From: Denitrobaculum tricleocarpae
Lineage (GTDB): Bacteria > Pseudomonadota > Alphaproteobacteria > Kiloniellales > Kiloniellaceae
Assembly: GCF_007004665.1 (NCBI RefSeq)
Contig: NZ_ML660053.1
Span: 682,001-746,000, forward strand
DNA length: 64,000 nt
Reading direction: 5' to 3'
In this document: one piece after another, positions 1 through 64,000 of the stretch
How positions within the stretch are numbered: position 1 is the stretch's first letter
Layout: every line of letters starts with the position of its first letter
Position numbers and translations under genes: made by a program
Notes under the pieces: generated by a model
The model's input: only the letters and a program-made list of their open reading frames with translations
Told to the model about the DNA's origin: nothing
Databases searched by the model: none

Positions 1-716
1 AGGCCTTCGGGGCTGGAATAGCTGGCGATGAAGGCGGTCAGGGGCGCCGCCTTGGAGGCGGTCAGGTTCAGGGTCCAGAAGGCTTCGTTCCAGGCCAGGA
101 TGATGTTGAGCAAGAGCGTCGAGGCGATGCCCGGCACGGCCATGGGCGTCAGGACATAGAGGATCTCGGCCCAGAGTGTCGCGCCGTCCATGCGCGCGGC
201 CTCCAGGATCTCGCCCGGGATCTCCTTGAAGTAGGTGAAGAGCATCCAGATGATGATCGGCAGGTTGATCAGGGTCATGACGATCACCAGCCCGGTCCGG
301 GTATCCAGCAGCCCGAAGTCCCGGAAGATCAGATAGATCGGGATCAGGACGCCGACCGGCGGCAGCATCTTGGTGGAGAGCATCCACATGAGAATGTCTT
401 TGTTGCGCTTGGCCGGAACGAAGGCCATGGACCAGGCGGTCGGGATCGCGATCAGCAGGCCCAGCAGAGTAGAGCCGACCGAGATGATCACCGAGTTCGC
501 GAAGTGGCGGAAATAGTTCGAGCGCTGCAGAACCTCGCCGTAGTTCTCCGTCGTCCACTGGAAGAAGAAGAGGGAAGGCGGATCGGCGATGGCCTCGGCC
601 TCGGTCTTGAAGCTGGTCAGCAGGGTCCAGAGGATCGGAAAGAAGATCGTCAGGCCCACGGCCCAGGCACAGGCGGTGATGACGGCCTTGCGGCGGGTGG
701 TGACGGCACGGGCCAT
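1..716 (-). CDS. Carbohydrate/polyol ABC transporter permease, MalG type (3' end outside window)
   Basis: Inner-membrane permease half of a binding-protein-dependent sugar or polyol importer. About 238 residues are visible, starting MARAVTTRRK; the C-terminus lies beyond the left edge. Several hydrophobic segments are clear, and the cytoplasmic loop that docks the ATPase (EAA loop, with EAARMDGA) is present. The segment FKTEAEAIADPPS after the first helix is typical of MalG-type subunits. It follows the MalF-type permease on the same strand with a 107-base gap, so it belongs to the operon running from the binding protein at 3354. Resemblance is closest to mannitol/sorbitol (SmoG/MtlG-like) systems, but the substrate is inferred. 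The ATPase and any polyol dehydrogenase would lie off the left edge. Confidence 0.93.
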   Translation of the reverse strand, partial: MARAVTTRRKAVITACAWAVGLTIFFPILWTLLTSFKTEAEAIADPPSLFFFQWTTENYGEVLQRSNYFRHFANSVIISVGSTLLGLLIAIPTAWSMAFVPAKRNKDILMWMLSTKMLPPVGVLIPIYLIFRDFGLLDTRTGLVIVMTLINLPIIIWMLFTYFKEIPGEILEAARMDGATLWAEILYVLTPMAVPGIASTLLLNIILAWNEAFWTLNLTASKAAPLTAFIASYSSPEG

Positions 717-823
717 TAGAGCGTCCTCCCATTATCCGGCAGCACCTGGCTGGGGAGAATTTGGCCGGAGAGAATCCCGCCTTCAAAGACCATCAAATCG
801 ATCCCGGATGATTTGAACATGCT

Positions 824-1696
824 CTAAGCCTCCAGGTTCTTGCCGATCATCCGCAGCAGGAAGATCGCGACGATGTTGGCCAGGATGACGGCGACGATGC
901 CGCCCGCGGAGCCGCCGCCCACGTCGAACTGCAGCAGCGACTGGGCATAGACCAGGAAGGTGATGTTGGTGGAGGCGGTGCCCGGCCCGCCGTTGGTGGT
1001 CACCAGGATCTCGGCGAAGACCGACAGCAGGAAGATGGTCTGGATCAGGATCACCACCGTGGCCGCGCGCGAGAGGTGCGGGACGACGATGTAAAAGAAA
1101 CGGCTGAGTTTGCTCGCACCGTCCATCTCGGCGGCCTCGAGCTGTTCCGAGTCGAGCGACTGCAATGCCGTCAACAGGATCAGGGTCGCGAAGGGCAGCC
1201 ACTGCCAGGCGACGATGCAGATGATCGAGAGCAGGGGCGCGTGGGCCAGGAAGTCGAAGGGTTCGGCCCCGACCGCCGCCGCGCCGTAAGCGAAAAGCCC
1301 GCTGACCGGGTTCATGAACATGTTCTTCCAGACCAGGGCCGAGACCGTGGGCATGACGAAGAAGGGCGCGATCACCAGGATGCGCACGATGCCCTGGCCC
1401 CACATGGGCTGGTCCAGCAGCAGGGCCAGCAGGACGCCGCCGATGACGGTGATGACCAGCACGCCGCCGACCAGCAGCAGGGTGTTGCCCAGGGCCGCGA
1501 AGAAGGCCGGGTCGGTCAGGAAGTATTCGTAGTTCAGAAAGCCGATGAAGCGTTCGGTCCCCGGCGAGAGCAGATTGTAGCTCAAAAACGAGAAGTAGAT
1601 CGTCATCGACAGCGGCACGATCATCCAGGCCAGCAGCAGCAGAACGGCCGGCGAGATCATCAGGCGTGCGGCGGTGCGGGAATGGGCGGTGGCCAC
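824..1696 (-). CDS. Carbohydrate/polyol ABC transporter permease, MalF type
   Basis: 290-residue inner-membrane permease, partner of the MalG-type subunit that follows. About six membrane helices are visible, the first at residues 14-36. The ATPase-docking loop contains AAEMDGAS. The length is that of short SmoF/UgpA-like subunits without the extra MalF periplasmic domain. It starts at MATAHSRTAA; a start at MISPAVLL twelve residues in is possible. It lies 341 bases after the binding-protein gene on the same strand, an unusually long gap that holds two short tandem repeats. The substrate is inferred from the binding protein. Confidence 0.95.
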   Translation of the reverse strand: MATAHSRTAARLMISPAVLLLLAWMIVPLSMTIYFSFLSYNLLSPGTERFIGFLNYEYFLTDPAFFAALGNTLLLVGGVLVITVIGGVLLALLLDQPMWGQGIVRILVIAPFFVMPTVSALVWKNMFMNPVSGLFAYGAAAVGAEPFDFLAHAPLLSIICIVAWQWLPFATLILLTALQSLDSEQLEAAEMDGASKLSRFFYIVVPHLSRAATVVILIQTIFLLSVFAEILVTTNGGPGTASTNITFLVYAQSLLQFDVGGGSAGGIVAVILANIVAIFLLRMIGKNLEA

Positions 1697-1705
1697 GATG
1701 AAACT

Positions 1706-1740
1706 CCCTCAATGAATAACGAGAGCCCTCAATGAATAAC
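1706..1740. repeat. Two direct copies of a 15-base unit just upstream of the MalF-type permease gene
   Basis: The unit ccctcaatgaataac occurs at 1706-1720 and 1726-1740, separated by gagag. The first copy is 10 bases upstream of the permease start codon (at 1696, reverse strand), so the repeat lies in the untranslated leader and may include its ribosome-binding region. Confidence 0.85.
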
Positions 1741-1776
1741 AAGAGGCTGAACCGGTTCAGGAGACGGCTTCAAGAA

Positions 1777-1815
1777 CCGGGTTCAAGAGCCGGGTTCAAG
1801 AGCCGGGTTCAAGAG
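1777..1815. repeat. Three perfect tandem copies of a 13-base unit
   Basis: The unit ccgggttcaagag is repeated three times head to tail (1777-1789, 1790-1802, 1803-1815), with a partial degenerate copy before it. It sits in the 341-base gap between the binding-protein and permease genes. That gap also holds an inverted repeat at 1931-1962 (cgggac paired with gtcccg, plus gacagggg against cccttgtc), which may act as an intercistronic hairpin. Confidence 0.9.
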
Positions 1816-2037
1816 ACTGCGGCAGCGGCTGATCCCTCAGACGCTCTCATTCCACTGCGTGCTCTCGGGCGCCGCGGTTCGCGCGTCTTTTGATCCGGAA
1901 AAAGTCTCCACGGCGGGGGTATCCGGGTGGCGGGACGACAATTGACAGGGGCCCTTGTCCCGTCACCGCCCCACCGTGGAGCGAACGCTGATGATAACGC
2001 CGCTTTGTTGCACCGGCGCTACGGTCATGAACCGGCC

Positions 2038-3354
2038 CTACTTGATGTAACCGGCGCGCGTCATCTCCCGGGTGGCCAGCTTCTGGGCGTTGGCCAGGGC
2101 GTCCTCGATGGAGGTGGTCCCGGCGAGCGCCGCTGAGAACTGCTGGCCCACGGCGGTCGCGATGCCTTGGAACTCCGGAATGGCGACGAACTGCACGCCG
2201 ACGTAAGGCACCTCATCCACCGTCGGGTTGGTCGGGTCGGCGGAGTTGATGCTGTCCAGAGTCATCTTGGCGAAGGGTATCTTGGCGTACTCCGGGTTCT
2301 CGTAGAGCGAGGTGCGGGTGCCCGGCGGCACGTTGGCCCAGCCTTCCTTCTCGGCGACCAGGGCCAGGTATTCCTTGGAGGTCGCCCACTCGACGAACTT
2401 CTTGGCGGCGGCCTCTTTCTGGGTGCCCGCCGGGATCGCCAGGGACCAGGCCCAGAGCCAGTTGCCGCGCTTGCCCAGGCCCGTATCAGGCGCCAGGGCG
2501 AAGCCCATCTTGTCGGCGACGGTGGAGTCCTTCGGATTGGTCACGAAGGAGGCGGCGACGGTGGCGTCGATCCACATGCCGCACTTGCCGGTCTGGGTGA
2601 GCGAGAGGTTTTCGTTGAAGCCGTTGGAGGAGGCGCCCGGAGGTCCGGATTCCTTCATCATCTCGATGTAGAAGGTCAGGGCCTCTTTCCACTCCGCGCT
2701 GTCGAACTGCGGCTTCCAGTCCATGTCGAACCACTTGGCGCCGAAGGAGTTGGCGGTGGCGGTCAGGAAGGCCATGTTCTCGCCCCAGCCGGCCTTGCCG
2801 CGCAGGCAGATGCCGTAGACACCCGCGTCCTTGTCGGTCATGGCCTTGGCGGCATCGCGCACGAAGGTCCAGGTTGGTGCATCGGGCATTTCGAGGCCGG
2901 CTTTTTCCATCAGGTCGGTGCGGTACATCACCATGGAGGACTCGCCATAGAAAGGCGCGGCGTAGAGCTCGCCGTCCACGGTCAGGCCGCCGCGGATCGG
3001 CGGCAGGATGTCGTCCACATCATAGGACGCGGGCAGGTCGTTGAGCGAGACCAGCCATCCCTTGGAACCCCAGATCGGAACCTCGTAGGTGCCGATGGTC
3101 ATGACGTCGTACTGGCCGCCCTTGGTGGCGATGTCGGTCGTGACCTTCTGGCGCAGAACGTTTTCTTCCAGGGTGACCCACTCCACCTCGATGCCGGGAT
3201 TCTTGGCGGTGAAGTCGTCCGTCAGCTTTTGCATGCGGATCATATCGCCGTTGTTCACGGTGGCGATGGTCAGGGTCTCGGCGCTGGCTGAACCGGCGAC
3301 ACCAGCGATGGCGAGCACAGAGCAGGCGCCGAGCATCAAGGATTTGAATGTCAT
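2038..3354 (-). CDS. Periplasmic sugar/polyol-binding protein of ABC transporter
   Basis: 438-residue family 1 extracellular solute-binding protein that delivers the substrate to the two downstream permeases. It has a classical signal peptide of about 25 residues (MTFKSLMLGA through a GSASA cleavage motif), then the start of the mature fold, ETLTIATVNN. The resemblance is to mannitol/sorbitol-binding SmoE-type proteins; this is recognition from the sequence, not a search result. It is the first gene after a likely operator at 3396-3428, and its permeases follow on the same strand. Strong expression relative to the permeases would fit the hairpin and long gap downstream. Confidence 0.95.
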   Translation of the reverse strand: MTFKSLMLGACSVLAIAGVAGSASAETLTIATVNNGDMIRMQKLTDDFTAKNPGIEVEWVTLEENVLRQKVTTDIATKGGQYDVMTIGTYEVPIWGSKGWLVSLNDLPASYDVDDILPPIRGGLTVDGELYAAPFYGESSMVMYRTDLMEKAGLEMPDAPTWTFVRDAAKAMTDKDAGVYGICLRGKAGWGENMAFLTATANSFGAKWFDMDWKPQFDSAEWKEALTFYIEMMKESGPPGASSNGFNENLSLTQTGKCGMWIDATVAASFVTNPKDSTVADKMGFALAPDTGLGKRGNWLWAWSLAIPAGTQKEAAAKKFVEWATSKEYLALVAEKEGWANVPPGTRTSLYENPEYAKIPFAKMTLDSINSADPTNPTVDEVPYVGVQFVAIPEFQGIATAVGQQFSAALAGTTSIEDALANAQKLATREMTRAGYIK

Positions 3355-3395
3355 GTTTTTCCTCCCGCACAGGTCTTGGGGTGGCTCTTAGGTTT

Positions 3396-3428
3396 TGAGC
3401 ATTTGCCTATGTATTGGGCAATTACTCA
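3396..3428. promoter_or_regulatory. Inverted repeat upstream of the polyol-binding-protein gene, likely operator
   Basis: The arms tgagcatttgcc (3396-3407) and ggcaattactca (3417-3428) are reverse complements at 10 of 12 positions, with a 9-base spacer. The site begins 42 bases upstream of the binding-protein start. The neighbouring SorC-type regulator would be the natural ligand. Assignment is by position and symmetry only. Confidence 0.5.
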
Positions 3429-3553
3429 CGAATATGCTTAACGAGTCAAGATTGAATCGTTGCTGCGCTGCACAAGAAATAGGCGAGCGGTAGCGACCAT
3501 CGCTGGGATTATTGGGAGTGTGGGCCGGAGAGGGGGAGAAGAGTTGAGAGGAC

Positions 3554-3946
3554 TCAGTACTCCGCGTAGATCTCGATCACATTGCCTTCGGGATCGCGGA
3601 AGAAGAGCGTGCGGTGCCGCCAGTCCGGCAGGTCGGTGGGTTCGCGTAGGATCGCAACGCCCTTGGCCAGCAGCTCGGCGTGGCAGGCATCGACGGCGGG
3701 CGGCGGCACGCGGAATGCCAGTTGCACCGAGGCCGCACCGGGCGCCGCAGGACCGTCGTCCCAGACCGGGTTGGCGCCGCGCGGCCGCAACGTCAGCAGG
3801 GTCGCGCCGACCCGGAAACTCACCCAGGTCTCCCTGTCGGTCTCCACGGCAAAGCCCATCACCTCTTCATAGAAAGCCCGCGTTTCGATCATCTTGCTGC
3901 AAAGCAGGACGATGTAATCGGCGTTGCGGATGTCCTTGAGGCTCAT
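3554..3946 (-). CDS. VOC (glyoxalase/dioxygenase fold) protein
   Basis: 130-residue single VOC module of the glyoxalase/bleomycin-resistance superfamily. The repeated beta-alpha-beta-beta-beta pattern is visible, and the C-terminus FRDPEGNVIEIYAEY carries the usual metal-ligand glutamate (VIEIY). Family members are metal-dependent lyases, dioxygenases or binding proteins; the substrate cannot be read here. It begins 30 bases after the SorC-type regulator on the same strand, so the two are probably co-transcribed. It lies 199 bases upstream of the binding-protein gene, whose promoter is in that gap. Confidence 0.9.
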   Translation of the reverse strand: MSLKDIRNADYIVLLCSKMIETRAFYEEVMGFAVETDRETWVSFRVGATLLTLRPRGANPVWDDGPAAPGAASVQLAFRVPPPAVDACHAELLAKGVAILREPTDLPDWRHRTLFFRDPEGNVIEIYAEY

Positions 3947-3976
3947 ATTGGGCTCCTGGCGTTTCCTCTTGAGTGC

Positions 3977-4939
3977 TCAAGCGTCCGAAAGCAGTTTTTC
4001 CGCCGTCTCTTCGTCGGTGATCAGGCCGTTGATCAGTCCGCCGCGCACGGCGGCGGCGATCGCAGGCAGCTTGCGTTCGCCCATGGCCAGGGCGGTGACA
4101 AGACCGCTCTCGCAGGAGGGCAGGGGCGCGCTGGCAACCCGGGCGTTGGTGGCGCCGGAGATGAGCTTCCCCTCGGCATCGAAGACCCAGCCGGTGATCT
4201 CCCCGGCCGCGCCGGCCTTCATGAGTTTCTCCATCTCCGGATCGCCGATGAAGCCGTCCTCGCGCAGGGGGGCGTGGGCGCCCATCTCGCCGATGCCGAC
4301 GAAGGTGATGTCGGCCTGGGCGGCCAGCTCCAGGGTCGAGTGGATCAGTTCTTGCTGGTGCAGCAGTTCGCGTTCCTCGGGCGAGGAGACATAGACCGGC
4401 AGGGGCATGGGATAGTGCCGGGCGTTCTTGACTGCGTCCGCCATGCTGAAGATCACGTTGTAATAGGCCGCCGAGCCGTCCGGCGCGATGTTCCCGGTCA
4501 GGGAGACGATCCTGTGCTGCGGGCAATCCATCTGCGGCAGCTGATCCACGGCGGCCTTCAGGGTCCGCCCGGTGCCCAGGGCCATGACGATGGGATCGCT
4601 GGATTTCAGCGCCTTCTCGATCGCCGCCGCGCCCGCCTCGGCCAGCCCCACGGTGGTGGAGGCAGAGCCCGGATCGCTCGGCACCACCTCGGCGGACTTC
4701 AGCCCGAAGCGCGCCTTCAGATCCCGCCCCAGCTCCAGACAGCGCGCGATGGGATGATCCACCCGCACCTTGATCAGCCCCTCGCTGACCGCCAGCGACA
4801 CCAGCCGCTGCGCCGACTGCCGCGAAATCCCCATGGTCTCGGCAATCTCGTCCTGGGTGTTCTTGGCCACGTAATAAAGCCAGCCCGCCCGCGCCGCATC
4901 GTCGAGACGGTTTCCGTTGGAGTCTTTGCGGCGTTGCAT
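3977..4939 (-). CDS. SorC/DeoR-type sugar-binding transcriptional regulator
   Basis: 320-residue regulator. The N-terminal helix-turn-helix covers about residues 24-60, with TQDEIAETMGISRQSAQRLV as the recognition region. The C-terminal sugar-phosphate-binding domain contains MALGTGRTLKAAVDQL, as in SorC family effector domains. It resembles SmoC regulators found with polyol ABC transporters. It is co-oriented with and upstream of the VOC and transport genes, so it is probably the local regulator, acting at the inverted repeat at 3396-3428. A perfect hairpin, cttgagtgctcaag (3968-3981), overlaps its stop codon. Confidence 0.93.
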   Translation of the reverse strand: MQRRKDSNGNRLDDAARAGWLYYVAKNTQDEIAETMGISRQSAQRLVSLAVSEGLIKVRVDHPIARCLELGRDLKARFGLKSAEVVPSDPGSASTTVGLAEAGAAAIEKALKSSDPIVMALGTGRTLKAAVDQLPQMDCPQHRIVSLTGNIAPDGSAAYYNVIFSMADAVKNARHYPMPLPVYVSSPEERELLHQQELIHSTLELAAQADITFVGIGEMGAHAPLREDGFIGDPEMEKLMKAGAAGEITGWVFDAEGKLISGATNARVASAPLPSCESGLVTALAMGERKLPAIAAAVRGGLINGLITDEETAEKLLSDA

Positions 4940-4998
4940 AGCTGTTGGACCGAGGTGGTTTATGTGTAGTGGTTGGCGGCGGAGTGTCGGGCTGCCGT

Positions 4999-5202
4999 CT
5001 ATTCACTTACGACAGGGAAGGGGGGATGGCAAATTTGGTGGGGTGACAATTTTCGATCCTGATCGATGTAGGTAGTGTTTCGACTTACAGTACAATAGCC
5101 ATATTGGTCCGAGTTTTGATCTAGTTGTATTGCTGCGACGAGATTTGAGTGTGTCTTTTGAGCTAGTTCAGATAAAATCATAAGCAAGTCAATATCACTC
5201 AT
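4999..5202 (-). CDS. Possible small protein, unknown
   Basis: 67-codon reading frame starting MSDIDLLMILSELAQKTHSN, divergent from the TIR-like gene with 38 bases between starts. The N-terminal half looks like an amphipathic helix and the region is AT-rich like the neighbouring islet. No family is recognised. It may be chance coding in a 301-base gap between the SorC regulator and the TIR-like gene; nothing else is seen in that gap. Confidence 0.2.
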   Translation of the reverse strand: MSDIDLLMILSELAQKTHSNLVAAIQLDQNSDQYGYCTVSRNTTYIDQDRKLSPHQICHPPFPVVSE

Positions 5203-5240
5203 TGTGACGTAGCCTTGTTAAAATGGAAAAGTAGATAGTT

Positions 5241-6113
5241 GTGGCTGGATCAGGCATGTCAACACCCAAACAAGCGCGGCTTAGTGTTCAAGAAACGAGA
5301 GAGGCGCTTCCAAAACTTGAGCGAAGAATCAATGATCTTAAGGCGTTTGACGTCAATTTAATTGAAGAACTGTATGACCCAACCGTCGACGCGCTTAAAA
5401 GGAAAGTCAATAGCACGCTTCAAGAAATATTTGGTCACGGCACCGTCGAATATAATGATTATTATGTAAGTTCTTTTGAAGCTCTACCATTGTTATTGGG
5501 AGGGCGTGACTACTCAGTGACGAAAATTCGTAATGCGTATAAAGAAAGTATTGCCGGGGCGCTTGCAAAATTGACAACGCTGAAGGAGCTTTTTGAAGAA
5601 CGTTTGTTAGATGCGAATCACTTATCGTCGGATGTAAGTCAGAAAGCTGAGCCAACGGCGGTGGGTTCAAAACGAGTGTTTGTTGTGCACGGTCACGATG
5701 ATGGCGCGAAGGAAACAGTTGCTCGATATCTTTCTGACTTGAAGTTGACGCCAATAATTCTTCACGAGCAACCCAATAAAGGGCAGACAATTGTTGAAAA
5801 ATTTACATCTAACTCCGATGTGGAATACGCAATTATTCTTTTTACGCCAGATGATATGGGATATCCAGCAGGTAAACCAGACGACGCGAGGCCACGTGCC
5901 CGGCAAAACGTGCTGTTGGAATTAGGTTACTTTACTGCTACGCTCGGTCGTCAGAGAGTGTGTATTCTGTCCAAGGGTGATGTAGAAGTGCCATCGGACT
6001 ATGCAGGCGTACTTTACGTCAAAATGGATGATGCTGGCGCTTGGCGTTTTATTGTTGCAAGCGAAATGAAAAGCGTAGGCCTAGAAATCGATTTAAACTA
6101 TGTGAGGCGGTAG
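5241..6113 (+). CDS. TIR-like nucleotide-binding effector protein (PF10137-type)
   Basis: 290-residue protein with two parts. Residues 1-140 are a mostly helical region of unknown function. Residues 145-285 form a TIR-like domain: the first strand and loop are VFVVHGHDD (146-154), followed by TPDDMG (202-207) and QNVLLELGYF (222-231). Glu227 in that helix is at the position of the catalytic glutamate of NAD-cleaving TIR domains. Pfam PF10137 domains are effectors in CBASS and Pycsar anti-phage systems, but no cyclase gene is nearby. It starts with GTG at 5241; an ATG at 5256 (MSTPK) is an alternative. Codon use is AT-rich, unlike flanking genes, indicating transfer. It is convergent with the HNH gene, 96 bases apart. 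Confidence 0.88.
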   Translation: MAGSGMSTPKQARLSVQETREALPKLERRINDLKAFDVNLIEELYDPTVDALKRKVNSTLQEIFGHGTVEYNDYYVSSFEALPLLLGGRDYSVTKIRNAYKESIAGALAKLTTLKELFEERLLDANHLSSDVSQKAEPTAVGSKRVFVVHGHDDGAKETVARYLSDLKLTPIILHEQPNKGQTIVEKFTSNSDVEYAIILFTPDDMGYPAGKPDDARPRARQNVLLELGYFTATLGRQRVCILSKGDVEVPSDYAGVLYVKMDDAGAWRFIVASEMKSVGLEIDLNYVRR

Positions 6114-6209
6114 ATAGTTTCTATCAGAGCTCAATCAGTGTTACGCGACTGTCAAGCCGGGCTAGTAAATTGTGTGCGAAAGTGTTGCGGTCGCAAAGCT
6201 GCCGCTTGT

Positions 6210-7439
6210 TCACCCTTGCAGGTGAGCCGACGCTCCTTTGGCCCTCGTAACGCTAAACATCTCGTTTTCAGTTAGGCGGGTCAGTACCAGCACAGAGGCT
6301 GTGCCATATGTCCCTCCATGCACTCCCGCGCCCCAATGGATCACCATGTCTTGAATTCCGTCTCCTGTAACGTCAGCACGCATCAGTTCAAACATGAATG
6401 TGCGGCCACCGTCGTAATCAATCCCAATGGAATTGGCGCCAACCCTCGTAACTCTTGCATCACCAGATGAGACTAAATCCTGTATGGATCTTCCTTTAAG
6501 TTCCTCCCTCTGACCTGCAAAGGCGGGATCGTTCGTCATATCTTCAGTCAAAAACAAAAGAGTGGCTGGTAGTAAGGAAATATCTGATAAGCCTATCCTT
6601 GGATTGTCAATGAAACTCTTCTCGGGCACCTTTGCGGCTTTTATTGTTTGAAGCAATGCAAGAGGGCGTTTGAAGCTCTGGAATTCAACACTCATTTCAA
6701 AGTTGGAATAAGCGTAGAAGCTATTATCTACAGCTTCTTGAAATTCCTGGAGTGTGGTAACGTACACTTCTTTACCTCCTTGGGAGATAAGCCTCAGCCC
6801 GTTTTCCATCTCGGGTGGGAGAGATATCTTTGTGTTTAGATAGTGCTTATAATCTGATTTTGAAATGTCTCGGAGGGGGGCATCGCCAAAAAGTTTGAAG
6901 ACCGAACTTAGCCGAAATACTCCTGAACTCTCCCGAGCTTTCGCCATTGTTTCAGACACTTCTTCTTCAGATATAGTGCCCGACCCAAGCGCGCCCGCAA
7001 TAGCAAAACGTAACTTGTCGGTTTCGTCAGCCTTTCTGAAACGCTGAACTAACTCTTCTACTATAATTTTCTTCTTGCGAGTTACACCCAACTCTATAGC
7101 TGTTCTGCCCGCTGGAAAGACTTCAGCTCTTTTTCGACTGTTGCAAGCCCGACAACTTGGTTGCAAATTCTCGTAACCCCTTAGCGAGAAATCGCGAAGT
7201 AAACCCTGTTCTTCTCGAACGTGAGCCCACTCCGCTTCGTCGTTAAGAAGTGACTCCGGCAATACATGGTCGACTTCCATTTCTGCGAACGAGATCGGAT
7301 CGCGGCAATAGGCGCATCGCTTATCGTGCGCTTCCCATAAAGCACGTCGTTCAAAATAATTAAATTTTTGCTCTGCCATTTTTGTTTCGTATTCTAAGTT
7401 ACCTCGTAGCCCTACACCGTTTTGTTCAGGCCGTGCCAT
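6210..7439 (-). CDS. HNH endonuclease-domain protein
   Basis: 409-residue protein with an N-terminal HNH nuclease module: zinc pair CAYC (42-45), MEVDHVLPE with His58, ENLQPSCRACNSRK with Asn91 and Cys96/Cys99. These are the expected metal- and DNA-cleavage residues. The remaining 300 residues are not recognised, except a calcium-loop-like motif near the C-terminus, DVTGDGIQD (356-364), as in FG-GAP-type repeats. It starts at MARPEQ or at MAEQKF (residue 21). The sequence is AT-rich and convergent with the TIR-like gene, so both probably arrived together. HNH proteins of this layout occur in restriction and other defence loci, but the target is unknown. Confidence 0.88.
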   Translation of the reverse strand: MARPEQNGVGLRGNLEYETKMAEQKFNYFERRALWEAHDKRCAYCRDPISFAEMEVDHVLPESLLNDEAEWAHVREEQGLLRDFSLRGYENLQPSCRACNSRKRAEVFPAGRTAIELGVTRKKKIIVEELVQRFRKADETDKLRFAIAGALGSGTISEEEVSETMAKARESSGVFRLSSVFKLFGDAPLRDISKSDYKHYLNTKISLPPEMENGLRLISQGGKEVYVTTLQEFQEAVDNSFYAYSNFEMSVEFQSFKRPLALLQTIKAAKVPEKSFIDNPRIGLSDISLLPATLLFLTEDMTNDPAFAGQREELKGRSIQDLVSSGDARVTRVGANSIGIDYDGGRTFMFELMRADVTGDGIQDMVIHWGAGVHGGTYGTASVLVLTRLTENEMFSVTRAKGASAHLQG

Positions 7440-7534
7440 TTCAAGATGATTACTATAACGAGTATTAGGCGATTGGGCACTGAAGCAATCTGAAGAATCG
7501 CACCTTATGTTTAGTTTTTAAGTTTCGATTCAGC

Positions 7535-7676
7535 CTAATTAAACTTCCGGAAAAAACGCGTCCGGTCGAAGACCTCTTCCAGGGCTTCGATGCGCGCGCA
7601 GGTGTCGTCCCAGGTTTGTTTCTGAGCCTCGGCAATCAGCAGCAGGATCACGACCGAGGAGTCCCAGGCTGAAGGG
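7535..7676 (-). pseudogene. 3' remnant of an rpiR-family regulator gene (copy A)
   Basis: Read on the reverse strand this encodes PSAWDSSVVI, then QKQTWDDTCARIEALEEVFD and RTRFFRKFN with a stop. It matches the last 50 or so codons of the intact rpiR gene at 11139, with scattered substitutions and a three-codon deletion after VVILLL. The match extends from the stop codon (7535-7537) to 7676 and then ends abruptly, 13 bases before the next gene. The AT-rich TIR/HNH islet lies on the stop-codon side. Confidence 0.85.
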
Positions 7677-7688
7677 GTGAGGCTTCGG

Positions 7689-8594
7689 CTATCCGATAAA
7701 GGCCAGGAAGGGCCGTCCGTTCAAAGCTTCGACAAAGCTGTAAGCCACCAAACCGACATAGAGCACTGAAAAGGCCAGCACGAAGCTGGTCGCCTTCCAC
7801 TCCGCCACCACTTTCCCTACCACAAATCCGGCCGCCGGGATGAAATGCATCGCGTGGAGGGCGAAGAAGTGGGGAACGCGGAGGTCGCCGGCCTCGCGGG
7901 ACCAGCCGAGGAGGGGGAGGGTGGCGGCGTTCGGGCCGGGGGTGCCGACGAAGTGACCGCCGTTGCCGGCCAGGGTGTAGGCGACGATCAGGGTGAGGGG
8001 GAGGGTTAGGAGCAGGCCAATTGCGAGTGACAGTCGCACGGCCGGGGCGAGGTCCGGCGACTTACTCCGCCATATCAAAAAGCCGTAGAGGGCGCTGGCC
8101 GAGGTGATCAGGGTCGCGAGCAGGCCCATGACAGGGTAGAGGCGCGTCATGAAGGGCTCGGTGGTGTTGTAGTGGGAGGCGGTGCCGAAGGCCGCCGCGC
8201 CGCCGATCCAGAGCATCTCGGCGAGGCAGGCGAAGACCACCGCCGCCGCGAAGATGCGGTACCAGAGTTTCTGTGTCAGGCCGGGGCGCAGCCAGCGGGC
8301 GTAGAAGGCCAGGGTCAGAAAATAGACCGCCAGGGACACCTCGAACTTGAGGGGCTTGACCCAGAGGTTCTGCCCCAGCAGCGTGCGCGGCTCGATCGCC
8401 AGGGCGGCGAGGGTGGGGAGCATCAGCAGCAGCATGAAGACACCGGCGGCCGCGAAGACCGGCTCGGCGCGGAAAGGTGCGAGGAGCCGCACCAGGGCCG
8501 GAGACAAGAGTGCAGGCGGCAGGGTGAGCGGCGCAAGGCTGTTCGGGGATGGCGAAAGGGACGCGGTTGGGAGGCTGCGGGTCATGTCTCTCAC
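7689..8594 (-). CDS. Uncharacterised multi-pass membrane protein
   Basis: 301-residue integral membrane protein with about seven hydrophobic segments, the first near residues 48-68. There is a conserved-looking loop NLWVKPLKFEVSLAVYF and a late segment VPHFFALHAMHFIPAAGF with two histidines. No characterised family is recognised. It follows the ABA4-like gene on the same strand by 79 bases, and a TetR gene is divergent from the pair, so the three probably form one regulated module. The start at MRDMTRSL is uncertain because the first 45 residues are low-complexity; a later start is possible. Confidence 0.8.
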   Translation of the reverse strand: MRDMTRSLPTASLSPSPNSLAPLTLPPALLSPALVRLLAPFRAEPVFAAAGVFMLLLMLPTLAALAIEPRTLLGQNLWVKPLKFEVSLAVYFLTLAFYARWLRPGLTQKLWYRIFAAAVVFACLAEMLWIGGAAAFGTASHYNTTEPFMTRLYPVMGLLATLITSASALYGFLIWRSKSPDLAPAVRLSLAIGLLLTLPLTLIVAYTLAGNGGHFVGTPGPNAATLPLLGWSREAGDLRVPHFFALHAMHFIPAAGFVVGKVVAEWKATSFVLAFSVLYVGLVAYSFVEALNGRPFLAFIG

Positions 8595-8673
8595 TCTCGC
8601 TCATCTTCTCCGGGGGTGGTGTCTCCACGCGGCGGCGTTTGCCGCCCTCGGCTCGGCACGGCGCTGGCCGCGC

Positions 8674-9114
8674 TCAAGTAGGCACGGCGGCGCCCGCCGC
8701 CTGGACGCGCCTGACCGCGCGCAGGGCCAGGAAGAGCAGCAGGCCGACCGGGCCGAACAAAAAGGTCAGGGCAAGGCAGGGGATCACGAGCCAGAAGCGG
8801 ATCCCCTCGGCGCGCGCGGTGCGGCACTCCCAGGCGCCGATAAAAAGATCGAAGGCGAGGTAGTGGATCCAGCCCGCCAAGACCAGCTCGGGCCGGGTGA
8901 AAAGCTGCATGACCTCCGCCAGGCTGCCGTAACCGCCCTCGCTGTCGGCCCAGTAAACCAGGATCAGCGCGCTGTAACCGACCGAGAGGATCAGGGGCAG
9001 GATCAGGCCGGAAATCCGCTGGGTCCAGACCGGCCAGAGCGGGCTTGCCAACAGCACCAGCCAGCCCAGCATGGCCGTGGCGCCGGCGAGGCTGAAGATC
9101 TCTTCCAGGGTCAT
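8674..9114 (-). CDS. ABA4-like membrane protein (DUF4281)
   Basis: 146-residue protein with four predicted membrane helices. Motifs of the ABA4/DUF4281 family are visible: WIHYLAFDLFIGAWECR in the middle and a CLALTFLFGPVGLLLFL helix near the end. Plant ABA4 takes part in neoxanthin formation; bacterial members are uncharacterised. It is upstream of the seven-helix protein on the same strand, and its leader faces a TetR gene. Short imperfect repeats lie just upstream (9155-9224). Confidence 0.85.
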   Translation of the reverse strand: MTLEEIFSLAGATAMLGWLVLLASPLWPVWTQRISGLILPLILSVGYSALILVYWADSEGGYGSLAEVMQLFTRPELVLAGWIHYLAFDLFIGAWECRTARAEGIRFWLVIPCLALTFLFGPVGLLLFLALRAVRRVQAAGAAVPT

Positions 9115-9154
9115 GCCGGGTCTCCCTCCGGGTTATGGTTTGGCGCGGGTTGCG

Positions 9155-9224
9155 CCTGGGTGCAGTTCACGTTTGGGTACAGTTCACATCCGGGTAACGT
9201 TCACGTCGGCGCAGGCTTCACCTT
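9155..9224. repeat. Four imperfect tandem 17-18-base repeats upstream of the ABA4-like gene
   Basis: Successive units end in gttcacgt, gttcacatc, gttcacgtc and cttcacctt, each preceded by a gggt- or gcgc-type segment. They occupy the leader between the ABA4-like start (9114) and the TetR gene. They could be repeated regulator-binding sites or simple tandem duplication. Confidence 0.5.
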
Positions 9225-9301
9225 TGGGCGCCTGCCGCGCTTCACAGCCGGCTGGACTTTCATTTGATCTTTACGCTGTCTAGATGCTTTTGGATCAGAA
9301 T

Positions 9302-9331
9302 CTTGTCACTGTCAAGTTTGCTTTTGACAAG
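9302..9331. promoter_or_regulatory. Inverted repeat in the tetR/ABA4 divergent promoter region
   Basis: cttgtca (9302-9308) and tgacaag (9325-9331) are perfect reverse complements; an inner pair gtcaa/ttgac lies inside. The site ends 28 bases before the TetR start and includes a ttgaca-like -35 core. It is a candidate TetR operator by symmetry and position only. Confidence 0.4.
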
Positions 9332-9358
9332 TACGGGTCTCTGGCGTAGTCAGGGCGC

Positions 9359-10078
9359 ATGGTGAAAAGCAAAGCCTCCGCCGAGTCCCTCGCGGCTGCG
9401 CCTAAAACGGCGGCTGGGAAAAAGATGGCCCTCAAAAAGACGGCCCTCAAAAAGACGGCTCTCAAAAAGACGGCCAAAAGCCGCTACCATCACGGCGATC
9501 TGCGGGCCGCCCTGCTGGAGGCGGCGGAGGCCGAGCTGGCGGAAAAGGGGATCGAGGCTTTCTCCCTGCGCGGTGTGGCCAAGCGGGCCGGGGTCAGCCA
9601 TGCGGCGCCGGCGCATCACTTCGGCGACGTGAACGGCCTCTTCACGGCGCTGGCGGCGACCGGCTACCGACGATTCATTGCCGCGCAGCGGACCCGGCAG
9701 AAAAGGGCGGCGCAAAAGGGGGGCAAGGACGGGGCCGCGCAGCTCGCGGCGGTGGGCCTGGGCTACGTCGATTTCGCCATAGCCAACCCGGCGCTCTTCC
9801 GCCTGATGTTCTCATCCAAGCGACCGGACTTCTGTGACGGCGAACTGGAAGAGACAGCGCGCGCGGCCTTCGAGAAGCTGCTGGAGGATGTCGGGCGCTT
9901 CCGGAAGATCCATCCCTGCGACGACGAGGCAGTGATGGCCTCGGCCATGGCCACCTGGGCCATGGTGCACGGGCTGGCCGATCTGCTGGAGGGCGGGCGC
10001 ATCAAGTACCTGCAGAACCTGACGCGGAAAAAGCGCGAGCAGGTGCTTTCGGACATGATCCTGCGCGCGGCGTCTTAG
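9359..10078 (+). CDS. TetR-family transcriptional regulator with basic repeat tail
   Basis: 239-residue regulator. The helix-turn-helix is at about residues 42-88 (YHHGDLRAALLEAA, then SLRGVAKRAGVSHAAPAHHF), followed by an all-helical ligand domain. It has an unusual 40-residue lysine-rich N-terminal tail with three tandem KKTAL units, encoded by perfect or near-perfect 15-base repeats. That tail could add non-specific DNA affinity. It is divergent from the ABA4-like and seven-helix membrane genes, which are its likely targets. Confidence 0.9.
   Translation: MVKSKASAESLAAAPKTAAGKKMALKKTALKKTALKKTAKSRYHHGDLRAALLEAAEAELAEKGIEAFSLRGVAKRAGVSHAAPAHHFGDVNGLFTALAATGYRRFIAAQRTRQKRAAQKGGKDGAAQLAAVGLGYVDFAIANPALFRLMFSSKRPDFCDGELEETARAAFEKLLEDVGRFRKIHPCDDEAVMASAMATWAMVHGLADLLEGGRIKYLQNLTRKKREQVLSDMILRAAS
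9422..9475 (+). repeat. 15-base in-frame tandem repeat in the TetR gene
   Basis: The unit aagacggccctcaaa and close variants occur three and a half times, encoding K-T-A-L-K units. The differences are single substitutions (atg for acg in unit 1, gct for gcc in unit 3). Confidence 0.85.
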
Positions 10079-10114
10079 GACGCGGCATCTTGAACCTGAC
10101 TGATCCTTGCTGAG

Positions 10115-10199
10115 TTTCCAGAAAAACCGGGTCCGGTCGGCGACATGGTCCAGGTCATCGATCCTGTGCATGTGTCGTCCCTGGGCTTTTTCTGGGGCG
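10115..10199 (-). pseudogene. 3' remnant of an rpiR-family regulator gene (copy B)
   Basis: Reverse-strand translation gives HRIDDLDHVADRTRFFWKL, matching ERIEALEEVFDRTRFFRKF at the C-terminus of the intact rpiR product. The DNA block aaaaaccgggtccggtcg is identical to the intact gene. Divergence is greater than in copy A and the stop codon is lost. It lies just after the TetR gene, with two orphan small genes on its other side. Confidence 0.65.
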
Positions 10200-10276
10200 A
10201 ACATGAAGGAGAAGTCGGGTCTTAAACTGCGTGCCGAGCTGTAGCAAAGCACAGATAAACAAGGACATGCTTCCCG

Positions 10277-10543
10277 CTACAGGTACTCGGCAGGAATATT
10301 TGAGAGTTGGGCTTTGACATCCCAGTCTTCTGGTTTGTCTTTTTCCGACCACCAATTCATGCCCTTTCGTTTCCACTCCTCTCTGTAACTCACGACTGCT
10401 GAATAAAGAGAGTCTTCATATCCGAATTCTGCGCCACAGCAGGCGCAGATATCAAACGTGGCTGTTTTTCCGTCCAGGCCCCATGGTGGCTCAGGCTGTT
10501 CCAAGCCACATACCCGACAGGCGAAAAGAGATTTATTGAGCAA
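10277..10543 (-). CDS. Small zinc-ribbon-like protein, unknown
   Basis: 88-residue protein with two CxxC pairs, CRVCG (9-13) and CACCG (33-37), as in a short zinc ribbon, followed by EFGYEDS and a tryptophan-rich C-terminus (EEWKRKGMNWWSEKD). Small proteins of this appearance occur as orphan immunity genes in polymorphic-toxin regions, but no such toxin is visible here. It follows the 122-residue gene on the same strand after 38 bases. Confidence 0.7.
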   Translation of the reverse strand: MLNKSLFACRVCGLEQPEPPWGLDGKTATFDICACCGAEFGYEDSLYSAVVSYREEWKRKGMNWWSEKDKPEDWDVKAQLSNIPAEYL

Positions 10544-10581
10544 GGTAACAATCCATATTCGTTGTGCATTTGGGGAAGGGG

Positions 10582-10950
10582 TCAGGTGATACCTCGCGCC
10601 CTGCCTCTGTTAAGCGGCGTCTCGGGTTTCCCTTCCTCCACAAACCGCATCAAATGCGCGATTACCCAATTCAAATCGTCCTCATTGCACCAGAGTTCAT
10701 CGATCTTTCCGTAGAGTGTGAAGCGCGAGAGATTGAAACCCTCTTCGATCTCGTTGTACCAGAGCACCTGATCGCCGAAAACGCCGACCGCCCAGAAGCC
10801 GCCGGTCTCTCGCCCGTAATCTCCGCCCGACCAGCGTGTCGGTGGGATCTTGATCAGTTCCCAGAGCCTCTGCTCCTTGGAGGTAATCTGGGCCTCGGCC
10901 GCTGTGATCATCGCATTCAGTTCAGCTTCGGATAAAGGGGGTATCGTCAT
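10582..10950 (-). CDS. Small acidic cytoplasmic protein, unknown (possible immunity protein)
   Basis: 122-residue protein with no signal peptide or membrane segment. Visible features are GGFWAVGVFGDQVLWYNEIE in the centre and WCNEDDLNWVIAHLMRFVEE near the end, a hydrophobic-acidic pattern seen in SMI1-like and other toxin-immunity proteins. The family was not identified. It is upstream of the 88-residue zinc-ribbon gene, and both lie between rpiR copy B and the intact rpiR gene. Confidence 0.75.
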   Translation of the reverse strand: MTIPPLSEAELNAMITAAEAQITSKEQRLWELIKIPPTRWSGGDYGRETGGFWAVGVFGDQVLWYNEIEEGFNLSRFTLYGKIDELWCNEDDLNWVIAHLMRFVEEGKPETPLNRGRARGIT

Positions 10951-10976
10951 TGACAGATCCTAATTCGCCCCTTTGC

Positions 10977-11098
10977 GCAATTTGCGTTTAAGTGGACTCA
11001 AAACCCGCTGCCTCTCAATCAGCAAACTGCTGATTTCGCCCTCTGAGCTTTTGGCGCAGGTTTTGAGAAGGTGTGTTTTTAGAGCGAACGCAAATTGC
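10977..11098. repeat. Nested inverted-repeat element of about 120 bases
   Basis: Three perfect inverted pairs are nested: gcaatttgcgtt (10977-10988) with aacgcaaattgc (11087-11098); ctcaaaacc (10997-11005) with ggttttgag (11059-11067); and aatcagca (11017-11024) with tgctgatt (11028-11035) across a three-base loop. The whole could fold as one long interrupted hairpin. No coding capacity is seen. It lies between the unknown small genes and the rpiR 3' end. Confidence 0.7.
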
Positions 11099-11105
11099 TT
11101 TTTTT

Positions 11106-11139
11106 GGGTCTGTTGAACAGCAAGCCGTTCAACAGACCC
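11106..11139 (-). terminator. Strong hairpin at the rpiR stop codon
   Basis: gggtctgttgaac (11106-11118) and gttcaacagaccc (11127-11139) form a perfect 13-bp stem with an 8-base loop. The stem touches the last base of the rpiR stop codon. For reverse-strand transcription it is followed by A residues, not a T tract, so it is a 3' end hairpin rather than a classical intrinsic terminator. Confidence 0.55.
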
Positions 11140-12011
11140 TAATTAAACTTCCGGAAAAACCGGGTCCGGTCGAAGACCTCTTCCAGGGCTTCGATGCGTT
11201 CGCGGGTGCCGTCCCAGGTTTGCTTCTGGACTTCGGCGATCATGGTTTCCAGCAGCAGCATGATCACGACCGAGGAATCCCAGGCGGAAGGGACGACGAT
11301 GCGGCTGGAAAAGCAAAGATCGGCGCAGCGGCTGACCGGGCTGCGCCACTGGTCGGTGAAGAGGATGATCTTCACGCCCTGTTCGCGGGCCAGCTCGGCG
11401 AGCTTGATGGTGGAGTTCTCGTAGCGCCGGTTGTCGAAGATCACCAGGACGTCGCCAGCCTGCATATCCAATAGCGAATGGGGCCAGGAGTTGGAGCGGG
11501 ATTCGATGCTGGTGACGCCCCGGCGGATCATCTGCAGGTGCATGTAGAAGTAGTCGGCCAGGGCCCGGGTGATCCGGCCGCCGGCCACGAAGACCGTGCG
11601 CTTGGGGTCGGCGAGCAGGGCGCAGGCGGCGTCGAAGCTCGCCGGGTCGATCTGCGCCAGGGTCTGGTGGATGTTGTCGATGACCGCCTCGGTGAAGCGG
11701 TTCAGGATGTGCCCGTCCGGGGCGTTCTCGGCCCAGGTGTCGTGCTTGGCGATGGGGTTGGTGATCTTGGCTTCCAGCTCGCGCCTGAGCGCCGCCTGAA
11801 ACTGCGGAAAGCCGGGAAATCCCAGCTTGCGCACCATGCGGACCACGGTGGGGGTCGAGACCTTGGCGTTGGCCGCCAGCGTGGTGATGCTGCCCAGGCC
11901 GGAGACGGGATAGTTCTCCAGGATCGCATTGGCCAGCTGCCGCTCGGCCCGGGTCAGGGCGTCGAACGAGCTTTGCAGGCGCTCCCCAATGGTCTCGACC
12001 GGTTCCGGCAT
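11139..12011 (-). CDS. MurR/RpiR-family transcriptional regulator
   Basis: 290-residue regulator. The N-terminal helix-turn-helix covers residues 1-77 (ITTLAANAKVSTPTVVRMVR). The C-terminal SIS domain follows from about residue 125, with VFVAGGRITRALADYF and SWPHSLLDMQAGDVLVIFD, which binds a phosphorylated sugar or similar ligand. It is divergent from the N-formylglutamate amidohydrolase/TRAP operon, which it probably controls. Its 3' end is present twice more to the left as diverged fragments (7535-7676 and 10115-10199). Confidence 0.95.
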   Translation of the reverse strand: MPEPVETIGERLQSSFDALTRAERQLANAILENYPVSGLGSITTLAANAKVSTPTVVRMVRKLGFPGFPQFQAALRRELEAKITNPIAKHDTWAENAPDGHILNRFTEAVIDNIHQTLAQIDPASFDAACALLADPKRTVFVAGGRITRALADYFYMHLQMIRRGVTSIESRSNSWPHSLLDMQAGDVLVIFDNRRYENSTIKLAELAREQGVKIILFTDQWRSPVSRCADLCFSSRIVVPSAWDSSVVIMLLLETMIAEVQKQTWDGTRERIEALEEVFDRTRFFRKFN

Positions 12012-12086
12012 AGGGCTCCCATCCTCTTATGTTTCGCACAGTCTAACAGGCGGCGGCGGCGGGCCGAAAGACTTTCTGAAAAGGAG

Positions 12087-12120
12087 TTGACTGACTTGGC
12101 AGGTCTGTAATTATCTATAC
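12087..12120 (+). promoter_or_regulatory. Candidate promoter/operator for the amidohydrolase-TRAP operon
   Basis: ttgact (12087-12092) could be a -35 box and ttatct/tatcta (12111-12117) a -10 box with an 18-19-base spacer. The inverted pair ctgta/tacag overlaps the -10 region. The ATG at 12124 follows within a few bases and lacks a Shine-Dalgarno sequence, so the transcript may be leaderless if this assignment is right. Confidence 0.35.
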
Positions 12121-12123
12121 AGA

Positions 12124-13023
12124 ATGACTGTGGGGAATGATCGATTGCTTGAAGGTGGCGCAAAGCCGGAAGAGGCGGGGCCCATCGCACCGGAGGTATT
12201 CAATGCCGGCGGCGCGAGCCCGGTTCTGCTGGTCTGCGAGCATGCTTCCAACGTCATCCCCGCGCGCTACGGCGATCTGGGTTTGAGCGCGGATGAGCTG
12301 ACCAGCCATGTGGCCTGGGACCCCGGCGCGGATATCGTCGCGCGGGCCGTGGCGAGCCAACTGGACGCGGCCCTGGTGGCGGCCCGGGTCTCGCGGCTGG
12401 TCTACGACTGCAACCGTCCGCCCGATGCGCCCGGCGCCATGCCGGAAAAGAGCGAAGTCTTCGACATTCCCGGCAATAGAGACCTGACCGAAGCCCAGAA
12501 ATCCGAGCGGGTCGAGAACATCTATCTGCCCTTCAAGGATGGGCTCAGCCGCGTGATCTCGGGCGGCGGGCACTTGAAGGTGATGGTAACGGTCCACAGC
12601 TTCACGCCGGTTTACTTCGGCGGACAGCGGGATCTGCACATCGGCATTCTGCACGACAGCGACAGCCGTCTGGCCGACGCCATGCTGGAGACCGCCGAGG
12701 ACTTCACCAGCCTGGACGTGCGGCGCAACGAGCCCTACGGCCCCGCCGACGGCGTGACCCATACCCTGATCGAGCACGGGCTGCATCACGGTCTGCTCAA
12801 CGTTATGATCGAGATCCGCAACGACCTGCTGGCCGCCGAGCAAGATCAGAAGATCGTCTCGGATCTGCTGGCTGGCTGGATCGCGGCGGCCTGTGAAAAG
12901 GTGGGCGTGCCCTTGAGCGGGGATCTCTTGGGTGGGGTGCTTATGGGCGGAGGCTCATCGGGCGGAGGCTCATCGCGTGATGGATCTATGGGGACAGGGA
13001 AGGTGACGTCATGCCCGCAGTGA
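12124..13023 (+). CDS. N-formylglutamate amidohydrolase family protein
   Basis: 299-residue zinc-dependent amidohydrolase (PF05013 type) that hydrolyses N-formyl or related amides. Family motifs are LLVCEHASNVIP (35-46), SRLVYDCNRP near residue 90, VTVHSFTPVYFG and LNVMIEIRNDLL; the His, Glu and Asn residues match metal and substrate ligands. The C-terminal 30 residues are a Gly/Ser-rich tail containing a duplicated 15-base unit (12945-12959 and 12960-12974). Its stop overlaps the DctQ start by 13 bases, which indicates translational coupling to the TRAP transporter. The imported compound is probably an N-acyl or formyl amino acid, as an inference. Confidence 0.93.
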   Translation: MTVGNDRLLEGGAKPEEAGPIAPEVFNAGGASPVLLVCEHASNVIPARYGDLGLSADELTSHVAWDPGADIVARAVASQLDAALVAARVSRLVYDCNRPPDAPGAMPEKSEVFDIPGNRDLTEAQKSERVENIYLPFKDGLSRVISGGGHLKVMVTVHSFTPVYFGGQRDLHIGILHDSDSRLADAMLETAEDFTSLDVRRNEPYGPADGVTHTLIEHGLHHGLLNVMIEIRNDLLAAEQDQKIVSDLLAGWIAAACEKVGVPLSGDLLGGVLMGGGSSGGGSSRDGSMGTGKVTSCPQ

Positions 13024-13517
13024 TCCGGCACTACGTGCGCGTCGTCGATGCGGTGAACCGGCGGCTCGGGCGGCTGGTCATGTACATGATCTTCGTGATG
13101 GTCGCGATCCTGCTCTGGTCCTCGATCTCCAAGACCTTCTTCTTTCCCTCGCTCTGGACCCTGGAGATGGCGCAGTTCGCCATGGTCGCCTACTTCATGC
13201 TCGGCGGACCCTATGCGCTGCAGCTCGGTTCCAACGTGCGGATGGATCTTTTCTACGGCGACTGGTCGGACCGCAAGAAGGCCTGGTTCGACGCCTTCAC
13301 GGTCTTTCTGCTGATCTTCTATCTGGGCGTTCTGCTCTACGGCGGCTGGGAGAGCACCTCCTATTCGCTGCAGTATAACGAGCGCAGCAGCACGGCGTGG
13401 CGGCCGCTGCTCTGGCCGATCAAGGTCACCATGTGCCTGAGTATTTTCCTGATGATCCTTCAGGCTCTGTCCGAGTTCTTCAAGGACGTGGCGCGTATCC
13501 GTGGGGTTTCCATCTGA
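13011..13517 (+). CDS. dctQ: TRAP transporter small membrane subunit (DctQ type)
   Basis: 168-residue small subunit of a tripartite ATP-independent periplasmic transporter. Four membrane helices are visible, starting at about residue 21. The helix-loop LEMAQFAMVAYFMLGGPYAL with QLGSNVRMDLFYGDW following is typical of DctQ. It overlaps the amidohydrolase gene by 13 bases, and its stop overlaps the DctM start in a TGATG junction. It works with DctM and the binding protein at 14965. Confidence 0.93.
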   Translation: MPAVIRHYVRVVDAVNRRLGRLVMYMIFVMVAILLWSSISKTFFFPSLWTLEMAQFAMVAYFMLGGPYALQLGSNVRMDLFYGDWSDRKKAWFDAFTVFLLIFYLGVLLYGGWESTSYSLQYNERSSTAWRPLLWPIKVTMCLSIFLMILQALSEFFKDVARIRGVSI

Positions 13518-14842
13518 TGTCCTACGAGCTGATCGCGATCCTGATGTTCTCGACCATGATGATCATGCTGATGACCGGGCAGCGGGTCTTCGGCGCCATC
13601 GGCTTCGTGGGCGTGGTGGCGGGCCTGCTGCTGTGGGGCGATACCGGCGGCAGCGACATCGCCTTCTCGGCGGCCATGAAGCTGATGAAGTGGTATCCGC
13701 TGCTGACCCTGCCGATGTTCATCTTCATGGGCTACGTTCTGTCGGAATCCAAGATCGCCGACGACCTTTACAAGATGTTCCATGTCTGGTTCGGACCGGT
13801 GCGCGGCGGCCTCGCCATCGGCACCATCCTGCTGATGGTGCTGGTCTCGGCCATGAACGGCCTCTCGGTCGCGGGCATGGCGATCGGCGCGACGATCGCG
13901 CTGCCGGAACTGCTCCGGCGCGGCTACGACAAGCGCATGGTCACGGGCGTGGTGCAGGCGGGCTCCTCGCTGGGCATCCTGGTGCCGCCTTCCGTGGTGC
14001 TGGTGCTCTATGCCATGATCGCGCGCCAGCCGGTGGGACAGCTCTGGCTGGCGGGGGTTCTGCCCGGCCTGATGATGGCGGCCATGTTCGTGCTCTACGT
14101 GGTGATCCGCTGCCGGTTGCAGCCTGAATTGGGTCCCGCGCTGCCGGAAGACGAGCGCAAGGTCTCCCTGGCGGAGAAGCTGCGCCTTCTGCGCGCGGGT
14201 ATGCTGCCGCTGGTGATCTTTGCGGCCATGATGGTGCCCTTCGTCAACGGCTGGACCTCCCTGGTCGAGAGCTCCGCGATCGGCGCCATGACCGCCTTCG
14301 GCGCCGCCGTGCTGAAGGGGCGCATGACCAGGCAGGTCTTCGAGACCTCGGTGCGCCAGACTCTCGCGATCTCCTGCATGTTCATGTGGATCATCCTGGC
14401 TGCCCTCGGTTTCGGCGCGGTCTTTGACGGTCTGGGCGCGGTGAAAGCCATCGAGAACCTCTTCACCGAACAGCTGGGCCTGAACCCCTGGATGATCCTG
14501 ATCCTGATGCAGCTCTCGTTTCTGCTGATGGGGACCTTCCTGGACGACACGGCGATGCTGGTGATCGTCGCGCCCCTTTATGTGCCCTTGGTGGGAGCGC
14601 TGGGCTTCGATCTGATCTGGTACGGCATTCTCTACACCATCACCACGCAGGTCGCCTATATGACGCCGCCCTTCGGCTATAACCTCTTTCTGATGCGCGC
14701 CATGGCGCCGCCGGAGATCGGCCTGAAAGACATCTACAGCTCCATCGTGCCCTTCGTCCTGGTGATGATCCTGGCCCTGGCGCTGGTGATGGCGTTTCCG
14801 GAGATTGCCCTGTGGCTGCCGGACTATGTCTACGGAAAATAG
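13517..14842 (+). CDS. dctM: TRAP transporter large permease (DctM type)
   Basis: 441-residue sodium-coupled permease with about twelve membrane segments. Motifs of the family include GQRVFGAIGFVGVVAG near the start, PMFIFMGYVLSES, and SSLGILVPPSVVLVLYAMIA with the conserved proline pair. The start is set at ATG 13517 (MSYELIAIL), which shares one base with the dctQ stop; upstream in-frame codons belong to the overlapping dctQ region. Neighbours are dctQ and a dctP gene after 122 bases. Confidence 0.97.
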   Translation: MSYELIAILMFSTMMIMLMTGQRVFGAIGFVGVVAGLLLWGDTGGSDIAFSAAMKLMKWYPLLTLPMFIFMGYVLSESKIADDLYKMFHVWFGPVRGGLAIGTILLMVLVSAMNGLSVAGMAIGATIALPELLRRGYDKRMVTGVVQAGSSLGILVPPSVVLVLYAMIARQPVGQLWLAGVLPGLMMAAMFVLYVVIRCRLQPELGPALPEDERKVSLAEKLRLLRAGMLPLVIFAAMMVPFVNGWTSLVESSAIGAMTAFGAAVLKGRMTRQVFETSVRQTLAISCMFMWIILAALGFGAVFDGLGAVKAIENLFTEQLGLNPWMILILMQLSFLLMGTFLDDTAMLVIVAPLYVPLVGALGFDLIWYGILYTITTQVAYMTPPFGYNLFLMRAMAPPEIGLKDIYSSIVPFVLVMILALALVMAFPEIALWLPDYVYGK

Positions 14843-14964
14843 TGAAGAACCGGACGGGTTTTGTTTTTGGGGAAGTAACGTCCGGAGTTGGTAAAGTGAG
14901 GTAACTTTTTTGACAGGGGGATCGGCCTGATCGAGGCCGGTCCGATAACAAGGGAGAACAGGAT

Positions 14965-16011
14965 ATGACCGACAGACGTAAGTTTCTGAAAGGCGCCGGC
15001 ATGGCCGGTGTCGCCGCCGGGGCCTCCGCGCTGGCCGCGCCCGCCGTGCACGCGCAGTCCAAGATCAAATGGCGCATGCAGACCTATGCCGGACCGGCGC
15101 TGGCGGAGCACGTGATCAAACCCGCGATTGATTCCTTCAACAAGGTCGCCGGCGACGAGATGGAGATCGAGCTCTTCTTCGCCGATCAGCTGGTGCCGAC
15201 CGGTGAGCTTTTCCGTGCCATGCAGAAGGGCACCATCGACGCGGTGCAGTCTGACGACGATTCCATGGCTTCGCCGACGGAGGTCACGGTCTTCGGCGGC
15301 TACTTCCCCTTCGCCTCGCGTTATTCGCTGGACGTGCCGGTGCTCTTCAACCAGTACGGCCTGGGTGAGATCTGGGATTCCGAATACTCCAAGGTCGGCG
15401 TCAAATGGCTCTCGGCGGGCGCCTGGGATCCCTGTCACTTCGCCACCAAGGATCCGATCCGCAGCCTGGAAGACATGAAGGGCAAGCGCGTCTTCACCTT
15501 CCCGACGGCGGGCCGCTTCCTGACCCAGTTCGGCGTCATCCCCGTGACCCTGCCCTGGGAAGACATCGAGGTCGCGGTCCAGACCGGCGAGCTGGACGGC
15601 ATCGCCTGGTCGGGCATCACCGAGGACTACACGGTGGGTTGGGCCGACGTGACCAACTACTTCCTGACCAACAACATCTCCGGCGCCTGGGCGGGGTCCT
15701 TCTTCGCCAACATGGACCGCTACAACGAGCTGCCCGATCACCTGAAAGAGCTGCTCAAGCTGACCATGGACAGCTCGCACTATTACCGTCAGTGGTGGTA
15801 CTGGGGCGGCGAAGCCCATCTGCGCACCAAAGGCACCAAGATGGAACTGACCTCCATCCCCGATGAGGAGTGGGCGCAGGTCGAGGCCGCCGCGGTCAAG
15901 TTCTGGGACGAGATCGCCGCGGAATCCGAGACCAAGGCCAAGGTGGTCCAGATCTTCAAGGACTACAACGCGACCATGGAGAAAGCCGGACGTCCGTACC
16001 GTTACGGGTGA
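14965..16011 (+). CDS. dctP: TRAP transporter substrate-binding protein (DctP type)
   Basis: 348-residue periplasmic binding protein. It has a Tat-like signal, MTDRRKFLKGAGMAG, with an AxA cleavage site near residue 30 (VHAQ). The mature part carries DctP features such as ELFFADQLVPTGELFRAMQK and WEDIEVAVQTGELDGIAWS. A ribosome-binding site (gggagaacagg) precedes the ATG. It is last in the operon, 122 bases after dctM; the gap holds a small hairpin (ggcctgatcgaggcc), which may adjust expression. The ligand is unknown. Confidence 0.95.
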   Translation: MTDRRKFLKGAGMAGVAAGASALAAPAVHAQSKIKWRMQTYAGPALAEHVIKPAIDSFNKVAGDEMEIELFFADQLVPTGELFRAMQKGTIDAVQSDDDSMASPTEVTVFGGYFPFASRYSLDVPVLFNQYGLGEIWDSEYSKVGVKWLSAGAWDPCHFATKDPIRSLEDMKGKRVFTFPTAGRFLTQFGVIPVTLPWEDIEVAVQTGELDGIAWSGITEDYTVGWADVTNYFLTNNISGAWAGSFFANMDRYNELPDHLKELLKLTMDSSHYYRQWWYWGGEAHLRTKGTKMELTSIPDEEWAQVEAAAVKFWDEIAAESETKAKVVQIFKDYNATMEKAGRPYRYG

Positions 16012-16033
16012 TCAAGGCGCAAGTTCGGAGTGA

Positions 16034-16070
16034 GGGGGGCGTCCCGTGGGAGCGGGGCGCCTCTTTTTTT
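16034..16070 (+). terminator. Intrinsic terminator after dctP
   Basis: GC-rich stem ggcgtcccg (16038-16046) with cggggcgcc (16053-16061; one G-U pair), extended by flanking gagg/cctc pairing, followed by a run of seven T at 16064-16070. It ends the amidohydrolase-TRAP operon. Confidence 0.85.
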
Positions 16071-16095
16071 GTGGGGGGAAAGGGGGCTAAGGCTC

Positions 16096-16322
16096 TCAAA
16101 AATAGTTCGACGGATTCATGCGTCCGTGCAGAATACGGATTACGGCAATCCCATAGCCGGTTGGCGTGGATTCTGTGCGAGCCGAGCAAAGGCCTCTACG
16201 AGTTCGTCGGGATAGCGATTGGCTTGCTCAAACCCTCGGACCTCAAATGTGCGAAGTCAGATCTGTTCCAGGTCGCCTTCCGCCTCCGGCGAAAGCCGGA
16301 ACTCAGCGGGCCTTTCGGTCAT
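16096..16322 (-). pseudogene. ParE-family toxin remnant
   Basis: Reverse-strand translation starts MTERPAEFRLSPEAEGDLEQ and matches the ParE toxin fold. A TGA stop stands where the family usually has tryptophan after LEQI. The frame then continues FEVRGFEQANRYPDELVEAF, loses about 40 residues, and ends in another frame with the ParE C-terminal signature VIRILHGRMNPSNYF. A stop, a deletion and a frameshift make it non-functional. It overlaps the ParD-like frame by 20 bases, the normal ParDE arrangement. Confidence 0.75.
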
Positions 16323-16557
16323 GCCTGTCGGTCATTTTGTCTTTGAATTCATTGGCGTCGAAAGCACGCGGTTCGCCGCTTTCTTCACCCCTGATCGATT
16401 CAGCCCGGATCGCGGCAACGTCCAGTTGCCGGGCCTGATCCCGCCGGATCAGGTCGCGGATAGCCTCTCTTCCGCCCTTGCGACCCATGCCGGAATTATC
16501 GGGACCGCCAAACGGGGCTTTGGCAAGTGCCGCAAAGAAAGTTTTCACGCCGTCCAT
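16303..16557 (-). pseudogene. ParD-like antitoxin remnant
   Basis: 84-codon frame. The C-terminal half (AIRDLIRRDQARQLDVAAI, then GEESGEPRAFDANEFKDKM) is a recognisable ParD toxin-binding tail. The N-terminal half is not a normal ribbon-helix-helix start: it begins MDGVKTFFAALAKAP, overlapping the end of the M81 gene by 13 bases. It probably lost its original 5' end when the locus was truncated. Whether it is still translated is unclear. Confidence 0.55.
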
Positions 16558-18098
16558 GCGGTGTCTTCGTCCATCGGATAGTTCGGGCGCGGCAGATGCG
16601 TGAGCGGCCAGCGTTCATGGACCGGCGACGTCAGGCCGCCCGTGTCAACTTCGAAGACCTCGCTCGGAGGGAACCAGTTGGAAAAGCCGGCCCGGAAGTG
16701 ACCTCGGGATTTGACGACGACTGTCCGTGCAGACGCGATGTCCAGTCCGAACATGTGGAAGAACACCGGGTCAGCGGTCTGCGTGCGATCGGTAATGACG
16801 ACGACGGTGATACCGCCGATGCGAAGCGCGGCGGACGGTCCGAGAGCTAGCCGTCGCCCTGCCGTCATGCCCCGTTCGCCGACCACATCCCCGTCATGTA
16901 GCGCCAGGACCTCTGCGTCGGCCTCGAAGGGCAGATCCCATTTCCCCCAGGAAAGCGTCGTATCGCAGGTGCGGTTAAAGCGCGCCTTGAAGCGGTTGCC
17001 GACACCGACGCGCTGCGCTTCGCTCGCAAGCTCTGGGTCGCAGAAAGACCCGAAAAGACAGTTTGAGACGCCAGCCGCGTGAAGTGCCGCCAATAGCTCT
17101 GTCGTCCGACCACTTCCGCCGCCGCCGGGATTGTCGCCTGCATCAGAGAAAATCACGGGCGGCCGGTCTTGGCCCGATTCTTGGCCCGGAGCCTGACCCG
17201 AAGAAATCGCCACGGCTTCCTCGACGGAGGTCAGTTGCCGAACAAAATCCTTGCGCAGGGACCAGGCCTTGTCGGCCAACTCAACCGCCAGAGCCTTGGC
17301 GGCGTGCTCGTCTTCACGCGCTGTGACAACAATGCTCAGGCCATTATCGGGTGTGTCCGAGAAAAGGAAATTGCCAAAGACAGACACGTTGAGGACCTCA
17401 CCCCGATACTCGGCCTGTCTTCGTTGGCCGAGGTCGATCAAGGTGCCATAAGGATGTTCTGCGCTTAAGAGTGTGACCGATGCCGGTACGAGAGGCAGTC
17501 TGACATGCGCGATCTTGGGTCGAACGCCTGACGCTAATATCCGTCGAAGCGAAAAGGCGGTTTCCTCTCCGCGTTCAATTTGATCCACATGAGGATTCGT
17601 TCTGTAGCCGACGATCAGGTCACAAGCCTCGACCATACGTTGAGAGATGTTCGCGTGCAGATCAAGCGTTGCGGCGATCGGGACATCCGGCCCGACAACG
17701 CCGCGTATGCGTGACATCAACAAACCGTCGGGGTCATGGTCGTGTTCGGCCACCATCGCACCGTGATTGCAAATGTAGACCGCATCAACCGGACCAGCCG
17801 CACGCAGCATATCTTCCGACGTCGCGATCACCTCTTCGATAACGGCCTTGCGCACCGGACCTGCCGGATGGCTGGCTGCTAACATGCACGGCACAGGCAT
17901 CCAGTCTCCCGTGGCATCCATCGCGCGGACAAAGGCAGCGAATTCTGTCGCAAGCTTCGGGGTCGTGGCGCGGGCCTCGGACAGCAAAGCATCGCCGGCG
18001 AGCCAGGTCAGCGACGTGAAGTCGACCAACTCGGCCGGGGGTGCAAAGCGATTTGACTCGAGAATTGCACCAAGAAGGGCGATTTTCGGACGTGTCAT
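16545..18098 (-). CDS. M81 family metallopeptidase (MlrC-like)
   Basis: 517-residue protein of the MlrC/M81 family (named for microcystin-degradation protein MlrC; most members have unknown substrates). The N-terminal domain has the family opening LGAILESNRFAPP and the metal-site motifs YICNHGAMVAEHD and ATLDLHANISQRM. The C-terminal domain includes FSDAGDNPGGGGSGRTTELL. The length is normal. No signal peptide is seen, so a cytoplasmic protein. It stands alone, with the decayed ParDE locus at its 3' end and MITE-like elements near its 5' end. Confidence 0.93.
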   Translation of the reverse strand: MTRPKIALLGAILESNRFAPPAELVDFTSLTWLAGDALLSEARATTPKLATEFAAFVRAMDATGDWMPVPCMLAASHPAGPVRKAVIEEVIATSEDMLRAAGPVDAVYICNHGAMVAEHDHDPDGLLMSRIRGVVGPDVPIAATLDLHANISQRMVEACDLIVGYRTNPHVDQIERGEETAFSLRRILASGVRPKIAHVRLPLVPASVTLLSAEHPYGTLIDLGQRRQAEYRGEVLNVSVFGNFLFSDTPDNGLSIVVTAREDEHAAKALAVELADKAWSLRKDFVRQLTSVEEAVAISSGQAPGQESGQDRPPVIFSDAGDNPGGGGSGRTTELLAALHAAGVSNCLFGSFCDPELASEAQRVGVGNRFKARFNRTCDTTLSWGKWDLPFEADAEVLALHDGDVVGERGMTAGRRLALGPSAALRIGGITVVVITDRTQTADPVFFHMFGLDIASARTVVVKSRGHFRAGFSNWFPPSEVFEVDTGGLTSPVHERWPLTHLPRPNYPMDEDTAWTA

Positions 18099-18182
18099 GC
18101 GTGAGCCCTTTGGAAGTGGTGCGCAAAGTGAGGAAACATGAGCAGATGTAGAGGGTCAAGAGCTTATGCGGCCCTTCAAACC

Positions 18183-18261
18183 CTAGTGTGGTGGATTTGA
18201 AGTTCCTATCATTTTTTCAGCAGGCACCTCATAGGAACTTCAAATCTGCAGACCACACTAG
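18183..18261. mobile_element. MITE-like palindromic element 1
   Basis: 79-base element beginning and ending with CTAG. Outer arms ctagtgtggt and accacactag are perfect; inner arms gatttgaagttcctat and ataggaacttcaaatc are perfect across a short loop. There is no coding capacity. The shape and the CTAG boundaries suit a non-autonomous element mobilised by an IS630-type transposase, which is an inference. Positions 18099-18182 hold only the M81 promoter region. Confidence 0.7.
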
Positions 18262-18274
18262 CTCAATAGGTTAG

Positions 18275-18348
18275 CTAGTATCCTGATCGATTCTGAAGTT
18301 CGAACGAACTCGAAACAAATGATACGAACTTCAGAATCGGGACACTAG
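18275..18348. mobile_element. MITE-like palindromic element 2
   Basis: 74-base element bounded by CTAG at both ends, 13 bases from element 1. The arms share the perfect inverted block gattctgaagttcg/cgaacttcagaatc; the outer ends differ slightly (ctagtatcctgatc against gggacactag). It shares only the core tgaagttc with element 1, so it belongs to a different but related family. Confidence 0.7.
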
Positions 18349-18534
18349 GCGCCAAAGGCTGCTTCGTCCGCATTGCCAAATTCGGTGTATCTCGCGGCAA
18401 GTGTTACTCAAATCCGCGCTAGTGGTGACACATTGGCCTAAGTCTTCGTCGTAAACCGGTGTGTTAACGGCGCGATGGCAGATAGAACACGTTCCGTATC
18501 CAGGGTCATCTGTGCCTATCCACGGCCATCCCAT
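18331..18534 (-). CDS. Possible small cysteine-containing protein, 3' end within a MITE
   Basis: 67-codon frame, MGWPWIGTDDPGYGTCSICH onward, with a CxxC pair (16-19) and further cysteines. The last codons (LVSRF) and the stop lie inside MITE-like element 2, so if this is a gene its end was altered by the insertion. No family was recognised and there is no clear ribosome-binding site. Confidence 0.3.
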   Translation of the reverse strand: MGWPWIGTDDPGYGTCSICHRAVNTPVYDEDLGQCVTTSADLSNTCREIHRIWQCGRSSLWRLVSRF

Positions 18535-18721
18535 TAGACCTGACTCGCAGGTTTAGACCCCGACGAGTTTATCGCGGCCATCTCCCGCCGAGCTTTGCAA
18601 GCCTGAGCAACGCGTTCTGCCGCTATGACTCAATTTGGCAATTTCCTTTGAACCCTTCGGGGCCCGCCGACGACTAAGGGGGATTGTGTACTTAAATATT
18701 TTGAACGGAAGGATTTTTGGA

Positions 18722-19030
18722 ATGGCGACAAAGTTTGGATCGGTTTGGGCTCAGTGGGTCGGCTGGCTTGGCGCGGAGAATGCTACGTTCACACATCAGG
18801 TAAATCCGAACAACAGGTCTGTGACGATCACATCCGGCATCACCCTGCGCAGCGCAGGCAACGGTTGGGTAGAAGCCGGGGTTTTTCAGATTGTCTCTGA
18901 TGGTCAATTCGAGGAGTTCGATCCGCCTGTTCCGAGCATTTCACGCGACAACGTGACCCAGATCGTCTTTATGACGCGCGCCAGTGGCTGCTGGGTCCGT
19001 GCAAGTCATGAAATCACTTATTGGAATTGA
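18722..19030 (+). CDS. Unknown beta-rich small protein
   Basis: 102-residue protein starting MATKFGSVWAQWVGWLGAEN at an ATG preceded by ggaagga. Alternating hydrophobic strands (VSVTITSGITL-like patterns) and aromatic residues suggest an all-beta fold. There is no signal peptide, membrane segment or recognised family. It is followed after 10 bases by a second unknown gene on the same strand. The 5' neighbours are the MITE-like elements. Confidence 0.6.
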   Translation: MATKFGSVWAQWVGWLGAENATFTHQVNPNNRSVTITSGITLRSAGNGWVEAGVFQIVSDGQFEEFDPPVPSISRDNVTQIVFMTRASGCWVRASHEITYWN

Positions 19031-19040
19031 GGAGTGCGTT

Positions 19041-19376
19041 ATGGACATTAAGAGCATCGAGTTTCAAACCACTGACGTGGTCGTGGCCTACGACAGCGAA
19101 ACCGGCGACGTCCTTCACGTTCACCAGGTTTCAGACGAGGTGGTGGACGGAAAGCGCCACAGCAATGACCGCGGCGCGTTGGAAGCTGAGCGTGACCTGG
19201 TCGCGGAGCTTGCGCGAAAGCAATTCCCAGGCCGGACGGTCAAAGTTCTGACGGCCGGGCCGGATGCAGTGCCGAAACCCGGCATGCGCCAGCGCGTGGA
19301 CGTCAGCGCGGAACGTGTCCTCGAAGAAATCGATCCCCGTCCGCGGCGCATCATCGAGCCGGCAGGCAGCCGGTAA
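19041..19376 (+). CDS. Unknown small acidic protein
   Basis: 111-residue protein, MDIKSIEFQTTDVVVAYDSE onward. The first half looks beta-rich (VVAYDSETGDVLHVHQ), the middle is helical (ALEAERDLVAELARKQF), and the C-terminus is proline/arginine-rich (DPRPRRIIEPAGSR). No family was recognised. It starts 10 bases after the preceding unknown gene with a gagg ribosome-binding site, so the two are co-transcribed. Nothing clear follows up to 19606 except a GC-rich hairpin near 19413-19434. Confidence 0.6.
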   Translation: MDIKSIEFQTTDVVVAYDSETGDVLHVHQVSDEVVDGKRHSNDRGALEAERDLVAELARKQFPGRTVKVLTAGPDAVPKPGMRQRVDVSAERVLEEIDPRPRRIIEPAGSR

Positions 19377-19606
19377 CATCAGTGTATCGCCGGGTGTTCT
19401 GGGTTTGAGCCTCGGGCCGGCGTCCGGCCCGGTTCTAACGGGGAGTTTTAGCTTTGCTTCGGCTTGATCGAGAGCGGTTATCTTCCGGCCCGTTTTTTTG
19501 GTGACCCCTCGCGCCTGACATGACTTAACCCGGGGCTGGTCTTGGTTTATGCGCGTCCTGTCTGTAGGTTACGTCCAAACTTCGCCCAACAAGACCAGTT
19601 GTTCCA

Positions 19607-20356
19607 ATGATTCAGTCTATCCTCATTACAGGCGGTGGTTCCGGGATCGGTGCCGCACTTGCAACCGCCCTTGCCGGACGCAACTGCCGCGTGATCGTGT
19701 CAGGGCGGCGGCAGGCGGCGTTGGAGGCCGTCGCAAGTCAATCACCGCTCATCACCTCCTGTCCGGCGGACGTGACAAAGGAGGATGACCGGGCGGCGCT
19801 GGTCGATGCCTTGTCCAAACTCCCGGCGCCGCGTGCGGTCTTTCACGGTGCGGGCTATTTCCAGCTCGGCCGGCTCGACAGCCTGTCAGCCTCGGACTGG
19901 CAGTCTTCGTTCGAAACGAACGTGACGGCGCGCTGGGCCCTGTCCACGCAATGCGCTCCGTATCTGGGCGGTGGCCGTGTTCTGTTTATCGGATCGGACT
20001 CAGGGAGGCATTTACGAGTAGGCGCCGCCGCGTACTCTATCGCTCAATCGGCCTCCGAAACCCTTCGCCGCGGATTCCAGGCTGAATGGGCAGATCGCGA
20101 TACAGCTGTCGGAGCCTTCAAGCCAGGTCTTGTCGATACGGAAATGGTGCGCGGTTTTCTGGCGACGCCGGAAGCCGAGTTTCCGGCCAGGTCGGCATTT
20201 CAAAGCTATATCGATCAAGGTGAATTCTCGACGGCGGAGAGAGTCGCCGCCTTCGCGGCCTGGCTGTTGCTCGAGGTCGAGACCCCCCGCTTTACCGCCA
20301 CGGAATGGGACATCCGCGATAGCGGCCATCACGCGGAATGGCTGGAGGGCCGGTAG
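19607..20356 (+). CDS. Short-chain dehydrogenase/reductase family protein with altered active site
   Basis: 249-residue Rossmann-fold protein. The cofactor motif TGGGSGIG (8-15) and the catalytic-region serine (GSDSG, 129-133) are present, as is the motif tyrosine Tyr143. The YxxxK lysine is replaced by glutamine: YSIAQ, Gln147, codon CAA. That lysine normally binds the ribose and lowers the tyrosine pKa, so oxidoreductase activity may be lost or changed. The tail KPGLVDTEM resembles the usual substrate loop. It is a single gene; the SDR assignment is sure, the substrate unknown. Confidence 0.9.
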   Translation: MIQSILITGGGSGIGAALATALAGRNCRVIVSGRRQAALEAVASQSPLITSCPADVTKEDDRAALVDALSKLPAPRAVFHGAGYFQLGRLDSLSASDWQSSFETNVTARWALSTQCAPYLGGGRVLFIGSDSGRHLRVGAAAYSIAQSASETLRRGFQAEWADRDTAVGAFKPGLVDTEMVRGFLATPEAEFPARSAFQSYIDQGEFSTAERVAAFAAWLLLEVETPRFTATEWDIRDSGHHAEWLEGR

Positions 20357-20504
20357 TCGAGTTGAACGCGATCCGCCGCCGACAGCATCAGATTTGAACC
20401 GAGCCTCGGGGGAGACCGGCTGCCGACCGTGATCGGACCTTATCGTCTGCGGTGCCGGTTTAGCAATTCACGCAATATTAAATAACTCTCCTTATCCATT
20501 AGAT

Positions 20505-20765
20505 ATGGAAAAAGACATTGGCTTCGATCCGGTTGCAGATGCAGTTGCGGTTCTCTCTGAACTGGAGCTCATCTATTTCATTCCTGTTTTCATCCTGTTC
20601 GCGATTATGTTTCTGACCGGCACGTTCAAACGGCGGCTGCCAAGACGGTACAGATGGCAAGCCGGCAAGGGCTTTGTTCCCTTGGATGTAAAGGCCAGGT
20701 TCGAGTCTTTAACGGCAGACCAAAAAGAAAAACTGGGAAAGCAGTTCGATGACCAAAATATCTGA
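20505..20765 (+). CDS. Small single-pass membrane protein, unknown
   Basis: 86-residue protein with one hydrophobic segment at about residues 20-41 (ELIYFIPVFILFAIMFLTG), then a basic stretch KRRLPRRYRW and a charged helical C-terminus (ARFESLTADQKEKLGKQ). The ribosome-binding site is weak. No family was recognised. An imperfect palindrome, cctaaaacctatagg with its partner, lies downstream near 20807-20828. Confidence 0.5.
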   Translation: MEKDIGFDPVADAVAVLSELELIYFIPVFILFAIMFLTGTFKRRLPRRYRWQAGKGFVPLDVKARFESLTADQKEKLGKQFDDQNI

Positions 20766-20964
20766 CGGACCACTGTGTTTGTGGGCAGGCAATGGCCGTT
20801 TTGGATCCTAAAACCTATAGGGTTTAGGTCATTCATCAGAGTCGCTTCGTCCGCCACAGCCGTTGTGGGTGAGACCGGGGCAACTCAATCTGACCCCCAC
20901 ACCCATCGCTCTTTTAAGCCAAGAGCATCAATCGACTTCTTCCATGGCATTCCGGCCGGGTCGG

Positions 20965-21600
20965 TCAGATCGAAGACCGCCGCAAAGTCAGAGTCGCCAG
21001 TCCCATCCCCATCAGAATGGTACCGCTGACCCGTTTGAACCATGCGACGATGGCGCGGCTGCGGATTACACCTCCCATCCGGCCGGCCAAGCAGGCATAG
21101 AAAAACGCATTCAACCAGGCCAGACAGGTGAAGGTCGCGATGGCTGCCGCAAATTGCGGCAGGAGTGGCGCGGCGGTGCTGATGAATTGCGGTACAAACG
21201 CGATGAAGAAGGCAATGGGTTTTGGGTTCAGGGCCGTCACGCCAAAGCACTGACGAAACGCGCGCAATGTGTCGATGCGAGATGCAGTCTGCTTCTGGCG
21301 CAAGCTTACATCTCGCGCAGACCGGAAGGTGCGGAGACCCAGCCAGATAAGGTAAGCCGCGCCGACCCATTTGAACACTGTGAAAACCTCTGCCGAGGCC
21401 ATCATCAAGGCACCCAGACCGGCAAGCGACACTGTCATCGCTGCCATATCTCCCAAGGCGACACCGGACGCGGCAATCGGCGCAATTCGTGGACCGTTCG
21501 ACAGGCCGAGTGTGATGACGAGAAGTATGGTTGGCCCAATCGGGAAAATCAGAAACGCGACCGATGCTGCGGTGAAGGCGAGCCAGGTTTCAAATTCCAT
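20965..21600 (-). CDS. LysE/RhtB-family amino acid exporter
   Basis: 211-residue inner-membrane exporter with six hydrophobic segments. The family signature after helix 1 reads FPIGPTILLVITLGLSNG, and ALNPKPIAFFIAFVPQF matches the conserved helix 4 region. Members export lysine, homoserine or other amino acids; the substrate here cannot be told. No LysR partner is adjacent. The 278 bases upstream (21601-21879) hold nothing recognisable. Confidence 0.95.
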   Translation of the reverse strand: MEFETWLAFTAASVAFLIFPIGPTILLVITLGLSNGPRIAPIAASGVALGDMAAMTVSLAGLGALMMASAEVFTVFKWVGAAYLIWLGLRTFRSARDVSLRQKQTASRIDTLRAFRQCFGVTALNPKPIAFFIAFVPQFISTAAPLLPQFAAAIATFTCLAWLNAFFYACLAGRMGGVIRSRAIVAWFKRVSGTILMGMGLATLTLRRSSI

Positions 21601-21879
21601 TCTTCACGCTCCTAAGACTACAGTTGCTGCGAACCGCAAAACGGACTCACTCGCGCCCGCCATTGGATGGGGTTGGCCAGCGGTGACCAGCCGTGACAAT
21701 AGCAGATCCAACACGATCCCGAACAGATGGGCGACAGCAGATATTCGGCCAATCAAGCTTAAGCACGTTGGGGTTCGCTCAGATCCAAGTCTGTGTGCAA
21801 CCCTTCCTGGCCCGACCGGCAAAATTTGGCCTGACTCTAATTGAGAATAACTGATCAGCAGCGCGGTTTCGGTGATGGG

Positions 21880-22158
21880 TTATGGTCTTATTTTGCCGGA
21901 CGCAGAAGGACTGACCGACATGGCCACCAGTCCCAGCAGCACCGCGAATGACATTAGAGGCCAGGCGGCAGCGAAGAAGACCTCTGAACCGCTCATGGGA
22001 TAGGCAAGGGATATCTCCTGGAGCACGTCACAAGCTGAATATCCCCATGCGAGAATTTCGAAGCTCAGCCGGGACGAAAACCAGGCTTGCCAGACGAGGA
22101 CTGGGAGAAGAGGTATGATGAAGAGGACGATTATACGTTCTCTCTTGCTCGCCCTCAT
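21880..22158 (-). CDS. Membrane protein, probably 5'-truncated
   Basis: 92 codons from the ATG at 22158 with two hydrophobic segments (IIVLFIIPLLPVLVWQAWF and FFAAAWPLMSFAVLLGLVA). The same frame continues upstream without a stop to about 22317, coding further membrane-like sequence (FCLLLSIVAFYAGAG, then VVISAALFFAALAAM) but no start codon. The visible gene is probably the 3' part of a longer membrane protein that lost its beginning. Confidence 0.45.
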   Translation of the reverse strand: MRASKRERIIVLFIIPLLPVLVWQAWFSSRLSFEILAWGYSACDVLQEISLAYPMSGSEVFFAAAWPLMSFAVLLGLVAMSVSPSASGKIRP

Positions 22159-22923
22159 GGCTGCTAGCGCCGCGAAAAAGAGCGCGGCAGAGATAACAAC
22201 GCCATAAAGACGATCGGCATCGCCCTGGGTGCAGGTGCCTGCGAAGCGCGACAGGATCGTGTTGCCGGCACCCGCGTAGAAAGCGACGATTGATAGAAGC
22301 AGGCAGAAGAGCGTACCTCAGCTTAGAGGTCTAGGTGCCGAACGTCACCGGAAGAAAAGCTCTGTGTTTGCTGTGTGCTCGCATACTTTTACAAGCTGGA
22401 GATTTAAAAAGGTGACAAATGCACCCAAAGCATAACGGCAACAAGCACAATTAACGCCACGTATAACACTGAGTCCTTTGACTTCATTTCCCTGCCGATC
22501 TTTAGAAACAGCCACATTGGGCCCTGTCACCTAAACGGTGACGTTCGATGTTTTTCTCTCTTTTAAATATCAGCTTCAGCTGATTCAGAATAGTACCTTG
22601 AAGAAACCCCGCCGTTGATTCAGAACGCAACTAAGCGGGGTCAATGAGCAGAGGCAGGTCCAAATCTGTGCGCCATGGATCTCGGTCCGACGCATAATTT
22701 CGAGTCTGAACGTAAACACAGTTAGGTGCAAGGCGCCACGTCTCCCAACAAGACCATCACTTGGCCGCAAATCCATCGTCCTTGCAGCGACAAAAAAGTG
22801 AATTCCATCCGAGCCAGAAAACGTCTTTGCTGGCGGCGCGCGCCCGCAGCCTCCATAAAGGTGTCGGAAGCCGGATGCCGCCGCGCTGTTTGTAGCGCGC
22901 AACCCGCAAAGGACGAGACGCAA
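22159..22923. other. Mostly non-coding stretch
   Basis: Apart from the start-less upstream extension of the membrane-protein frame (to about 22317) and a possible 27-codon frame at 22404-22487, no gene is seen. A perfect inverted repeat gtcacc-taaac-ggtgac lies at 22526-22542. The sequence is more AT-rich than the neighbours and looks like decayed DNA. Confidence 0.5.
22404..22487 (-). CDS. Possible 27-residue membrane peptide
   Basis: The frame begins MKSKDSVLYVALIVLVAV and is almost wholly one hydrophobic helix with a charged N-terminus, the pattern of small bacterial membrane proteins. AGGGA precedes the ATG but is very close to it. It could be chance. Confidence 0.2.
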   Translation of the reverse strand: MKSKDSVLYVALIVLVAVMLWVHLSPF

Positions 22924-23889
22924 TTGAACAGACCGGACACGCCAGGCTTTGCGCCGATCAGCAGGGCCTACAACAGGGTCTTCAAGCCGGGGCGTCTCAG
23001 CCTCGGGCTCGTTGCCCCGCTCGAGGCCTATATGATCGAAGAGATGCCGACGCTGGAACGCCATATAGAGCGGGTCAAACTGGCGGAAGAGCTGGGGTTC
23101 TCGGCGATCTGGCTGCGCGACATTCCCTTCAGCGTGCCGTCTTTCGGCGACGTCGGGCAGATTTACGACCCCTTTGTTTACCTCGGGGCCCTGGCGGCCT
23201 GCACGGAGCGGATCGGCCTGGGGGTTGCGAGCGTGATCCTGCCTCTGCGCCATCCGGCGCACGTGGCCAAGGCGGCGGCTTCGGCGGATCTTTTGTCGGG
23301 CGGGCGGGTTCTGCTCGGCGTGGCCTCCGGCGACCGGCCGGAAGAATATCCGGCGCTCAATATGGATTATGACGAACGTGGCGCGCGCTTCCGGGACAGC
23401 GTGAACTACATGCGGGCCGCCTTCGAGACCAATCCCCGTTTCGAGGGTCTGCATGGCCGGCTCAACGGGTATATGGATATGCTGCCGAAACCGGTCGCCG
23501 GGCGTATTCCCATGCTGATCACGGGGGGCTGTCAGCAAACGCCTGAGTGGGTTGCCGAACAGGGCGACGGCTGGATGACCTATCCGCGCAATCCCGACGT
23601 CCAGGGCAGCATGGTCGCGGAATACCGCCAGCGCGTCCTGGATGGCGGCGGGACGGACAAACCGGTGATGCAATCGCTCTACGTCGATGTTCTCGCAAAG
23701 CCGGATGCCCCAGCGCGCCCGATCCATTTGGGGTTTAGCGCAGGGACTGGTTTCCTGCTGCAATATCTGCGCGAGGTGGAAAGCCTCGGCGTGAACCACG
23801 TAGCGCTGAACCTGCGCTTCAACAACGCCGACATTGAAACGACCCTCAAGCGTATCGCGGAAGAGCTGCTGCCTGAATTTTCACAGTGA
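22924..23889 (+). CDS. LLM-class (luciferase-like) flavin-dependent monooxygenase
   Basis: 321-residue TIM-barrel monooxygenase using reduced flavin. Visible family features: LSLGLVAPLEAY, ELGFSAIWLRDIPF, GVASVILPLRHPAHVAKAAA, LLSGGRVLLGVASGDRPEEY and MLITGGCQQTPEWVAEQGDG. The start is taken as TTG at 22924 after a purine-rich aaggacgag; the frame is open further upstream to 22726 but that part is not protein-like. It is a single gene with no sulfonate or nitrilotriacetate genes beside it, so the substrate is unknown. Confidence 0.92.
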   Translation: MNRPDTPGFAPISRAYNRVFKPGRLSLGLVAPLEAYMIEEMPTLERHIERVKLAEELGFSAIWLRDIPFSVPSFGDVGQIYDPFVYLGALAACTERIGLGVASVILPLRHPAHVAKAAASADLLSGGRVLLGVASGDRPEEYPALNMDYDERGARFRDSVNYMRAAFETNPRFEGLHGRLNGYMDMLPKPVAGRIPMLITGGCQQTPEWVAEQGDGWMTYPRNPDVQGSMVAEYRQRVLDGGGTDKPVMQSLYVDVLAKPDAPARPIHLGFSAGTGFLLQYLREVESLGVNHVALNLRFNNADIETTLKRIAEELLPEFSQ

Positions 23890-23899
23890 CCGATGCCTG

Positions 23900-24385
23900 T
23901 CAGATCGCGCCGTGAGCGCCCAGGACGCTGGCGCCGATGGTCACGACGCTTACTGCGAGCAAGACACGATGCAGGGTGAGCATCAGGGCGAAGGTTTCGT
24001 TCGGCATGGCGCGCGCCTTTTCATGAAACCAGCGGTGCAGGAAGAGGGGCTCGGCAATGAAAAGGATGAAGGTAAAGAGAGTCCACACGGCGAGCATGGC
24101 GTGCATCCACCAGTAGGCCGGGTCGGCGAAGCGGTCCCAGGCCTCCAGGCGGTAGGTCATATAGAAGCCGCTCGCCCCGGCAATGAGGGTCGAGATCCTG
24201 GCCTGGAAGGCGAAGCGTCCCTCGATCATCTCGAAGAGCGCTAGCCGCTCCGTTGCCGGAACCGCGCGCAGGAGGCCCGGCAGCAGGACGAGCGTGACGA
24301 GGGAGACACCGCCGATCCAATGTACAAGTGCGAGGATATGAAGGGCGCGGGCAATGGTCAGGTCATCCATGATGCCGCTGATCAT
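23900..24385 (-). CDS. CopD-like/DUF2269-type membrane protein
   Basis: About 161 residues from MISGIMDDLTIARALH, with four membrane helices. Histidines near the start of helices (ALHILALVHWIGG) and WWMHAMLAVWTLFTFILF resemble the CopD-like membrane domain. A start at MDDLTIA five residues later is possible. It lies 100 bases downstream of the ABC ATPase gene on the same strand and could be the last gene of that operon. The function is unknown. Confidence 0.75.
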   Translation of the reverse strand: MISGIMDDLTIARALHILALVHWIGGVSLVTLVLLPGLLRAVPATERLALFEMIEGRFAFQARISTLIAGASGFYMTYRLEAWDRFADPAYWWMHAMLAVWTLFTFILFIAEPLFLHRWFHEKARAMPNETFALMLTLHRVLLAVSVVTIGASVLGAHGAI

Positions 24386-24485
24386 AAAGCTCGGGGGACT
24401 TCTGTCACGGCCACCTATTATGGCGCGCCGATCTGCCGCAGCGTGAAGGAAGGCGCCGCGGAGCATGGACTGCTCTCTGTAGCCG

Positions 24486-25214
24486 TTAGTGGTTCAGGAT
24501 CTTGCCGAGGAAGTCCTGCGCGCGCTCGCTTTCCGGGTGGTCGAAGAACTGGTCGGTCACGCGATCCTCGACGATCCTGCCGTCATCCATGAAGACAACC
24601 CGGTCCGCCACCTTCCGGGCGAAGCCCATCTCGTGGGTCACCACCATCATGGTCATGCCGTCCTGGGCAAGCTCGACCATCACGTCGAGCACCTCGTTGA
24701 TCATTTCGGGATCGAGCGCGGAGGTCGGTTCGTCAAACAGCATCGCGATGGGATCCATTGCCAGCGCCCGGCTGATGGCCACCCGCTGTTGCTGACCGCC
24801 GGAGAGCTGGCCGGGGTGTTTCTCGATATGAGGCAAAAGGCCCACACGGTCGATCAGCGCCTCAGCCTTGGCATTGGCCTCGTCGCGCGACCTGCGCAAT
24901 ACCTTTTCCTGGGCAAGGCAGAGATTCTCGCGGACGCTCATGTGCGGATAAAGCTCGAAGTGCTGAAACACCATTCCGATGCGCGCGCGCAGTTTGGTCA
25001 GGTTGGTGCTCTTGTCCGTGACCTCGATGCCTTCGACATTGATGCTGCCCTTTTGTACCGGCTCAAGCCCGTTGACGCATTTTATCAGCGTGGATTTTCC
25101 GGAGCCGGACGGACCGCAAACCACGACGACTTCGCCCTTCTCGACGGCGGTCGTGCAGTCGGCAAGAACCTGGAAGCTGCCATACCATTTCGAGATATCC
25201 GTGATCGTGATCAT
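24486..25214 (-). CDS. gltL: Polar amino acid ABC transporter ATPase (GltL/GlnQ type)
   Basis: 242-residue ATPase powering the importer encoded upstream. Walker A is [10 protein letters not shown]-loop in [12 protein letters not shown], signature LSGGQQQR, Walker [14 protein letters not shown], and the H-loop VVTHEMGFA. All catalytic residues are intact. Its start overlaps the preceding permease stop by four bases. The length is standard for the GltL/GlnQ group. Confidence 0.97.
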
Positions 25215-25867
25215 GCGGTTTTCGCCTTTTGAAGATGCCGGACGAGGAGGGAGCCGGCGAAGCAGATAACGAAGTAGACCAGGGCCGCGAAGACATACAT
25301 TTCCGCCAGGCGCCCCTCGGTCCGGGCGACGATGGAAGAGACGGTCATGAAATCGCGCAGGCTGACGACGAAGACGAGGCTGGTGTCCTGAAACAGGATG
25401 ATGCCCTGTGTCACAAGAATCGGGATCATGTTGCGGAACGCTTGCGGCAGCACGACGTAGCGTTGGATTTGCCAGTAGCTGAGCCCCGTCGCCTGCCCGG
25501 CGTGGACCTGTCCCTTGCGGATGGACTGAATGCCGGCCCGGATAATCTCGGAGTAATAGGCGGCCTCGAACATCACAAAGGCGATCAGCGCGGAGTAGAA
25601 CCCGCCGATGGGCCGTCCCAGGGCCAAAGGCACCAGGAAATAGAACCAGAAGATCACCAGAATCAGAGGGACCGAGCGGATCAGGTTCACATAGGCGGCA
25701 GCGAAAAGCGAAAGAGGCGCGAAACCCGATAGCCGCATCAGTGCGAGCACCGTGCCCAGAATGATACCGCCCACGATGGCCAGCAGGGTCAGGAAGAGGG
25801 AGAGCTGCAGGCCCTGCCAGAGGAAGGGCAGATTGTCCGCGATAACGGAAAGGTCGAAATCGCTCAT
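25211..25867 (-). CDS. gltK: Amino acid ABC transporter permease (GltK type)
   Basis: 218-residue HisMQ-type permease with about five membrane helices. The motif [20 protein letters not shown] and the ATPase-docking loop [19 protein letters not shown] are characteristic. It overlaps the ATPase gene by four bases and lies 3 bases after the other permease, so the three are translated as a block. Confidence 0.95.
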
Positions 25868-25870
25868 GCG

Positions 25871-26587
25871 TCAGGCCTTTCCGACGAAACCCGGGATCCG
25901 GGTGTGTTTCTCGAGCAGTTGAGCGATCAGCGTCGCGCCCAGGGCAATGACCACATAGATGACGGTGGCGGCCGTGAAGGCCTCGAAGCCCTGGAATGTG
26001 TATTCCGCGATCTGCTGGCTTTGGGCTGTGAGTTCCAGAAGACCGATGGTCAGGGCCAATGACGAATTCTTGAAGATGGTCAGGAACTCGGAGGTCATGG
26101 GCGGAACGATCAGGCGGAAGGAGATCGGCAGCAGCACGTAGCGGTAGGTCTGCGCCGTTGAAAAGCCGTTGGCGTAGGCGGCGTTCGTCAGCCCGCTGCC
26201 CACGGCATTGATACCGGCGCGCACCTGTTCGGCGACCCGGCTTGCGGTGTAAAGTCCCAGTCCGATGACAGCCGTCACGTATTCCGGGTTGGGCAGATCG
26301 CGCTTCAGCCAGCGGCCCATGTCGTCGGGCACGATTTCCGGCACCACGAAGTACCAGAGAAACAGCTGGACCAGCAGCGGTACGTTGCGAAAGAGCTCGA
26401 CATAGGCCGTACAGATGAATGCGACGGGTTTGGAGGGCAGGGTCCGTCCGACACCCACGAGAACCCCGACAGCCAAAGCCAGAACCCAGGCCACGAGCGC
26501 GACCGCGAAGGTCCAGCCGACACCGGATATCAGCCAGCCCAGGTATTCCTCCTCGAAGAGGACCGACCAGTTCCAGTTATAGTTCAT
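25871..26587 (-). CDS. gltJ: Amino acid ABC transporter permease (GltJ type)
   Basis: 238-residue permease partner. The N-terminus ([19 protein letters not shown]) and the segment [20 protein letters not shown] are typical of glutamate/aspartate-type GltJ. The docking loop contains [17 protein letters not shown]. It starts 69 bases after the binding-protein stop on the same strand. Confidence 0.95.
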
Positions 26588-26656
26588 ATGGAAGTTTCCC
26601 TGTTGAAGTTGCCGGGACCCCGATTCTCTGCGGAGCCCCGGCGTCGCGGGAGACGC

Positions 26657-27556
26657 TTAGTTCGGCAAAGCGTTGAGTTTGAAGGCTGCCTTGAGCAGGT
26701 CGGTCTGTTCAACGCCCAGGGGGCCAAACCATTTGGCGTAGATTTCGTCGATCTCTCCCGAGCGGAAAACCTCGGCCATTGCCTTCTTGCCGATCAGTTC
26801 AAATGCGCTGTCGTCGCGCCGCACCATGATGGCGTAGGGATCGAAGGACAGGAAATCGCCGACCACGGCGAAATCATCCGGGGACTTGGATTTGTTGATC
26901 AGACCGAACAGCAGGATGTGGTCTGTGGAGTAGGCGTCGACCCGATCGGTTTCCAGGGACAGCATGCCCTCGGCATGATCGCGCACCGGCAGAATTTTCA
27001 CGTCGAGGCCCAGCTCTTTTACGGCGGCTTTGACTGCACGCTCGTTTGTCGTTCCTTGAGCCAGCGCAATCGCCTTGCCGCCCAGATCCGCAACCGAATT
27101 GATGCCCGAGCCCTTGCGCACCATCAGCTTGGTGCCGGTGATGAAGGTGGTCGGCAGGTATTCAACCTGTTCCTGGCGCGTCAGGTTGTTGGTGGTGGAT
27201 CCGCACTCCAGGTCAATGGTGCCATTGGCCATGAGCGCAATCCTGGTCTTGGGGTTGACCGGCACGTATTTGATCGAGAGTTCCTTGCCCAGCTCGGCGG
27301 AAACCGCATCCACGATCTTCATGCAAAGGTCCATGGAATAGCCGATCGGTTTCTGATTTTCATCCAGATAGGCAAAGGGAACGGAGCTCTCGCGATGGCC
27401 GATGACGATTTCGCCGGCGGCATCGATTTTCTCCAGGGTGCCACCATGCCCGTCGGCGGCAACGGGACCGGCCAAGGAAAAGGTCAGTGCCGTCGCCAGG
27501 ATGGCTTTAAGCAGCTTCGTGGGTTTAAGCAGTTTCATGGGTTTAAGCAGTTTCAT
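26657..27556 (-). CDS. gltI: Glutamate/aspartate-type ABC binding protein
   Basis: 299-residue periplasmic binding protein of family 3. The signal peptide is preceded by a repeated MKLLKP start (three 18-base units) and ends near AAD. The mature part has GTLEKIDAAGEIVIGHRESS, VPFAYLDENQKPIGYSMDLC and IDLECGSTTNNLTRQEQV, matching the DEBP/GltI group that binds acidic amino acids. It has a strong Shine-Dalgarno (aaggagg). It lies 33 bases after the cysteate-lyase-like gene; cysteate, a sulfonic analogue of aspartate, is a plausible ligand (inference). Confidence 0.95.
   Translation of the reverse strand: MKLLKPMKLLKPTKLLKAILATALTFSLAGPVAADGHGGTLEKIDAAGEIVIGHRESSVPFAYLDENQKPIGYSMDLCMKIVDAVSAELGKELSIKYVPVNPKTRIALMANGTIDLECGSTTNNLTRQEQVEYLPTTFITGTKLMVRKGSGINSVADLGGKAIALAQGTTNERAVKAAVKELGLDVKILPVRDHAEGMLSLETDRVDAYSTDHILLFGLINKSKSPDDFAVVGDFLSFDPYAIMVRRDDSAFELIGKKAMAEVFRSGEIDEIYAKWFGPLGVEQTDLLKAAFKLNALPN
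27503..27556 (-). repeat. Three 18-base in-frame units at the start of the binding-protein gene
   Basis: On the plus strand gggtttaagcagtttcat occurs perfectly twice (27521-27538, 27539-27556), with a degenerate third copy at 27503-27520. Each perfect unit ends in a start codon on the coding strand, so the product reads MKLLKPMKLLKPTKLLK and offers two ATG starts. Changes in copy number would alter the signal-peptide n-region without a frameshift. Confidence 0.9.
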
Positions 27557-27589
27557 GCTGAAGTCCTCCTTGTTGAACGTCTGGTGCCG

Positions 27590-28666
27590 TTATTGCTTTT
27601 GATAGCCAGGCAGATTGAAGATCTCCGGATATCCGAAGAGGGCGGCACTGCCGCCCGTGTGCAGGAACGCGATGTTTTCCATGCCGTCGAAGGTGCCTTG
27701 GCGAACCTGATCGATCAGGCCGTCCAGTCCTTTGCCCGAGTAAACGGGGTCGAACAGCAGCCCTTCCAGCCGGGCCAGCAGCAGGAGCGCGTCGCGCATG
27801 CCGTCGGTTGGGAGGCCGTAGCCCGCGCCCACGTAGTCGCAGTTCGCGCGCACCGAGGCGCGGTCGATCTCGACCCCCATGCCCAGATAATCCATGGTTT
27901 TGCAGGCGAGGTCGTAGACCATCTCTTCCTGCTTTTCCCGGGGTGCGCGCACGCCGATGCCCAGCAGATGGATGTCACTGGCAAGCGCCGCCAGACCGGC
28001 GACAAGCCCGGCCTGCGTACCCGAACTGCCGGTGGCATGCACCAGCGCGTCGATTTTCACACCCATGGCCTGCGCCTGCTCGGTGAGTTCGGCGGCGCAG
28101 TTCACGTAACCCAGGGCCCCGACGCGGTTCGAGCCGCCGCCCGGGATGATGTAAGGCTTCCTGCCGCCGGATTGCAGCGCGGCAGCGAGAGTGTCCATTT
28201 CGGCGCTCATATCGGCACCGCCCGGTCGCCTGGCAATGGATGCGCCATGAAGCTGGTTCAGCAGGACGTTGCCGTTGAGATTGTATTCGGGGACGTCCGA
28301 GCCCGTGCGGTCCTCCAGCAGGATATGACACTCCATGCCCAGTTTCGCTGAAGCCGCCGCGGTCTGACGGGCATGATTGGACTGGGTGGCGCCTTGCGTG
28401 ATGATCGTGTCGGCGCCAAGTTTCTGCGCCTCCGCCATCAGGAATTCCAGCTTGCGGGTTTTGTTGCCGCCGGAGGATAGCCCGGTGCAATCGTCACGCT
28501 TGATCCAGATGCGCGGCCCGCCGAGCGCTTCGCTCAGGCGATCCATTGGTTCCAGCGGCGTCGGCAGGTGGCCCAATGGAACGCGCGGAAATTTCTCAAG
28601 CGCGCGCTTCAGGAGTGGAAGATGTTCGGTCGCGTCTCTCGTCTCTGCCACCGCCGGCGTATTCAT
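27590..28666 (-). CDS. cuyA: L-cysteate sulfo-lyase / D-cysteine desulfhydrase family PLP enzyme
   Basis: 358-residue fold-type II PLP enzyme. Motifs: [37 protein letters not shown] with the PLP-binding lysine in [20 protein letters not shown], and [15 protein letters not shown] as phosphate-binding loop. This pattern matches cysteate sulfo-lyases (CuyA), which release sulfite, ammonia and pyruvate; the related D-cysteine desulfhydrase and ACC deaminase cannot be wholly excluded. The start is set at MNTPAVAE (28666), 8 bases after aaaggag. It heads the GltIJKL-type operon and is divergent from a LysR gene. The symbol is a family guess. Confidence 0.9.
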
Positions 28667-28747
28667 GAAAGAGATCTCCTTTGACATATTTGTACTTAGG
28701 CTAGGGCGAAAAAAGCGAGATTGATAATGCCGATATTGCAGACTGCT

Positions 28748-28762
28748 CATACTTAAAGTATG
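28748..28762. promoter_or_regulatory. Perfect palindrome, likely LysR binding site
   Basis: catacttaaagtatg is symmetric around its central base and fits the T-N11-A form (ATAC...GTAT) of LysR recognition boxes. It lies between the divergent cuyA-like and LysR genes, 9 bases before the LysR start. Confidence 0.5.
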
Positions 28763-28770
28763 TCTGAGGC

Positions 28771-29658
28771 ATGGATACACGATTGCTTGAAGATGCGCTG
28801 ATACTCCTGGAAGAGCGCAATCTGACCGCCGCCGCCGTGCGCCGGAACATGACCCAACCGGCGTTTTCACGCCGCATTCGCGCGCTGGAACACTGGATCG
28901 GGCAGGATCTTCTGGTCCGTGGGGCCAACCGCGTGGAACTGTCTCCGCTCTTGGCAAAGAGCGAGCCGCAGATCCGCGCACTGCTCGGGCATCTCCGTCA
29001 ACTGCACGGCCATCTGAAGAAGCCGGAGGGGCAGGGGGAGCCGCTGGTCCTGGTCGCGCAGCATTCGCTCTCGGCGTCCGCGGTGCCGGAGATCATCCAG
29101 AAGGCCAACGCCAAGGATATGAGATGGCAGGTGCGCCTGCGCACGCAGAATCAGGATACCGCCATGTCCATGTTCCTGCGCCATGAAGCGGATGTGATGG
29201 TGAGTTACGAGTACCGGGAGCTACCACAGGTGCCCTTTGACGATACGGTTGCGCGATGCGTGTGGCGCAGGGACGCGCTTGTGCCCGTGGTCGGGGGTGC
29301 CCTGCGTCACCAGTTGTTGGACGACAACATTCTGCCCGAGCATGTGCCTTGCATCGTCTACCCGGCCGAGAGTTTCCTTGGCCAGATCGTCTCTCTCCAT
29401 CATCGCGGCGCGGCGCGCATACTCGATGGCCCGATCGCCGTGGAGAGCGCCTTTTCCGTTGGCGTTGCTCGGATGGTGACAGCCGGTGTCGGTGCCGCCT
29501 GGGTGCCTCATTCGCTGATTCACGACGAAATCATTTCGGGGGAGGCGGTGATCCTTTCGTCAGATTACCGGCGTATTCCGATGGACATCACACTCTATGT
29601 GCATGCCTCCAACAGGAAGGCGCGGCAGTTTCAGGACTGTCTGGAGGCCGAGGCCTGA
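28771..29658 (+). CDS. LysR-family regulator, divergent from the cuyA-like gene
   Basis: 295-residue LysR regulator. The winged helix-turn-helix is at residues 1-60 ([20 protein letters not shown]), and the periplasmic-binding-like effector domain runs from about 90. Divergent position and the palindrome at 28748 point to control of the cysteate-type operon and its own gene. The length is normal. Confidence 0.93.
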
Positions 29659-29836
29659 GGCCTGATTCCCATGCCGGAACGCCTGGCCGGGTTTTTCTTC
29701 GCGTGTCGCGCGACTCCCTACGGCACGTTTGTAGCCAGTGGTGTCAAAAAGACATTGTTGTTTGACTCGGCCTTCGCTCCGGGGGAATTTGAATGCATAA
29801 AAAGTATAGAGCTTGTAAGTCCTTAGGGGAGAGAAA

Positions 29837-30829
29837 ATGATTAAATCACTTAAACTGGCGGTGGCTGCGCTGGCGCTCGTAACCAGCCCGGCATTGGCGG
29901 AATATCCGGAACGCGAAGTTCTGGGTGTTGTGATGTGGGGGGCCGGCGGCGCAACGGACACCGTGGCGCGCGCGGTCAACCCGGCGGCGGAAGAAGCGCT
30001 CGGAAAGCCCATCGTCGTCCTGAACAAATCCGGCGGCGCCGGGGCCATCTCGACGGCCTTCGTGAATGCCGCACCGGCGGACGGCTACACCTTCCTCTAC
30101 GGCGCGGAAAATCCTCAGCTGCATGGCGTCATGGGCGTCTCGGACATCGATTACAGTGACATGTATCCGATCAATATACTGGGGCGCGGTGTGGCGGTCA
30201 TCGCGGTTGCGGCGGACTCCAAGTACCAGACGCTGTCCGAGCTGCTGGACGACATCAAGGCCAACCCCGGTCAGGTGAAGATGGGCTCGACAGGCCCCGG
30301 CGGCCTGCCTTCGACCATCGGCGCGCTCGTCTCCAACGCAACCGACTTCGATGTCACCGCTATCCCCTTCGGTGGCGAGGGTCCCGGCCTGACCGCCATG
30401 CTCGGCGGCGAGGTCGACTTCATGCCCTCCGGCATCTCGGCCGCCGCAGAGCAGATCAAGGCGGGCAAGATGCGCGCGCTCGCGGTCGTGAACCCGGAGC
30501 CGGTGGACACCCTGCCGGATGTTCCGGCGATCACCGATACCCTTCCGGAGATGGCGAAGTTTCTGCCCTGGGGCCCGTTCTACGGCGTCTTCGTGCGCGC
30601 GGACGTGCCTGACGATGTGAAGGCAAAGCTGACCGAGGTCTTCGCGACCGCGGCCACAGACAAGACCTTCCTGGACCTCATGGCCAATCGCGGCAATGTG
30701 GTGATGAACATGGGCGGGCAGGAGGCCGTCGACTTTCTCGCGAAGTGGCAGCAGGTGACGGTCTGGGCGTTGCAGGATACCGGCGCCGCGAAGGTCAGCC
30801 CGGAAGAACTCGGCATTTCGCGCCCTTAG
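29837..30829 (+). CDS. tctC: TTT-family transporter binding protein (TctC type)
   Basis: 330-residue periplasmic binding protein with a signal peptide (MIKSLKLAVAALALVTSPALA, cleavage before EYPE). Tct family motifs: MWGAGGATDTVARAV near residue 33 and KSGGAGAISTAFVNAAPADG. The TctB and TctA subunits follow. Its Shine-Dalgarno is ggggagag. Members bind citrate, tartrate or other carboxylates; the ligand here is unknown. Confidence 0.93.
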   Translation: MIKSLKLAVAALALVTSPALAEYPEREVLGVVMWGAGGATDTVARAVNPAAEEALGKPIVVLNKSGGAGAISTAFVNAAPADGYTFLYGAENPQLHGVMGVSDIDYSDMYPINILGRGVAVIAVAADSKYQTLSELLDDIKANPGQVKMGSTGPGGLPSTIGALVSNATDFDVTAIPFGGEGPGLTAMLGGEVDFMPSGISAAAEQIKAGKMRALAVVNPEPVDTLPDVPAITDTLPEMAKFLPWGPFYGVFVRADVPDDVKAKLTEVFATAATDKTFLDLMANRGNVVMNMGGQEAVDFLAKWQQVTVWALQDTGAAKVSPEELGISRP

Positions 30830-30837
30830 TGTGATGC

Positions 30838-30864
30838 TCCGGCCCACGCGCGCCGTGGGCCGGA
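30838..30864 (+). terminator. Intercistronic hairpin between tctC and tctB
   Basis: tccggcccacg and cgtgggccgga form a perfect 11-bp stem with a 5-base loop (cgcgc), between the tctC stop and tctB start. With no T tract it probably stabilises or attenuates rather than fully terminates, giving more binding protein than membrane subunits. Confidence 0.6.
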
Positions 30865-30874
30865 CGACTTTCCG

Positions 30875-31366
30875 ATGGAGACTTCAAATCAACTTCGCCC
30901 CGGGGAGCGGCTCTTCGCGCTGCTCCTTGTCCTGGTCGCAGGCTTCGTCTTTGCCGAGGCCCATGCAATCTCGGGATTCAGGGGCCTGACCACGGGCGGC
31001 GTGATGCCCATGCTTGCCGCCGGGGTCATGCTGCTCAGCAGCCTGCTGATTCTCGCCGATACCCTGCGCAAACCCCGAAACGGCAGTGGAATTCAAGCCC
31101 TGATCGCTTACCTGCTGCCCCTGCGGGTCGTGCTCTTCGCGGGGCTCGTCACGGTCTATGCGGCTTTGATCCCGGGTCTCGGATTCCTCGCCGCGTCCGG
31201 AGCCTTCCTCTTCGTCGCGATCTGGGGGCTCTGGCGGCGCGGCCCGGTATTGGCCGCTGCGCTCTCGACGCTTTCAATCCTGGCCATCTATCTGCTGTTC
31301 CGCGTCGTCTTTCAGGTTGTTCTTCCCCTGGGAAGCCTCTGGCAGACGGGGAAGCTTTGGTCATGA
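30875..31366 (+). CDS. tctB: TTT transporter small membrane subunit (TctB type)
   Basis: 163-residue protein with four membrane helices (LFALLLVLVAGFVFAEAHAI first). The family is poorly conserved, so the assignment rests on size, helix pattern and position between tctC and tctA. The stop TGA overlaps the tctA start as ATGA. Confidence 0.9.
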   Translation: METSNQLRPGERLFALLLVLVAGFVFAEAHAISGFRGLTTGGVMPMLAAGVMLLSSLLILADTLRKPRNGSGIQALIAYLLPLRVVLFAGLVTVYAALIPGLGFLAASGAFLFVAIWGLWRRGPVLAAALSTLSILAIYLLFRVVFQVVLPLGSLWQTGKLWS

Positions 31367-32850
31367 TGGAGACCCTCGGTTTCTTCGCGACCTCCTGGCT
31401 CGATCCGGGACTGCTGTTTCTGACGGCGGTCGGAACGCTGGCGGGGATCTACGTAGGGGCGATCCCGGGACTGTCGGTGACCATGGCCACTTCCATCCTG
31501 ATCTCTTTTACCTTCAAGTGGGATGTGAACGAAGCGCTGGCGCTCATCGCCGGCGTTTACGTGGGCGGCGTCTACGGCGGGGCGCGGACCGCGATCCTCC
31601 TGAACATCCCCGGCGCACCCAGCGCCATCGCGACGGCCCTCGATGGCTATCCCCTGGCGAAGAAGGGATTGGCCGGTGAAGCCATCGGCCTTTCCACCGT
31701 CATGTCCGTCATCGGGGGCCTGATCGGGGTTCTGGCGCTCGCCCTCGCGGCGCCTCTGATCGCGGACTTCGCCATCAAGTTTACCTCCCGGGACTACATG
31801 CTGCTGGGGATCATCGGGATCCTGCTGGTCGGCACACTGTCCGGCGAGAGCTTTGCCAAGGGGGCTTTCGCGGGCGCGCTCGGCGTGATGATCGGCATGA
31901 TCGGGCTCGATCCCATGACCGCCGAAGCCAGGTTTACCTACGGCTCGATCAATCTCATGGGCGGCATTCCCTTCGTGGTCGCCATGATCGGCTTCTTCGG
32001 TGTCGCCGAAGCTCTGGTGCAGCTGGAGCATGTGGCCAGGACGCCGATCAAGCAGGCCGTGACCCGCATCGTGCCCTCCTGGCCGGACGTCCGGCGGTAT
32101 CTTGTTCTAGGTCTCAAGTCTTCGGGCCTCGGCACCCTGATCGGTGCGCTTCCGGGCACGGGCGGAGATATCGCGGCGCTGCTGGCCTACGATCAGGCGA
32201 AGCGCAGCACCAAGAACCCCGAAGTTCCCTTCGGCGAAGGAGCGAAGGAAGGTTTGATTGCGCCGGAGACCGCGAACAACGCGGCGGTCGGCGGCGCTTT
32301 CGTGCCCATGCTCACCCTGGGGATCCCGGGCGATGCCGTGACGGCGATCATCATCGGGGCGCTCTTCATCCACGGCCTCAAGCCCGGCCCGCTGCTGCTG
32401 ACCGACACGCCGCATCTCTTTTGGTTTATCGTCGGCAACCTGACCCTGGCGAACCTCTTCCTTCTGGTCTTCGGTCTGACCGGCATTCGCATCTTCACCA
32501 AGGTCGTTGAATGCCCGCGCGCGATCCTGATTCCCCTGATCGTGGTCTTGTCGGCGGTCGGGGCCTACGCCATCCAGAACAATCCGATCCATATCACCTG
32601 GGCGCTCGCGTTCGGGGTGGTGGGATACCTGCTGAAGCGCTACGGCTTTCAGGTCGGCCCGGTCATACTAGGCGTTATCCTGGGACCGCTGATCGACGCC
32701 AACTACCGCCGCGCCATGATCGGCGCACGTGAGGATGTCGGACAGTTCTTCACCGACCTGATCAGTCATCCCATCTCCCTGGTGCTGAGCTGCACCCTGA
32801 TTTTCATGCTGGTCACCCAGTTGCCGTTTTACAAACGACGGCGCAGGTAG
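31363..32850 (+). CDS. tctA: TTT transporter large permease (TctA type)
   Basis: 495-residue permease with ten or more membrane helices. Signature sequences: GAIPGLSVTMATSILI and YGGARTAILLNIPGAPSAIA at the N-terminus, and the matching second-half loop GALPGTGGDIAALLAYDQ, then TANNAAVGGAFVPMLTLGIP. The start at ATG 31363 gives a four-base overlap with tctB and a ggggaag ribosome-binding site; a TTG two codons upstream is an alternative. Confidence 0.97.
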   Translation: MMETLGFFATSWLDPGLLFLTAVGTLAGIYVGAIPGLSVTMATSILISFTFKWDVNEALALIAGVYVGGVYGGARTAILLNIPGAPSAIATALDGYPLAKKGLAGEAIGLSTVMSVIGGLIGVLALALAAPLIADFAIKFTSRDYMLLGIIGILLVGTLSGESFAKGAFAGALGVMIGMIGLDPMTAEARFTYGSINLMGGIPFVVAMIGFFGVAEALVQLEHVARTPIKQAVTRIVPSWPDVRRYLVLGLKSSGLGTLIGALPGTGGDIAALLAYDQAKRSTKNPEVPFGEGAKEGLIAPETANNAAVGGAFVPMLTLGIPGDAVTAIIIGALFIHGLKPGPLLLTDTPHLFWFIVGNLTLANLFLLVFGLTGIRIFTKVVECPRAILIPLIVVLSAVGAYAIQNNPIHITWALAFGVVGYLLKRYGFQVGPVILGVILGPLIDANYRRAMIGAREDVGQFFTDLISHPISLVLSCTLIFMLVTQLPFYKRRRR

Positions 32851-32908
32851 CGATTGCGTGCGAGCCCGGGGCATGAATTCATGCCCTAACCCTCCGCACG
32901 CAATCGCT
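32849..32908. terminator. Nested palindrome between convergent tctA and isochorismatase genes
   Basis: Outer arms agcgattgcgtgcg (32849-32862) and cgcacgcaatcgct (32895-32908) are perfect. Inside lies a separate perfect 18-base palindrome gggcatgaattcatgccc (32869-32886). The tctA stop codon lies at its left edge and the isochorismatase stop is 7 bases beyond its right edge. It is probably a bidirectional terminator; there is no T tract. Confidence 0.75.
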
Positions 32909-32914
32909 TGGCGA

Positions 32915-33598
32915 TCAAAGGCCTGTCATGGGGATCGGTGGCTCACCCGTCAGGCCTATGCCTTTGCGCACGGCATCGGCGTTGGGAGAGACGCCGAGAA
33001 AGCCGTTCATGGCCGCATAGTATTGCCCCATGTGTTCGCTCAGCAGCAGGCCGATGTGCTTGCCATTCACCTCGGTGTTCGCGGCGAGTTCCGCCAGCAC
33101 CGCGACCCACGTCGTCACGATCGCACCGGCGGCAGCCAGCCTCTGTGTCGTGACGTCCGTGATCATCGGATTGAAATCAGCGCAGGCATCGATGACGACG
33201 TAGACTTCATAACCGTCGCGCAATGCCGAGATGGCCGGAAAGGCCGCGCAGACCTCCGTTGCGAGACCCGAAATGACCAGTTTCTTGCGGCCCGTCGCTT
33301 CAACCGCCTGGCGCGATGTGTCGTCGTTCCAGAAATTGACCACGGGGCGGTCGATGACATCGACGTCCGGAAACAAGGCCTTCAGTTCAGGCATTGTCGG
33401 CCCGTTCGGGCCCATCGGCCAGCTCGTTCCCATGATGACCGGAATATCGAAGGCGCGGGCCGTCTTTGCATGGCCGAGGATGTTGTTTTTGAGCTGCATG
33501 GGATCGATGGAGGAGAGGAACTGCATCAAACCGACCTGATGGTCGATCATGAGGAAGGCACAATTGTCGGGTGTCAGTTCAGATGCCGGCAACGTCAT
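32915..33598 (-). CDS. Isochorismatase-family hydrolase (YcaC-like)
   Basis: 227-residue cysteine hydrolase. Asp in FLMIDHQVGL, Lys/Asn region RPVVNFWNDD and catalytic Cys in ISGLATEVCAAFPAI form the usual isochorismatase-fold site. The start is set at MTLPASELTP (33598), 7 bases after ggag; the frame is open upstream but not protein-like. The long C-terminal extension (GLLLSEHMGQYYAAMNGFLG) is as in YcaC-type proteins. The LysR gene at 33738 is divergent and probably controls it. Confidence 0.92.
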   Translation of the reverse strand: MTLPASELTPDNCAFLMIDHQVGLMQFLSSIDPMQLKNNILGHAKTARAFDIPVIMGTSWPMGPNGPTMPELKALFPDVDVIDRPVVNFWNDDTSRQAVEATGRKKLVISGLATEVCAAFPAISALRDGYEVYVVIDACADFNPMITDVTTQRLAAAGAIVTTWVAVLAELAANTEVNGKHIGLLLSEHMGQYYAAMNGFLGVSPNADAVRKGIGLTGEPPIPMTGL

Positions 33599-33737
33599 TT
33601 GTTTCTCCGAATGTACTGAAAGTGGAAGCCAAGATACGCCGCGTGCGGTTGCGTTTTCCTGGGCGCACCTGATAAATAGAGTGTTCCAACTTTGAAGGTA
33701 GATACGAAAACCGGGATGCAATATTGACGAGAATGGA

Positions 33738-34679
33738 ATGCTGATTTCGGATATGACAGACGTGCGCATCCTGGTCGAGCTTGCGCGCGGATACAGCTTT
33801 GCCGAGGCCGGCAGACGGATCGGGCTACCGGCTGCGACGCTGAGCAGACGCGTCGCCCGCATGGAAGGGGACGCCGGCCTGCGTCTCTTCGAGCGCTCGA
33901 CGCGGCATGTGACGATCACCGAAGCGGGCCGGATCGCAATCGACCACGCAACCCAGATTTTAAACGAGGCGAAAGCGGTAGACCATTCCCTGGAGGCGAT
34001 GCGGGGCGTGCCCGCGGGCCGGGTTCGCGTCACTGCACCGATTATCCTGGGGCAGACGCTGATGGGGCCGATCGCGGCACAGTACATCGCGAAGTTTCCG
34101 CTCTGTGATTTGACGCTGACCCTCGAAAACCGACGCGTCGATCTCTTTGAGGAGAACTATGATATTGCTATTCGTGTTGGTGACCCCGGATTGGGCGATC
34201 TGACCAAGCGCACGGTGGGAGAGGTCGAAAGTGCGCTCTATCAGGGCGTTCGCAAATCTGATCACACGCCTTTATCCATCGATGACCTGGAAGGCCTGCC
34301 CATCGGACTGCTCCGATCGGATGATTTGAGCGAGTCGATGCTGACCCTGTCGGCGAGTGGCCAAAAAGACAGGAAGATCCCGATCCGGCCACGGCTTGTT
34401 TCACTCTCGCCGCCAATTCTTCTGGAGGCCGCGTTGCAGAGCGACCTGATCGTCATGCTTCCTCGAATGAATGTCCGCAAGGAACTGGAGAGCGGACGGC
34501 TGGAGCGCATCTGCGCGCCATGGGTAACTCATCATGCGCCGGTGAACATTCTTTTCAAGTCGCGCCATCTGATGCGTCCCGCGGTGCGCAGTTTTATCGA
34601 TTTCGTCACCGAGCCTCTTATGACGGCTCTTGCGGAGAGTGGCGAGGACGTCATTAGCCTGGGCGAGAGCCACCCTTAA
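33738..34679 (+). CDS. LysR-family regulator
   Basis: 313-residue regulator. Helix-turn-helix GYSFAEAGRRIGLPAATLSR near residues 17-36 and a full effector domain, LRLFERSTRHVTITEAGR then VRVTAPIILGQTLMGPIA. A second possible start is MTDVRILVEL six codons in. It is divergent from the isochorismatase gene across 139 bases and convergent with the next LysR gene. Confidence 0.93.
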   Translation: MLISDMTDVRILVELARGYSFAEAGRRIGLPAATLSRRVARMEGDAGLRLFERSTRHVTITEAGRIAIDHATQILNEAKAVDHSLEAMRGVPAGRVRVTAPIILGQTLMGPIAAQYIAKFPLCDLTLTLENRRVDLFEENYDIAIRVGDPGLGDLTKRTVGEVESALYQGVRKSDHTPLSIDDLEGLPIGLLRSDDLSESMLTLSASGQKDRKIPIRPRLVSLSPPILLEAALQSDLIVMLPRMNVRKELESGRLERICAPWVTHHAPVNILFKSRHLMRPAVRSFIDFVTEPLMTALAESGEDVISLGESHP

Positions 34680-34715
34680 CTTGCGCTTCATCGCACCCGG
34701 TTTCCGACCGCGGGG

Positions 34716-35564
34716 TCAGGTCAAGGAGCTGATCGCTGCCTTGATGAGGGTTTCAACCATCGGCCGTCTGTCCAGTGACCGCCGTGCGATGGACGTGTCC
34801 AGGGACAATCCGGTGCTTTGCGCGTTCAGACAGGATTCCGTCTTTTCAAAAGGTGTCGGGTAATCCGCGGTCGTTGCGAATGGACCGAAGCCCGCGCGTG
34901 ACAGGATGATCGCGCCGAGCATGGTATCGGCCTCTGCGGCCGGATATTCGCCATTGCCCTCATTGGACTGGCGCGCGAGCACGCCCATCAGCACGGGGGC
35001 TTCGGCACGGGGATAGGCGACAAGGGGTCTGCGGTTCATCGGATCCGGATCACCATCGAAAATCGACATTGGCGTCGACAGCAACAGCGTCTCGGAGAGA
35101 CCCGGCGCATGGAGGGGCGGGTGGAGAAAGGCGATATCGACCATGCCCTGCTCAAGCCGCTTTTCCAGACCCGCGGTCGTGCCTTCGTAAAGCTTGATCC
35201 GGGCGTGGGGGTGTTCCTGACGAAACGCAATCAGCGTGGGTATGACGACCTGGTAGGCAGCGACCTGGGTCATTCCGATCCTGAGCGTCTGGCCCAGACC
35301 GGCCTGCGCGTTGCGTGCCGAGCGTGTGGTCTCCTCGGCGGCGGTGATGACCCGTTCCGCGCCCTCGACGAACTGCTCGCCCGCGGGCGTGACCGTGACG
35401 CCGCCGCGGTCTCTGTCGAAGAGCCGGACGCCAAGTTCTTCTTCTACGCGGCGCAGCCGCGATGATAAAGCCGGTTGTGTGACGTTCATCCGCCTCGCGG
35501 CACGCCCGAAGTGCGCTTCTTCCGCGATAGCGATGACGCTTTCATAGTCGTTGAGCGTGAACAT
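34716..35564 (-). CDS. LysR-family regulator
   Basis: 282-residue LysR regulator starting MFTLNDYESVIAIAEEAHFG. The helix-turn-helix covers residues 1-60 (RRMNVTQPALSSRLRRVEEE). The effector domain resembles the BenM/CbbR class (LRIGMTQVAAYQVVIPTLIA). The start at 35564 is preferred because upstream codons are not protein-like. It is divergent from the secreted propeller protein gene, 121 bases apart, its likely target. Confidence 0.92.
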   Translation of the reverse strand: MFTLNDYESVIAIAEEAHFGRAARRMNVTQPALSSRLRRVEEELGVRLFDRDRGGVTVTPAGEQFVEGAERVITAAEETTRSARNAQAGLGQTLRIGMTQVAAYQVVIPTLIAFRQEHPHARIKLYEGTTAGLEKRLEQGMVDIAFLHPPLHAPGLSETLLLSTPMSIFDGDPDPMNRRPLVAYPRAEAPVLMGVLARQSNEGNGEYPAAEADTMLGAIILSRAGFGPFATTADYPTPFEKTESCLNAQSTGLSLDTSIARRSLDRRPMVETLIKAAISSLT

Positions 35565-35685
35565 TCGATAACCACCGTTTATCAAACTTATCATTCTGGA
35601 ATATCGTAAAGAGCTCCGATTGATCGAATTTATGTCCGGTAGGGCGCAAATCAAGCGCCTCAGTCCCGGAACAAAGGAGATCATC

Positions 35686-37032
35686 TTGAAGACTCTGCTT
35701 GCCACACTGGCCGTCTCAACCGCGCTTCTTGCCCCCGCGTCCGCGCAAGAAGCAGGATCGCGCGATGCGCGCGGTCAGCTCGATTTCGAAGGCCGTTACA
35801 TCGTCTCCGTCCAAGATGCGGACATGGTCTCCTCGGCTTACGTCAATGGCCAGCTTGGTCCGCGCGAGGGCAGGGACACACTCGCTGTGATTCCGCTCGA
35901 CGGCGATCCGCGTGACTGGACCGCGTCCGAAGTCTTCGCCTCAAATTCCGTTGCCGGCCCGCCGGCGGCCGTTGACATCACGCCCGACGGCCGTCTCGCC
36001 TTTGTAGTGGAAACCTTCACCCCACGACCGGACGACGACGATCCGCACAGTTTCAGCGACAAGTCCATCGGCTCGACCCTTACGGTCGTGAGCCTTGCTA
36101 ACCCGACTGCACCTGAGGTGCGGGATAGATTGAAGATCGGGGATCGTCCACTTGCGGTTCGTGTGAACACGACAGGCGACATTCTGGCGATCAGCTACGC
36201 CTTCGAGGGCGGCTCCGGCGGCCAGACGCCGATGCAGCTTTTCCGTATCAACGCGGACGGCACTTTGAGTGATCCGGTCTCCCCCACCATCGAGGGCTAT
36301 CCCCTGGGCGAAGACAACATTATGGATATGGACTGGCACCCCGAAGAAAACCTCCTCGCCATCATCGATCAGTTCGGCAACTCCATGCGCTTTGCCCGTG
36401 TCACTGATGACCTCGCCGTTGAGCCCTTCGGCAACGTCGTCGACATCGACCGCGCGCCCTACCGCGTCATGTTCACGCCTGACGGCTCCCATGTGGTGGC
36501 CAACGCGCTCTATTGGGGGCCGGATATCGCCGGCAGGTGGATTGAAGCGCCTCGCGGGCAGGTGGTGACCGTGCGTATGAACGCGGAAGTCAGTGACGAC
36601 GGCGCGGTGCGCCATGCGCTGGTCGATCGCGTGATGACGGGCGTCTCGCCGGAAGGTCTGGCGGTCTCACCCGATGGCCGATGGGTCGCGACGACCAACC
36701 TCGAGCGCAGCTACCTGCCTTACGATGATCCCCGCATCACCTGGTATTCCTCCGTGACGCTGGCGGCGCTCGATCAGGAAACCGGCGATCTGACCGAGAT
36801 CGGCACCTTCAACTATGATGGTATTCTGCCGGAGGCCGCGGTTTTCGACAATTCCGGCAACTATCTCGCAGTCGCCAACTACGACCATTTCGATGATCGT
36901 GTGGCGGGGTCGTCCATCGACTTCTGGCGCATCCAGGCGGACCCGCTGGACCCCGGCAACACGCAGCTTATCAAAACCGAGCACTCCGTCCCGGTCGCGC
37001 GCGGTGCGCACTCGATGGTGATTGCGCGCTAA
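35686..37032 (+). CDS. Secreted beta-propeller protein (lactonase-like repeats)
   Basis: 448-residue protein with a signal peptide (KTLLATLAVSTALLAPASA then QEAG). The mature part has repeated four-strand blades with motifs such as AVDITPDGRLAFVVE, PYRVMFTPDGSHVVANA, GLAVSPDGRWVATTNLE and AAVFDNSGNYLAVANYD, typical of seven-bladed propellers (YVTN/LVIVD or lactonase type). It starts with TTG at 35686, 6 bases after aaaggag. The function could be an enzyme or a binding protein in the periplasm; no catalytic set is identified. Confidence 0.85.
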   Translation: MKTLLATLAVSTALLAPASAQEAGSRDARGQLDFEGRYIVSVQDADMVSSAYVNGQLGPREGRDTLAVIPLDGDPRDWTASEVFASNSVAGPPAAVDITPDGRLAFVVETFTPRPDDDDPHSFSDKSIGSTLTVVSLANPTAPEVRDRLKIGDRPLAVRVNTTGDILAISYAFEGGSGGQTPMQLFRINADGTLSDPVSPTIEGYPLGEDNIMDMDWHPEENLLAIIDQFGNSMRFARVTDDLAVEPFGNVVDIDRAPYRVMFTPDGSHVVANALYWGPDIAGRWIEAPRGQVVTVRMNAEVSDDGAVRHALVDRVMTGVSPEGLAVSPDGRWVATTNLERSYLPYDDPRITWYSSVTLAALDQETGDLTEIGTFNYDGILPEAAVFDNSGNYLAVANYDHFDDRVAGSSIDFWRIQADPLDPGNTQLIKTEHSVPVARGAHSMVIAR

Positions 37033-37040
37033 GAAGGTGT

Positions 37041-37084
37041 GCCGCCCGGATCGCGTTAGAACTCAACGGGCGGCGGCCTTTTTC
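37041..37084 (+). terminator. Intrinsic terminator after the propeller gene
   Basis: gccgcccg (37041-37048) pairs perfectly with cgggcggc (37067-37074), followed by ggcc and five T. It lies 8 bases after the stop codon. Confidence 0.8.
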
Positions 37085-37154
37085 CGACCACGGATGGAAT
37101 AGGTGTCCGAGTTTGACGCGCAGAGCGGCGCGCTCAATCCGCTCGAGGCAACAA

Positions 37155-37195
37155 ACCCTCGCCGGTTTTGGGATCATGCCGGGACCGGCGAGGGT
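37155..37195. terminator. Strong GC-rich inverted repeat
   Basis: accctcgccggt (37155-37166) and accggcgagggt (37184-37195) are perfect complements with a 17-base loop. No T tract follows. It lies in the 294-base gap between the propeller gene and the next gene; the role is unclear (second terminator or structured leader). Confidence 0.5.
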
Positions 37196-37326
37196 CTGCT
37201 TGGAGCTCAAGGCATGAGTCTGATAAACGGCGGACGTGCCGCACAGGCCCGGCGCGTTCGGTAAAGCCGCCGTTCAAGCTGCTGCGCACTTGCTGCCGAC
37301 ATGAAGTGGGGGTTAGTGTCATCACT

Positions 37327-37725
37327 ATGGGGTATCACTTCACCGGAGTCTTCTCGCGGTCGCATCAAATCAGGCAGTCTGCTTTGATGACTGACCATGT
37401 GTTTCGTGAGCTGGAGGTCCCGTTCAAGGGCAGCGGCATCCTGACACCTGAGATGACGCCGAGCTTCGATGAAGCGCTCAGCTATCTGAAAAGCCTTGGA
37501 GCATCCGAGCACGACTGGATGTTTATCGACTATTCGACCTGGGCCGGACCCGTTGAGTATCTACTTGCATTCGGCGTACGCGATAATGAGGTGTTCGGGC
37601 CCTTTGAAGGCGAGGATGAAGATGGGGAAGAGGCTTATCTTGTCGCGATGAATGCGTTCGGCCTTTCAGAAAAGGATGCCGTTGCTTTTGCTCCATTTGC
37701 GCGTGGTTTCTGGGGTGCGCTCTGA
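37327..37725 (+). CDS. Unknown acidic cytoplasmic protein
   Basis: 132-residue protein, start MGYHFTGVFSRSHQIR. Later parts are MFIDYSTWAGPVEYLLAFG and an acidic patch EGEDEDGEEAY. No signal peptide or membrane helix. No family was recognised. It stands alone on the plus strand, convergent with a globin gene. Confidence 0.6.
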   Translation: MGYHFTGVFSRSHQIRQSALMTDHVFRELEVPFKGSGILTPEMTPSFDEALSYLKSLGASEHDWMFIDYSTWAGPVEYLLAFGVRDNEVFGPFEGEDEDGEEAYLVAMNAFGLSEKDAVAFAPFARGFWGAL

Positions 37726-37929
37726 GCTGATCGTGACGACCGGAGACGACATCCGTTTGGCTTGATCTGGATGGCTGCAGCCGCAACGCGTCAAGCAAGT
37801 CTATGGGCGTCGCTCGAAGACTATGTTTATCTGCTCGTCGCCATCCCACAACTACGAAGCAGAGCTCGCCATAGATGACTTCGGTCTCGTCCGCGTCTGT
37901 CCGCAGCTTTGGGAGCCAGCGGTCGCGCG

Positions 37930-38352
37930 TCAGCGACGATCAGGGTAGGCGGCTTCGATCATGAGCTCCGAAAGGTCCAGGTAAACCTTCTTCCAGACCA
38001 CTTCCGCTTCAAGCGTGAATTTGTCGCCGAGCGTTTCCAGAAGCAACTGGATCAGAGCCTCGCCAACGATTGGATAGTGTTCCTCTTTCACACCGTAAGC
38101 CACATGGCGGATTGCCAACTCTCCCAGCATGGGGGCCAGCAAATCCATGTTGTGGAACTCCGAGACGATAACGCCGAGTTTGCTCATCAGCATCGCCCCC
38201 TGGCGGCCGATATCGTTTGTGAACATGACCTGCAAGTCAGGATCCTTCTCGAAAAGGATTTCGTAGAAGCGCACGTTTGCCTGTTCGTTTTCGATCGCAA
38301 TTTCGCGAAAGCTCTCGCGTAGGAGCTCTACCTCCTCGTTGGTCAGGGCCAT
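37930..38352 (-). CDS. Globin-family haem protein (1)
   Basis: 140-residue single-domain globin. The proximal histidine lies in LAIRHVAYGVKEEHYPIVG, as in the F helix of bacterial globins; FYEILFEKDPDLQVMF is the B-C-D region. The start at MALTNEEVELL (38352) is preferred because gggag stands 6 bases upstream; the frame extends 9 codons further. There is no reductase domain, so it probably binds oxygen or nitric oxide. It differs from the second globin at 58561. Confidence 0.9.
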   Translation of the reverse strand: MALTNEEVELLRESFREIAIENEQANVRFYEILFEKDPDLQVMFTNDIGRQGAMLMSKLGVIVSEFHNMDLLAPMLGELAIRHVAYGVKEEHYPIVGEALIQLLLETLGDKFTLEAEVVWKKVYLDLSELMIEAAYPDRR

Positions 38353-39199
38353 TTGCATCTCCCAATGCATCGATTGCATGCGGTCATAGGCAATCGCTCA
38401 CAAAAACAATTAATAGTAGTATTTCGCCGCCGAGCTTTTGATCCGGCCTATTGCTCTCGCGCTGTATGCTGAAGCCGAGTTAAAGATCCTGGGCGGGCAA
38501 TCCGGATCTCCGCCGAGATGCCACCAAAGGTCGTAGTGGAATCTGTTGCAAACAAACCCACGAAACAGCAAAGCCGTCTTGCATCTTTGCTGTTGCCTCC
38601 GGGCGGCAGCGTTCAGTGCCCGAGACTTCAAATCGCGCCACGCCCGATGGATCTTCTATCGGTTATCCTGCGTGCGGGGTCCGACAAGGCGGCTGCGGCC
38701 GCCTGTCACCGCTCCGGTAACTCTTTGGTCTGCTGCGCCTTTGGTTTCTGGATAGCTCGTTCTGCGGGCCGTCGTGCGTCACGGGAGTCCAGCAGGCCGG
38801 AGCCTGCGGCATACCCAATGCGGCGACCATGTGCATGCGGTCGGAGCAGTGCGAGTGGCCTTTTCGAATTCGGTCATTTCGATCTCCACGATAGCCTACT
38901 TCCAATGGTGGAAGTCGCGAGTAGGGGACCCTTTCGGGGTGTTTCTCTTCAGTCGCAAGCGATCCCGAATTGGTTCAAAGAGATCATAAAAAAAACCGGC
39001 AATCGGCGTTGTGGCCTAGTTCCTAGCCCACGGGCAGGAGTTCTCGAGACTCATGTTTTCGTTCCCGTGTAAATGGCATTTGCCGTTTCGTGCCAGCTGC
39101 GCGATAGATAGGGAGACTGTCTGCTTGCCCGCCGGGCTCGGAAGGAGTTCGACGCACGCCGGGCGAAGCCCCGCAAAGTGAAAGCAAAGGAAGATTTTA
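38353..39199. other. 847-base stretch without a recognisable gene
   Basis: Open frames here (up to 184 codons) have no protein-like features, family motifs or ribosome-binding sites. There is a small hairpin (accctttcggggt) near 38928 followed by a T-rich stretch. It looks like degraded sequence. The last 20 bases hold the Shine-Dalgarno of the following gene (aaaggaag). Confidence 0.5.
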
Positions 39200-40000
39200 A
39201 TGCGCGTCATGTGCCTGAATGCCTGGGGTGGAAAGCTACACGCCGATCTCTTGCCGTTTTTACGCGCTTCCGCACCTGACGTTCTCTGCCTTCAGGAGGT
39301 CGTGCACAGTCCGGAGACGGATAAAGACTGGCTGACCTATCGGGATGGCGACCATGTGCTGCCCCAGCGCGCCAATCTCTTTCGAGATGTCTGCGCGGCT
39401 CTTCCCGAGCATGTCGCGGTCTTCTGCCCGGCGGCTCAGGGCGTTTTGTGGGACGATGAGCAATCGATCCCTTCCCAGTGGGGCCTGGCGACTTTTGTCC
39501 ACCGATCCTGTCCGGTTGTAGGTCAACATCAGGGCTTTGTGCATAAGTCGTACTCGCCCGTCGGCTACGGCGATCACCCGCGCTCCAGAAGCGCGCATGG
39601 CGTCCGCGTTTATGACTACGAGCGAGAAGGCTATATCAGCATCACCCATATGCACGGCCTCAGAGACCTGAACGGCAAGATGGACACGCCGGAACGTTCA
39701 GCGCAATCCCGCCGTTTGCTCGAGATCTCCCGGGCTGTCTCGGAACCCGGCGACGTCACCGTGGTCTGTGGGGACTTCAATCTGGAGCCTGGGAGCGCCG
39801 CCCTTCGGATTCTGGAAGAGGCCGGATTGATCGAACTGGTCCAGGGCCGCGGCTTCAGCAGCACCCGCAGCTCGCACTACAAGAAGCCGGGACGTTTTGC
39901 CGATTACATGCTGATCAACAACGAGGACGTCGTGCGGGACTTCCAGGTGACCGAACAGCCCGAGGTCTCGGACCATCTCCCGCTTGTCCTGACTCTCTAA
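39200..40000 (+). CDS. Endonuclease/exonuclease/phosphatase-family hydrolase
   Basis: 266-residue metal-dependent hydrolase. Motifs: CLNAWGGKLHADLLPFL with Asn near the start, DVLCLQEVVHS with the metal Glu, HMHGLRDLNGKMDTPERSAQ, VVCGDFNLEPGS with Asp/Asn, and EVSDHLPLVL with the terminal Asp-His. All catalytic positions are present. There is no signal peptide. The substrate (DNA, phospholipid head group or phosphate ester) cannot be read. Confidence 0.9.
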   Translation: MRVMCLNAWGGKLHADLLPFLRASAPDVLCLQEVVHSPETDKDWLTYRDGDHVLPQRANLFRDVCAALPEHVAVFCPAAQGVLWDDEQSIPSQWGLATFVHRSCPVVGQHQGFVHKSYSPVGYGDHPRSRSAHGVRVYDYEREGYISITHMHGLRDLNGKMDTPERSAQSRRLLEISRAVSEPGDVTVVCGDFNLEPGSAALRILEEAGLIELVQGRGFSSTRSSHYKKPGRFADYMLINNEDVVRDFQVTEQPEVSDHLPLVLTL

Positions 40001-40045
40001 CGCTTCAATCAAAGTCGATAGCTTGATCGGATTGGATCTGCGTCG

Positions 40046-40987
40046 TCACCCACGCGGGCGCGACGGCTCTTCGCGGGCAACGCGGCCCAGCAGGTTTGCG
40101 CAGATACGTGCGGCGGTGATGGCGGCGGTTCCGTCCGGGTCCCGTTCCGGCACGAACTCGACCAGGTCAAAGGCAACAAGCCTGGCTTTTCCGATCACGG
40201 CTTCGATCAGATCGATCGATTGCATGTAGGAGAGTCCTCCCGGAGTCGGCGCCATGACGGCGGGCATGATGCCGGGATCCATGCCGTCGCAGTCCCAGGT
40301 GATCATACAGTTGCTGCCGCTTTTCAGGTGCTTCAGGACAGCATCTACACCGTCGCGATGAAACTCTCTGGCGGTAATGATTTTTGAGCCCCAGTCTCTT
40401 GCAGCCTCGACCTCAACCCGGCGGGCCGATCCCAGTCCACGCATGCCGACCTGGATCATATTCTCCACATGATCCATTTCCGAAGCCCGTCTCATGGGGC
40501 TGGAGAATCCCATGGGTTCGCCGCGACGTTCATCCCGCCAGTCCATGTGGGCGTCAATCTGAATGACGGTGAGGGGACCGAGAGGGGCGAGGGCTTCGAT
40601 AAAAGGAATGGGGGTTGAATCGTCCCCGCCGATCATGAGTGGGATGGCACCGGCGTCCAGAATCTGAGTGGTGGCCTGCCGGATCAGATGCCGGTTGCCC
40701 TCTCCGTCCCGGGAAGAGGTTTTGAGATTGCCGGCGTCGGCGACCGTGAAGTTCACGTCGCCGAGCAGCGGGCCATCCAGATCGAAATCCCAATGGTCCA
40801 GCCAGCGGGCATCTTCCGCCAGGGCCTGCCGTAAAGCCTCCGCAGTGGCGGCATAGGGTTCGTTGTCGATCCCGGGGTAGGGGGTTCCGTGCGGCGCACC
40901 GAAGACAACCAGATCCGCATCTGTCACGGTCGTTTCTATACCGGCGCCGATGAAGGGAGTCCCGGGCGGGTCAAAGCTTGCAGTCAT
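40046..40987 (-). CDS. Agmatinase/ureohydrolase-family protein
   Basis: 313-residue arginase-fold hydrolase. Metal motifs: GGDDS (120-124), IDAHMD (144-149) and WDCDGMDP (231-238), with Asp145, His147, Asp149, Asp232 and Asp234 all in place. The classical GGDHS histidine is aspartate here (Asp123), so one metal ligand differs. Substrates of the family are guanidino compounds such as agmatine or guanidinobutyrate. The gene follows an ATC-hydrolase gene on the same strand by 61 bases; the two probably form an operon controlled by the LysR gene at 41712. Confidence 0.92.
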   Translation of the reverse strand: MTASFDPPGTPFIGAGIETTVTDADLVVFGAPHGTPYPGIDNEPYAATAEALRQALAEDARWLDHWDFDLDGPLLGDVNFTVADAGNLKTSSRDGEGNRHLIRQATTQILDAGAIPLMIGGDDSTPIPFIEALAPLGPLTVIQIDAHMDWRDERRGEPMGFSSPMRRASEMDHVENMIQVGMRGLGSARRVEVEAARDWGSKIITAREFHRDGVDAVLKHLKSGSNCMITWDCDGMDPGIMPAVMAPTPGGLSYMQSIDLIEAVIGKARLVAFDLVEFVPERDPDGTAAITAARICANLLGRVAREEPSRPRG

Positions 40988-41048
40988 CGGGCGGTTTCTC
41001 CCTTGGCGTTTTGAGTTTTAGAGAGTGTTTGGCGCGCGGAGCCGAAGA

Positions 41049-41537
41049 TCAAGACTTCTCTGTGATCCGGGTCAGGCAGCAGCCATCTTTTCCCGGCGAC
41101 CAGAGTTCGATCTCACAGGCGAAGCCCGCGGTCTCCAGGGCGGCCCGGTCGTAGGCCGATGCACAGTAAAGCAGAGTGCAGATCTCTTCATCACTGCATC
41201 CGGAGTCAACCCAGGCGTCTTTAATCGGGCAGGCCGTCATCTTGACTTCGATGCCAAGCTCGTCGAGACGCCGGATGTCGGGACGGAAGGTCGCGCCGTT
41301 CTCCGGCGAGAGGACCCAGGCCTTGCAGATCCCTTCAAAATCGCGTGGCCCGAACTGCGCCATGGACGTGCCGACCTGGACGCCGTGGGCGTGACTGACG
41401 CTGCGCATGATGCTGATGGCTTCTTCCTCGCCGTAGCGTTTCCTGAGTTCCCGAAACGTCGTGACATAGAGCAATCCGCGTTCCTTGATTGCGCCATAAA
41501 CATCGGGATGGCCCTGAGGTCTGTTCAAGATCGCCAC
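41049..41537 (-). CDS. L-2-amino-thiazoline-4-carboxylate (ATC) hydrolase family protein
   Basis: 162-residue protein of the ATC-hydrolase family (PF14196 type), recognised from KMTACPIKDAWVDSGCSDEE, LLYCASAYDRAALETAGF and a cysteine pair near the end (GCCLTRI). ATC hydrolases open the thiazoline ring on the way to L-cysteine; many family members have unknown substrates. It is upstream of the ureohydrolase gene; the LysR gene at 41712 is divergent from it. Confidence 0.88.
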   Translation of the reverse strand: MAILNRPQGHPDVYGAIKERGLLYVTTFRELRKRYGEEEAISIMRSVSHAHGVQVGTSMAQFGPRDFEGICKAWVLSPENGATFRPDIRRLDELGIEVKMTACPIKDAWVDSGCSDEEICTLLYCASAYDRAALETAGFACEIELWSPGKDGCCLTRITEKS

Positions 41538-41711
41538 TCCATTTTTGAGGACAGCCTGGCGGGGGAAGTCCGTTTCCGGCCTTCGGTTTGGTGCTGCGAT
41601 CTTATTGGCGGGAGTCTCTGGCGCTCAACGCAGAAAAGCTCTTCTCGAGGATTAGAATTTCTGAGTCTGACCGCGCTGTAACTCCTGTAGTGTTGCGCGC
41701 AGGAGAGAGAA

Positions 41712-42326
41712 ATGACCTATCGTCTTCCATCCTTGAACACCTTGCGCGCCTTCGAAGCCGCCGCGCGGCATTTGAGTTTCAAAACCGCCGCGGGCGAACT
41801 TGGCGTCACGCCGGGCGCGGTCAGCCAGCAGGTCAAGAAGCTGGAAGGCTCTCTGGGTGTGGCGCTGTTCCGGCGTTTGCCCCACGGACTGCTGTTGACC
41901 GGGGCCGGGGAGACTTACCTGCCGCGCATTACCCGGGTGTTCGAGGACCTCACGGATGCGACGGAAGAGATCGCTCCCGATATCAACGGCAGGAAATTCA
42001 CCCTGGGCCTCTGCCCCAAGGCGGCGGCGGTCCTGCCGGAAGCTTGGCCCGTGCGACGCGAAGCCCTTCAGCCGCATATCCGCCAGGTCATCGAGACGTC
42101 AGATATCGAGTGCATCCGGCGGGATGAAATTGACTGTCTGATCCGAATTGGCGGCGGCCCTTACGGCGACCTGACGCTCGTGGAATTGCCGCATCCGACG
42201 GATCGTAATGGGGCATCCAAGCTGCACTTCATCTGCAAAAACGGCCTTGCCGATTGCCGGCAGTCCAAGGCCATCCTGGCCGATCTGGATGCAGTGATCC
42301 TGTCCGCGGGTCATTCCCCGCCTTAA
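41712..42326 (+). CDS. LysR-family (GcvA-like) regulator with shortened effector domain
   Basis: 204-residue protein with a full helix-turn-helix (FKTAAGELGVTPGAVSQQV) and GcvA-like N-terminus PSLNTLRAFEAAARHLSF. The effector part is about 90 residues shorter than usual: the first lobe (KFTLGLCPKAAAVLPEAW) is followed by a short second lobe and ends at HSPP. It may be a natural truncation with altered ligand response. It is divergent from the ATC-hydrolase/ureohydrolase genes. Confidence 0.85.
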   Translation: MTYRLPSLNTLRAFEAAARHLSFKTAAGELGVTPGAVSQQVKKLEGSLGVALFRRLPHGLLLTGAGETYLPRITRVFEDLTDATEEIAPDINGRKFTLGLCPKAAAVLPEAWPVRREALQPHIRQVIETSDIECIRRDEIDCLIRIGGGPYGDLTLVELPHPTDRNGASKLHFICKNGLADCRQSKAILADLDAVILSAGHSPP

Positions 42327-42353
42327 CGGCGTGAGACGGTGGTATCCTGCAGC

Positions 42354-42794
42354 TCACCATTCCCCAACATTGGGCATGGACTTCCAGGGCTCGGCCGGTT
42401 CCAGCGCCTGGCCTGCCTGGAGCAGCTCAATCGAGATGCCGTCGGGTGAACGGACGAACGCCATGTGTCCGTCGCGTGGTGGGCGGTTGATGACCACGCC
42501 AGCGTCCAGGAGGTTTTGGCAAAGCGTGTAAAGGTCGTCCACGCGGTAGGCCAAGTGGCCAAAATTCCGGCCACCGGCGTAGCTCTCGGAATCCCAGTTG
42601 TAGGTCAGTTCGACAAGGGGGCTTTTGGCGTCCTTCGCGCGGCCCACGTCTCCGGGCGCGGCGAGAAAGACGAGCGTGAAACGCCCGCCCTCATTCTCCA
42701 TCCGGTTCACTTCGACAAGTCCGAGCTTCTTGCAATAAAAGTCCAGTGACGCCTCAAGATCAGCGCAGCGAACCATCGTGTGGAGATATTCCAT
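42354..42794 (-). CDS. gloA: Glyoxalase I-like VOC protein
   Basis: 146-residue VOC protein resembling lactoylglutathione lyase: YLHTMVRCADLEASLDFYCK at the start, VELTYNWDSESYAGGRNFGH and FVRSPDGISIELLQAG near the end, giving the usual His/Glu metal set. It would convert the methylglyoxal-glutathione hemithioacetal. It is convergent with the LysR gene at 41712. A DJ-1-type protein gene lies 190 bases upstream on the same strand. Confidence 0.93.
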   Translation of the reverse strand: MEYLHTMVRCADLEASLDFYCKKLGLVEVNRMENEGGRFTLVFLAAPGDVGRAKDAKSPLVELTYNWDSESYAGGRNFGHLAYRVDDLYTLCQNLLDAGVVINRPPRDGHMAFVRSPDGISIELLQAGQALEPAEPWKSMPNVGEW

Positions 42795-42984
42795 CTTCCT
42801 ATTCCTTTTGCGTTTGTCGCGGAAGAGATTAGTACGGCGGATCAGAAGAGGCTACCGACGATCCCGCCGTCCACGTGCTGCGCTGCGCGAGTTCAGGTTT
42901 AAGTCTTACCCTGGTGTTTTCAGGTAAAGCTCTTCCAGCCTGCGCAGAGCAGCCTATGGTCGGCTGAGCCGCAAGAGAGGCGCC

Positions 42985-43698
42985 TTAAGAGGCGCGGGCT
43001 TTCGCGTTTGCGTCCGCCAAGGCTTCGATGAGATGGGCGCCTACTGCATCGCTCGACTGCGGATTCTGACCGGTGATCAGGCGCCCGTCACGCACGGCAT
43101 GGGGTGTGAAATTCTCACCAGCCTCAAAAATCGCACCCAATTCGCGTAAGCGGGTCTCCAGCAGAAAGGGTACGACGTCGGTGAGGCCCACGGCCTCTTC
43201 CTCGCTATCGGTAAAGCTATTGACTCGCCGGCCTTCGACCAGCGGTCTGCCATCGGCGCGCCTGGCATTTACGAGACCGGCCGGGCCGTGGCAGACAGCG
43301 GCAACCACGCCGCCCGCGTCATAGATGCGGCCCACGGCGCCGGCCAATGCGGCGCTATCGGGCAGGTCCCAAACAGTGCCATGTCCGCCGGGCAGGAAGA
43401 TCGCGTCATAGTCCATTGGGTCGATGTCGGTGATCGCGGGAGTATCGGCCAGCCTTGCCATGGCGGTGGCGTCCTCAATGAACCTCTCGACGGGCGCCGG
43501 GCGCTTCGTTGGGTCCGGGTCCAGGCTTGACGGGTCGTGCACTGCCGCGCCTCCTTTGATCGAGGCGATGGTGACCTCGTGACCTGCATCCACCATTGCC
43601 CAGTACGGGGCCGCCATTTCTTCAAAGTAGAAGCCCGTCGGCTTGTTCGTGTCGCCCATGGTGGTATGGGAGGTGAGGACGATCAGGATGTTTTGCAT
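42985..43698 (-). CDS. DJ-1/PfpI-family glutamine-amidotransferase-like protein
   Basis: 237-residue class I amidotransferase-fold protein. The nucleophile elbow carries cysteine in GVVAAVCHGPAGLVNAR; the loop DYDAIFLPGGHGTVWDLPDS carries a conserved acid. This form (Hsp31/DJ-1 type) acts as a methylglyoxal hydrolase or chaperone. The proximity of the glyoxalase gene suggests carbonyl detoxification. Confidence 0.93.
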   Translation of the reverse strand: MQNILIVLTSHTTMGDTNKPTGFYFEEMAAPYWAMVDAGHEVTIASIKGGAAVHDPSSLDPDPTKRPAPVERFIEDATAMARLADTPAITDIDPMDYDAIFLPGGHGTVWDLPDSAALAGAVGRIYDAGGVVAAVCHGPAGLVNARRADGRPLVEGRRVNSFTDSEEEAVGLTDVVPFLLETRLRELGAIFEAGENFTPHAVRDGRLITGQNPQSSDAVGAHLIEALADANAKARAS

Positions 43699-43817
43699 TG
43701 GATCAACTCCGCTGTGCGTTTCGCTTGATCCGAAGATGAGGCTGGCGCGCCGTTTCGAGAAATCGGTAGCGCCGATAGATCAAATCGTTTTGGCCAGACG
43801 CCGTGACAATCGAGCAT

Positions 43818-44741
43818 TCAGGGCGATTTACCGGCTTCGAACGCATCTGCAACGGCGGCACGAAACCAGGCTTCAGCTGGATCACGATGGGTCGTCGCAC
43901 TCCACGCGAGTGCATTGGTCACTGGCGGAACCGCCACCGGGCAGGGTTCGATTTCAAACGCGGCATGGCGCGCAAGTCCATAGGCAGCGAAGTCGGGCAC
44001 AGTCGTGATCAAGTCGGTTCCGGGCAAAGCCGCAAGGATGAGGGAGAAGCTTGAGAGACCCAGGACGATGCGCCTTTCCCGGCCGATTGACCGCAATTGA
44101 TCATCGACAAATCCGGACAGGTCTCCTATCGGCGTCACCAGTGCTTGCGGGCGCGCACAAAAGTCGTCAAGCCCCGCAAGAGGAGGCGAGGCCGCGTTGC
44201 GCACAACAACCCACGGCGCATTGCGCAATACGCGTGTTTTCGCGGTTGCCGTGGGATCCTCGCGCAGATACCCGGCAACGGTCGAGACCTCACCGCTCGA
44301 CAACATTTCCGGCAGCGTTCGATAGTCGCCGATCCGAATGGAGAGATCACAAGAGGGCGCTTTGCTCCGCAGTGTCTCCGTCAGTTTCGGCAGCGCCGCC
44401 AGAGCAAAGGCATCCGTGCATCCGAAGCGGAACACCCGCGCGTCAGTTTCAGGATTGAATGCGCGGACTTCGCCAAGAGCCGCTGCCAGACCCTCATAGT
44501 GAGGCCGCAGAGCCAGCAACAGCTCCTCCGCGCGAAGCGTCGGCACAAGATCGCGGCCCTGACGGACCAACAGCTCATCGTCGAAGATATCGCGAAGCCG
44601 CGCCAGCGTGCCGGACAGGGTTGATTGGGCAAGATGCAGACGCCGGGCCGCCTTCGTTGTCGAGCGTTCTTCGATCAGCGCAATGAGCGCTGCAATCAGC
44701 TTGAGGTCGATGTGATCGAATCCAGGCGGTGTCTTTGACAT
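43818..44741 (-). CDS. LysR-family regulator
   Basis: 307-residue LysR regulator with helix-turn-helix TTKAARRLHLAQSTLSGTLA (around residues 28-47) and a full effector domain. Its 3' end is 120 bases from the DJ-1 gene, which is on the same strand. A second LysR gene lies just upstream. The target is not evident. Confidence 0.93.
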   Translation of the reverse strand: MSKTPPGFDHIDLKLIAALIALIEERSTTKAARRLHLAQSTLSGTLARLRDIFDDELLVRQGRDLVPTLRAEELLLALRPHYEGLAAALGEVRAFNPETDARVFRFGCTDAFALAALPKLTETLRSKAPSCDLSIRIGDYRTLPEMLSSGEVSTVAGYLREDPTATAKTRVLRNAPWVVVRNAASPPLAGLDDFCARPQALVTPIGDLSGFVDDQLRSIGRERRIVLGLSSFSLILAALPGTDLITTVPDFAAYGLARHAAFEIEPCPVAVPPVTNALAWSATTHRDPAEAWFRAAVADAFEAGKSP

Positions 44742-44899
44742 AAAGGGCGCTGTCTTGCTTCATTCGGGTTGCAGAACTCTTGCACGCGGTCACAGGCTGA
44801 GGCAACGGCATGGCTTTGCTTTTCACCGCGAAGTGGTCATTCGGTCTTACAGCGTCAACGTTGGCTTCGTCCGCGCCGCCGACGTTTGACGCGCGCATA

Positions 44900-45814
44900 T
44901 CACCTTTGGGCTTTCTTCTGACGATGCTGCTGCCTCAGGCAGTCGACAAAGAGGCGCAGACACTCCACCCGCTTATTCTGTTCGGGATAGTAGATGTAAA
45001 AGGGCGGTAAGGGCCTGGCGTAAGGCTCGAGGACTGTCTTCAGCTCTCCGGTCCTAAGGTGCTCTTCCATGGTCGTACGCATGGACCAGCCGACCCCGTG
45101 GCCGTCGCGGGCGGCCTGGATGACGCCGACGACGGTGTCGAAGACGAGCCGGCTGGGTGGGTCGATCCGCGTTTCCTGACCCTTTTCAGTCACCCACCAT
45201 TCCCGGATGGCTCTCGAGGTCGGTTGCCGGTAGCGGATGCAGTGATGCTTCAGCAGGTCTCGAGGATGCTTCGGTGTGCCCTGTTCTTTGAGATAGTCGG
45301 GTGACGCAAAGAAAACCGAGGGAACCGGCCCGGTGGCACGGACCGCAATCATATCGGGTGCCAGAATGTCGCCCAGGCGAATACCCGCGTGAAAGCCCTC
45401 GCGCACAATATCGACCAGTTCCTCGTTCCAGGATATGTCGAGGGTTATCACGGGATTTTCGGCCCGAAACTTCGCCAGAACGGGTGCGACCGCCGTGATA
45501 TAGGCGCCCCGTGACAGACTGAGACGGAGTGTCCCCGTCGTCGACTTCGCGCTCTCCTGTGATTTCCTTACCGCATGGACCATGTCGCGGTAGGCCGGCG
45601 CGGCGGCCTCGAAGAGCACGCGGCCGGCATCGGTCATCTCAATGCTGCGCGTGGTTCTGAAAAGGAGGTCTACACCCAGTCTGTCTTCCAGGGCTTTCAT
45701 CTGAAGGCTGACCGCAGGCGCGCCAACGCCCAGAACCTCGGCGGCCGCGCGCATGGAGCCCTCCCGGACAATCGTCAGGAAGACCTCAATGCCGTGGATC
45801 GGTGCGCGCTCCAT
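44900..45814 (-). CDS. LysR-family regulator
   Basis: 304-residue regulator of the CrgA/DmlR type: N-terminal GSMRAAAEVLGVGAPAVSLQ helix-turn-helix, DRLGVDLLFRTTRSIEMTDA, then an effector domain of about 200 residues. It is divergent from the EamA transporter gene at 45914 with 99 bases between starts, so that is its likely target. Confidence 0.93.
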   Translation of the reverse strand: MERAPIHGIEVFLTIVREGSMRAAAEVLGVGAPAVSLQMKALEDRLGVDLLFRTTRSIEMTDAGRVLFEAAAPAYRDMVHAVRKSQESAKSTTGTLRLSLSRGAYITAVAPVLAKFRAENPVITLDISWNEELVDIVREGFHAGIRLGDILAPDMIAVRATGPVPSVFFASPDYLKEQGTPKHPRDLLKHHCIRYRQPTSRAIREWWVTEKGQETRIDPPSRLVFDTVVGVIQAARDGHGVGWSMRTTMEEHLRTGELKTVLEPYARPLPPFYIYYPEQNKRVECLRLFVDCLRQQHRQKKAQR

Positions 45815-45913
45815 TATTTAAAAATACTAAATAATAAGGTAAATCGACAAGGTATTATCGAAAGGATTGAATGCCGGTAGTCTGGGCCGCACAGGCAGAC
45901 GGCAGGAGGGAAT

Positions 45914-46840
45914 TTGACGCACAGCACCGCGAAACAACCGGATCAGGTCGTACGGGGTATCGCGATTATCCTCGCGTCCGTGACGGCGATGGCCTTTGCC
46001 GATGCCGTTGTGAAGCTGGTCAGCGCCGATCTGACGCTCTGGCAGGTTTTCGTGGCGCGTTCGATCTTAGCGCTGCCCTGTCTTATGGCCTTGGGCTATG
46101 TCAAGAGCGTTGGCTTCGGGCATATCTTTAACAGATGGGTTGCCGCGCGCAGTCTTCTGCTGGTTCTGACCTGGTTGGCGTTTTACGCTTCGCTGCCCCT
46201 CCTCGAGCTTTCGCTGGCCGCTGTTGCGGTTTACAGCAATCCGATCATCACCGCGCTTTTGTCCGCGGCGATCCTGGGTGAGCGGGTTTCGCGGCGGCAG
46301 TGGATGGGTGTCGCGGTGGGCTTCGCGGGTGTGATGGCGATCCTGAAACCGGGAACGGAAGCCTTCACCTGGGTGATCCTGTTGCCATTGCTGGGCGCCG
46401 CGTTTTATTCAATGGCCATGGTGCTGACGCGTGCCAGGTGCCGGCAGCATGAGGCGATCAATCTCGCGCTTGGCCTTCACGGCGCTTTCATCGTCACGGG
46501 CGTTCTTGCGACCGCGACACTTCTGTTCCTGGATCTGGGGCCGGAGCTTGCCGCCGCCAGTCCCTTTCTGCTCGGCGGCTGGATGCCCATAGGTGCGGAG
46601 GAGTGGGGCTTGATGGCATTCCTCGGCGTGCTCTCCGCCGCCTTCTTTTTGGGGGTGGCGCGGGCGTACCAGATCGCACCGCCACAAATCATCGGCACCT
46701 TCGACTATGCCTATCTTGTCTCCGCTGCGCTTTGGGGTTTTGTCTTCTTCGCGGAACAGCCCGATTCCCTCACGCTTGCCGGCATGGTCCTTATTACCCT
46801 CGCCGGTCTGCTGGTCGCGCGCGGCAAATCGCATGAATAG
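45914..46840 (+). CDS. EamA-family (DMT) metabolite transporter
   Basis: 308-residue ten-helix exporter or permease of the drug/metabolite superfamily with two EamA repeats. Helix-end motifs: LLELSLAAVAVYSNPIITAL with the acidic-end LGERVSRRQWMGVAVGFAGV in repeat 1 and YAYLVSAALWGFVFFAEQPD in repeat 2. It starts with TTG at 45914 after aggaggg. It is divergent from a LysR gene. Confidence 0.93.
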   Translation: MTHSTAKQPDQVVRGIAIILASVTAMAFADAVVKLVSADLTLWQVFVARSILALPCLMALGYVKSVGFGHIFNRWVAARSLLLVLTWLAFYASLPLLELSLAAVAVYSNPIITALLSAAILGERVSRRQWMGVAVGFAGVMAILKPGTEAFTWVILLPLLGAAFYSMAMVLTRARCRQHEAINLALGLHGAFIVTGVLATATLLFLDLGPELAAASPFLLGGWMPIGAEEWGLMAFLGVLSAAFFLGVARAYQIAPPQIIGTFDYAYLVSAALWGFVFFAEQPDSLTLAGMVLITLAGLLVARGKSHE

Positions 46841-46938
46841 GTTTGACTTTCCCTGACTTGGGCCAGCGTGCCGCTCTGCTTAAAGAGGCCGCTCTCACAA
46901 GCATAGGATATCTCTTTTTTGTATGGTGGAGAGCGCAG

Positions 46939-47379
46939 CTATTGCCGCCTTTTGCTCTGAGCGAGCCTTGCCGCAAAATCCCCGGCCAGATCCGACATGG
47001 TGATAGCGGCAAGGGAATCGGAAAAGCAGGCGGCGGCCTTTTCCAGGGCCTCCTCGGTCGCGGCATTTGCCGCCTGTTCCATGAGACAGGCGGGGGCGTC
47101 TTCAGACTTGCCGAGGGCGAAGAGTTTCGGTGAGCCCAGCGCTTCATAGATCCCAAGCAGCGTAATTTCGGACAGGGGCATCGCCAGCGTCCAGCCGCCA
47201 CGGTGGCCTTTTGCCGACTGAACGTAACCCTGCTCCCGCAGGCCCGCCATGGTCCGGCGGACGACTGCCGCATTGGTGTTCAGCATCCGGCCGATTTCTT
47301 CCGAGGTCGCCGGTTCCGACTTTTCTTCAAGATGCAGGAGGACGTGCAAAACCCGCGGCAAACGGCTGTCGTAACGCAT
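46939..47379 (-). CDS. Rrf2-family transcriptional regulator
   Basis: 146-residue regulator with an Rrf2 winged helix (TSEEIGRMLNTNAAVVRRTM) and the wing YVQSAKGHRGGWTLAMPLSE. The cysteine region is reduced: APACLMEQ and a single later cysteine, so a normal iron-sulfur cluster is doubtful. The start at MRYDSRLP (47379) follows aaggag by 9 bases; the frame is open further upstream. It is divergent from a methyltransferase gene. Confidence 0.92.
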   Translation of the reverse strand: MRYDSRLPRVLHVLLHLEEKSEPATSEEIGRMLNTNAAVVRRTMAGLREQGYVQSAKGHRGGWTLAMPLSEITLLGIYEALGSPKLFALGKSEDAPACLMEQAANAATEEALEKAAACFSDSLAAITMSDLAGDFAARLAQSKRRQ

Positions 47380-47452
47380 GAAGGGGTGCTCCTTTTCTTT
47401 CTTGCGCGGAGGATAGCTGAAACGCATACGTAACAAAAGAAATTACATGATA

Positions 47453-47488
47453 TTGACTCTCGCATATCACGTATCATATGAAGATACG
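47453..47488 (+). promoter_or_regulatory. Promoter with overlapping inverted repeat, rrf2/methyltransferase region
   Basis: ttgact (47453-47458) and a -10 near 47476-47482 (atatga) with a 17-18-base spacer. The inverted pair cgtatc (47470-47475) and gatacg (47483-47488) spans the -10. It is a likely operator for the Rrf2 regulator; symmetry and position only. Confidence 0.45.
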
Positions 47489-47567
47489 AATAGTCACACT
47501 TTGTTATTCGCCTCAACCATGCACGGCCTGGTCGCGGTTGGGGCCAGAGATTGGAAAGGATCAAATC

Positions 47568-48191
47568 ATGCAGGAAGAGAATTCGCCGCAGGCTTTCTGG
47601 GAGCGGCACTACCAAGGGGTGTCGCCGAAAAGCTCCGGACGGCCGTCCGCCGTTCTGACCAACTTTGTGGCGCAGCGGCAGCCGCAGCGTGCTCTGGAGC
47701 TGGGCTGCGCCAAGGGCGACGACGCCGTCTGGCTGGCCGGGCAGGGATGGCAGGTGACCGCCGTCGATGTTTCCCAGACGGCCCTGGACTACGCGCGGCG
47801 AAATGCAGAAGCGGCCGGCGTTGAAGGCCGGATCAGCTTCGCGAAACACGATCTCAGCCAGAGCTTTCCGGCAGGAGAATTCGAGCTGGTCTGTGCGGTT
47901 TTTCTGGAATCGCCGGTCGAATTTTCGCGGATCAAGGTTCTGCGGCGTGCCGCCGAGGCCGTGGCCAGGAAAGGTCTGCTGATCATTGCGTCGCACGGTT
48001 CCATCGCGCCCTGGTCCTGGGCCGAGCCGGACACCGAGTTCCCGGCGGCGGAGGAGGTCTTGAAGGACCTCGATCTTGAATCCAGTGGCTGGAAAGAGGT
48101 CTTCGTCGGTCCCTCGCTGCGTCAGGCCACCGGTCCGGGCGGCCAGACGGCTCAGGTCACGGACACTCTGGTGATCCTCGAGCGCATTTAG
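47568..48191 (+). CDS. SAM-dependent class I methyltransferase
   Basis: 207-residue methyltransferase. Motif I is ALELGCAKGDDAVWLAGQGW, motif II VTAVDVSQTALDYARRN, then FAKHDLSQSFPAGEFELVCA. This resembles TehB/thiopurine-type methyltransferases used in toxic-oxyanion or thiol detoxification. The start at MQEENSPQ (47568) has ggaaagga upstream. It is divergent from the Rrf2 gene, which probably controls it. Confidence 0.92.
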   Translation: MQEENSPQAFWERHYQGVSPKSSGRPSAVLTNFVAQRQPQRALELGCAKGDDAVWLAGQGWQVTAVDVSQTALDYARRNAEAAGVEGRISFAKHDLSQSFPAGEFELVCAVFLESPVEFSRIKVLRRAAEAVARKGLLIIASHGSIAPWSWAEPDTEFPAAEEVLKDLDLESSGWKEVFVGPSLRQATGPGGQTAQVTDTLVILERI

Positions 48192-48510
48192 CCCGTTATG
48201 CGTCGTGGTCCGGTCATGGTCTTGTGATGCCGTGACCGGGCCGATGTCGCTTGGTCGTCCCGATTGATGCGCATGGCTCTGTTGCGCACAAGCGCTTGAA
48301 AACCCCGCCAGTTCCGCCTATTCTGTAAGTAACCCATCGGAGATTTCATGTCCTGACTAAGTGGGGAGGCACCAGGCCTCCCGGCGCAAATCAACTCTTG
48401 AACGACGCTGCCCAAGTGAGACGGGCGGGCGGGTTGTTTTGCGATCTCAGACAGACCTGACACTTTGAGCCCGGGCGACGCTCGTGGCACCGACATGAAA
48501 GCTCAAACCC
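48192..48510. other. 319-base gap without a recognisable gene
   Basis: No protein-like frame. A short inverted repeat gggaggcaccaggcctccc lies near 48363-48382. Part of this stretch may be the rsgA leader. Confidence 0.4.
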
Positions 48511-49605
48511 ATGACACGGGACTATTCCCAATTCTTTTCATCCTCCTTGCAGGGTGCAGGATCAGAACGACCTCTATCCAAAATCGAAAGCCTCGGCTGG
48601 CAGCCCTTTTTCGCGCAGCAGATCAGCGTGGAGGAGATGGCGCAGATGCCGCCGGTGCGCGTCGTCGAAGTGCACCGCAGCGCGCTGCACGTTATCGGTG
48701 ATGATATCGACCAGACGATTCCATCCCGTCCGGATGTGACGGTCGGCGATTGGCTGCTGCTCGATTCAAAGCTGCCGGCATCCAGCCGCCTGTTGGAGCG
48801 CAAGAGCCTGTTGAAACGCCGCGCGCCGGGGACCGACCGGCAACTGCAACTGATCGCCGCCAACATCGACACGGCCTTCATCGTTTCCTCCTGCAATCAG
48901 GATTTCAACATCGCCCGTCTGGAACGTTATGTCGCCCTGGCGTTCGAGGCTGAGATCACGCCTGTTATCGTTCTGACAAAGGCTGACTTGACATCAGCTT
49001 CTGAAGACTATCTCGCGCAGGCCGAGGCGATTTCGGATCGGGTGGCGGTCGTCACCCTCGACGCAAGAGGGGAGGAGCCAAAGGTTAAGCTGGGTGAATG
49101 GTGCAAGCCCGGCCAGACGCTGGCTTGCCTGGGATCCTCTGGTGTGGGCAAGTCGACTCTGATCAATGCGCTGGCCGGAATCGAGACGATAAGGACGCAG
49201 GGTATCCGGGAAGACGACGCGAAGGGCCGCCACACCACGACAAGGCGGCAACTGCATGTCGTGCCGGGCGGCTGTCTGGTCCTGGACACGCCCGGTATGC
49301 GGGAGCTGCAGCTGACGGATGCGGCCTCCGGCATCGAAGATCTCTTCGCCGACCTGCACCAGCTGTCGAGCCAATGCAAATTCGGTAACTGCCAACACGT
49401 GACCGAGCCCGGCTGCGCCGTTCTGCAGGCGCTTGAAAGCGGTGAAATCGATGAGCGCCGTCTTAAGCGATGGCGCAAACTCCTGGCTGAAGAGGCTTTG
49501 AATTCAGCCACTTTGGCGGAGCGCAGGTCCAAGGATAAGGCCTTCGGCAAAATGGTCCGCCAGGTCATAAAGCAGCAAGACAAGAGGAAATGGGATAAGG
49601 GTTAG
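48511..49605 (+). CDS. rsgA: Ribosome small-subunit-dependent GTPase A
   Basis: 364-residue circularly permuted GTPase acting in 30S subunit maturation. The OB-fold is N-terminal (HRSALHVIGDDIDQTI). G4 is VLTKADL, G1 is GSSGVGKS (208-215), and G3 is DTPGMREL, in the permuted order G4-G1-G3. The zinc knuckle near residue 290 is CKFGNCQHVTEPGCAVLQ. Complete and typical. Confidence 0.96.
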   Translation: MTRDYSQFFSSSLQGAGSERPLSKIESLGWQPFFAQQISVEEMAQMPPVRVVEVHRSALHVIGDDIDQTIPSRPDVTVGDWLLLDSKLPASSRLLERKSLLKRRAPGTDRQLQLIAANIDTAFIVSSCNQDFNIARLERYVALAFEAEITPVIVLTKADLTSASEDYLAQAEAISDRVAVVTLDARGEEPKVKLGEWCKPGQTLACLGSSGVGKSTLINALAGIETIRTQGIREDDAKGRHTTTRRQLHVVPGGCLVLDTPGMRELQLTDAASGIEDLFADLHQLSSQCKFGNCQHVTEPGCAVLQALESGEIDERRLKRWRKLLAEEALNSATLAERRSKDKAFGKMVRQVIKQQDKRKWDKG

Positions 49606-49755
49606 GTAGAATCGGCGCGGCGGGGGCACCGTCTCCGCCCGTCCGGTCTCAGGTTAAGCTTCAGAAAGATCAGCGCCATGAGGTGACGCACGTTATTGCT
49701 CATGCCTTTCTCTACTGCGGGACCCTGCGGTCTTGAGCCGGGTTCAATCTCGATG

Positions 49756-51150
49756 TCAGATTTCCAGCGCGGACTCGCTCGGTGCAAGCCGAAGCAGGTT
49801 CGCGATTGTCTGCAGACCCCGTTTGAGCCGTATCTCGTCCGCTTCATGGCTCAGACAAATCCGGATTGCTTCGGGCGCGTCGCTGACCCGGGCCGCGAAG
49901 CTGCGTCCCTCGCTCACCAGCACGTCATGGCGGGCGCAGTGCGCTCGAAAGGTATCCGCTCTCCAGGCTCCCGGCAGTGGCATCCAAACATGGAAACCCT
50001 GCGGATCAGCGGCAAACTCGACATGGCCGAGGATTGATCGCGCCAGTGATTGACGGCGTTCCGCGGCGGCTCGCTGTTGGGCGGTCAATCGCGCTGCTGT
50101 CCCATCGCGGATCAAGCGGGCCGCGACCTCCAGCGTCATGGGCGGCGTCATCCAGACGGAGAGATTGGTTGCGTGGTGCAGGGCAGGGACCAGGGCTGCG
50201 GGTGCGCGCAGAAATCCGACACGCAAGCCCGGCGCGACTGTTTTTGAGAGGCTTGTGACGTAAACGGTCTGGTCAGGTGCGGATGTGGCCAGAGGCGCTG
50301 GACGATCCGCCTTGAGGGGGGCAAAAACATCGTCTTCGATGAGGATAACGCCATGGCGCTGCGCAATATCCGCAATGGACCGGCGCCGTGCAGCCGGAAG
50401 CGTCGTCGTGGTCGGCGCTTGCAGAGTTGGTGTCAGATAGAAGGCTTTGGGCTTCGCGCCGATGCAGAGCTTTTCGAAGGCTTCCGGGACAACGCCCCTG
50501 GCATCCATGGTCACAGCTGCGGTCTGCAGCCCGAAACGTTCGGCCATTGCGCGGACCGGCATATAGGTCAGGCTTTCGGTGAGCAGGAGATCACCGGGGC
50601 GCAGAAGCCCCATCAGCGCGCAGAAAAGGCCGTGCTGTCCGCCCATGGTCGTCACGATCTGATCCGGCTGCGCCTCCACGCCGCAGCTGTTGAGCCAGAT
50701 CCTCGCCGCTTCACTGTGGTGCAGGAGGTCTTCGTCCGTCTGATAGTCAAGCAAACCCGACAGCCCGTCTCCGGCTGCTACTTCACCCAGGACACGCCGG
50801 ATATGCGGTTCGGCAAATCCCGGCAGTGGCAGGTTCCGGGACAGATCGACCGGACCTGTTCTCTCACGGCGAAGGTGTGCTTGCTCATCCGCCTGCAAGC
50901 TCGCATCGGGGGATCGAACGAAGGTGCCACGTCCAACCTCCCCGCGCAGCAGCGCGCGCTTAACGGCTTCCGCATAGGCACGGCTGGTTGTGTTCGCGGA
51001 TACACCCAGTTGGTAAGCCAGCTCGCGATGCGGCGGGAGCTGTGTTCCAGCCGTCAGGCGCTCGGAGGCAATGTCCTCGGCCATGGCCTCGAGGATTTGG
51101 AGGTATTTGGGACCGCGCCGCCCAGTGAGGTCGGGTAACCAAATTGCCAT
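49756..51150 (-). CDS. MocR/PdxR-type regulator (GntR HTH fused to aminotransferase)
   Basis: 464-residue fusion. The N-terminal GntR winged helix is TAGTQLPPHRELAYQLGVSA; the C-terminal fold-type I aminotransferase domain has VTTMGGQHGLFCALMGLLRP, LIEDDVFAPL, and the PLP-lysine site VTSLSKTVAPGLRVGF. Such proteins sense PLP or amino compounds. It is divergent from an EamA transporter with symmetric sites between the two. Confidence 0.96.
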   Translation of the reverse strand: MAIWLPDLTGRRGPKYLQILEAMAEDIASERLTAGTQLPPHRELAYQLGVSANTTSRAYAEAVKRALLRGEVGRGTFVRSPDASLQADEQAHLRRERTGPVDLSRNLPLPGFAEPHIRRVLGEVAAGDGLSGLLDYQTDEDLLHHSEAARIWLNSCGVEAQPDQIVTTMGGQHGLFCALMGLLRPGDLLLTESLTYMPVRAMAERFGLQTAAVTMDARGVVPEAFEKLCIGAKPKAFYLTPTLQAPTTTTLPAARRRSIADIAQRHGVILIEDDVFAPLKADRPAPLATSAPDQTVYVTSLSKTVAPGLRVGFLRAPAALVPALHHATNLSVWMTPPMTLEVAARLIRDGTAARLTAQQRAAAERRQSLARSILGHVEFAADPQGFHVWMPLPGAWRADTFRAHCARHDVLVSEGRSFAARVSDAPEAIRICLSHEADEIRLKRGLQTIANLLRLAPSESALEI

Positions 51151-51165
51151 CAGTTCAATGTTTCA

Positions 51166-51214
51166 ATTGCATCAATGCAATATTGAGATCAATCCTGAGA
51201 TCCGTCAATGCAAT
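51166..51214. promoter_or_regulatory. MocR-type operator repeats in the MocR/EamA intergenic region
   Basis: A perfect inverted repeat attgcat-ca-atgcaat lies at 51166-51181. tcaatgcaat occurs directly at 51172-51181 and again at 51205-51214, 33 bases (about three helical turns) apart. Direct plus inverted copies are the usual architecture of MocR sites. Confidence 0.55.
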
Positions 51215-51223
51215 TTCCGCCGG

Positions 51224-52201
51224 ATGCTTTCCATGGCCTTGAGTTCCCCATCTGTCGGCAAAGGTGTCGCGCTTTCAATGGTCTGCCTGGCCTTTCTCGG
51301 AGTCATGCCGGTCATCTCGAACCTCCGCCCGTCCGAGACGGGGGCGCTCGCCTTCGCCTTCGCGCTGTCTGTCTGGCAGGTGGTCTTTGCCCTGCCGGTT
51401 TTTGGCTTTGAACTCGCGCGGGGAACGAGAGGCATTTTCGGCTTCGAACTTTCACGGCGTCAGCGCGGACGCATGATTGCCGTGGCGCTCTTTACGGGGG
51501 CACTCTTCGGTCTCTCCACCTACCTCTATGTCTTGGGTGTCGAAAAGGCAGGCGCGACCAATGCCGCGATCGCCATTCAGGCTTATCCTCTATTCGCGAT
51601 TCTTTGGGAGTATCTGTTCCTCAAGCGCAAAAAGTCGGTCTTGGAACTGGCCCTGACCGCGCTGCTGATCGGATCGCTTTACTACCTTGGGACGGGAGGT
51701 GGTTTTCGGATGTCGGGCCTGTCGCCCTGGTTTCTCGTTTCACTGGGCGTGCCGCTGCTCTGGAGCATCGCGCACGTCATCATCAAGGAGGAGCTTGGAC
51801 GAACGCCTATTACGCCAGTCCAGGTAACGTTTTTCCGGGTCGCCATCTCGACGCTGTTCCTGTTCGCCGTGCTGGCCGCCGCGGCACCCGCCGGCATTGC
51901 AGCCGGTGTGAGCGCGATCTTCCAAACGATGTCGGCGGTGATGGGCCTGGTTTACTTCCTGGAGCTTATTGTCTGGTTTTATGCCGTCCGGCACATCGAC
52001 GTTTCGCTGGCGAGTTCCATCACGACTCCTTGGCCTGCGCTGACCATGGCGCTTGCCGTCGTCTTTCTGGGCGATAGGATCGAGAGCTATCAGATCGTGG
52101 CGTTGCTTATCCTTGTCGCCTGCATCTACGGACTAACGCTGGCGGGTTTCCGAAAGGCGAAGTTTGCTGAGAGGCAGGCGGAAAACACGCGACAGGTTTA
52201 A
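51224..52201 (+). CDS. EamA-family (DMT) transporter
   Basis: 325-residue ten-helix transporter. EamA repeats include STYLYVLGVEKAGATNAAIA and FFRVAISTLFLFAVLAAAAP, ending with YAVRHIDVSLASSITTPWPA. The start is MLSMALSS (51224); the frame is open upstream but overlaps the MocR promoter. Control by the MocR-type regulator is the natural reading. Confidence 0.93.
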   Translation: MLSMALSSPSVGKGVALSMVCLAFLGVMPVISNLRPSETGALAFAFALSVWQVVFALPVFGFELARGTRGIFGFELSRRQRGRMIAVALFTGALFGLSTYLYVLGVEKAGATNAAIAIQAYPLFAILWEYLFLKRKKSVLELALTALLIGSLYYLGTGGGFRMSGLSPWFLVSLGVPLLWSIAHVIIKEELGRTPITPVQVTFFRVAISTLFLFAVLAAAAPAGIAAGVSAIFQTMSAVMGLVYFLELIVWFYAVRHIDVSLASSITTPWPALTMALAVVFLGDRIESYQIVALLILVACIYGLTLAGFRKAKFAERQAENTRQV

Positions 52202-52250
52202 CTTGGAGTGCGCGGTAGATGACATTGAGGTTGTCGCCCGAACTTGCAGC

Positions 52251-53165
52251 TCAGACCACGGCCAGCCAGTCCAGAAAGGCCTTTGCCGCCGGCCGCGCAA
52301 AGGCGGTGCTTGTTCCCACCACTGCATACTGCGCGCCAGTGGGCCAGGTGGGACCGGTTTGAATCAGCGTGCCCTTGGCGAGATCATCCGCAATCAGAAA
52401 GGCCGGCAATAACGCCGCGCCGCTCCCGGCCAATGCGCCCTCGCGAATCATATAGAAGTGGTCGAAGGCCAGTTGCGGCTGTAGACCCGATGTGACTGAA
52501 ACAGACCGGGCTTCGGCAAAGGCGTCCCAGGCATTGGGACGGGTGGTGTGGGCGAGGCGCGGGGCGGTCCAGAGGTCGGCTGTGATTTCGATGCCGTGCC
52601 GGGCCTTGAAGTCCGGGCTGCAGACGGCGATCATCTCTTCACGGAAAAGGCTGATGGCGGTCAGAGGCGTCCAGCCGCCGTGGCCCCAGGTGAGCACGAT
52701 ATCCAGGAGCGAAGGGTCCCAGTTCACCGGATCCTTGTGAGCGGCGCTGAAGTCGGCGTCGACGGTTGAGACGCTGACCGAGAGGCCGGGGTGGAGCCGC
52801 GTGAAGGCCTGCAGGCGCGGGGCGAGCCAGAGGCCGCCCAGGGACGGCAGCACGCCGATGCGCAGGCTGCCGGTCAGATCGCCGCTGAGTTCCAGGCGGG
52901 TGCTTTCAATCTGACGCAGGATGGCGGTGGCGCTCTCAGCCAAACGCAGGCCGTCGGTGGTGATCTTGACCGCGCGGCCCTGGCGGGTGAAGAGGGCGAC
53001 CCCCAGGTGGCTCTCCAGGGACTGAATGCGCCGGGAGACCGCGCCTTGGGTCAGGCCCAGTTCCTGCGCGGCGCGGGTGAAGCTGCTCAGGCGCGCGGCC
53101 GCCTCGATGGCGGGCAGGGCGGCCAGGATAAGGGAATCGCTTGCGCCCTGAGGCGGATTTTGCAT
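52251..53165 (-). CDS. LysR-family regulator (GcvA/AmpR type)
   Basis: 304-residue LysR regulator. Its helix-turn-helix is SSFTRAAQELGLTQGAVSRR and the domain continues IQSLESHLGVALFTRQGRAV; the effector domain is of full length (GSLRIGVLPSLGGLWLAPRL). It is divergent from the class V aminotransferase gene at 53296 (130 bases between starts). Confidence 0.95.
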   Translation of the reverse strand: MQNPPQGASDSLILAALPAIEAAARLSSFTRAAQELGLTQGAVSRRIQSLESHLGVALFTRQGRAVKITTDGLRLAESATAILRQIESTRLELSGDLTGSLRIGVLPSLGGLWLAPRLQAFTRLHPGLSVSVSTVDADFSAAHKDPVNWDPSLLDIVLTWGHGGWTPLTAISLFREEMIAVCSPDFKARHGIEITADLWTAPRLAHTTRPNAWDAFAEARSVSVTSGLQPQLAFDHFYMIREGALAGSGAALLPAFLIADDLAKGTLIQTGPTWPTGAQYAVVGTSTAFARPAAKAFLDWLAVV

Positions 53166-53295
53166 GAGTTTTGCTCATGAATGATTGCTTGAATTTGGGC
53201 TTTTTACCGCAAGAATGATGGTGCTATCAAGCAGGGGTTCTGAGAAGGCGCCCGCGCCGGGCTCCGCGATGGGCGGCTATACAAAGGAAAAGAGA

Positions 53296-54552
53296 ATGCT
53301 GGGATCCAACGAAAACCTGATCAACGACGTCCGCGCGCGCTTCGCCCATGTGGAGAGCTGTCCTTACCAGGGTAACCGGGTTTTCTTTGAAAATGCCGGC
53401 GGCGCATTGACCCTGAATTCGGTGGTCGAGACTTCGCAAGAGATGGCGGCGATCCCGGACAATCAGGGGCGCGACAATCCGGCGGCCCACGAACTGGTCC
53501 GGATCATTGCCAAGGCGAAGGAAGACACCAAGCTTTTCTTCAACGCGACCGGCGGTCAGGTCTTTGTCGGTGAAAGCGGCACGGAATTGCTGTTCCGCCT
53601 GATCAGTACGGCGATCCTGGGCGCGGAGAAGGGCGGCATCGTGCTGGGCAGTACGCTGGAGCATCCGGCTTCGCGCAGCGCTTGCATCCGCTGGGCAGGC
53701 ATCGCGGGCAAGGACTATGTCTGTGTCGAGCACAACGCGGGGAGCGGATCGGTCACCGCCGAGGACTACCTGCCGCACATCACCCCCGACACCCGGGTCG
53801 CGACCATCCTGCATACGTCCCCGGTCAGTGGCATGGGCGTCGACGTGGGATCCATTGCCAAGGCGATCCGCAGTGTCGCGCCGGATTGTTTCATCATCAT
53901 CGACGGCATCCAGCACGCGGCCCACGGCGGGATCGATATCGATTCCTATGGCATCGACGGCTATGTGATCTCGCCCTACAAGGCCTTCTCGCGCCACGGT
54001 TACGGCATCGCCTGGATCTCGGACCGCTTCACGCAACTGCCCCATGACGGGCTGATCGGCGCGGCACAGGAACAATGGGAACTGGGCACGCGCGATACCG
54101 GTGCCTATGCGACCTTTTCCGACGTGGTGAACTACTTCGAATGGCTGGGCAGCCAGGTCACGGACGCGACCGACCGGCGCGCCCGGATCGAGGCGGCAAG
54201 CAAGGCGATCCACGCCCACGAAAAAGACCTGACCGACGCCATGCTCTTCGGCACAGGCAACCTCAAGGGTCTGACCGAGATGCCCGAGGTGGGCGTGCTC
54301 TGCGGCCCGGAGAACCCGCTGCGCGAAGGCCTTGTGTCCATGTATGTGAAGGGCATGGACTCCGAGACCCTGGTGAGTGCTCTGCGTGAGCGCGGTATCC
54401 GGACCCATGCCCGCAAGGCGGATCACTATTCGGCCAACATCTTAACGCCGCTGGGCCTGACGGACTGCGTGCGGGTCAGTATGTGTCACTACAATACTGA
54501 ACAGGAAGTGGCGCAGTTCCTGAGCGCGATGCGGGAAATCGTGGCACTGTAG
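53296..54552 (+). CDS. Class V aminotransferase / cysteine-desulfurase-like PLP enzyme
   Basis: 418-residue fold-type I PLP enzyme. The PLP lysine is Lys229 in GYVISPYKAFSRHGYG; the Asp-Gln/His partner is in IIIDGIQHAAHGGIDIDSYG; the N-terminal signature is RVFFENAGGALTLNSVV. The overall pattern matches desulfurase/selenocysteine-lyase-like or isopenicillin-epimerase-like class V enzymes, but the substrate is open. The start at MLGSNENLIN is 11 bases after aaaggaaaaga. The divergent LysR gene is its likely regulator. Confidence 0.93.
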   Translation: MLGSNENLINDVRARFAHVESCPYQGNRVFFENAGGALTLNSVVETSQEMAAIPDNQGRDNPAAHELVRIIAKAKEDTKLFFNATGGQVFVGESGTELLFRLISTAILGAEKGGIVLGSTLEHPASRSACIRWAGIAGKDYVCVEHNAGSGSVTAEDYLPHITPDTRVATILHTSPVSGMGVDVGSIAKAIRSVAPDCFIIIDGIQHAAHGGIDIDSYGIDGYVISPYKAFSRHGYGIAWISDRFTQLPHDGLIGAAQEQWELGTRDTGAYATFSDVVNYFEWLGSQVTDATDRRARIEAASKAIHAHEKDLTDAMLFGTGNLKGLTEMPEVGVLCGPENPLREGLVSMYVKGMDSETLVSALRERGIRTHARKADHYSANILTPLGLTDCVRVSMCHYNTEQEVAQFLSAMREIVAL

Positions 54553-54627
54553 GATGCCGGTTGCGAAATGATGATATCCTGTGCGGGTAAGACGATGCGG
54601 ATACCGCACAGAATGACCTGAGGTCCC

Positions 54628-55449
54628 ATGAGACGCTTCCTGCAACAAGGAGCCATGACGTCGCCCGGCAAATACGCATCTGCGTTTGATGCTCTGCCGG
54701 ACGATGTTTCGTCCTTGTTGACGGTGGTGCAGGGGCTTTTCGTTCATAGCGATTTTCTTGATATCCACGGATTGGCCGGTTCCGCTTTTTCGACGCGGTC
54801 GCGCGAAACGCTTCCTGTCGAAAAACGGCTGGATCAGATCTTTCAGATTTCGAATCAGGCCCTGCAGATTGCCAGGCCTGTCGATCATCGTGCCGTCGGA
54901 ACCTGCCGCGATTACGCGCTCATGATGTGCGGCCTTTTGTGGCATAAGTCCTTTGACGCGCGGGTCAGATGCGGGTTCGCGCAGTACTTTGTTCCTGGCC
55001 GCTACGAGGATCACTGGCTTTGTGAATACCGGTGCGCCGATACCGGGCGCTGGGTGCGGGTGGATGCCCAAATGGATGAAGCGCATCGTGACCATCTTGC
55101 GATTGCGTTCGATCCCTCCGATGTGCCGGACGGCGCATTCGTAACCGCGGTCGAGGCGTGGGACCTGGTTCGGACAGGGAAAGCTGCGCCGGAACTCTTC
55201 GGTCACGGGGATGCCGCCGGAGCATGGTTTTTGTGGGTCAATCTGGCGCGGGATTACTTTGCTCTGTGCGGTCAGGAAGTGTCGCCCTGGGATAGCTGGC
55301 GGTCGGCCCTCGGCCGCGATCAGGAGATTGACCCGGCAACGCAAGAGACCTGCGAGCGCATTGCGGCAGCTATTCGAAATGTGGAGTGCGCGCCAGAAGA
55401 GATGCGAACGATGTTGCGACTTCAACCCTTTTGGTCCGCTGCGAGGTGA
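54628..55449 (+). CDS. Transglutaminase-like domain protein
   Basis: 273-residue protein with the papain-like transglutaminase triad: Cys in AVGTCRDYALMMCGLLWHK, His in YEDHWLCEYRC, Asp in WVRVDAQMDEAH. There is no signal peptide, so it is cytoplasmic; family members act as peptidases or amidases. It starts at MRRFLQQGAM with gaggt upstream. It follows the class V aminotransferase gene by 75 bases on the same strand, so may be in its operon. Confidence 0.85.
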   Translation: MRRFLQQGAMTSPGKYASAFDALPDDVSSLLTVVQGLFVHSDFLDIHGLAGSAFSTRSRETLPVEKRLDQIFQISNQALQIARPVDHRAVGTCRDYALMMCGLLWHKSFDARVRCGFAQYFVPGRYEDHWLCEYRCADTGRWVRVDAQMDEAHRDHLAIAFDPSDVPDGAFVTAVEAWDLVRTGKAAPELFGHGDAAGAWFLWVNLARDYFALCGQEVSPWDSWRSALGRDQEIDPATQETCERIAAAIRNVECAPEEMRTMLRLQPFWSAAR

Positions 55450-55503
55450 GACGGCTGCCAAAGGTGACGCATGCCACGGATCATGGGGGGCGGGTACCGC
55501 TGA

Positions 55504-56031
55504 TCAATCAGACTGAAATGCATAGACGGCGCAGGGCTCGCCGTAGTGTTCTTCCACGCCGGCATAGCTCATCCCAAGCCGTTCCATCACGTGATGCGAC
55601 GGGGTGTTTTCCGGATGCGCCACCGCAACGATCTCCTCGCCGGGGAAATTCCTGCGGCCGTAATCGACAGCTGCCTGTCCTGCCTCGGTCGCAAAGCCTT
55701 TTCCCTGCTGCGACGGTAAGAGGCGCCAGCCAACTTCAAGTCGCCCTTTGGCGTCGCCGGGAAGATACTGCAGCGTGGCCGCGCCCACACATTCGTTCGA
55801 CGTCTTTTCGAAGGCCGTCCACCAGGAGCAGCCGTGCTCGGCCCAACGCGCCGTAACGCGTTCGACGAAGGCCAGCGTGTCTTCCAGCGTTTCGGTATGA
55901 CCGCCCATGTATTTCATGACCTCCGGCAAACGGTTCATGCGGTTGAGCGCCGCCGCATGCTCCTTTTGGCAGGGCACAAGAAGAAGCCGGTCAGTTTCAA
56001 TCGTTCTGTCGCTGAGGCTCATGCCATGCAT
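55504..56031 (-). CDS. GNAT-family acetyltransferase (RimJ/RimL-like)
   Basis: 175-residue acetyltransferase. The N-terminal TDRLLLVPCQKEHAAALNRM and acetyl-CoA loop LLPSQQGKGFATEAGQAAVD with QQGKGFA are diagnostic. The beta5 part is VAVAHPENTPSHHVMERLGM. A stand-alone gene; substrate not predictable. Confidence 0.93.
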   Translation of the reverse strand: MHGMSLSDRTIETDRLLLVPCQKEHAAALNRMNRLPEVMKYMGGHTETLEDTLAFVERVTARWAEHGCSWWTAFEKTSNECVGAATLQYLPGDAKGRLEVGWRLLPSQQGKGFATEAGQAAVDYGRRNFPGEEIVAVAHPENTPSHHVMERLGMSYAGVEEHYGEPCAVYAFQSD

Positions 56032-56120
56032 CCGTTTCCATCGATTACCTTTGCGGAGTCAAACTCTATCGAGAAACTACGCGGCATCGCTCCAGTTTTT
56101 CAAGCCGCCAGATTGTCACG

Positions 56121-56441
56121 TCAGAAACCCGTCATCGAAAGCCCGGCGAAGACTGCCGCGCCAACCAGCATGGTCGCGACCACGTTGTTGGTTTTCCAGG
56201 CGGCGGCAAGGGCCGCGGCGGCTGCGAGCCACGTCAGGACAGGTTGTCCGGCCAGTGACGCGGCGACGAGGGCGACGACGATCAGACCCGGCAGGTCGTC
56301 AAGCAGCGGCGCCAGACGGGACCGGCGTATTGCGTTGCCTGCGATCAACCCGGTCAGTCGGATGGCGAAGGCAGCGGCGGCGAGGATGCCGGTCAATAGC
56401 CAATGAGACTCCGTCACGCTTCCGCACTCATGCTTTCGCAC
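56121..56441 (-). CDS. azlD: AzlD-type branched-chain amino acid exporter subunit
   Basis: 106-residue small membrane subunit with three or four helices (LTGILAAAAFAIRLTGLIAG first) and the tail VVATMLVGAAVFAGLSM. It starts with GTG at 56441, directly after the azlC stop; GTG at 56417 (VTESHW) is an alternative. It forms a pair with azlC. Confidence 0.88.
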   Translation of the reverse strand: MRKHECGSVTESHWLLTGILAAAAFAIRLTGLIAGNAIRRSRLAPLLDDLPGLIVVALVAASLAGQPVLTWLAAAAALAAAWKTNNVVATMLVGAAVFAGLSMTGF

Positions 56442-57122
56442 TCACTCTTTCGTACTCCGGCGCTGGCGCGCCACAGTTGCAAGAATGAGGCCGCAGAGGG
56501 TTCCGCCGACAATCGCGTAGGCCTTGGGGAGTCCGCTCATGACCAACAGACCCGTGACCGCGAAGCTGACCAGCCAGGGCAGAAGGTTCTGTCGGCCTTG
56601 CCAAAGACCGCGCGCCATCGCGATGAAGGCAGCGGTAAAGGCGAAACCCAGTCCGAAAGCCTCGAGGTCCGGCAGCGATGCGCCCAGCAGCGCGCCGAGA
56701 GCCGTCGAGGCGGTCCAGACGCTGATCATGACAAAGCCCGCGCCCAGTAAAAAGGCCGCCCCTATCGCAGGATTCTTCGCCCGCTCCGCCATGGTCAGCG
56801 CCCAGTTCTCATCGCCGGTGATGTGGATCGCCAGGAGCCGCAGGTGAAGCGGGAGGCTCTGTAGGAGCGGGGCCAGGGACGCGACAATCCCCACGTAGCG
56901 CAGGTTGAGCGCGGCTCCGGCCAAGGCCGCTCCCAGAATGGCCGAGCCGCCGGAGAACTGCTCGACGGCGACGATCTGAGACGACCCCGCATGAACCGCG
57001 CCGCTCATGATGGCGACTCCCCACCAGGGAAAACCGGCCTGAGCCGCGAGAATGCCGAAGGCGAAGCCGTAGATGGCAGCGCCCGACGCGAGCGGAAGAA
57101 TGGCAATTGCACCCTGTTTCAT
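56442..57122 (-). CDS. azlC: AzlC-type branched-chain amino acid exporter subunit
   Basis: 226-residue inner-membrane protein. Family features: FGILAAQAGFPWWGVAIMSG, AVHAGSSQIVAVEQFSGG and ALNLRYVGIVASLAPLLQ. With AzlD it exports branched-chain amino acids. The start at MKQGAIAILPLA is divergent from an AsnC/Lrp gene 93 bases away, matching the AzlB-AzlCD arrangement. Confidence 0.93.
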   Translation of the reverse strand: MKQGAIAILPLASGAAIYGFAFGILAAQAGFPWWGVAIMSGAVHAGSSQIVAVEQFSGGSAILGAALAGAALNLRYVGIVASLAPLLQSLPLHLRLLAIHITGDENWALTMAERAKNPAIGAAFLLGAGFVMISVWTASTALGALLGASLPDLEAFGLGFAFTAAFIAMARGLWQGRQNLLPWLVSFAVTGLLVMSGLPKAYAIVGGTLCGLILATVARQRRSTKE

Positions 57123-57215
57123 CCGGCCAGAATAGGAATGTCCTTAGATCGGATAAATTGAGAGTTCAGCTAAAAATTGATAGGATGCCATCAGAAATAG
57201 AGGAATTTTGATGTT

Positions 57216-57677
57216 ATGCAGGAAATCGACAGTAAGGATCGACAGCTGCTCGCGCTGCTCCAAAGGAATGTCAAGACGACCATACCTGACATGGCCGAGC
57301 GGACCGGACTTTCCACCGCTTCCATTCAACGCAGGCTGCGGGTGCTGCGCGAGAGCGGGGTCATTCAAAAGGAAGTGGCGGTGCTAGACCCCAAAAAGCT
57401 GGGGCTTGGCATCACCGCAATTGTCTCGGTCGAGCTGGAGCGGGACCGGCTGGATCAGATCGATGCCTTCAAGCGCAAGGCCCGGCTGGACGAGCAGGTG
57501 CTGAACTTCTATTGCATCGCCGGCGACGCGGATTTTGTGATGATTGTCGTGGCCAGGGATATTGCAGCCTACGAAGCCTTCACCCACCGCTTTTTCTTCG
57601 CCGATAAAAATGTCCGTAAGTTCCGCACATCCATCGTCGTGTCGACGGAGAAGGCGACCCTTGAACTTCCGATATAA
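57216..57677 (+). CDS. Lrp/AsnC-family regulator, divergent from azlCD
   Basis: 153-residue regulator. The helix-turn-helix is TTIPDMAERTGLSTASIQRR near residues 17-36, and the C-terminal ligand-binding (RAM) domain includes FYCIAGDADFVMIVVARDIA. In Bacillus, AzlB of this family represses azlCD, so this is the likely regulator of the exporter. Confidence 0.93.
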   Translation: MQEIDSKDRQLLALLQRNVKTTIPDMAERTGLSTASIQRRLRVLRESGVIQKEVAVLDPKKLGLGITAIVSVELERDRLDQIDAFKRKARLDEQVLNFYCIAGDADFVMIVVARDIAAYEAFTHRFFFADKNVRKFRTSIVVSTEKATLELPI

Positions 57678-57699
57678 CGTCTAGGTTGAAGTGTGGGTG

Positions 57700-58092
57700 C
57701 TAACCCTTGTGACGGCTTTCAAGTGCGGCCTTGGCGGCAAGATGCACTTCTTCCTCTATTTCTGCGGCAGTGGGATGCTCGGCAATGCGTTGAATCGTCG
57801 GATAGAGTTTTTGCCAGAGTGTTGGCCGCAATTTACCGGCTAGATTTTCGATGATCCAAAATTTCCAAATTGCGTCATCTGAGTTGAGCGCGTCGTCGAT
57901 ATGGGGTGCGACTTCTGGCCCAGCCGCCGCAAGCAGTGAAGAAACGTGTCTTGCGACCGGCCAATTGTAGTCTTGCAGCCATTCCAATAGTTCGGGAACC
58001 ACCGGGTTGAGGGCTGGAAAGCCTACCGAAGAGGCGCGCCGAACAGCAGCTACATCATACTTATCTTTTGGAATGCACAACTCTAATTGCAT
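57700..58092 (-). CDS. DUF5071-type helical-repeat protein
   Basis: About 130 residues from MQLELCIPKDKYDVAAVRRA. The conserved PELLEWLQDYNWPVARHVSS segment is the DUF5071 hallmark, with HEAT-like helices after it. Function unknown; members occur beside immunity and regulatory genes. The start at 58092 is preferred; the frame extends 12 codons upstream. Confidence 0.8.
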   Translation of the reverse strand: MQLELCIPKDKYDVAAVRRASSVGFPALNPVVPELLEWLQDYNWPVARHVSSLLAAAGPEVAPHIDDALNSDDAIWKFWIIENLAGKLRPTLWQKLYPTIQRIAEHPTAAEIEEEVHLAAKAALESRHKG

Positions 58093-58226
58093 AATTCTGA
58101 CTCTAACTGGCCTGCCGATCTTGGACAATGATGGATGCAGTGTTCCAGCGAGCGGGCCGGCAGCGCTTAATGAGCTTATGAATGACGGCCTTTATTTTCG
58201 CGCGGCACGGGTTCCCTCCAAGTTCT

Positions 58227-58514
58227 TCAACTGCCCTCAACAATGAGAAAATCCGCTTCGGCGTTTGCCATCCTGACTTCCCGGGCGGCCTGATATTCCG
58301 GTGACTGGTAACAGCGGATAGCCGTATCATAGTCCTTGAACTCGACGACCACGTTCCGATCGCGGGCCTGTCCTTCGGGGGCGGCGAACTGCCCGCCACG
58401 GACCAGAAAACGTGCATCGTACTTCTCGAACGCCGGGCGCGCCGCGGCCAGATACGCGGGGTAGTTCTCCGGGTTTTTGACCGAGACGCGGACCACCCAA
58501 TAGCCTTTTGACAT
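58227..58514 (-). CDS. DUF1330-family protein
   Basis: 95-residue ferredoxin-like dimeric alpha-beta-barrel protein starting MSKGYWVVRVSVKNPENYPA, with VRGGQFAAPEGQARDRNVVV and FKDYDTAIRCYQSPEYQAAR. Start ATG follows aaggag by 7 bases. It lies 46 bases downstream of the second globin gene, so probably co-transcribed. Confidence 0.9.
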   Translation of the reverse strand: MSKGYWVVRVSVKNPENYPAYLAAARPAFEKYDARFLVRGGQFAAPEGQARDRNVVVEFKDYDTAIRCYQSPEYQAAREVRMANAEADFLIVEGS

Positions 58515-58560
58515 CTTGCACTCCTTTTCATTTCGGGTTTTCAGGGCTTTAGCTGGGGGA

Positions 58561-58980
58561 TCAGCCCGTGGCGCGCTTTGCGCCCTCACTCATTTGCCGG
58601 GCGATAAAGCCGTAGGCTTGCGTCCAGGCCCGGCAGGCCTCTTCACTCCAGCCCTCGCCCAGGCCGGTTTCCAGGGTCCAGAGCAATGCCGCGCCGACGC
58701 TTTCATAGTGGCTGTCCTGAACGCCGTAACCGGCGTGGCGGCGTCCAAGCGCAGTCAGTTCCGTGCGCAGGGAGTCCTCGTCCTGAAGGCCGGCAACGGT
58801 CCGGGAAACCGCCTCGATCAGTCTGCTTTTCTGCGCGGTCATGTCCGTCTTGCCGAAGAGGGACTCGATCTCCGGCGCCTGCTCGAACAGGCGTTGATAA
58901 AAGAGATCCGCCGCCGCCGGTGCGATAGGTGCGACCTGCTTCCAGGTGGTTTGAACAAGTGTCTTTTCTTCCGGTGTCAT
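58561..58980 (-). CDS. Globin-family haem protein (2)
   Basis: 139-residue single-domain globin starting MTPEEKTLVQTTWKQVAPIA. The proximal histidine lies in LGRRHAGYGVQDSHYESVGA. The start is set by aaggagg 6 bases upstream of ATG 58980. It shares an operon with a DUF1330 gene and is divergent from a LysR gene at 59104, its likely regulator. It has no reductase domain. Confidence 0.92.
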   Translation of the reverse strand: MTPEEKTLVQTTWKQVAPIAPAAADLFYQRLFEQAPEIESLFGKTDMTAQKSRLIEAVSRTVAGLQDEDSLRTELTALGRRHAGYGVQDSHYESVGAALLWTLETGLGEGWSEEACRAWTQAYGFIARQMSEGAKRATG

Positions 58981-59103
58981 TCCGGCCTCCTTATGTTGTT
59001 GCGTGCTTGGGCGAGGCAAGCTCGTTGCCGGAGGTGTGATAGCGGCTTTTCAAAATCTAAAAAAATGAATAATAATGATAAAAATAATCTCATGGAGAGA
59101 TGA

Positions 59104-59958
59104 TTGGAGCTCTCGGAACTCAGGATTTTTATGGCGGTGGTCCGCGAGGGCGGCATCACCCGCGCCGCCGAACGCCTCAACCGGGTGCAGTCGAACGTCA
59201 CCACGCGTATCCGGCAACTCGAGGAGCGCCTGGAGACGCGCCTCTTCGACCGCCGGGGCAAGAAGCTCGTCCTGACCGCGGCGGGACAGACGCTGCTGGA
59301 TTACGCCGACCGGCTGCTGGCCCTGGCGGCGGAGGCAGAGGCGGCCCTTGCTGACGACAAACCCAGAGGTGTCTTCCGTCTCGGGGCCATGGAAAGCACA
59401 GCCGCCATCCGGCTGCCGGAACCGCTCGCCCGTTACAGCCGTCTCTATCCCGAGGTCACCATGGAGATGCGCACGGGCAATCCGGCCCAGCTTGCCAACG
59501 CCTTGCTGGCGGGTGAAATCGAAGCGGCTTTCGTGGCGGAGCCTGTCGCGGAAGCCAGATTTGACTCGGTCCCGGCTTTTGTCGAAGAGCCTGTCATCGT
59601 GACCTCGCAGGATCATCCACCGATTGGAAAGACGAAGAGAGTCCCGGACACAATGATCGTGTTCGAGCAGGGCTGCCCGCATCGGCGCCGGCTCGAGGCC
59701 TGGTATGCCCAGCGGGGCAGTTTGCCGGAGCGCACGGTCGAGCTGGGTTCCTACCATGCCATGCTGGGCTGCGTCTCGGCGGGGATGGGGGCCGCGCTGG
59801 TGCCGCGCAGTGTGATCTCGACGTTCCCGGAGGGCACACGCCTGCGGATAACGACTTTGCCCAAGGGGCAAAACCGTATCAGAACCCTCATGATCTGGCC
59901 GAAAGACAGTCGTTCGCCGAAGGTTGAGGCGCTGCGCGAGCTGTTGGCGACAGATTAG
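59104..59958 (+). CDS. LysR-family regulator
   Basis: 284-residue LysR regulator; N-terminal helix-turn-helix GGITRAAERLNRVQSNVTTR. It starts with TTG at 59104 after ggagaga. The effector domain is full length (VFRLGAMESTAAIRLPEPLA). It is divergent from the globin/DUF1330 pair with 123 bases between starts. Confidence 0.93.
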   Translation: MELSELRIFMAVVREGGITRAAERLNRVQSNVTTRIRQLEERLETRLFDRRGKKLVLTAAGQTLLDYADRLLALAAEAEAALADDKPRGVFRLGAMESTAAIRLPEPLARYSRLYPEVTMEMRTGNPAQLANALLAGEIEAAFVAEPVAEARFDSVPAFVEEPVIVTSQDHPPIGKTKRVPDTMIVFEQGCPHRRRLEAWYAQRGSLPERTVELGSYHAMLGCVSAGMGAALVPRSVISTFPEGTRLRITTLPKGQNRIRTLMIWPKDSRSPKVEALRELLATD

Positions 59959-60059
59959 TCAGAAGGCGTCGGGATTGAAGGCTGCGCTGATCCTTCGCGA
60001 CGCCAGGTCTGGCCGCTTGCCGTTAAGTTCGGCTGCCCGTCTTGAAATGCGACAGTTGT

Positions 60060-60073
60060 CGTGTATATTCACG
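60060..60073. promoter_or_regulatory. MarR operator at its own start (cgtgtatattcacg)
   Basis: cgtgtatattcacg is a near-perfect palindrome (two of its 14 positions, one symmetric pair, break the symmetry) ending 2 bases before the MarR ATG at 60076. The perfect form cgtgtatatacacg stands before the RND gene at 60642, differing by one base. Autoregulation is the natural reading. Confidence 0.65.
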
Positions 60074-60075
60074 TT

Positions 60076-60537
60076 ATGAAAGCCGGTAAGCAAAAAGTCG
60101 ACATTCAGGCCGCGGCCAATGAGGCGCGGCAGATCTGCGCCTGTTTTAAGGTGCGGCAGGCTTCCCGCCTGATTACCAAGGCCTATGACGAGGCCATGCG
60201 GCCGCTCGGGCTGAAGGCGACGCAGTTTACGATGCTGACGGCGGCGGCGCTGTCCGACGGGCGCGTGTCGCTGACGGATCTGGCGGAAAAACTCGGCATG
60301 GACAGGAGCACCTTCAGCCGCAACCTGGGACCTTTGGAGCGGGAAGGGCTGGTGGAGCTCTGCGATGACGGTTTCGGCCGGGCGCGCGCGGTGCGGCTGA
60401 CGAAAGCGGGGAGGGAGCGCTACGCCGAGGCAGTGCCGCTTTGGCGCGGTGCGCAGGGTGACTTGAAAGCGGCACTGGGGGAAGAGGGGTGGACCTCCTT
60501 TCACGAACAGATGTCGACGGCGGCCAGATATGCTTGA
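60076..60537 (+). CDS. MarR-family transcriptional regulator
   Basis: 153-residue regulator starting MKAGKQKVDIQAAANEARQI; a GTG start five codons upstream is possible. The winged helix is VSLTDLAEKLGMDRSTFSRN (residues 72-91) and the wing GLVELCDDGFGRARAVRLTK. Directly upstream is a palindrome also found before the RND gene (60739), so it probably represses both. The operator overlaps its start region; no Shine-Dalgarno is visible. Confidence 0.93.
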   Translation: MKAGKQKVDIQAAANEARQICACFKVRQASRLITKAYDEAMRPLGLKATQFTMLTAAALSDGRVSLTDLAEKLGMDRSTFSRNLGPLEREGLVELCDDGFGRARAVRLTKAGRERYAEAVPLWRGAQGDLKAALGEEGWTSFHEQMSTAARYA

Positions 60538-60641
60538 GCCAAATACGCCTGAGCTGGATACGATCGCGGCGTGATCTCACGGAAACTCATTTAAGGGGAC
60601 AGCTTAAAGGATGCTTTACCGGAAATTTTTTGATGATCTAA

Positions 60642-60655
60642 CGTGTATATACACG
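60642..60655. promoter_or_regulatory. MarR operator of the RND transporter gene (cgtgtatatacacg)
   Basis: Perfect 14-base palindrome cgtgtatatacacg, 84 bases upstream of the RND start. It is near-identical to the site before the MarR gene. Its size and AT-rich centre fit MarR-type operators. Confidence 0.7.
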
Positions 60656-60738
60656 ACGTATAATTATGTGTCGGAGGGTTTGAAGACTCCTCCGGATTCG
60701 GACGCGTTTTCACCGGCGACCATACAGGAGATCAGAAT

Positions 60739-63700
60739 ATGACCAGAGACGGCGCTGTGATGCGCAGAGAAGGCAACACTGTGGAGCGGTTCTTTCTTTT
60801 CGTTACCGCTTATCCCAAGACGGTTTTGCTCCTGTGTTTTCTCGGGATTGCGGCGGCGGGTGCGTTCCTGCCGTCTCTGAAGAAAGACACGACGCCGGAC
60901 GCCTTCATTGCCGCCGACAATCCGGCGGTGATTTACCGCGACAAGGTGAAAGAGGTCTTCGGCCTGGACGATCCTTTCGTGGTCGCGGTCGTGGATCGGG
61001 GCGAAACCGGGATTTACAACAAGGCGGCCCTGGATCTGGTCAGGGACCTTTCCGACAAGCTGGCCGGGCTGCGGAACGTCGATCCCGACCGGGTGACGAG
61101 CCTGGCTACGGAAAGCAACATCGTCGGCACCGACGAGGGGATGGAGGTCGACGATTTTTATGAACTCGGAGAAGGGGGCAGTCTGGATCCGGCGGCGCTC
61201 AAGGCCGCCATCGACAACTTTCCGCTTTACCAGGGCTCTCTGGTGGCCCGTGACGGCAGTGCGACCCTGATTGTCGCGGAGATCCTCGATCAGGACCTCA
61301 GCCAGGCAACCTACGACGAGATGCTGGCGCTGGTGGAGGCCGTGACACTGCCCGAAGGCGTCGAGGTGCATGTGGCGGGTGTCGGCGCGATCTCGGGCTT
61401 CCTCGGGACCTACATCGATAACGACGCCAAGCGCCTGAATCCTCTCACAGCCCTTGTCATTACCCTGGTGCTGGTCGTGGCCTTCCGCAGTGTTGCGGGG
61501 GCGATCCTGCCAAACCTCATCGTGATGGCCACGGCTGCTGCTGCGCTCGGGTTGATGGCGGCCTTCGGGGTGTCTTTCTTTGTGATTACCAACGGCCTGC
61601 TGCCGATCCTGATCGGCATCGCGGTCGCGGATTCGATCCATGTTTTGAGTGAGTATTACGAGCGGGCGGCGGCCCATCCCGAGGAGAGCCGCCGCGATCA
61701 CATTGTGCAGGCCATGGTCCGAATGTTCCGGCCCATTACCCTGACCACCCTGACGACCATTGCCGGTTTCATGGGGCTTTACATCGGGGCCGAGATGCCG
61801 CCGATGCAGTACTTCGGCCTCTTTGCGGCGATCGGGGTGGCCGCCGCGTGGCTCACTACCATCCTGCTGCTGCCGTCTGCCATCACCCTGATTCCGGTGA
61901 AGCCGAGCAAGGCCTTCAAACGGAGCAGAGACTCCGACCTTTACGGCCGGGTGATGACCCGCTTCGGTGCTGCCGTCCTGCGCCGGCCTGGCGTGGTGGT
62001 GACGATCGTTGCGATGATCGCGGTGGCCGGTGCCTTTGGATCCTCCAGGGTGATCGTCGAAGAGTCCCAGATCGAAAACTTCCAGCGCGACGAAGCGATT
62101 TACATCGCCGATCAGGTCATGAACCGGGTTTTCGACGGCACGAATTACATTGACGTGGTGATCGAGACGCCCAATCGGGAGGATCTCTTCAAGCCCGAGA
62201 ACCTGGCCCGGATCGAGCGGTTTCAGCGCGCCGCCGAGAGCCTGGAAGGTGTGCAGGGATCGACGTCTGTGGTCGACTACATCAAGCAGATGCACAAAGC
62301 GGTCAACGAGAACCGTCCGGAGTTCTACAGCATCCCGGACGACGACTTCCTGATCGCGCAGCTGTTCCTGCTCTATTCGACCTCGGCCAATCCGACCGAT
62401 TTCGAGGAAGAAGTGGACTACGACTATCGGCGCGCCAATGTCCGGCTCAACCTGAACAGCAGTCTCTACCGTGAAAATCGCGAGGTCATCGCAGCGCTGG
62501 AAGACACCATCGCGCGGGACTTCACGGACGACGGCATGACCGCCAATCTCTCGGGCCGGGTCTATGTCAATTTCCACTGGCTGAAGACCATCGGCGACAA
62601 CCACCTGCGCAGCCTGGGCATTTCGCTGGCCCTGGTCTGGCTGATGGCGTCGCTGGTGTTCCGCTCACCGCTCGCGGGCGCCTTCGCGCTCATTCCCGTC
62701 CTGATGTCGCTTCTGCTGATCTACGCCGTCATGGGCTTCAGTGGGATCTGGCTTGGGGTCGGGACCTCGATGTTCGCAGCCATCGCCATCGGCCTGGGGA
62801 TCGACTTTTCCATTCACACCATAGATCGCATGAAGGAGCTTGCTATGAAGGGTCAAGGATCGTTCGACACACGTATCGCACCGCTGTTTCCCTCCACCGG
62901 CCGCGCGCTGTTTTTCAACTTCGCGGCCATCGGCCTGGGCTTTATGGTCCTGACCACCAGCGAGGTGCCGCCGCTGCTGAGGTTCGGCATCCTGGTCGGC
63001 ATTGCGGTCACGGCCTCCTTCATCGCCAGCATGGCCGTGATGCCCGCCCTGGCGAAGCTGCTCAAGCCGCGCTTTATCTGGCCGGCCGGTGAGGTGGAGG
63101 GTCTGCCCGCAAGCGGCATGAAGCCTTCTGCCGTGAAAGCCGCGTTGGCCATGGCGGCCGTGACCGGTCTGTCTCTGGCGCTGCTCGGCGGTAAAGCAGA
63201 AGCCGCGGAGCTGCCGGACGGTCACGACATTATGCAGAGCGTGGTCGACCGGGACGAGGGGCAGTGGGTCACCCGGACGCTGGTCATGGAGATGACCGAC
63301 CGCAGTGGGACGACCCGGACGCGCGAGACGGCGACCTTCCGGCGCTACTACGGGGACGAGAAACGCACGGTGATGTTCTACAGATCCCCGACCAACGTGA
63401 AGGGGACGGGGTTCCTCACCTATGACTACCCGGAGGCGGACCGGGACGACGACCAGTGGCTCTACCTGCCGGCGCTGCGCAAGGTGCGCCGGATCTCGGC
63501 TTCGGACCGGGGCGATTACTTCCTGGGCACCGATCTGACCTACGAGGATATGAAAAAGGAAAACAAGGTGGCGCTGGAGGACTACAGCTTTCAGACCATC
63601 GGCCAGGAAGAGGTCGAGGGGCACATGACCTATATCGTCGAGGGCACGCCTGTCAGTCCCGAAGTCGCCAAGGAACTGGGTTACGGGAAAGTAATATGGC

Positions 63701-63942
63701 GGGTCGATCCTGAGATCTGGATTTCGCGCAAAGCGGAGATGTGGGACGTGAACGGCAATCCGTTGAAGACGCTCCGTTCGCGTGAAATCGAGGCGATCGA
63801 CGGGATCTGGACCGTGCAGGAGATTCACGTCCAGCATCACAAGACGGGGCATCAGACCCTCTTCCGCTTCAGCGACATCGACTATCAAAGTGAAATCAAA
63901 GACAAGGTCTTCAAAACCCGCAATCTGAAGCGGGGGCTGTAA
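60739..63942 (+). CDS. RND/MMPL transporter fused to a LolA-like lipoprotein-sorting domain
   Basis: 1067-residue fusion. Residues 1-790 form an RND transporter of MMPL/HpnN type: helix 1 at 21-45, periplasmic loop to about 235, helices 2-6 (ALVITLVLVVAFRSVAGAIL), second half from 419, last helices 628-790. From residue 794, MKPSAVKAALAMAAVTGLSL with AEA near 822 looks like a complete signal peptide starting with Met. Residues 823-1067 match the LolA-like (PF17131) family, e.g. VMFYRSPTNVKGTGFLTYDY and RRISASDRGDYFLGTDLTYE. The two are usually separate neighbouring genes. Likely role: moving a lipid or lipoprotein outward, under MarR control. Start: ATG 60739 after ggag. Confidence 0.93.
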   Translation: MTRDGAVMRREGNTVERFFLFVTAYPKTVLLLCFLGIAAAGAFLPSLKKDTTPDAFIAADNPAVIYRDKVKEVFGLDDPFVVAVVDRGETGIYNKAALDLVRDLSDKLAGLRNVDPDRVTSLATESNIVGTDEGMEVDDFYELGEGGSLDPAALKAAIDNFPLYQGSLVARDGSATLIVAEILDQDLSQATYDEMLALVEAVTLPEGVEVHVAGVGAISGFLGTYIDNDAKRLNPLTALVITLVLVVAFRSVAGAILPNLIVMATAAAALGLMAAFGVSFFVITNGLLPILIGIAVADSIHVLSEYYERAAAHPEESRRDHIVQAMVRMFRPITLTTLTTIAGFMGLYIGAEMPPMQYFGLFAAIGVAAAWLTTILLLPSAITLIPVKPSKAFKRSRDSDLYGRVMTRFGAAVLRRPGVVVTIVAMIAVAGAFGSSRVIVEESQIENFQRDEAIYIADQVMNRVFDGTNYIDVVIETPNREDLFKPENLARIERFQRAAESLEGVQGSTSVVDYIKQMHKAVNENRPEFYSIPDDDFLIAQLFLLYSTSANPTDFEEEVDYDYRRANVRLNLNSSLYRENREVIAALEDTIARDFTDDGMTANLSGRVYVNFHWLKTIGDNHLRSLGISLALVWLMASLVFRSPLAGAFALIPVLMSLLLIYAVMGFSGIWLGVGTSMFAAIAIGLGIDFSIHTIDRMKELAMKGQGSFDTRIAPLFPSTGRALFFNFAAIGLGFMVLTTSEVPPLLRFGILVGIAVTASFIASMAVMPALAKLLKPRFIWPAGEVEGLPASGMKPSAVKAALAMAAVTGLSLALLGGKAEAAELPDGHDIMQSVVDRDEGQWVTRTLVMEMTDRSGTTRTRETATFRRYYGDEKRTVMFYRSPTNVKGTGFLTYDYPEADRDDDQWLYLPALRKVRRISASDRGDYFLGTDLTYEDMKKENKVALEDYSFQTIGQEEVEGHMTYIVEGTPVSPEVAKELGYGKVIWRVDPEIWISRKAEMWDVNGNPLKTLRSREIEAIDGIWTVQEIHVQHHKTGHQTLFRFSDIDYQSEIKDKVFKTRNLKRGL

Positions 63943-64000
63943 GGGTGTTGCCGGAGCGCCGGTCTCTCTCGCCTTCGGTTGCGGGCCTTATAACGGCTTG

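Follow-up and report, generated by a model that had tools for sequence, protein, structure and literature searches.

A pump and a LolA-like domain in one open frame

Near the end of the window, by which we mean the entire stretch of 64,000 nucleotides that was analysed, a single open frame of 1067 codons occupies 60739..63942 on the forward strand, running from an ATG at 60739 to a stop ending at 63942 and encoding a chain of 1067 aa. A Shine-Dalgarno-like AGGAG (60726..60730, +) lies 8 bases before this ATG. The frame itself, its Pfam matches and the frames of relatives describe a fused gene, in which an RND/MMPL pump (residues 14-780; 60778..63078, +), delimited by Pfam, alignment, modelling and structure matches, is followed by a signal-peptide-like linker recognized from alignment and hydropathy (residues 781-824; 63079..63210, +) and by a LolA-like domain assigned through Pfam and Foldseek (residues 825-1067; 63211..63939, +). 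The first-pass annotation, made from the letters alone, had placed the two parts in one frame, and this is borne out by the presence of both profiles in the same 1067-aa chain: Pfam MMPL (PF03176) matches two stretches (E 1.4e-39; 136.5 bits against a cut-off of 20.5) and LolA_like (PF17131) matches residues 874-1065 (E 1e-55; 188.7 bits against a cut-off of 30), covering positions 2-184 of the 184 in the profile. All 37 members of the sequence alignment (37/37) match the MMPL profile at E 1e-5. The HAE3 model TIGR00921 gives 253.5 bits, under its NCBIfam cut-off of 351.9, and the pump is best termed HAE3-like, standing by that cut-off outside formal HAE3 membership.

An AlphaFold model computed with 37 sequences (mean pLDDT 80.1, pTM 0.67) renders the pump and the LolA-like sheet at fair to good confidence, with twelve long helices in the pump part, and leaves the linker without a confident shape (pLDDT <50 over 784-824). 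Along the fused alignment, the hydropathy profile shows peaks consistent with the twelve RND spans, several of which are merged or fragmented, plus an extra one in the linker. In Foldseek the modelled pump matches MmpL4/5, NPC1 and HpnN (MmpL4 with a TM score, by target, of 0.80), and a PDB search matches it to AcrB-type pumps over residues 14-783 at Z about 42, a result that says little on the LolA-like part. The predicted structure thus shows 12 helices and two periplasmic loops, as in the RND fold. No member of the alignment deviates at Asp298 or Asp689; invariant Asp residues are expected of a proton-driven RND pump. The best solved match to the C-terminal domain is LolA3 of P. gingivalis (9tp6; rmsd 2.0, 32% identity), for which the authors describe only weak LolB binding (PMC13103446); a classical LolA chaperone hands lipoproteins from LolCDE on to LolB. 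Opposite the fused gene, two antisense frames also remain open (60664-62604, 646 aa, and 62665-63888, 407 aa, both on the reverse strand), which are probably a by-product of the fused coding sequence.

Fused and split forms among relatives

Two observations had been named in the first-pass annotation as capable of undoing it: a sequencing error that removed a stop between the two parts, and homologues that are always split. The former is excluded, since the same stop-free frame occurs in five of 57 other genomes, at identities of 95% (G002), 82% (G001), 57% (G057), 56% (G031) and 43% (G044); with residues conserved before as well as after the linker, the broader notion of an artefact, whether a frame joined in error or a decayed gene, has a negligible probability. 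The latter fails on the 52 loci of our genome contig collection, where 38 are fused, 11 split and 3 incomplete. The proposed comparison of homologues therefore revealed both forms, and the congener G003 shows only the split one. The closest named relatives of the fused gene are those of an uncultured Kiloniellaceae (L073, 95%) and of Pelagibius sp. Alg239-R121 (L050, 82%), and the hosts of the 52 loci include Alpha- and Gammaproteobacteria, a bin named Nitrosomonas, one Proteobacteria bin and one SAR324 bin.

Overall, 61 loci were examined, and of these 41 were fused, 17 split and 3 neither; near-duplicates occur among the 41, of which 34 remain under 80% identity. Separate draws of genomes gave varying proportions. 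One draw took 145 genomes from a single gammaproteobacterial order, that of a Marinobacter relative; matches at 1e-100 were present in 13 of them, and the 14 loci of this draw comprised nine fused (one being the draw's centre genome) and five split; of 369 genomes from its class, 10 had a match at that threshold, in 11 places, two fused (again including the centre genome), six split and three incomplete. Only two of 289 genomes of the window's class gave a match, one of them the window's own, and of the 11 genomes in the G685 family, none but G685 gave a match to L116 at 1e-100. Fusion is thus common in this subfamily, being neither universal nor the majority form everywhere. When pump and carrier are concatenated without the linker, the tree of the resulting 55 sequences requires at least four changes between fused and split, with the reservations that it is a quick LG+G4 tree, in which the long branches L016, L045 and L079 are flagged and gain is indistinguishable from loss; the two forms are therefore interchangeable.

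In both arrangements an export-signal-like stretch precedes the LolA-like part, and split LolA-like genes carry, as judged by eye, a signal peptide at the same place as the linker. The window's own genome provides an example, a split paralogue on contig C8 whose LolA-like gene begins with an ordinary signal peptide (by eye). Besides the fused gene, this genome has pairs of RND and LolA-superfamily proteins encoded by separate genes on C8 (L041, C8:194000-206000), C2 (346-350k) and C4 (244-248k), and on C5 an RND-like match adjoins a weak match to PF17131; the loci taken for these pairs are L041, L045, L046 and L047.

The linker and a candidate signal peptidase I site

The first-pass annotation had also pointed to a stretch beginning at Met794 (ATG at 63118..63120, +) that resembles a complete signal peptide. 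Its elements are present as described: Met794 itself, followed by KPSAVKAALAM..., a basic stretch, a hydrophobic core (residues 803-815; 63145-63183, +; the hydropathy of the fused alignment peaks at 802-814), and an end reading K-A-E-A|A-E-L. After Met794 the chain reads KPSAVKAALAMAAVTGLSLALLGGKAEA|AELPD, with residue 822 as the Ala in position -1 of the apparent cleavage site. At least one Lys or Arg occurs in the stretch before the hydrophobic segment in 40 of the 41 fused sequences.

Many columns of the linker alignment are close to random, with entropies over 3 bits. A822 occupies the lowest-entropy column of the linker, with Ala in 27 of 33 members of the non-redundant set and 0.95 bits, as against a mean of 2.90 (sd 0.58). 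Since alignment alone might line up Ala residues, the tails were shuffled and realigned: in 100 such sets the Ala fraction reached at most 0.47 and the entropy never fell under 2.47 bits, whereas the real tails, when realigned, retained an Ala column (28/34, 0.93 bits). Residues at -3 are mostly small (A in 15 and V in 9 of 40). Ten fused linkers outside the 41, among them the far lineages L102, L105 and L116 at 26-31% identity, all show [small]-x-A just before the domain (10/10, by eye); L120 was left out of these, its linker being the same as that of L094. The sequence pattern of signal peptidase I has a hydrophobic core and then small residues at -3 and -1, to which A820 and A822 would correspond, and Ala at -1 is the rule for that enzyme. 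An uncleaved anchor would leave residue 822 free to vary, but selection appears to act on it, and its retention in a linker whose sequence has otherwise diverged speaks for cleavage by signal peptidase I. On the strength of the alignment, the conserved Ala together with the small residue at -3 points to a cut after A822 (63204/63205), at the end of the codons for E821 and A822 (63199..63204, +), where column conservation places the putative site.

Simpler measures discriminate less. Counting motifs was rejected as proof of cleavage, the counts lying little above those of shuffled tails: presence of [small]xA alone was found in 32 of 34 sequences, where shuffling gives 27.4 +/- 2.0 (with 71 of 5000 sets scoring as high), and its presence near the domain in 25 against 17.2 +/- 2.6. 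The in-to-out helices TM1 and TM3 have [small]xA columns in 30/34 too, there within conserved sequence. A looser count passed 39 of the 41, but the interval searched also covered the last part of the hydrophobic core; L059 qualifies solely through an inner site, with M-Q-A at its junction, L068 carries Ser at -1, and L094 was missed by the motif count, its core having been placed too far upstream (by eye). A cleavage-site matrix derived by expectation-maximisation from 47 split N-termini was likewise set aside, having drifted into the hydrophobic core, and carries no weight either way: the area under the curve for fused junctions against control helices was 0.46 to 0.80, that for shuffled tails 0.66, and that for fused junctions against split signal peptides 0.16, the junctions ranking under them.

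Alternative fates of the linker

Three possibilities had been raised in the first-pass annotation: a 13th helix that puts the LolA-like domain on the periplasmic side, cleavage releasing that domain, and an internal translation start. The extra hydropathy peak and the Lys or Arg residues before it favor the helix, though without a confident shape in the model; for cleavage, the conserved -1 Ala and the relatives split at the same place, with a signal peptide (by eye), offer indirect support. Should the linker stay intact as a 13th transmembrane segment, the LolA-like domain would be leashed to the pump as a built-in adaptor, which would explain why fusion is favored and accords with its being kept over large distances. 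The linker is also as hydrophobic as true spans (median KD 2.13, with 2.08 for TM1 and a comparable value for TM7), and more so than the signal peptides of split forms (KD 1.65, n=15, hand-picked from split loci). For a pure anchor, however, there is no need of a fixed Ala at -1 with small residues at -3, and yet no position of the linker is better conserved; split relatives, too, do without any tether. We regard permanent attachment as rather unlikely.

A second product, namely a separately secreted LolA-like protein started at Met794 and made beside the full-length fusion, is far more doubtful still. Its attraction lies in the resemblance of the Met794 stretch to a complete signal peptide, and the Met is retained in L073 (95%). 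It is not conserved: L050 (82%) has Leu, although its codon, TTG, is a possible start. Neither the ATG in the window nor the TTG in L050 has an SD-like motif among its 20 preceding bases. Across the 41 fused genes, 28 lack an ATG in the 25 codons that precede the core, and in the 13 that have one, the ATGs lie at scattered places, five with an SD-like four-mer within 20 bases. A scan of all 41 for ATG, GTG or TTG combined with SD-like four-mers found no consistent place, and an internal start was rejected as a general mechanism; the earlier proposal is poorly supported.

Gene neighborhood

A gene for a DUF1302-type outer-membrane protein of 447 aa begins 2 bases after the stop of the fused gene (63945..64000, +, with a GTG start from the ORF finder) and continues past the end of the window (L042:5946-7289); its DUF1302 match has E 5.8e-17. 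A profile grown from this neighbor recognizes the ORF immediately downstream as DUF1302-type in 50 of 58 loci; tblastn places a homologue somewhere in 54 of the 58, and gives weaker matches (6e-11 to 3e-9) in the far lineages L102, L105 and L116. Upstream lies a MarR-family regulator (60061..60537, +; Pfam), also a recurrent neighbor: MarR-type profile matches occur among the nearest upstream ORFs in at least 38 of the 58 loci, a lower bound because of short contigs and overlapping ORFs. Between regulator and pump, some Gammaproteobacteria have glutathione transferase-like genes (L064, L067, L074, L077, L100) or alpha/beta hydrolase-like genes (L065, L072, L075, L087); Pfam identifies the former in L064 and L077 and the latter in L072 and L075, gives no match in L082, and the rest were recognized by eye. 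These neighbors hint at a reactive or esterified hydrophobic cargo.

A proposed pump-carrier polyprotein

The reading we favor, with a probability of roughly two in three, is that the fused gene encodes a pump-carrier polyprotein, cut after A822 by signal peptidase I and serving the export of hydrophobic compounds together with its DUF1302-type partner. The RND/MMPL part would insert with 12 helices, its C-terminal end in the cytoplasm; the hydrophobic linker would then act as an internal export signal, a 13th span running from in to out, delivering the LolA-like domain to the periplasm, where cleavage would free it as a soluble carrier. One chain would in this manner supply pump and carrier in a 1:1 ratio. 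The pump may take a hydrophobic or amphiphilic compound out of the inner membrane, the groove of the LolA-like domain may ferry it across the periplasm, and the neighboring DUF1302-type protein may pass it through or into the outer membrane. By analogy with related systems, we infer that the direction is one of export, conveying hydrophobic or lipid-like compounds from the inner membrane by way of a periplasmic carrier to the outer membrane. A precedent for the processing step is the Bradyrhizobium cytochrome b/c1 precursor FbcH, in which signal peptidase separates a membrane protein from an exported domain at an internal signal sequence; FbcH belongs to a respiratory complex and is not a transporter.

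With slightly less assurance, though still as the better bet, we extend this interpretation to a widespread class of bacterial polyproteins that join a lipid-type RND pump to a periplasmic shuttle through a conserved internal signal peptidase I site, with 1:1 supply, a possible choice between tethered and released states, and repeated switching with a two-gene form in which the parts are unchanged. Little is understood of the HAE3/MMPL pumps of Gram-negative organisms, owing to uncertainty about their partners in the periplasm and outer membrane; the fusion marks a PF17131 LolA-like protein as partner of this pump, and the next gene hints at what the outer-membrane component may be. Should the internal site indeed be cut, this would be a bacterial polyprotein processed by ordinary signal peptidase, of which to our knowledge there are few, and annotated "inner-membrane" proteins of about 115 kDa may give rise to soluble periplasmic products.

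Relation to described systems

Fused forms are already in print as domain descriptions. In Thalassolituus oleivorans, TOL_3187 is a fused MMPL-LolA-like protein whose gene is 42-fold up on the n-C28 alkane; a porin-like gene adjoins it, and transport of the porin has been proposed for TOL_3187/TOL_3188 (PMC6304351). Compared by its description, that account, in the sections accessible, makes no mention of a linker, signal peptide or cleavage (PMC6304351). Our literature search, mostly at title and abstract level and covering few subscription papers, found no account of an internal cleavage site.

A functional parallel is offered by AmeABCD of Castellaniella defragrans, whose deletion is described as lowering monoterpene tolerance (PMC6394551). 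As set out there, an HAE3-type RND pump is accompanied by a LolA-superfamily periplasmic protein (DUF1329) and a DUF1302 outer-membrane protein, but the genes are separate, there is an extra periplasmic protein, AmeC, and the LolA-like subfamily is another one (PMC6394551). The window has a DUF1302 gene and a LolA-superfamily part beside the pump, an arrangement resembling AmeABCD; among the ORFs after the DUF1302 gene, inspected by eye alone, no AmeC-type (COG4447) protein was recognized.

A more distant case is the RND transporter (A1S_0116/0117) of the A1S_0112-0119 operon of A. baumannii, for which export of the operon's lipopeptide or metabolite has been proposed; A1S_0116 is, in the parts of these reports that were available, called simply an RND transporter (PMC5376624, PMC7997844). 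The Acinetobacter locus L102 encodes a fused MMPL and LolA_like chain, followed immediately by a 424-aa gene and closely preceded by NRPS-like sequence, but the chain has only 26% identity and an extra N-terminal Polyketide_cyc2 domain. The 424-aa neighbor has no Pfam match and resembles the DUF1302-type gene weakly (3e-9). From this neighbor and the context we infer that L102 corresponds to A1S_0116; annotated NRPS genes beside the Acinetobacter relative (L118) fit the lipopeptide operon A1S_0112-0119. A1S_0116 is listed among proteins of outer-membrane vesicles (PMC3046175), a finding that would fit a released domain, yet is discounted because other inner-membrane and cytosolic proteins were found there too. 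The Polyketide_cyc2 domain, of a lipid-binding type, precedes the pump in L102 (L102:2509-6159), giving a tripartite chain in which a cytoplasmic binder is followed by pump and carrier. Of the two Acinetobacter sequences, L118 (CAKLQH020000009.1) is deposited under the name "Acinetobacter phage MD-2021a" and L102 (NZ_CP077849.1) as a "plasmid" of 3.7 Mb; they share the same NRPS-exporter stretch, and both records look like bacterial chromosome.
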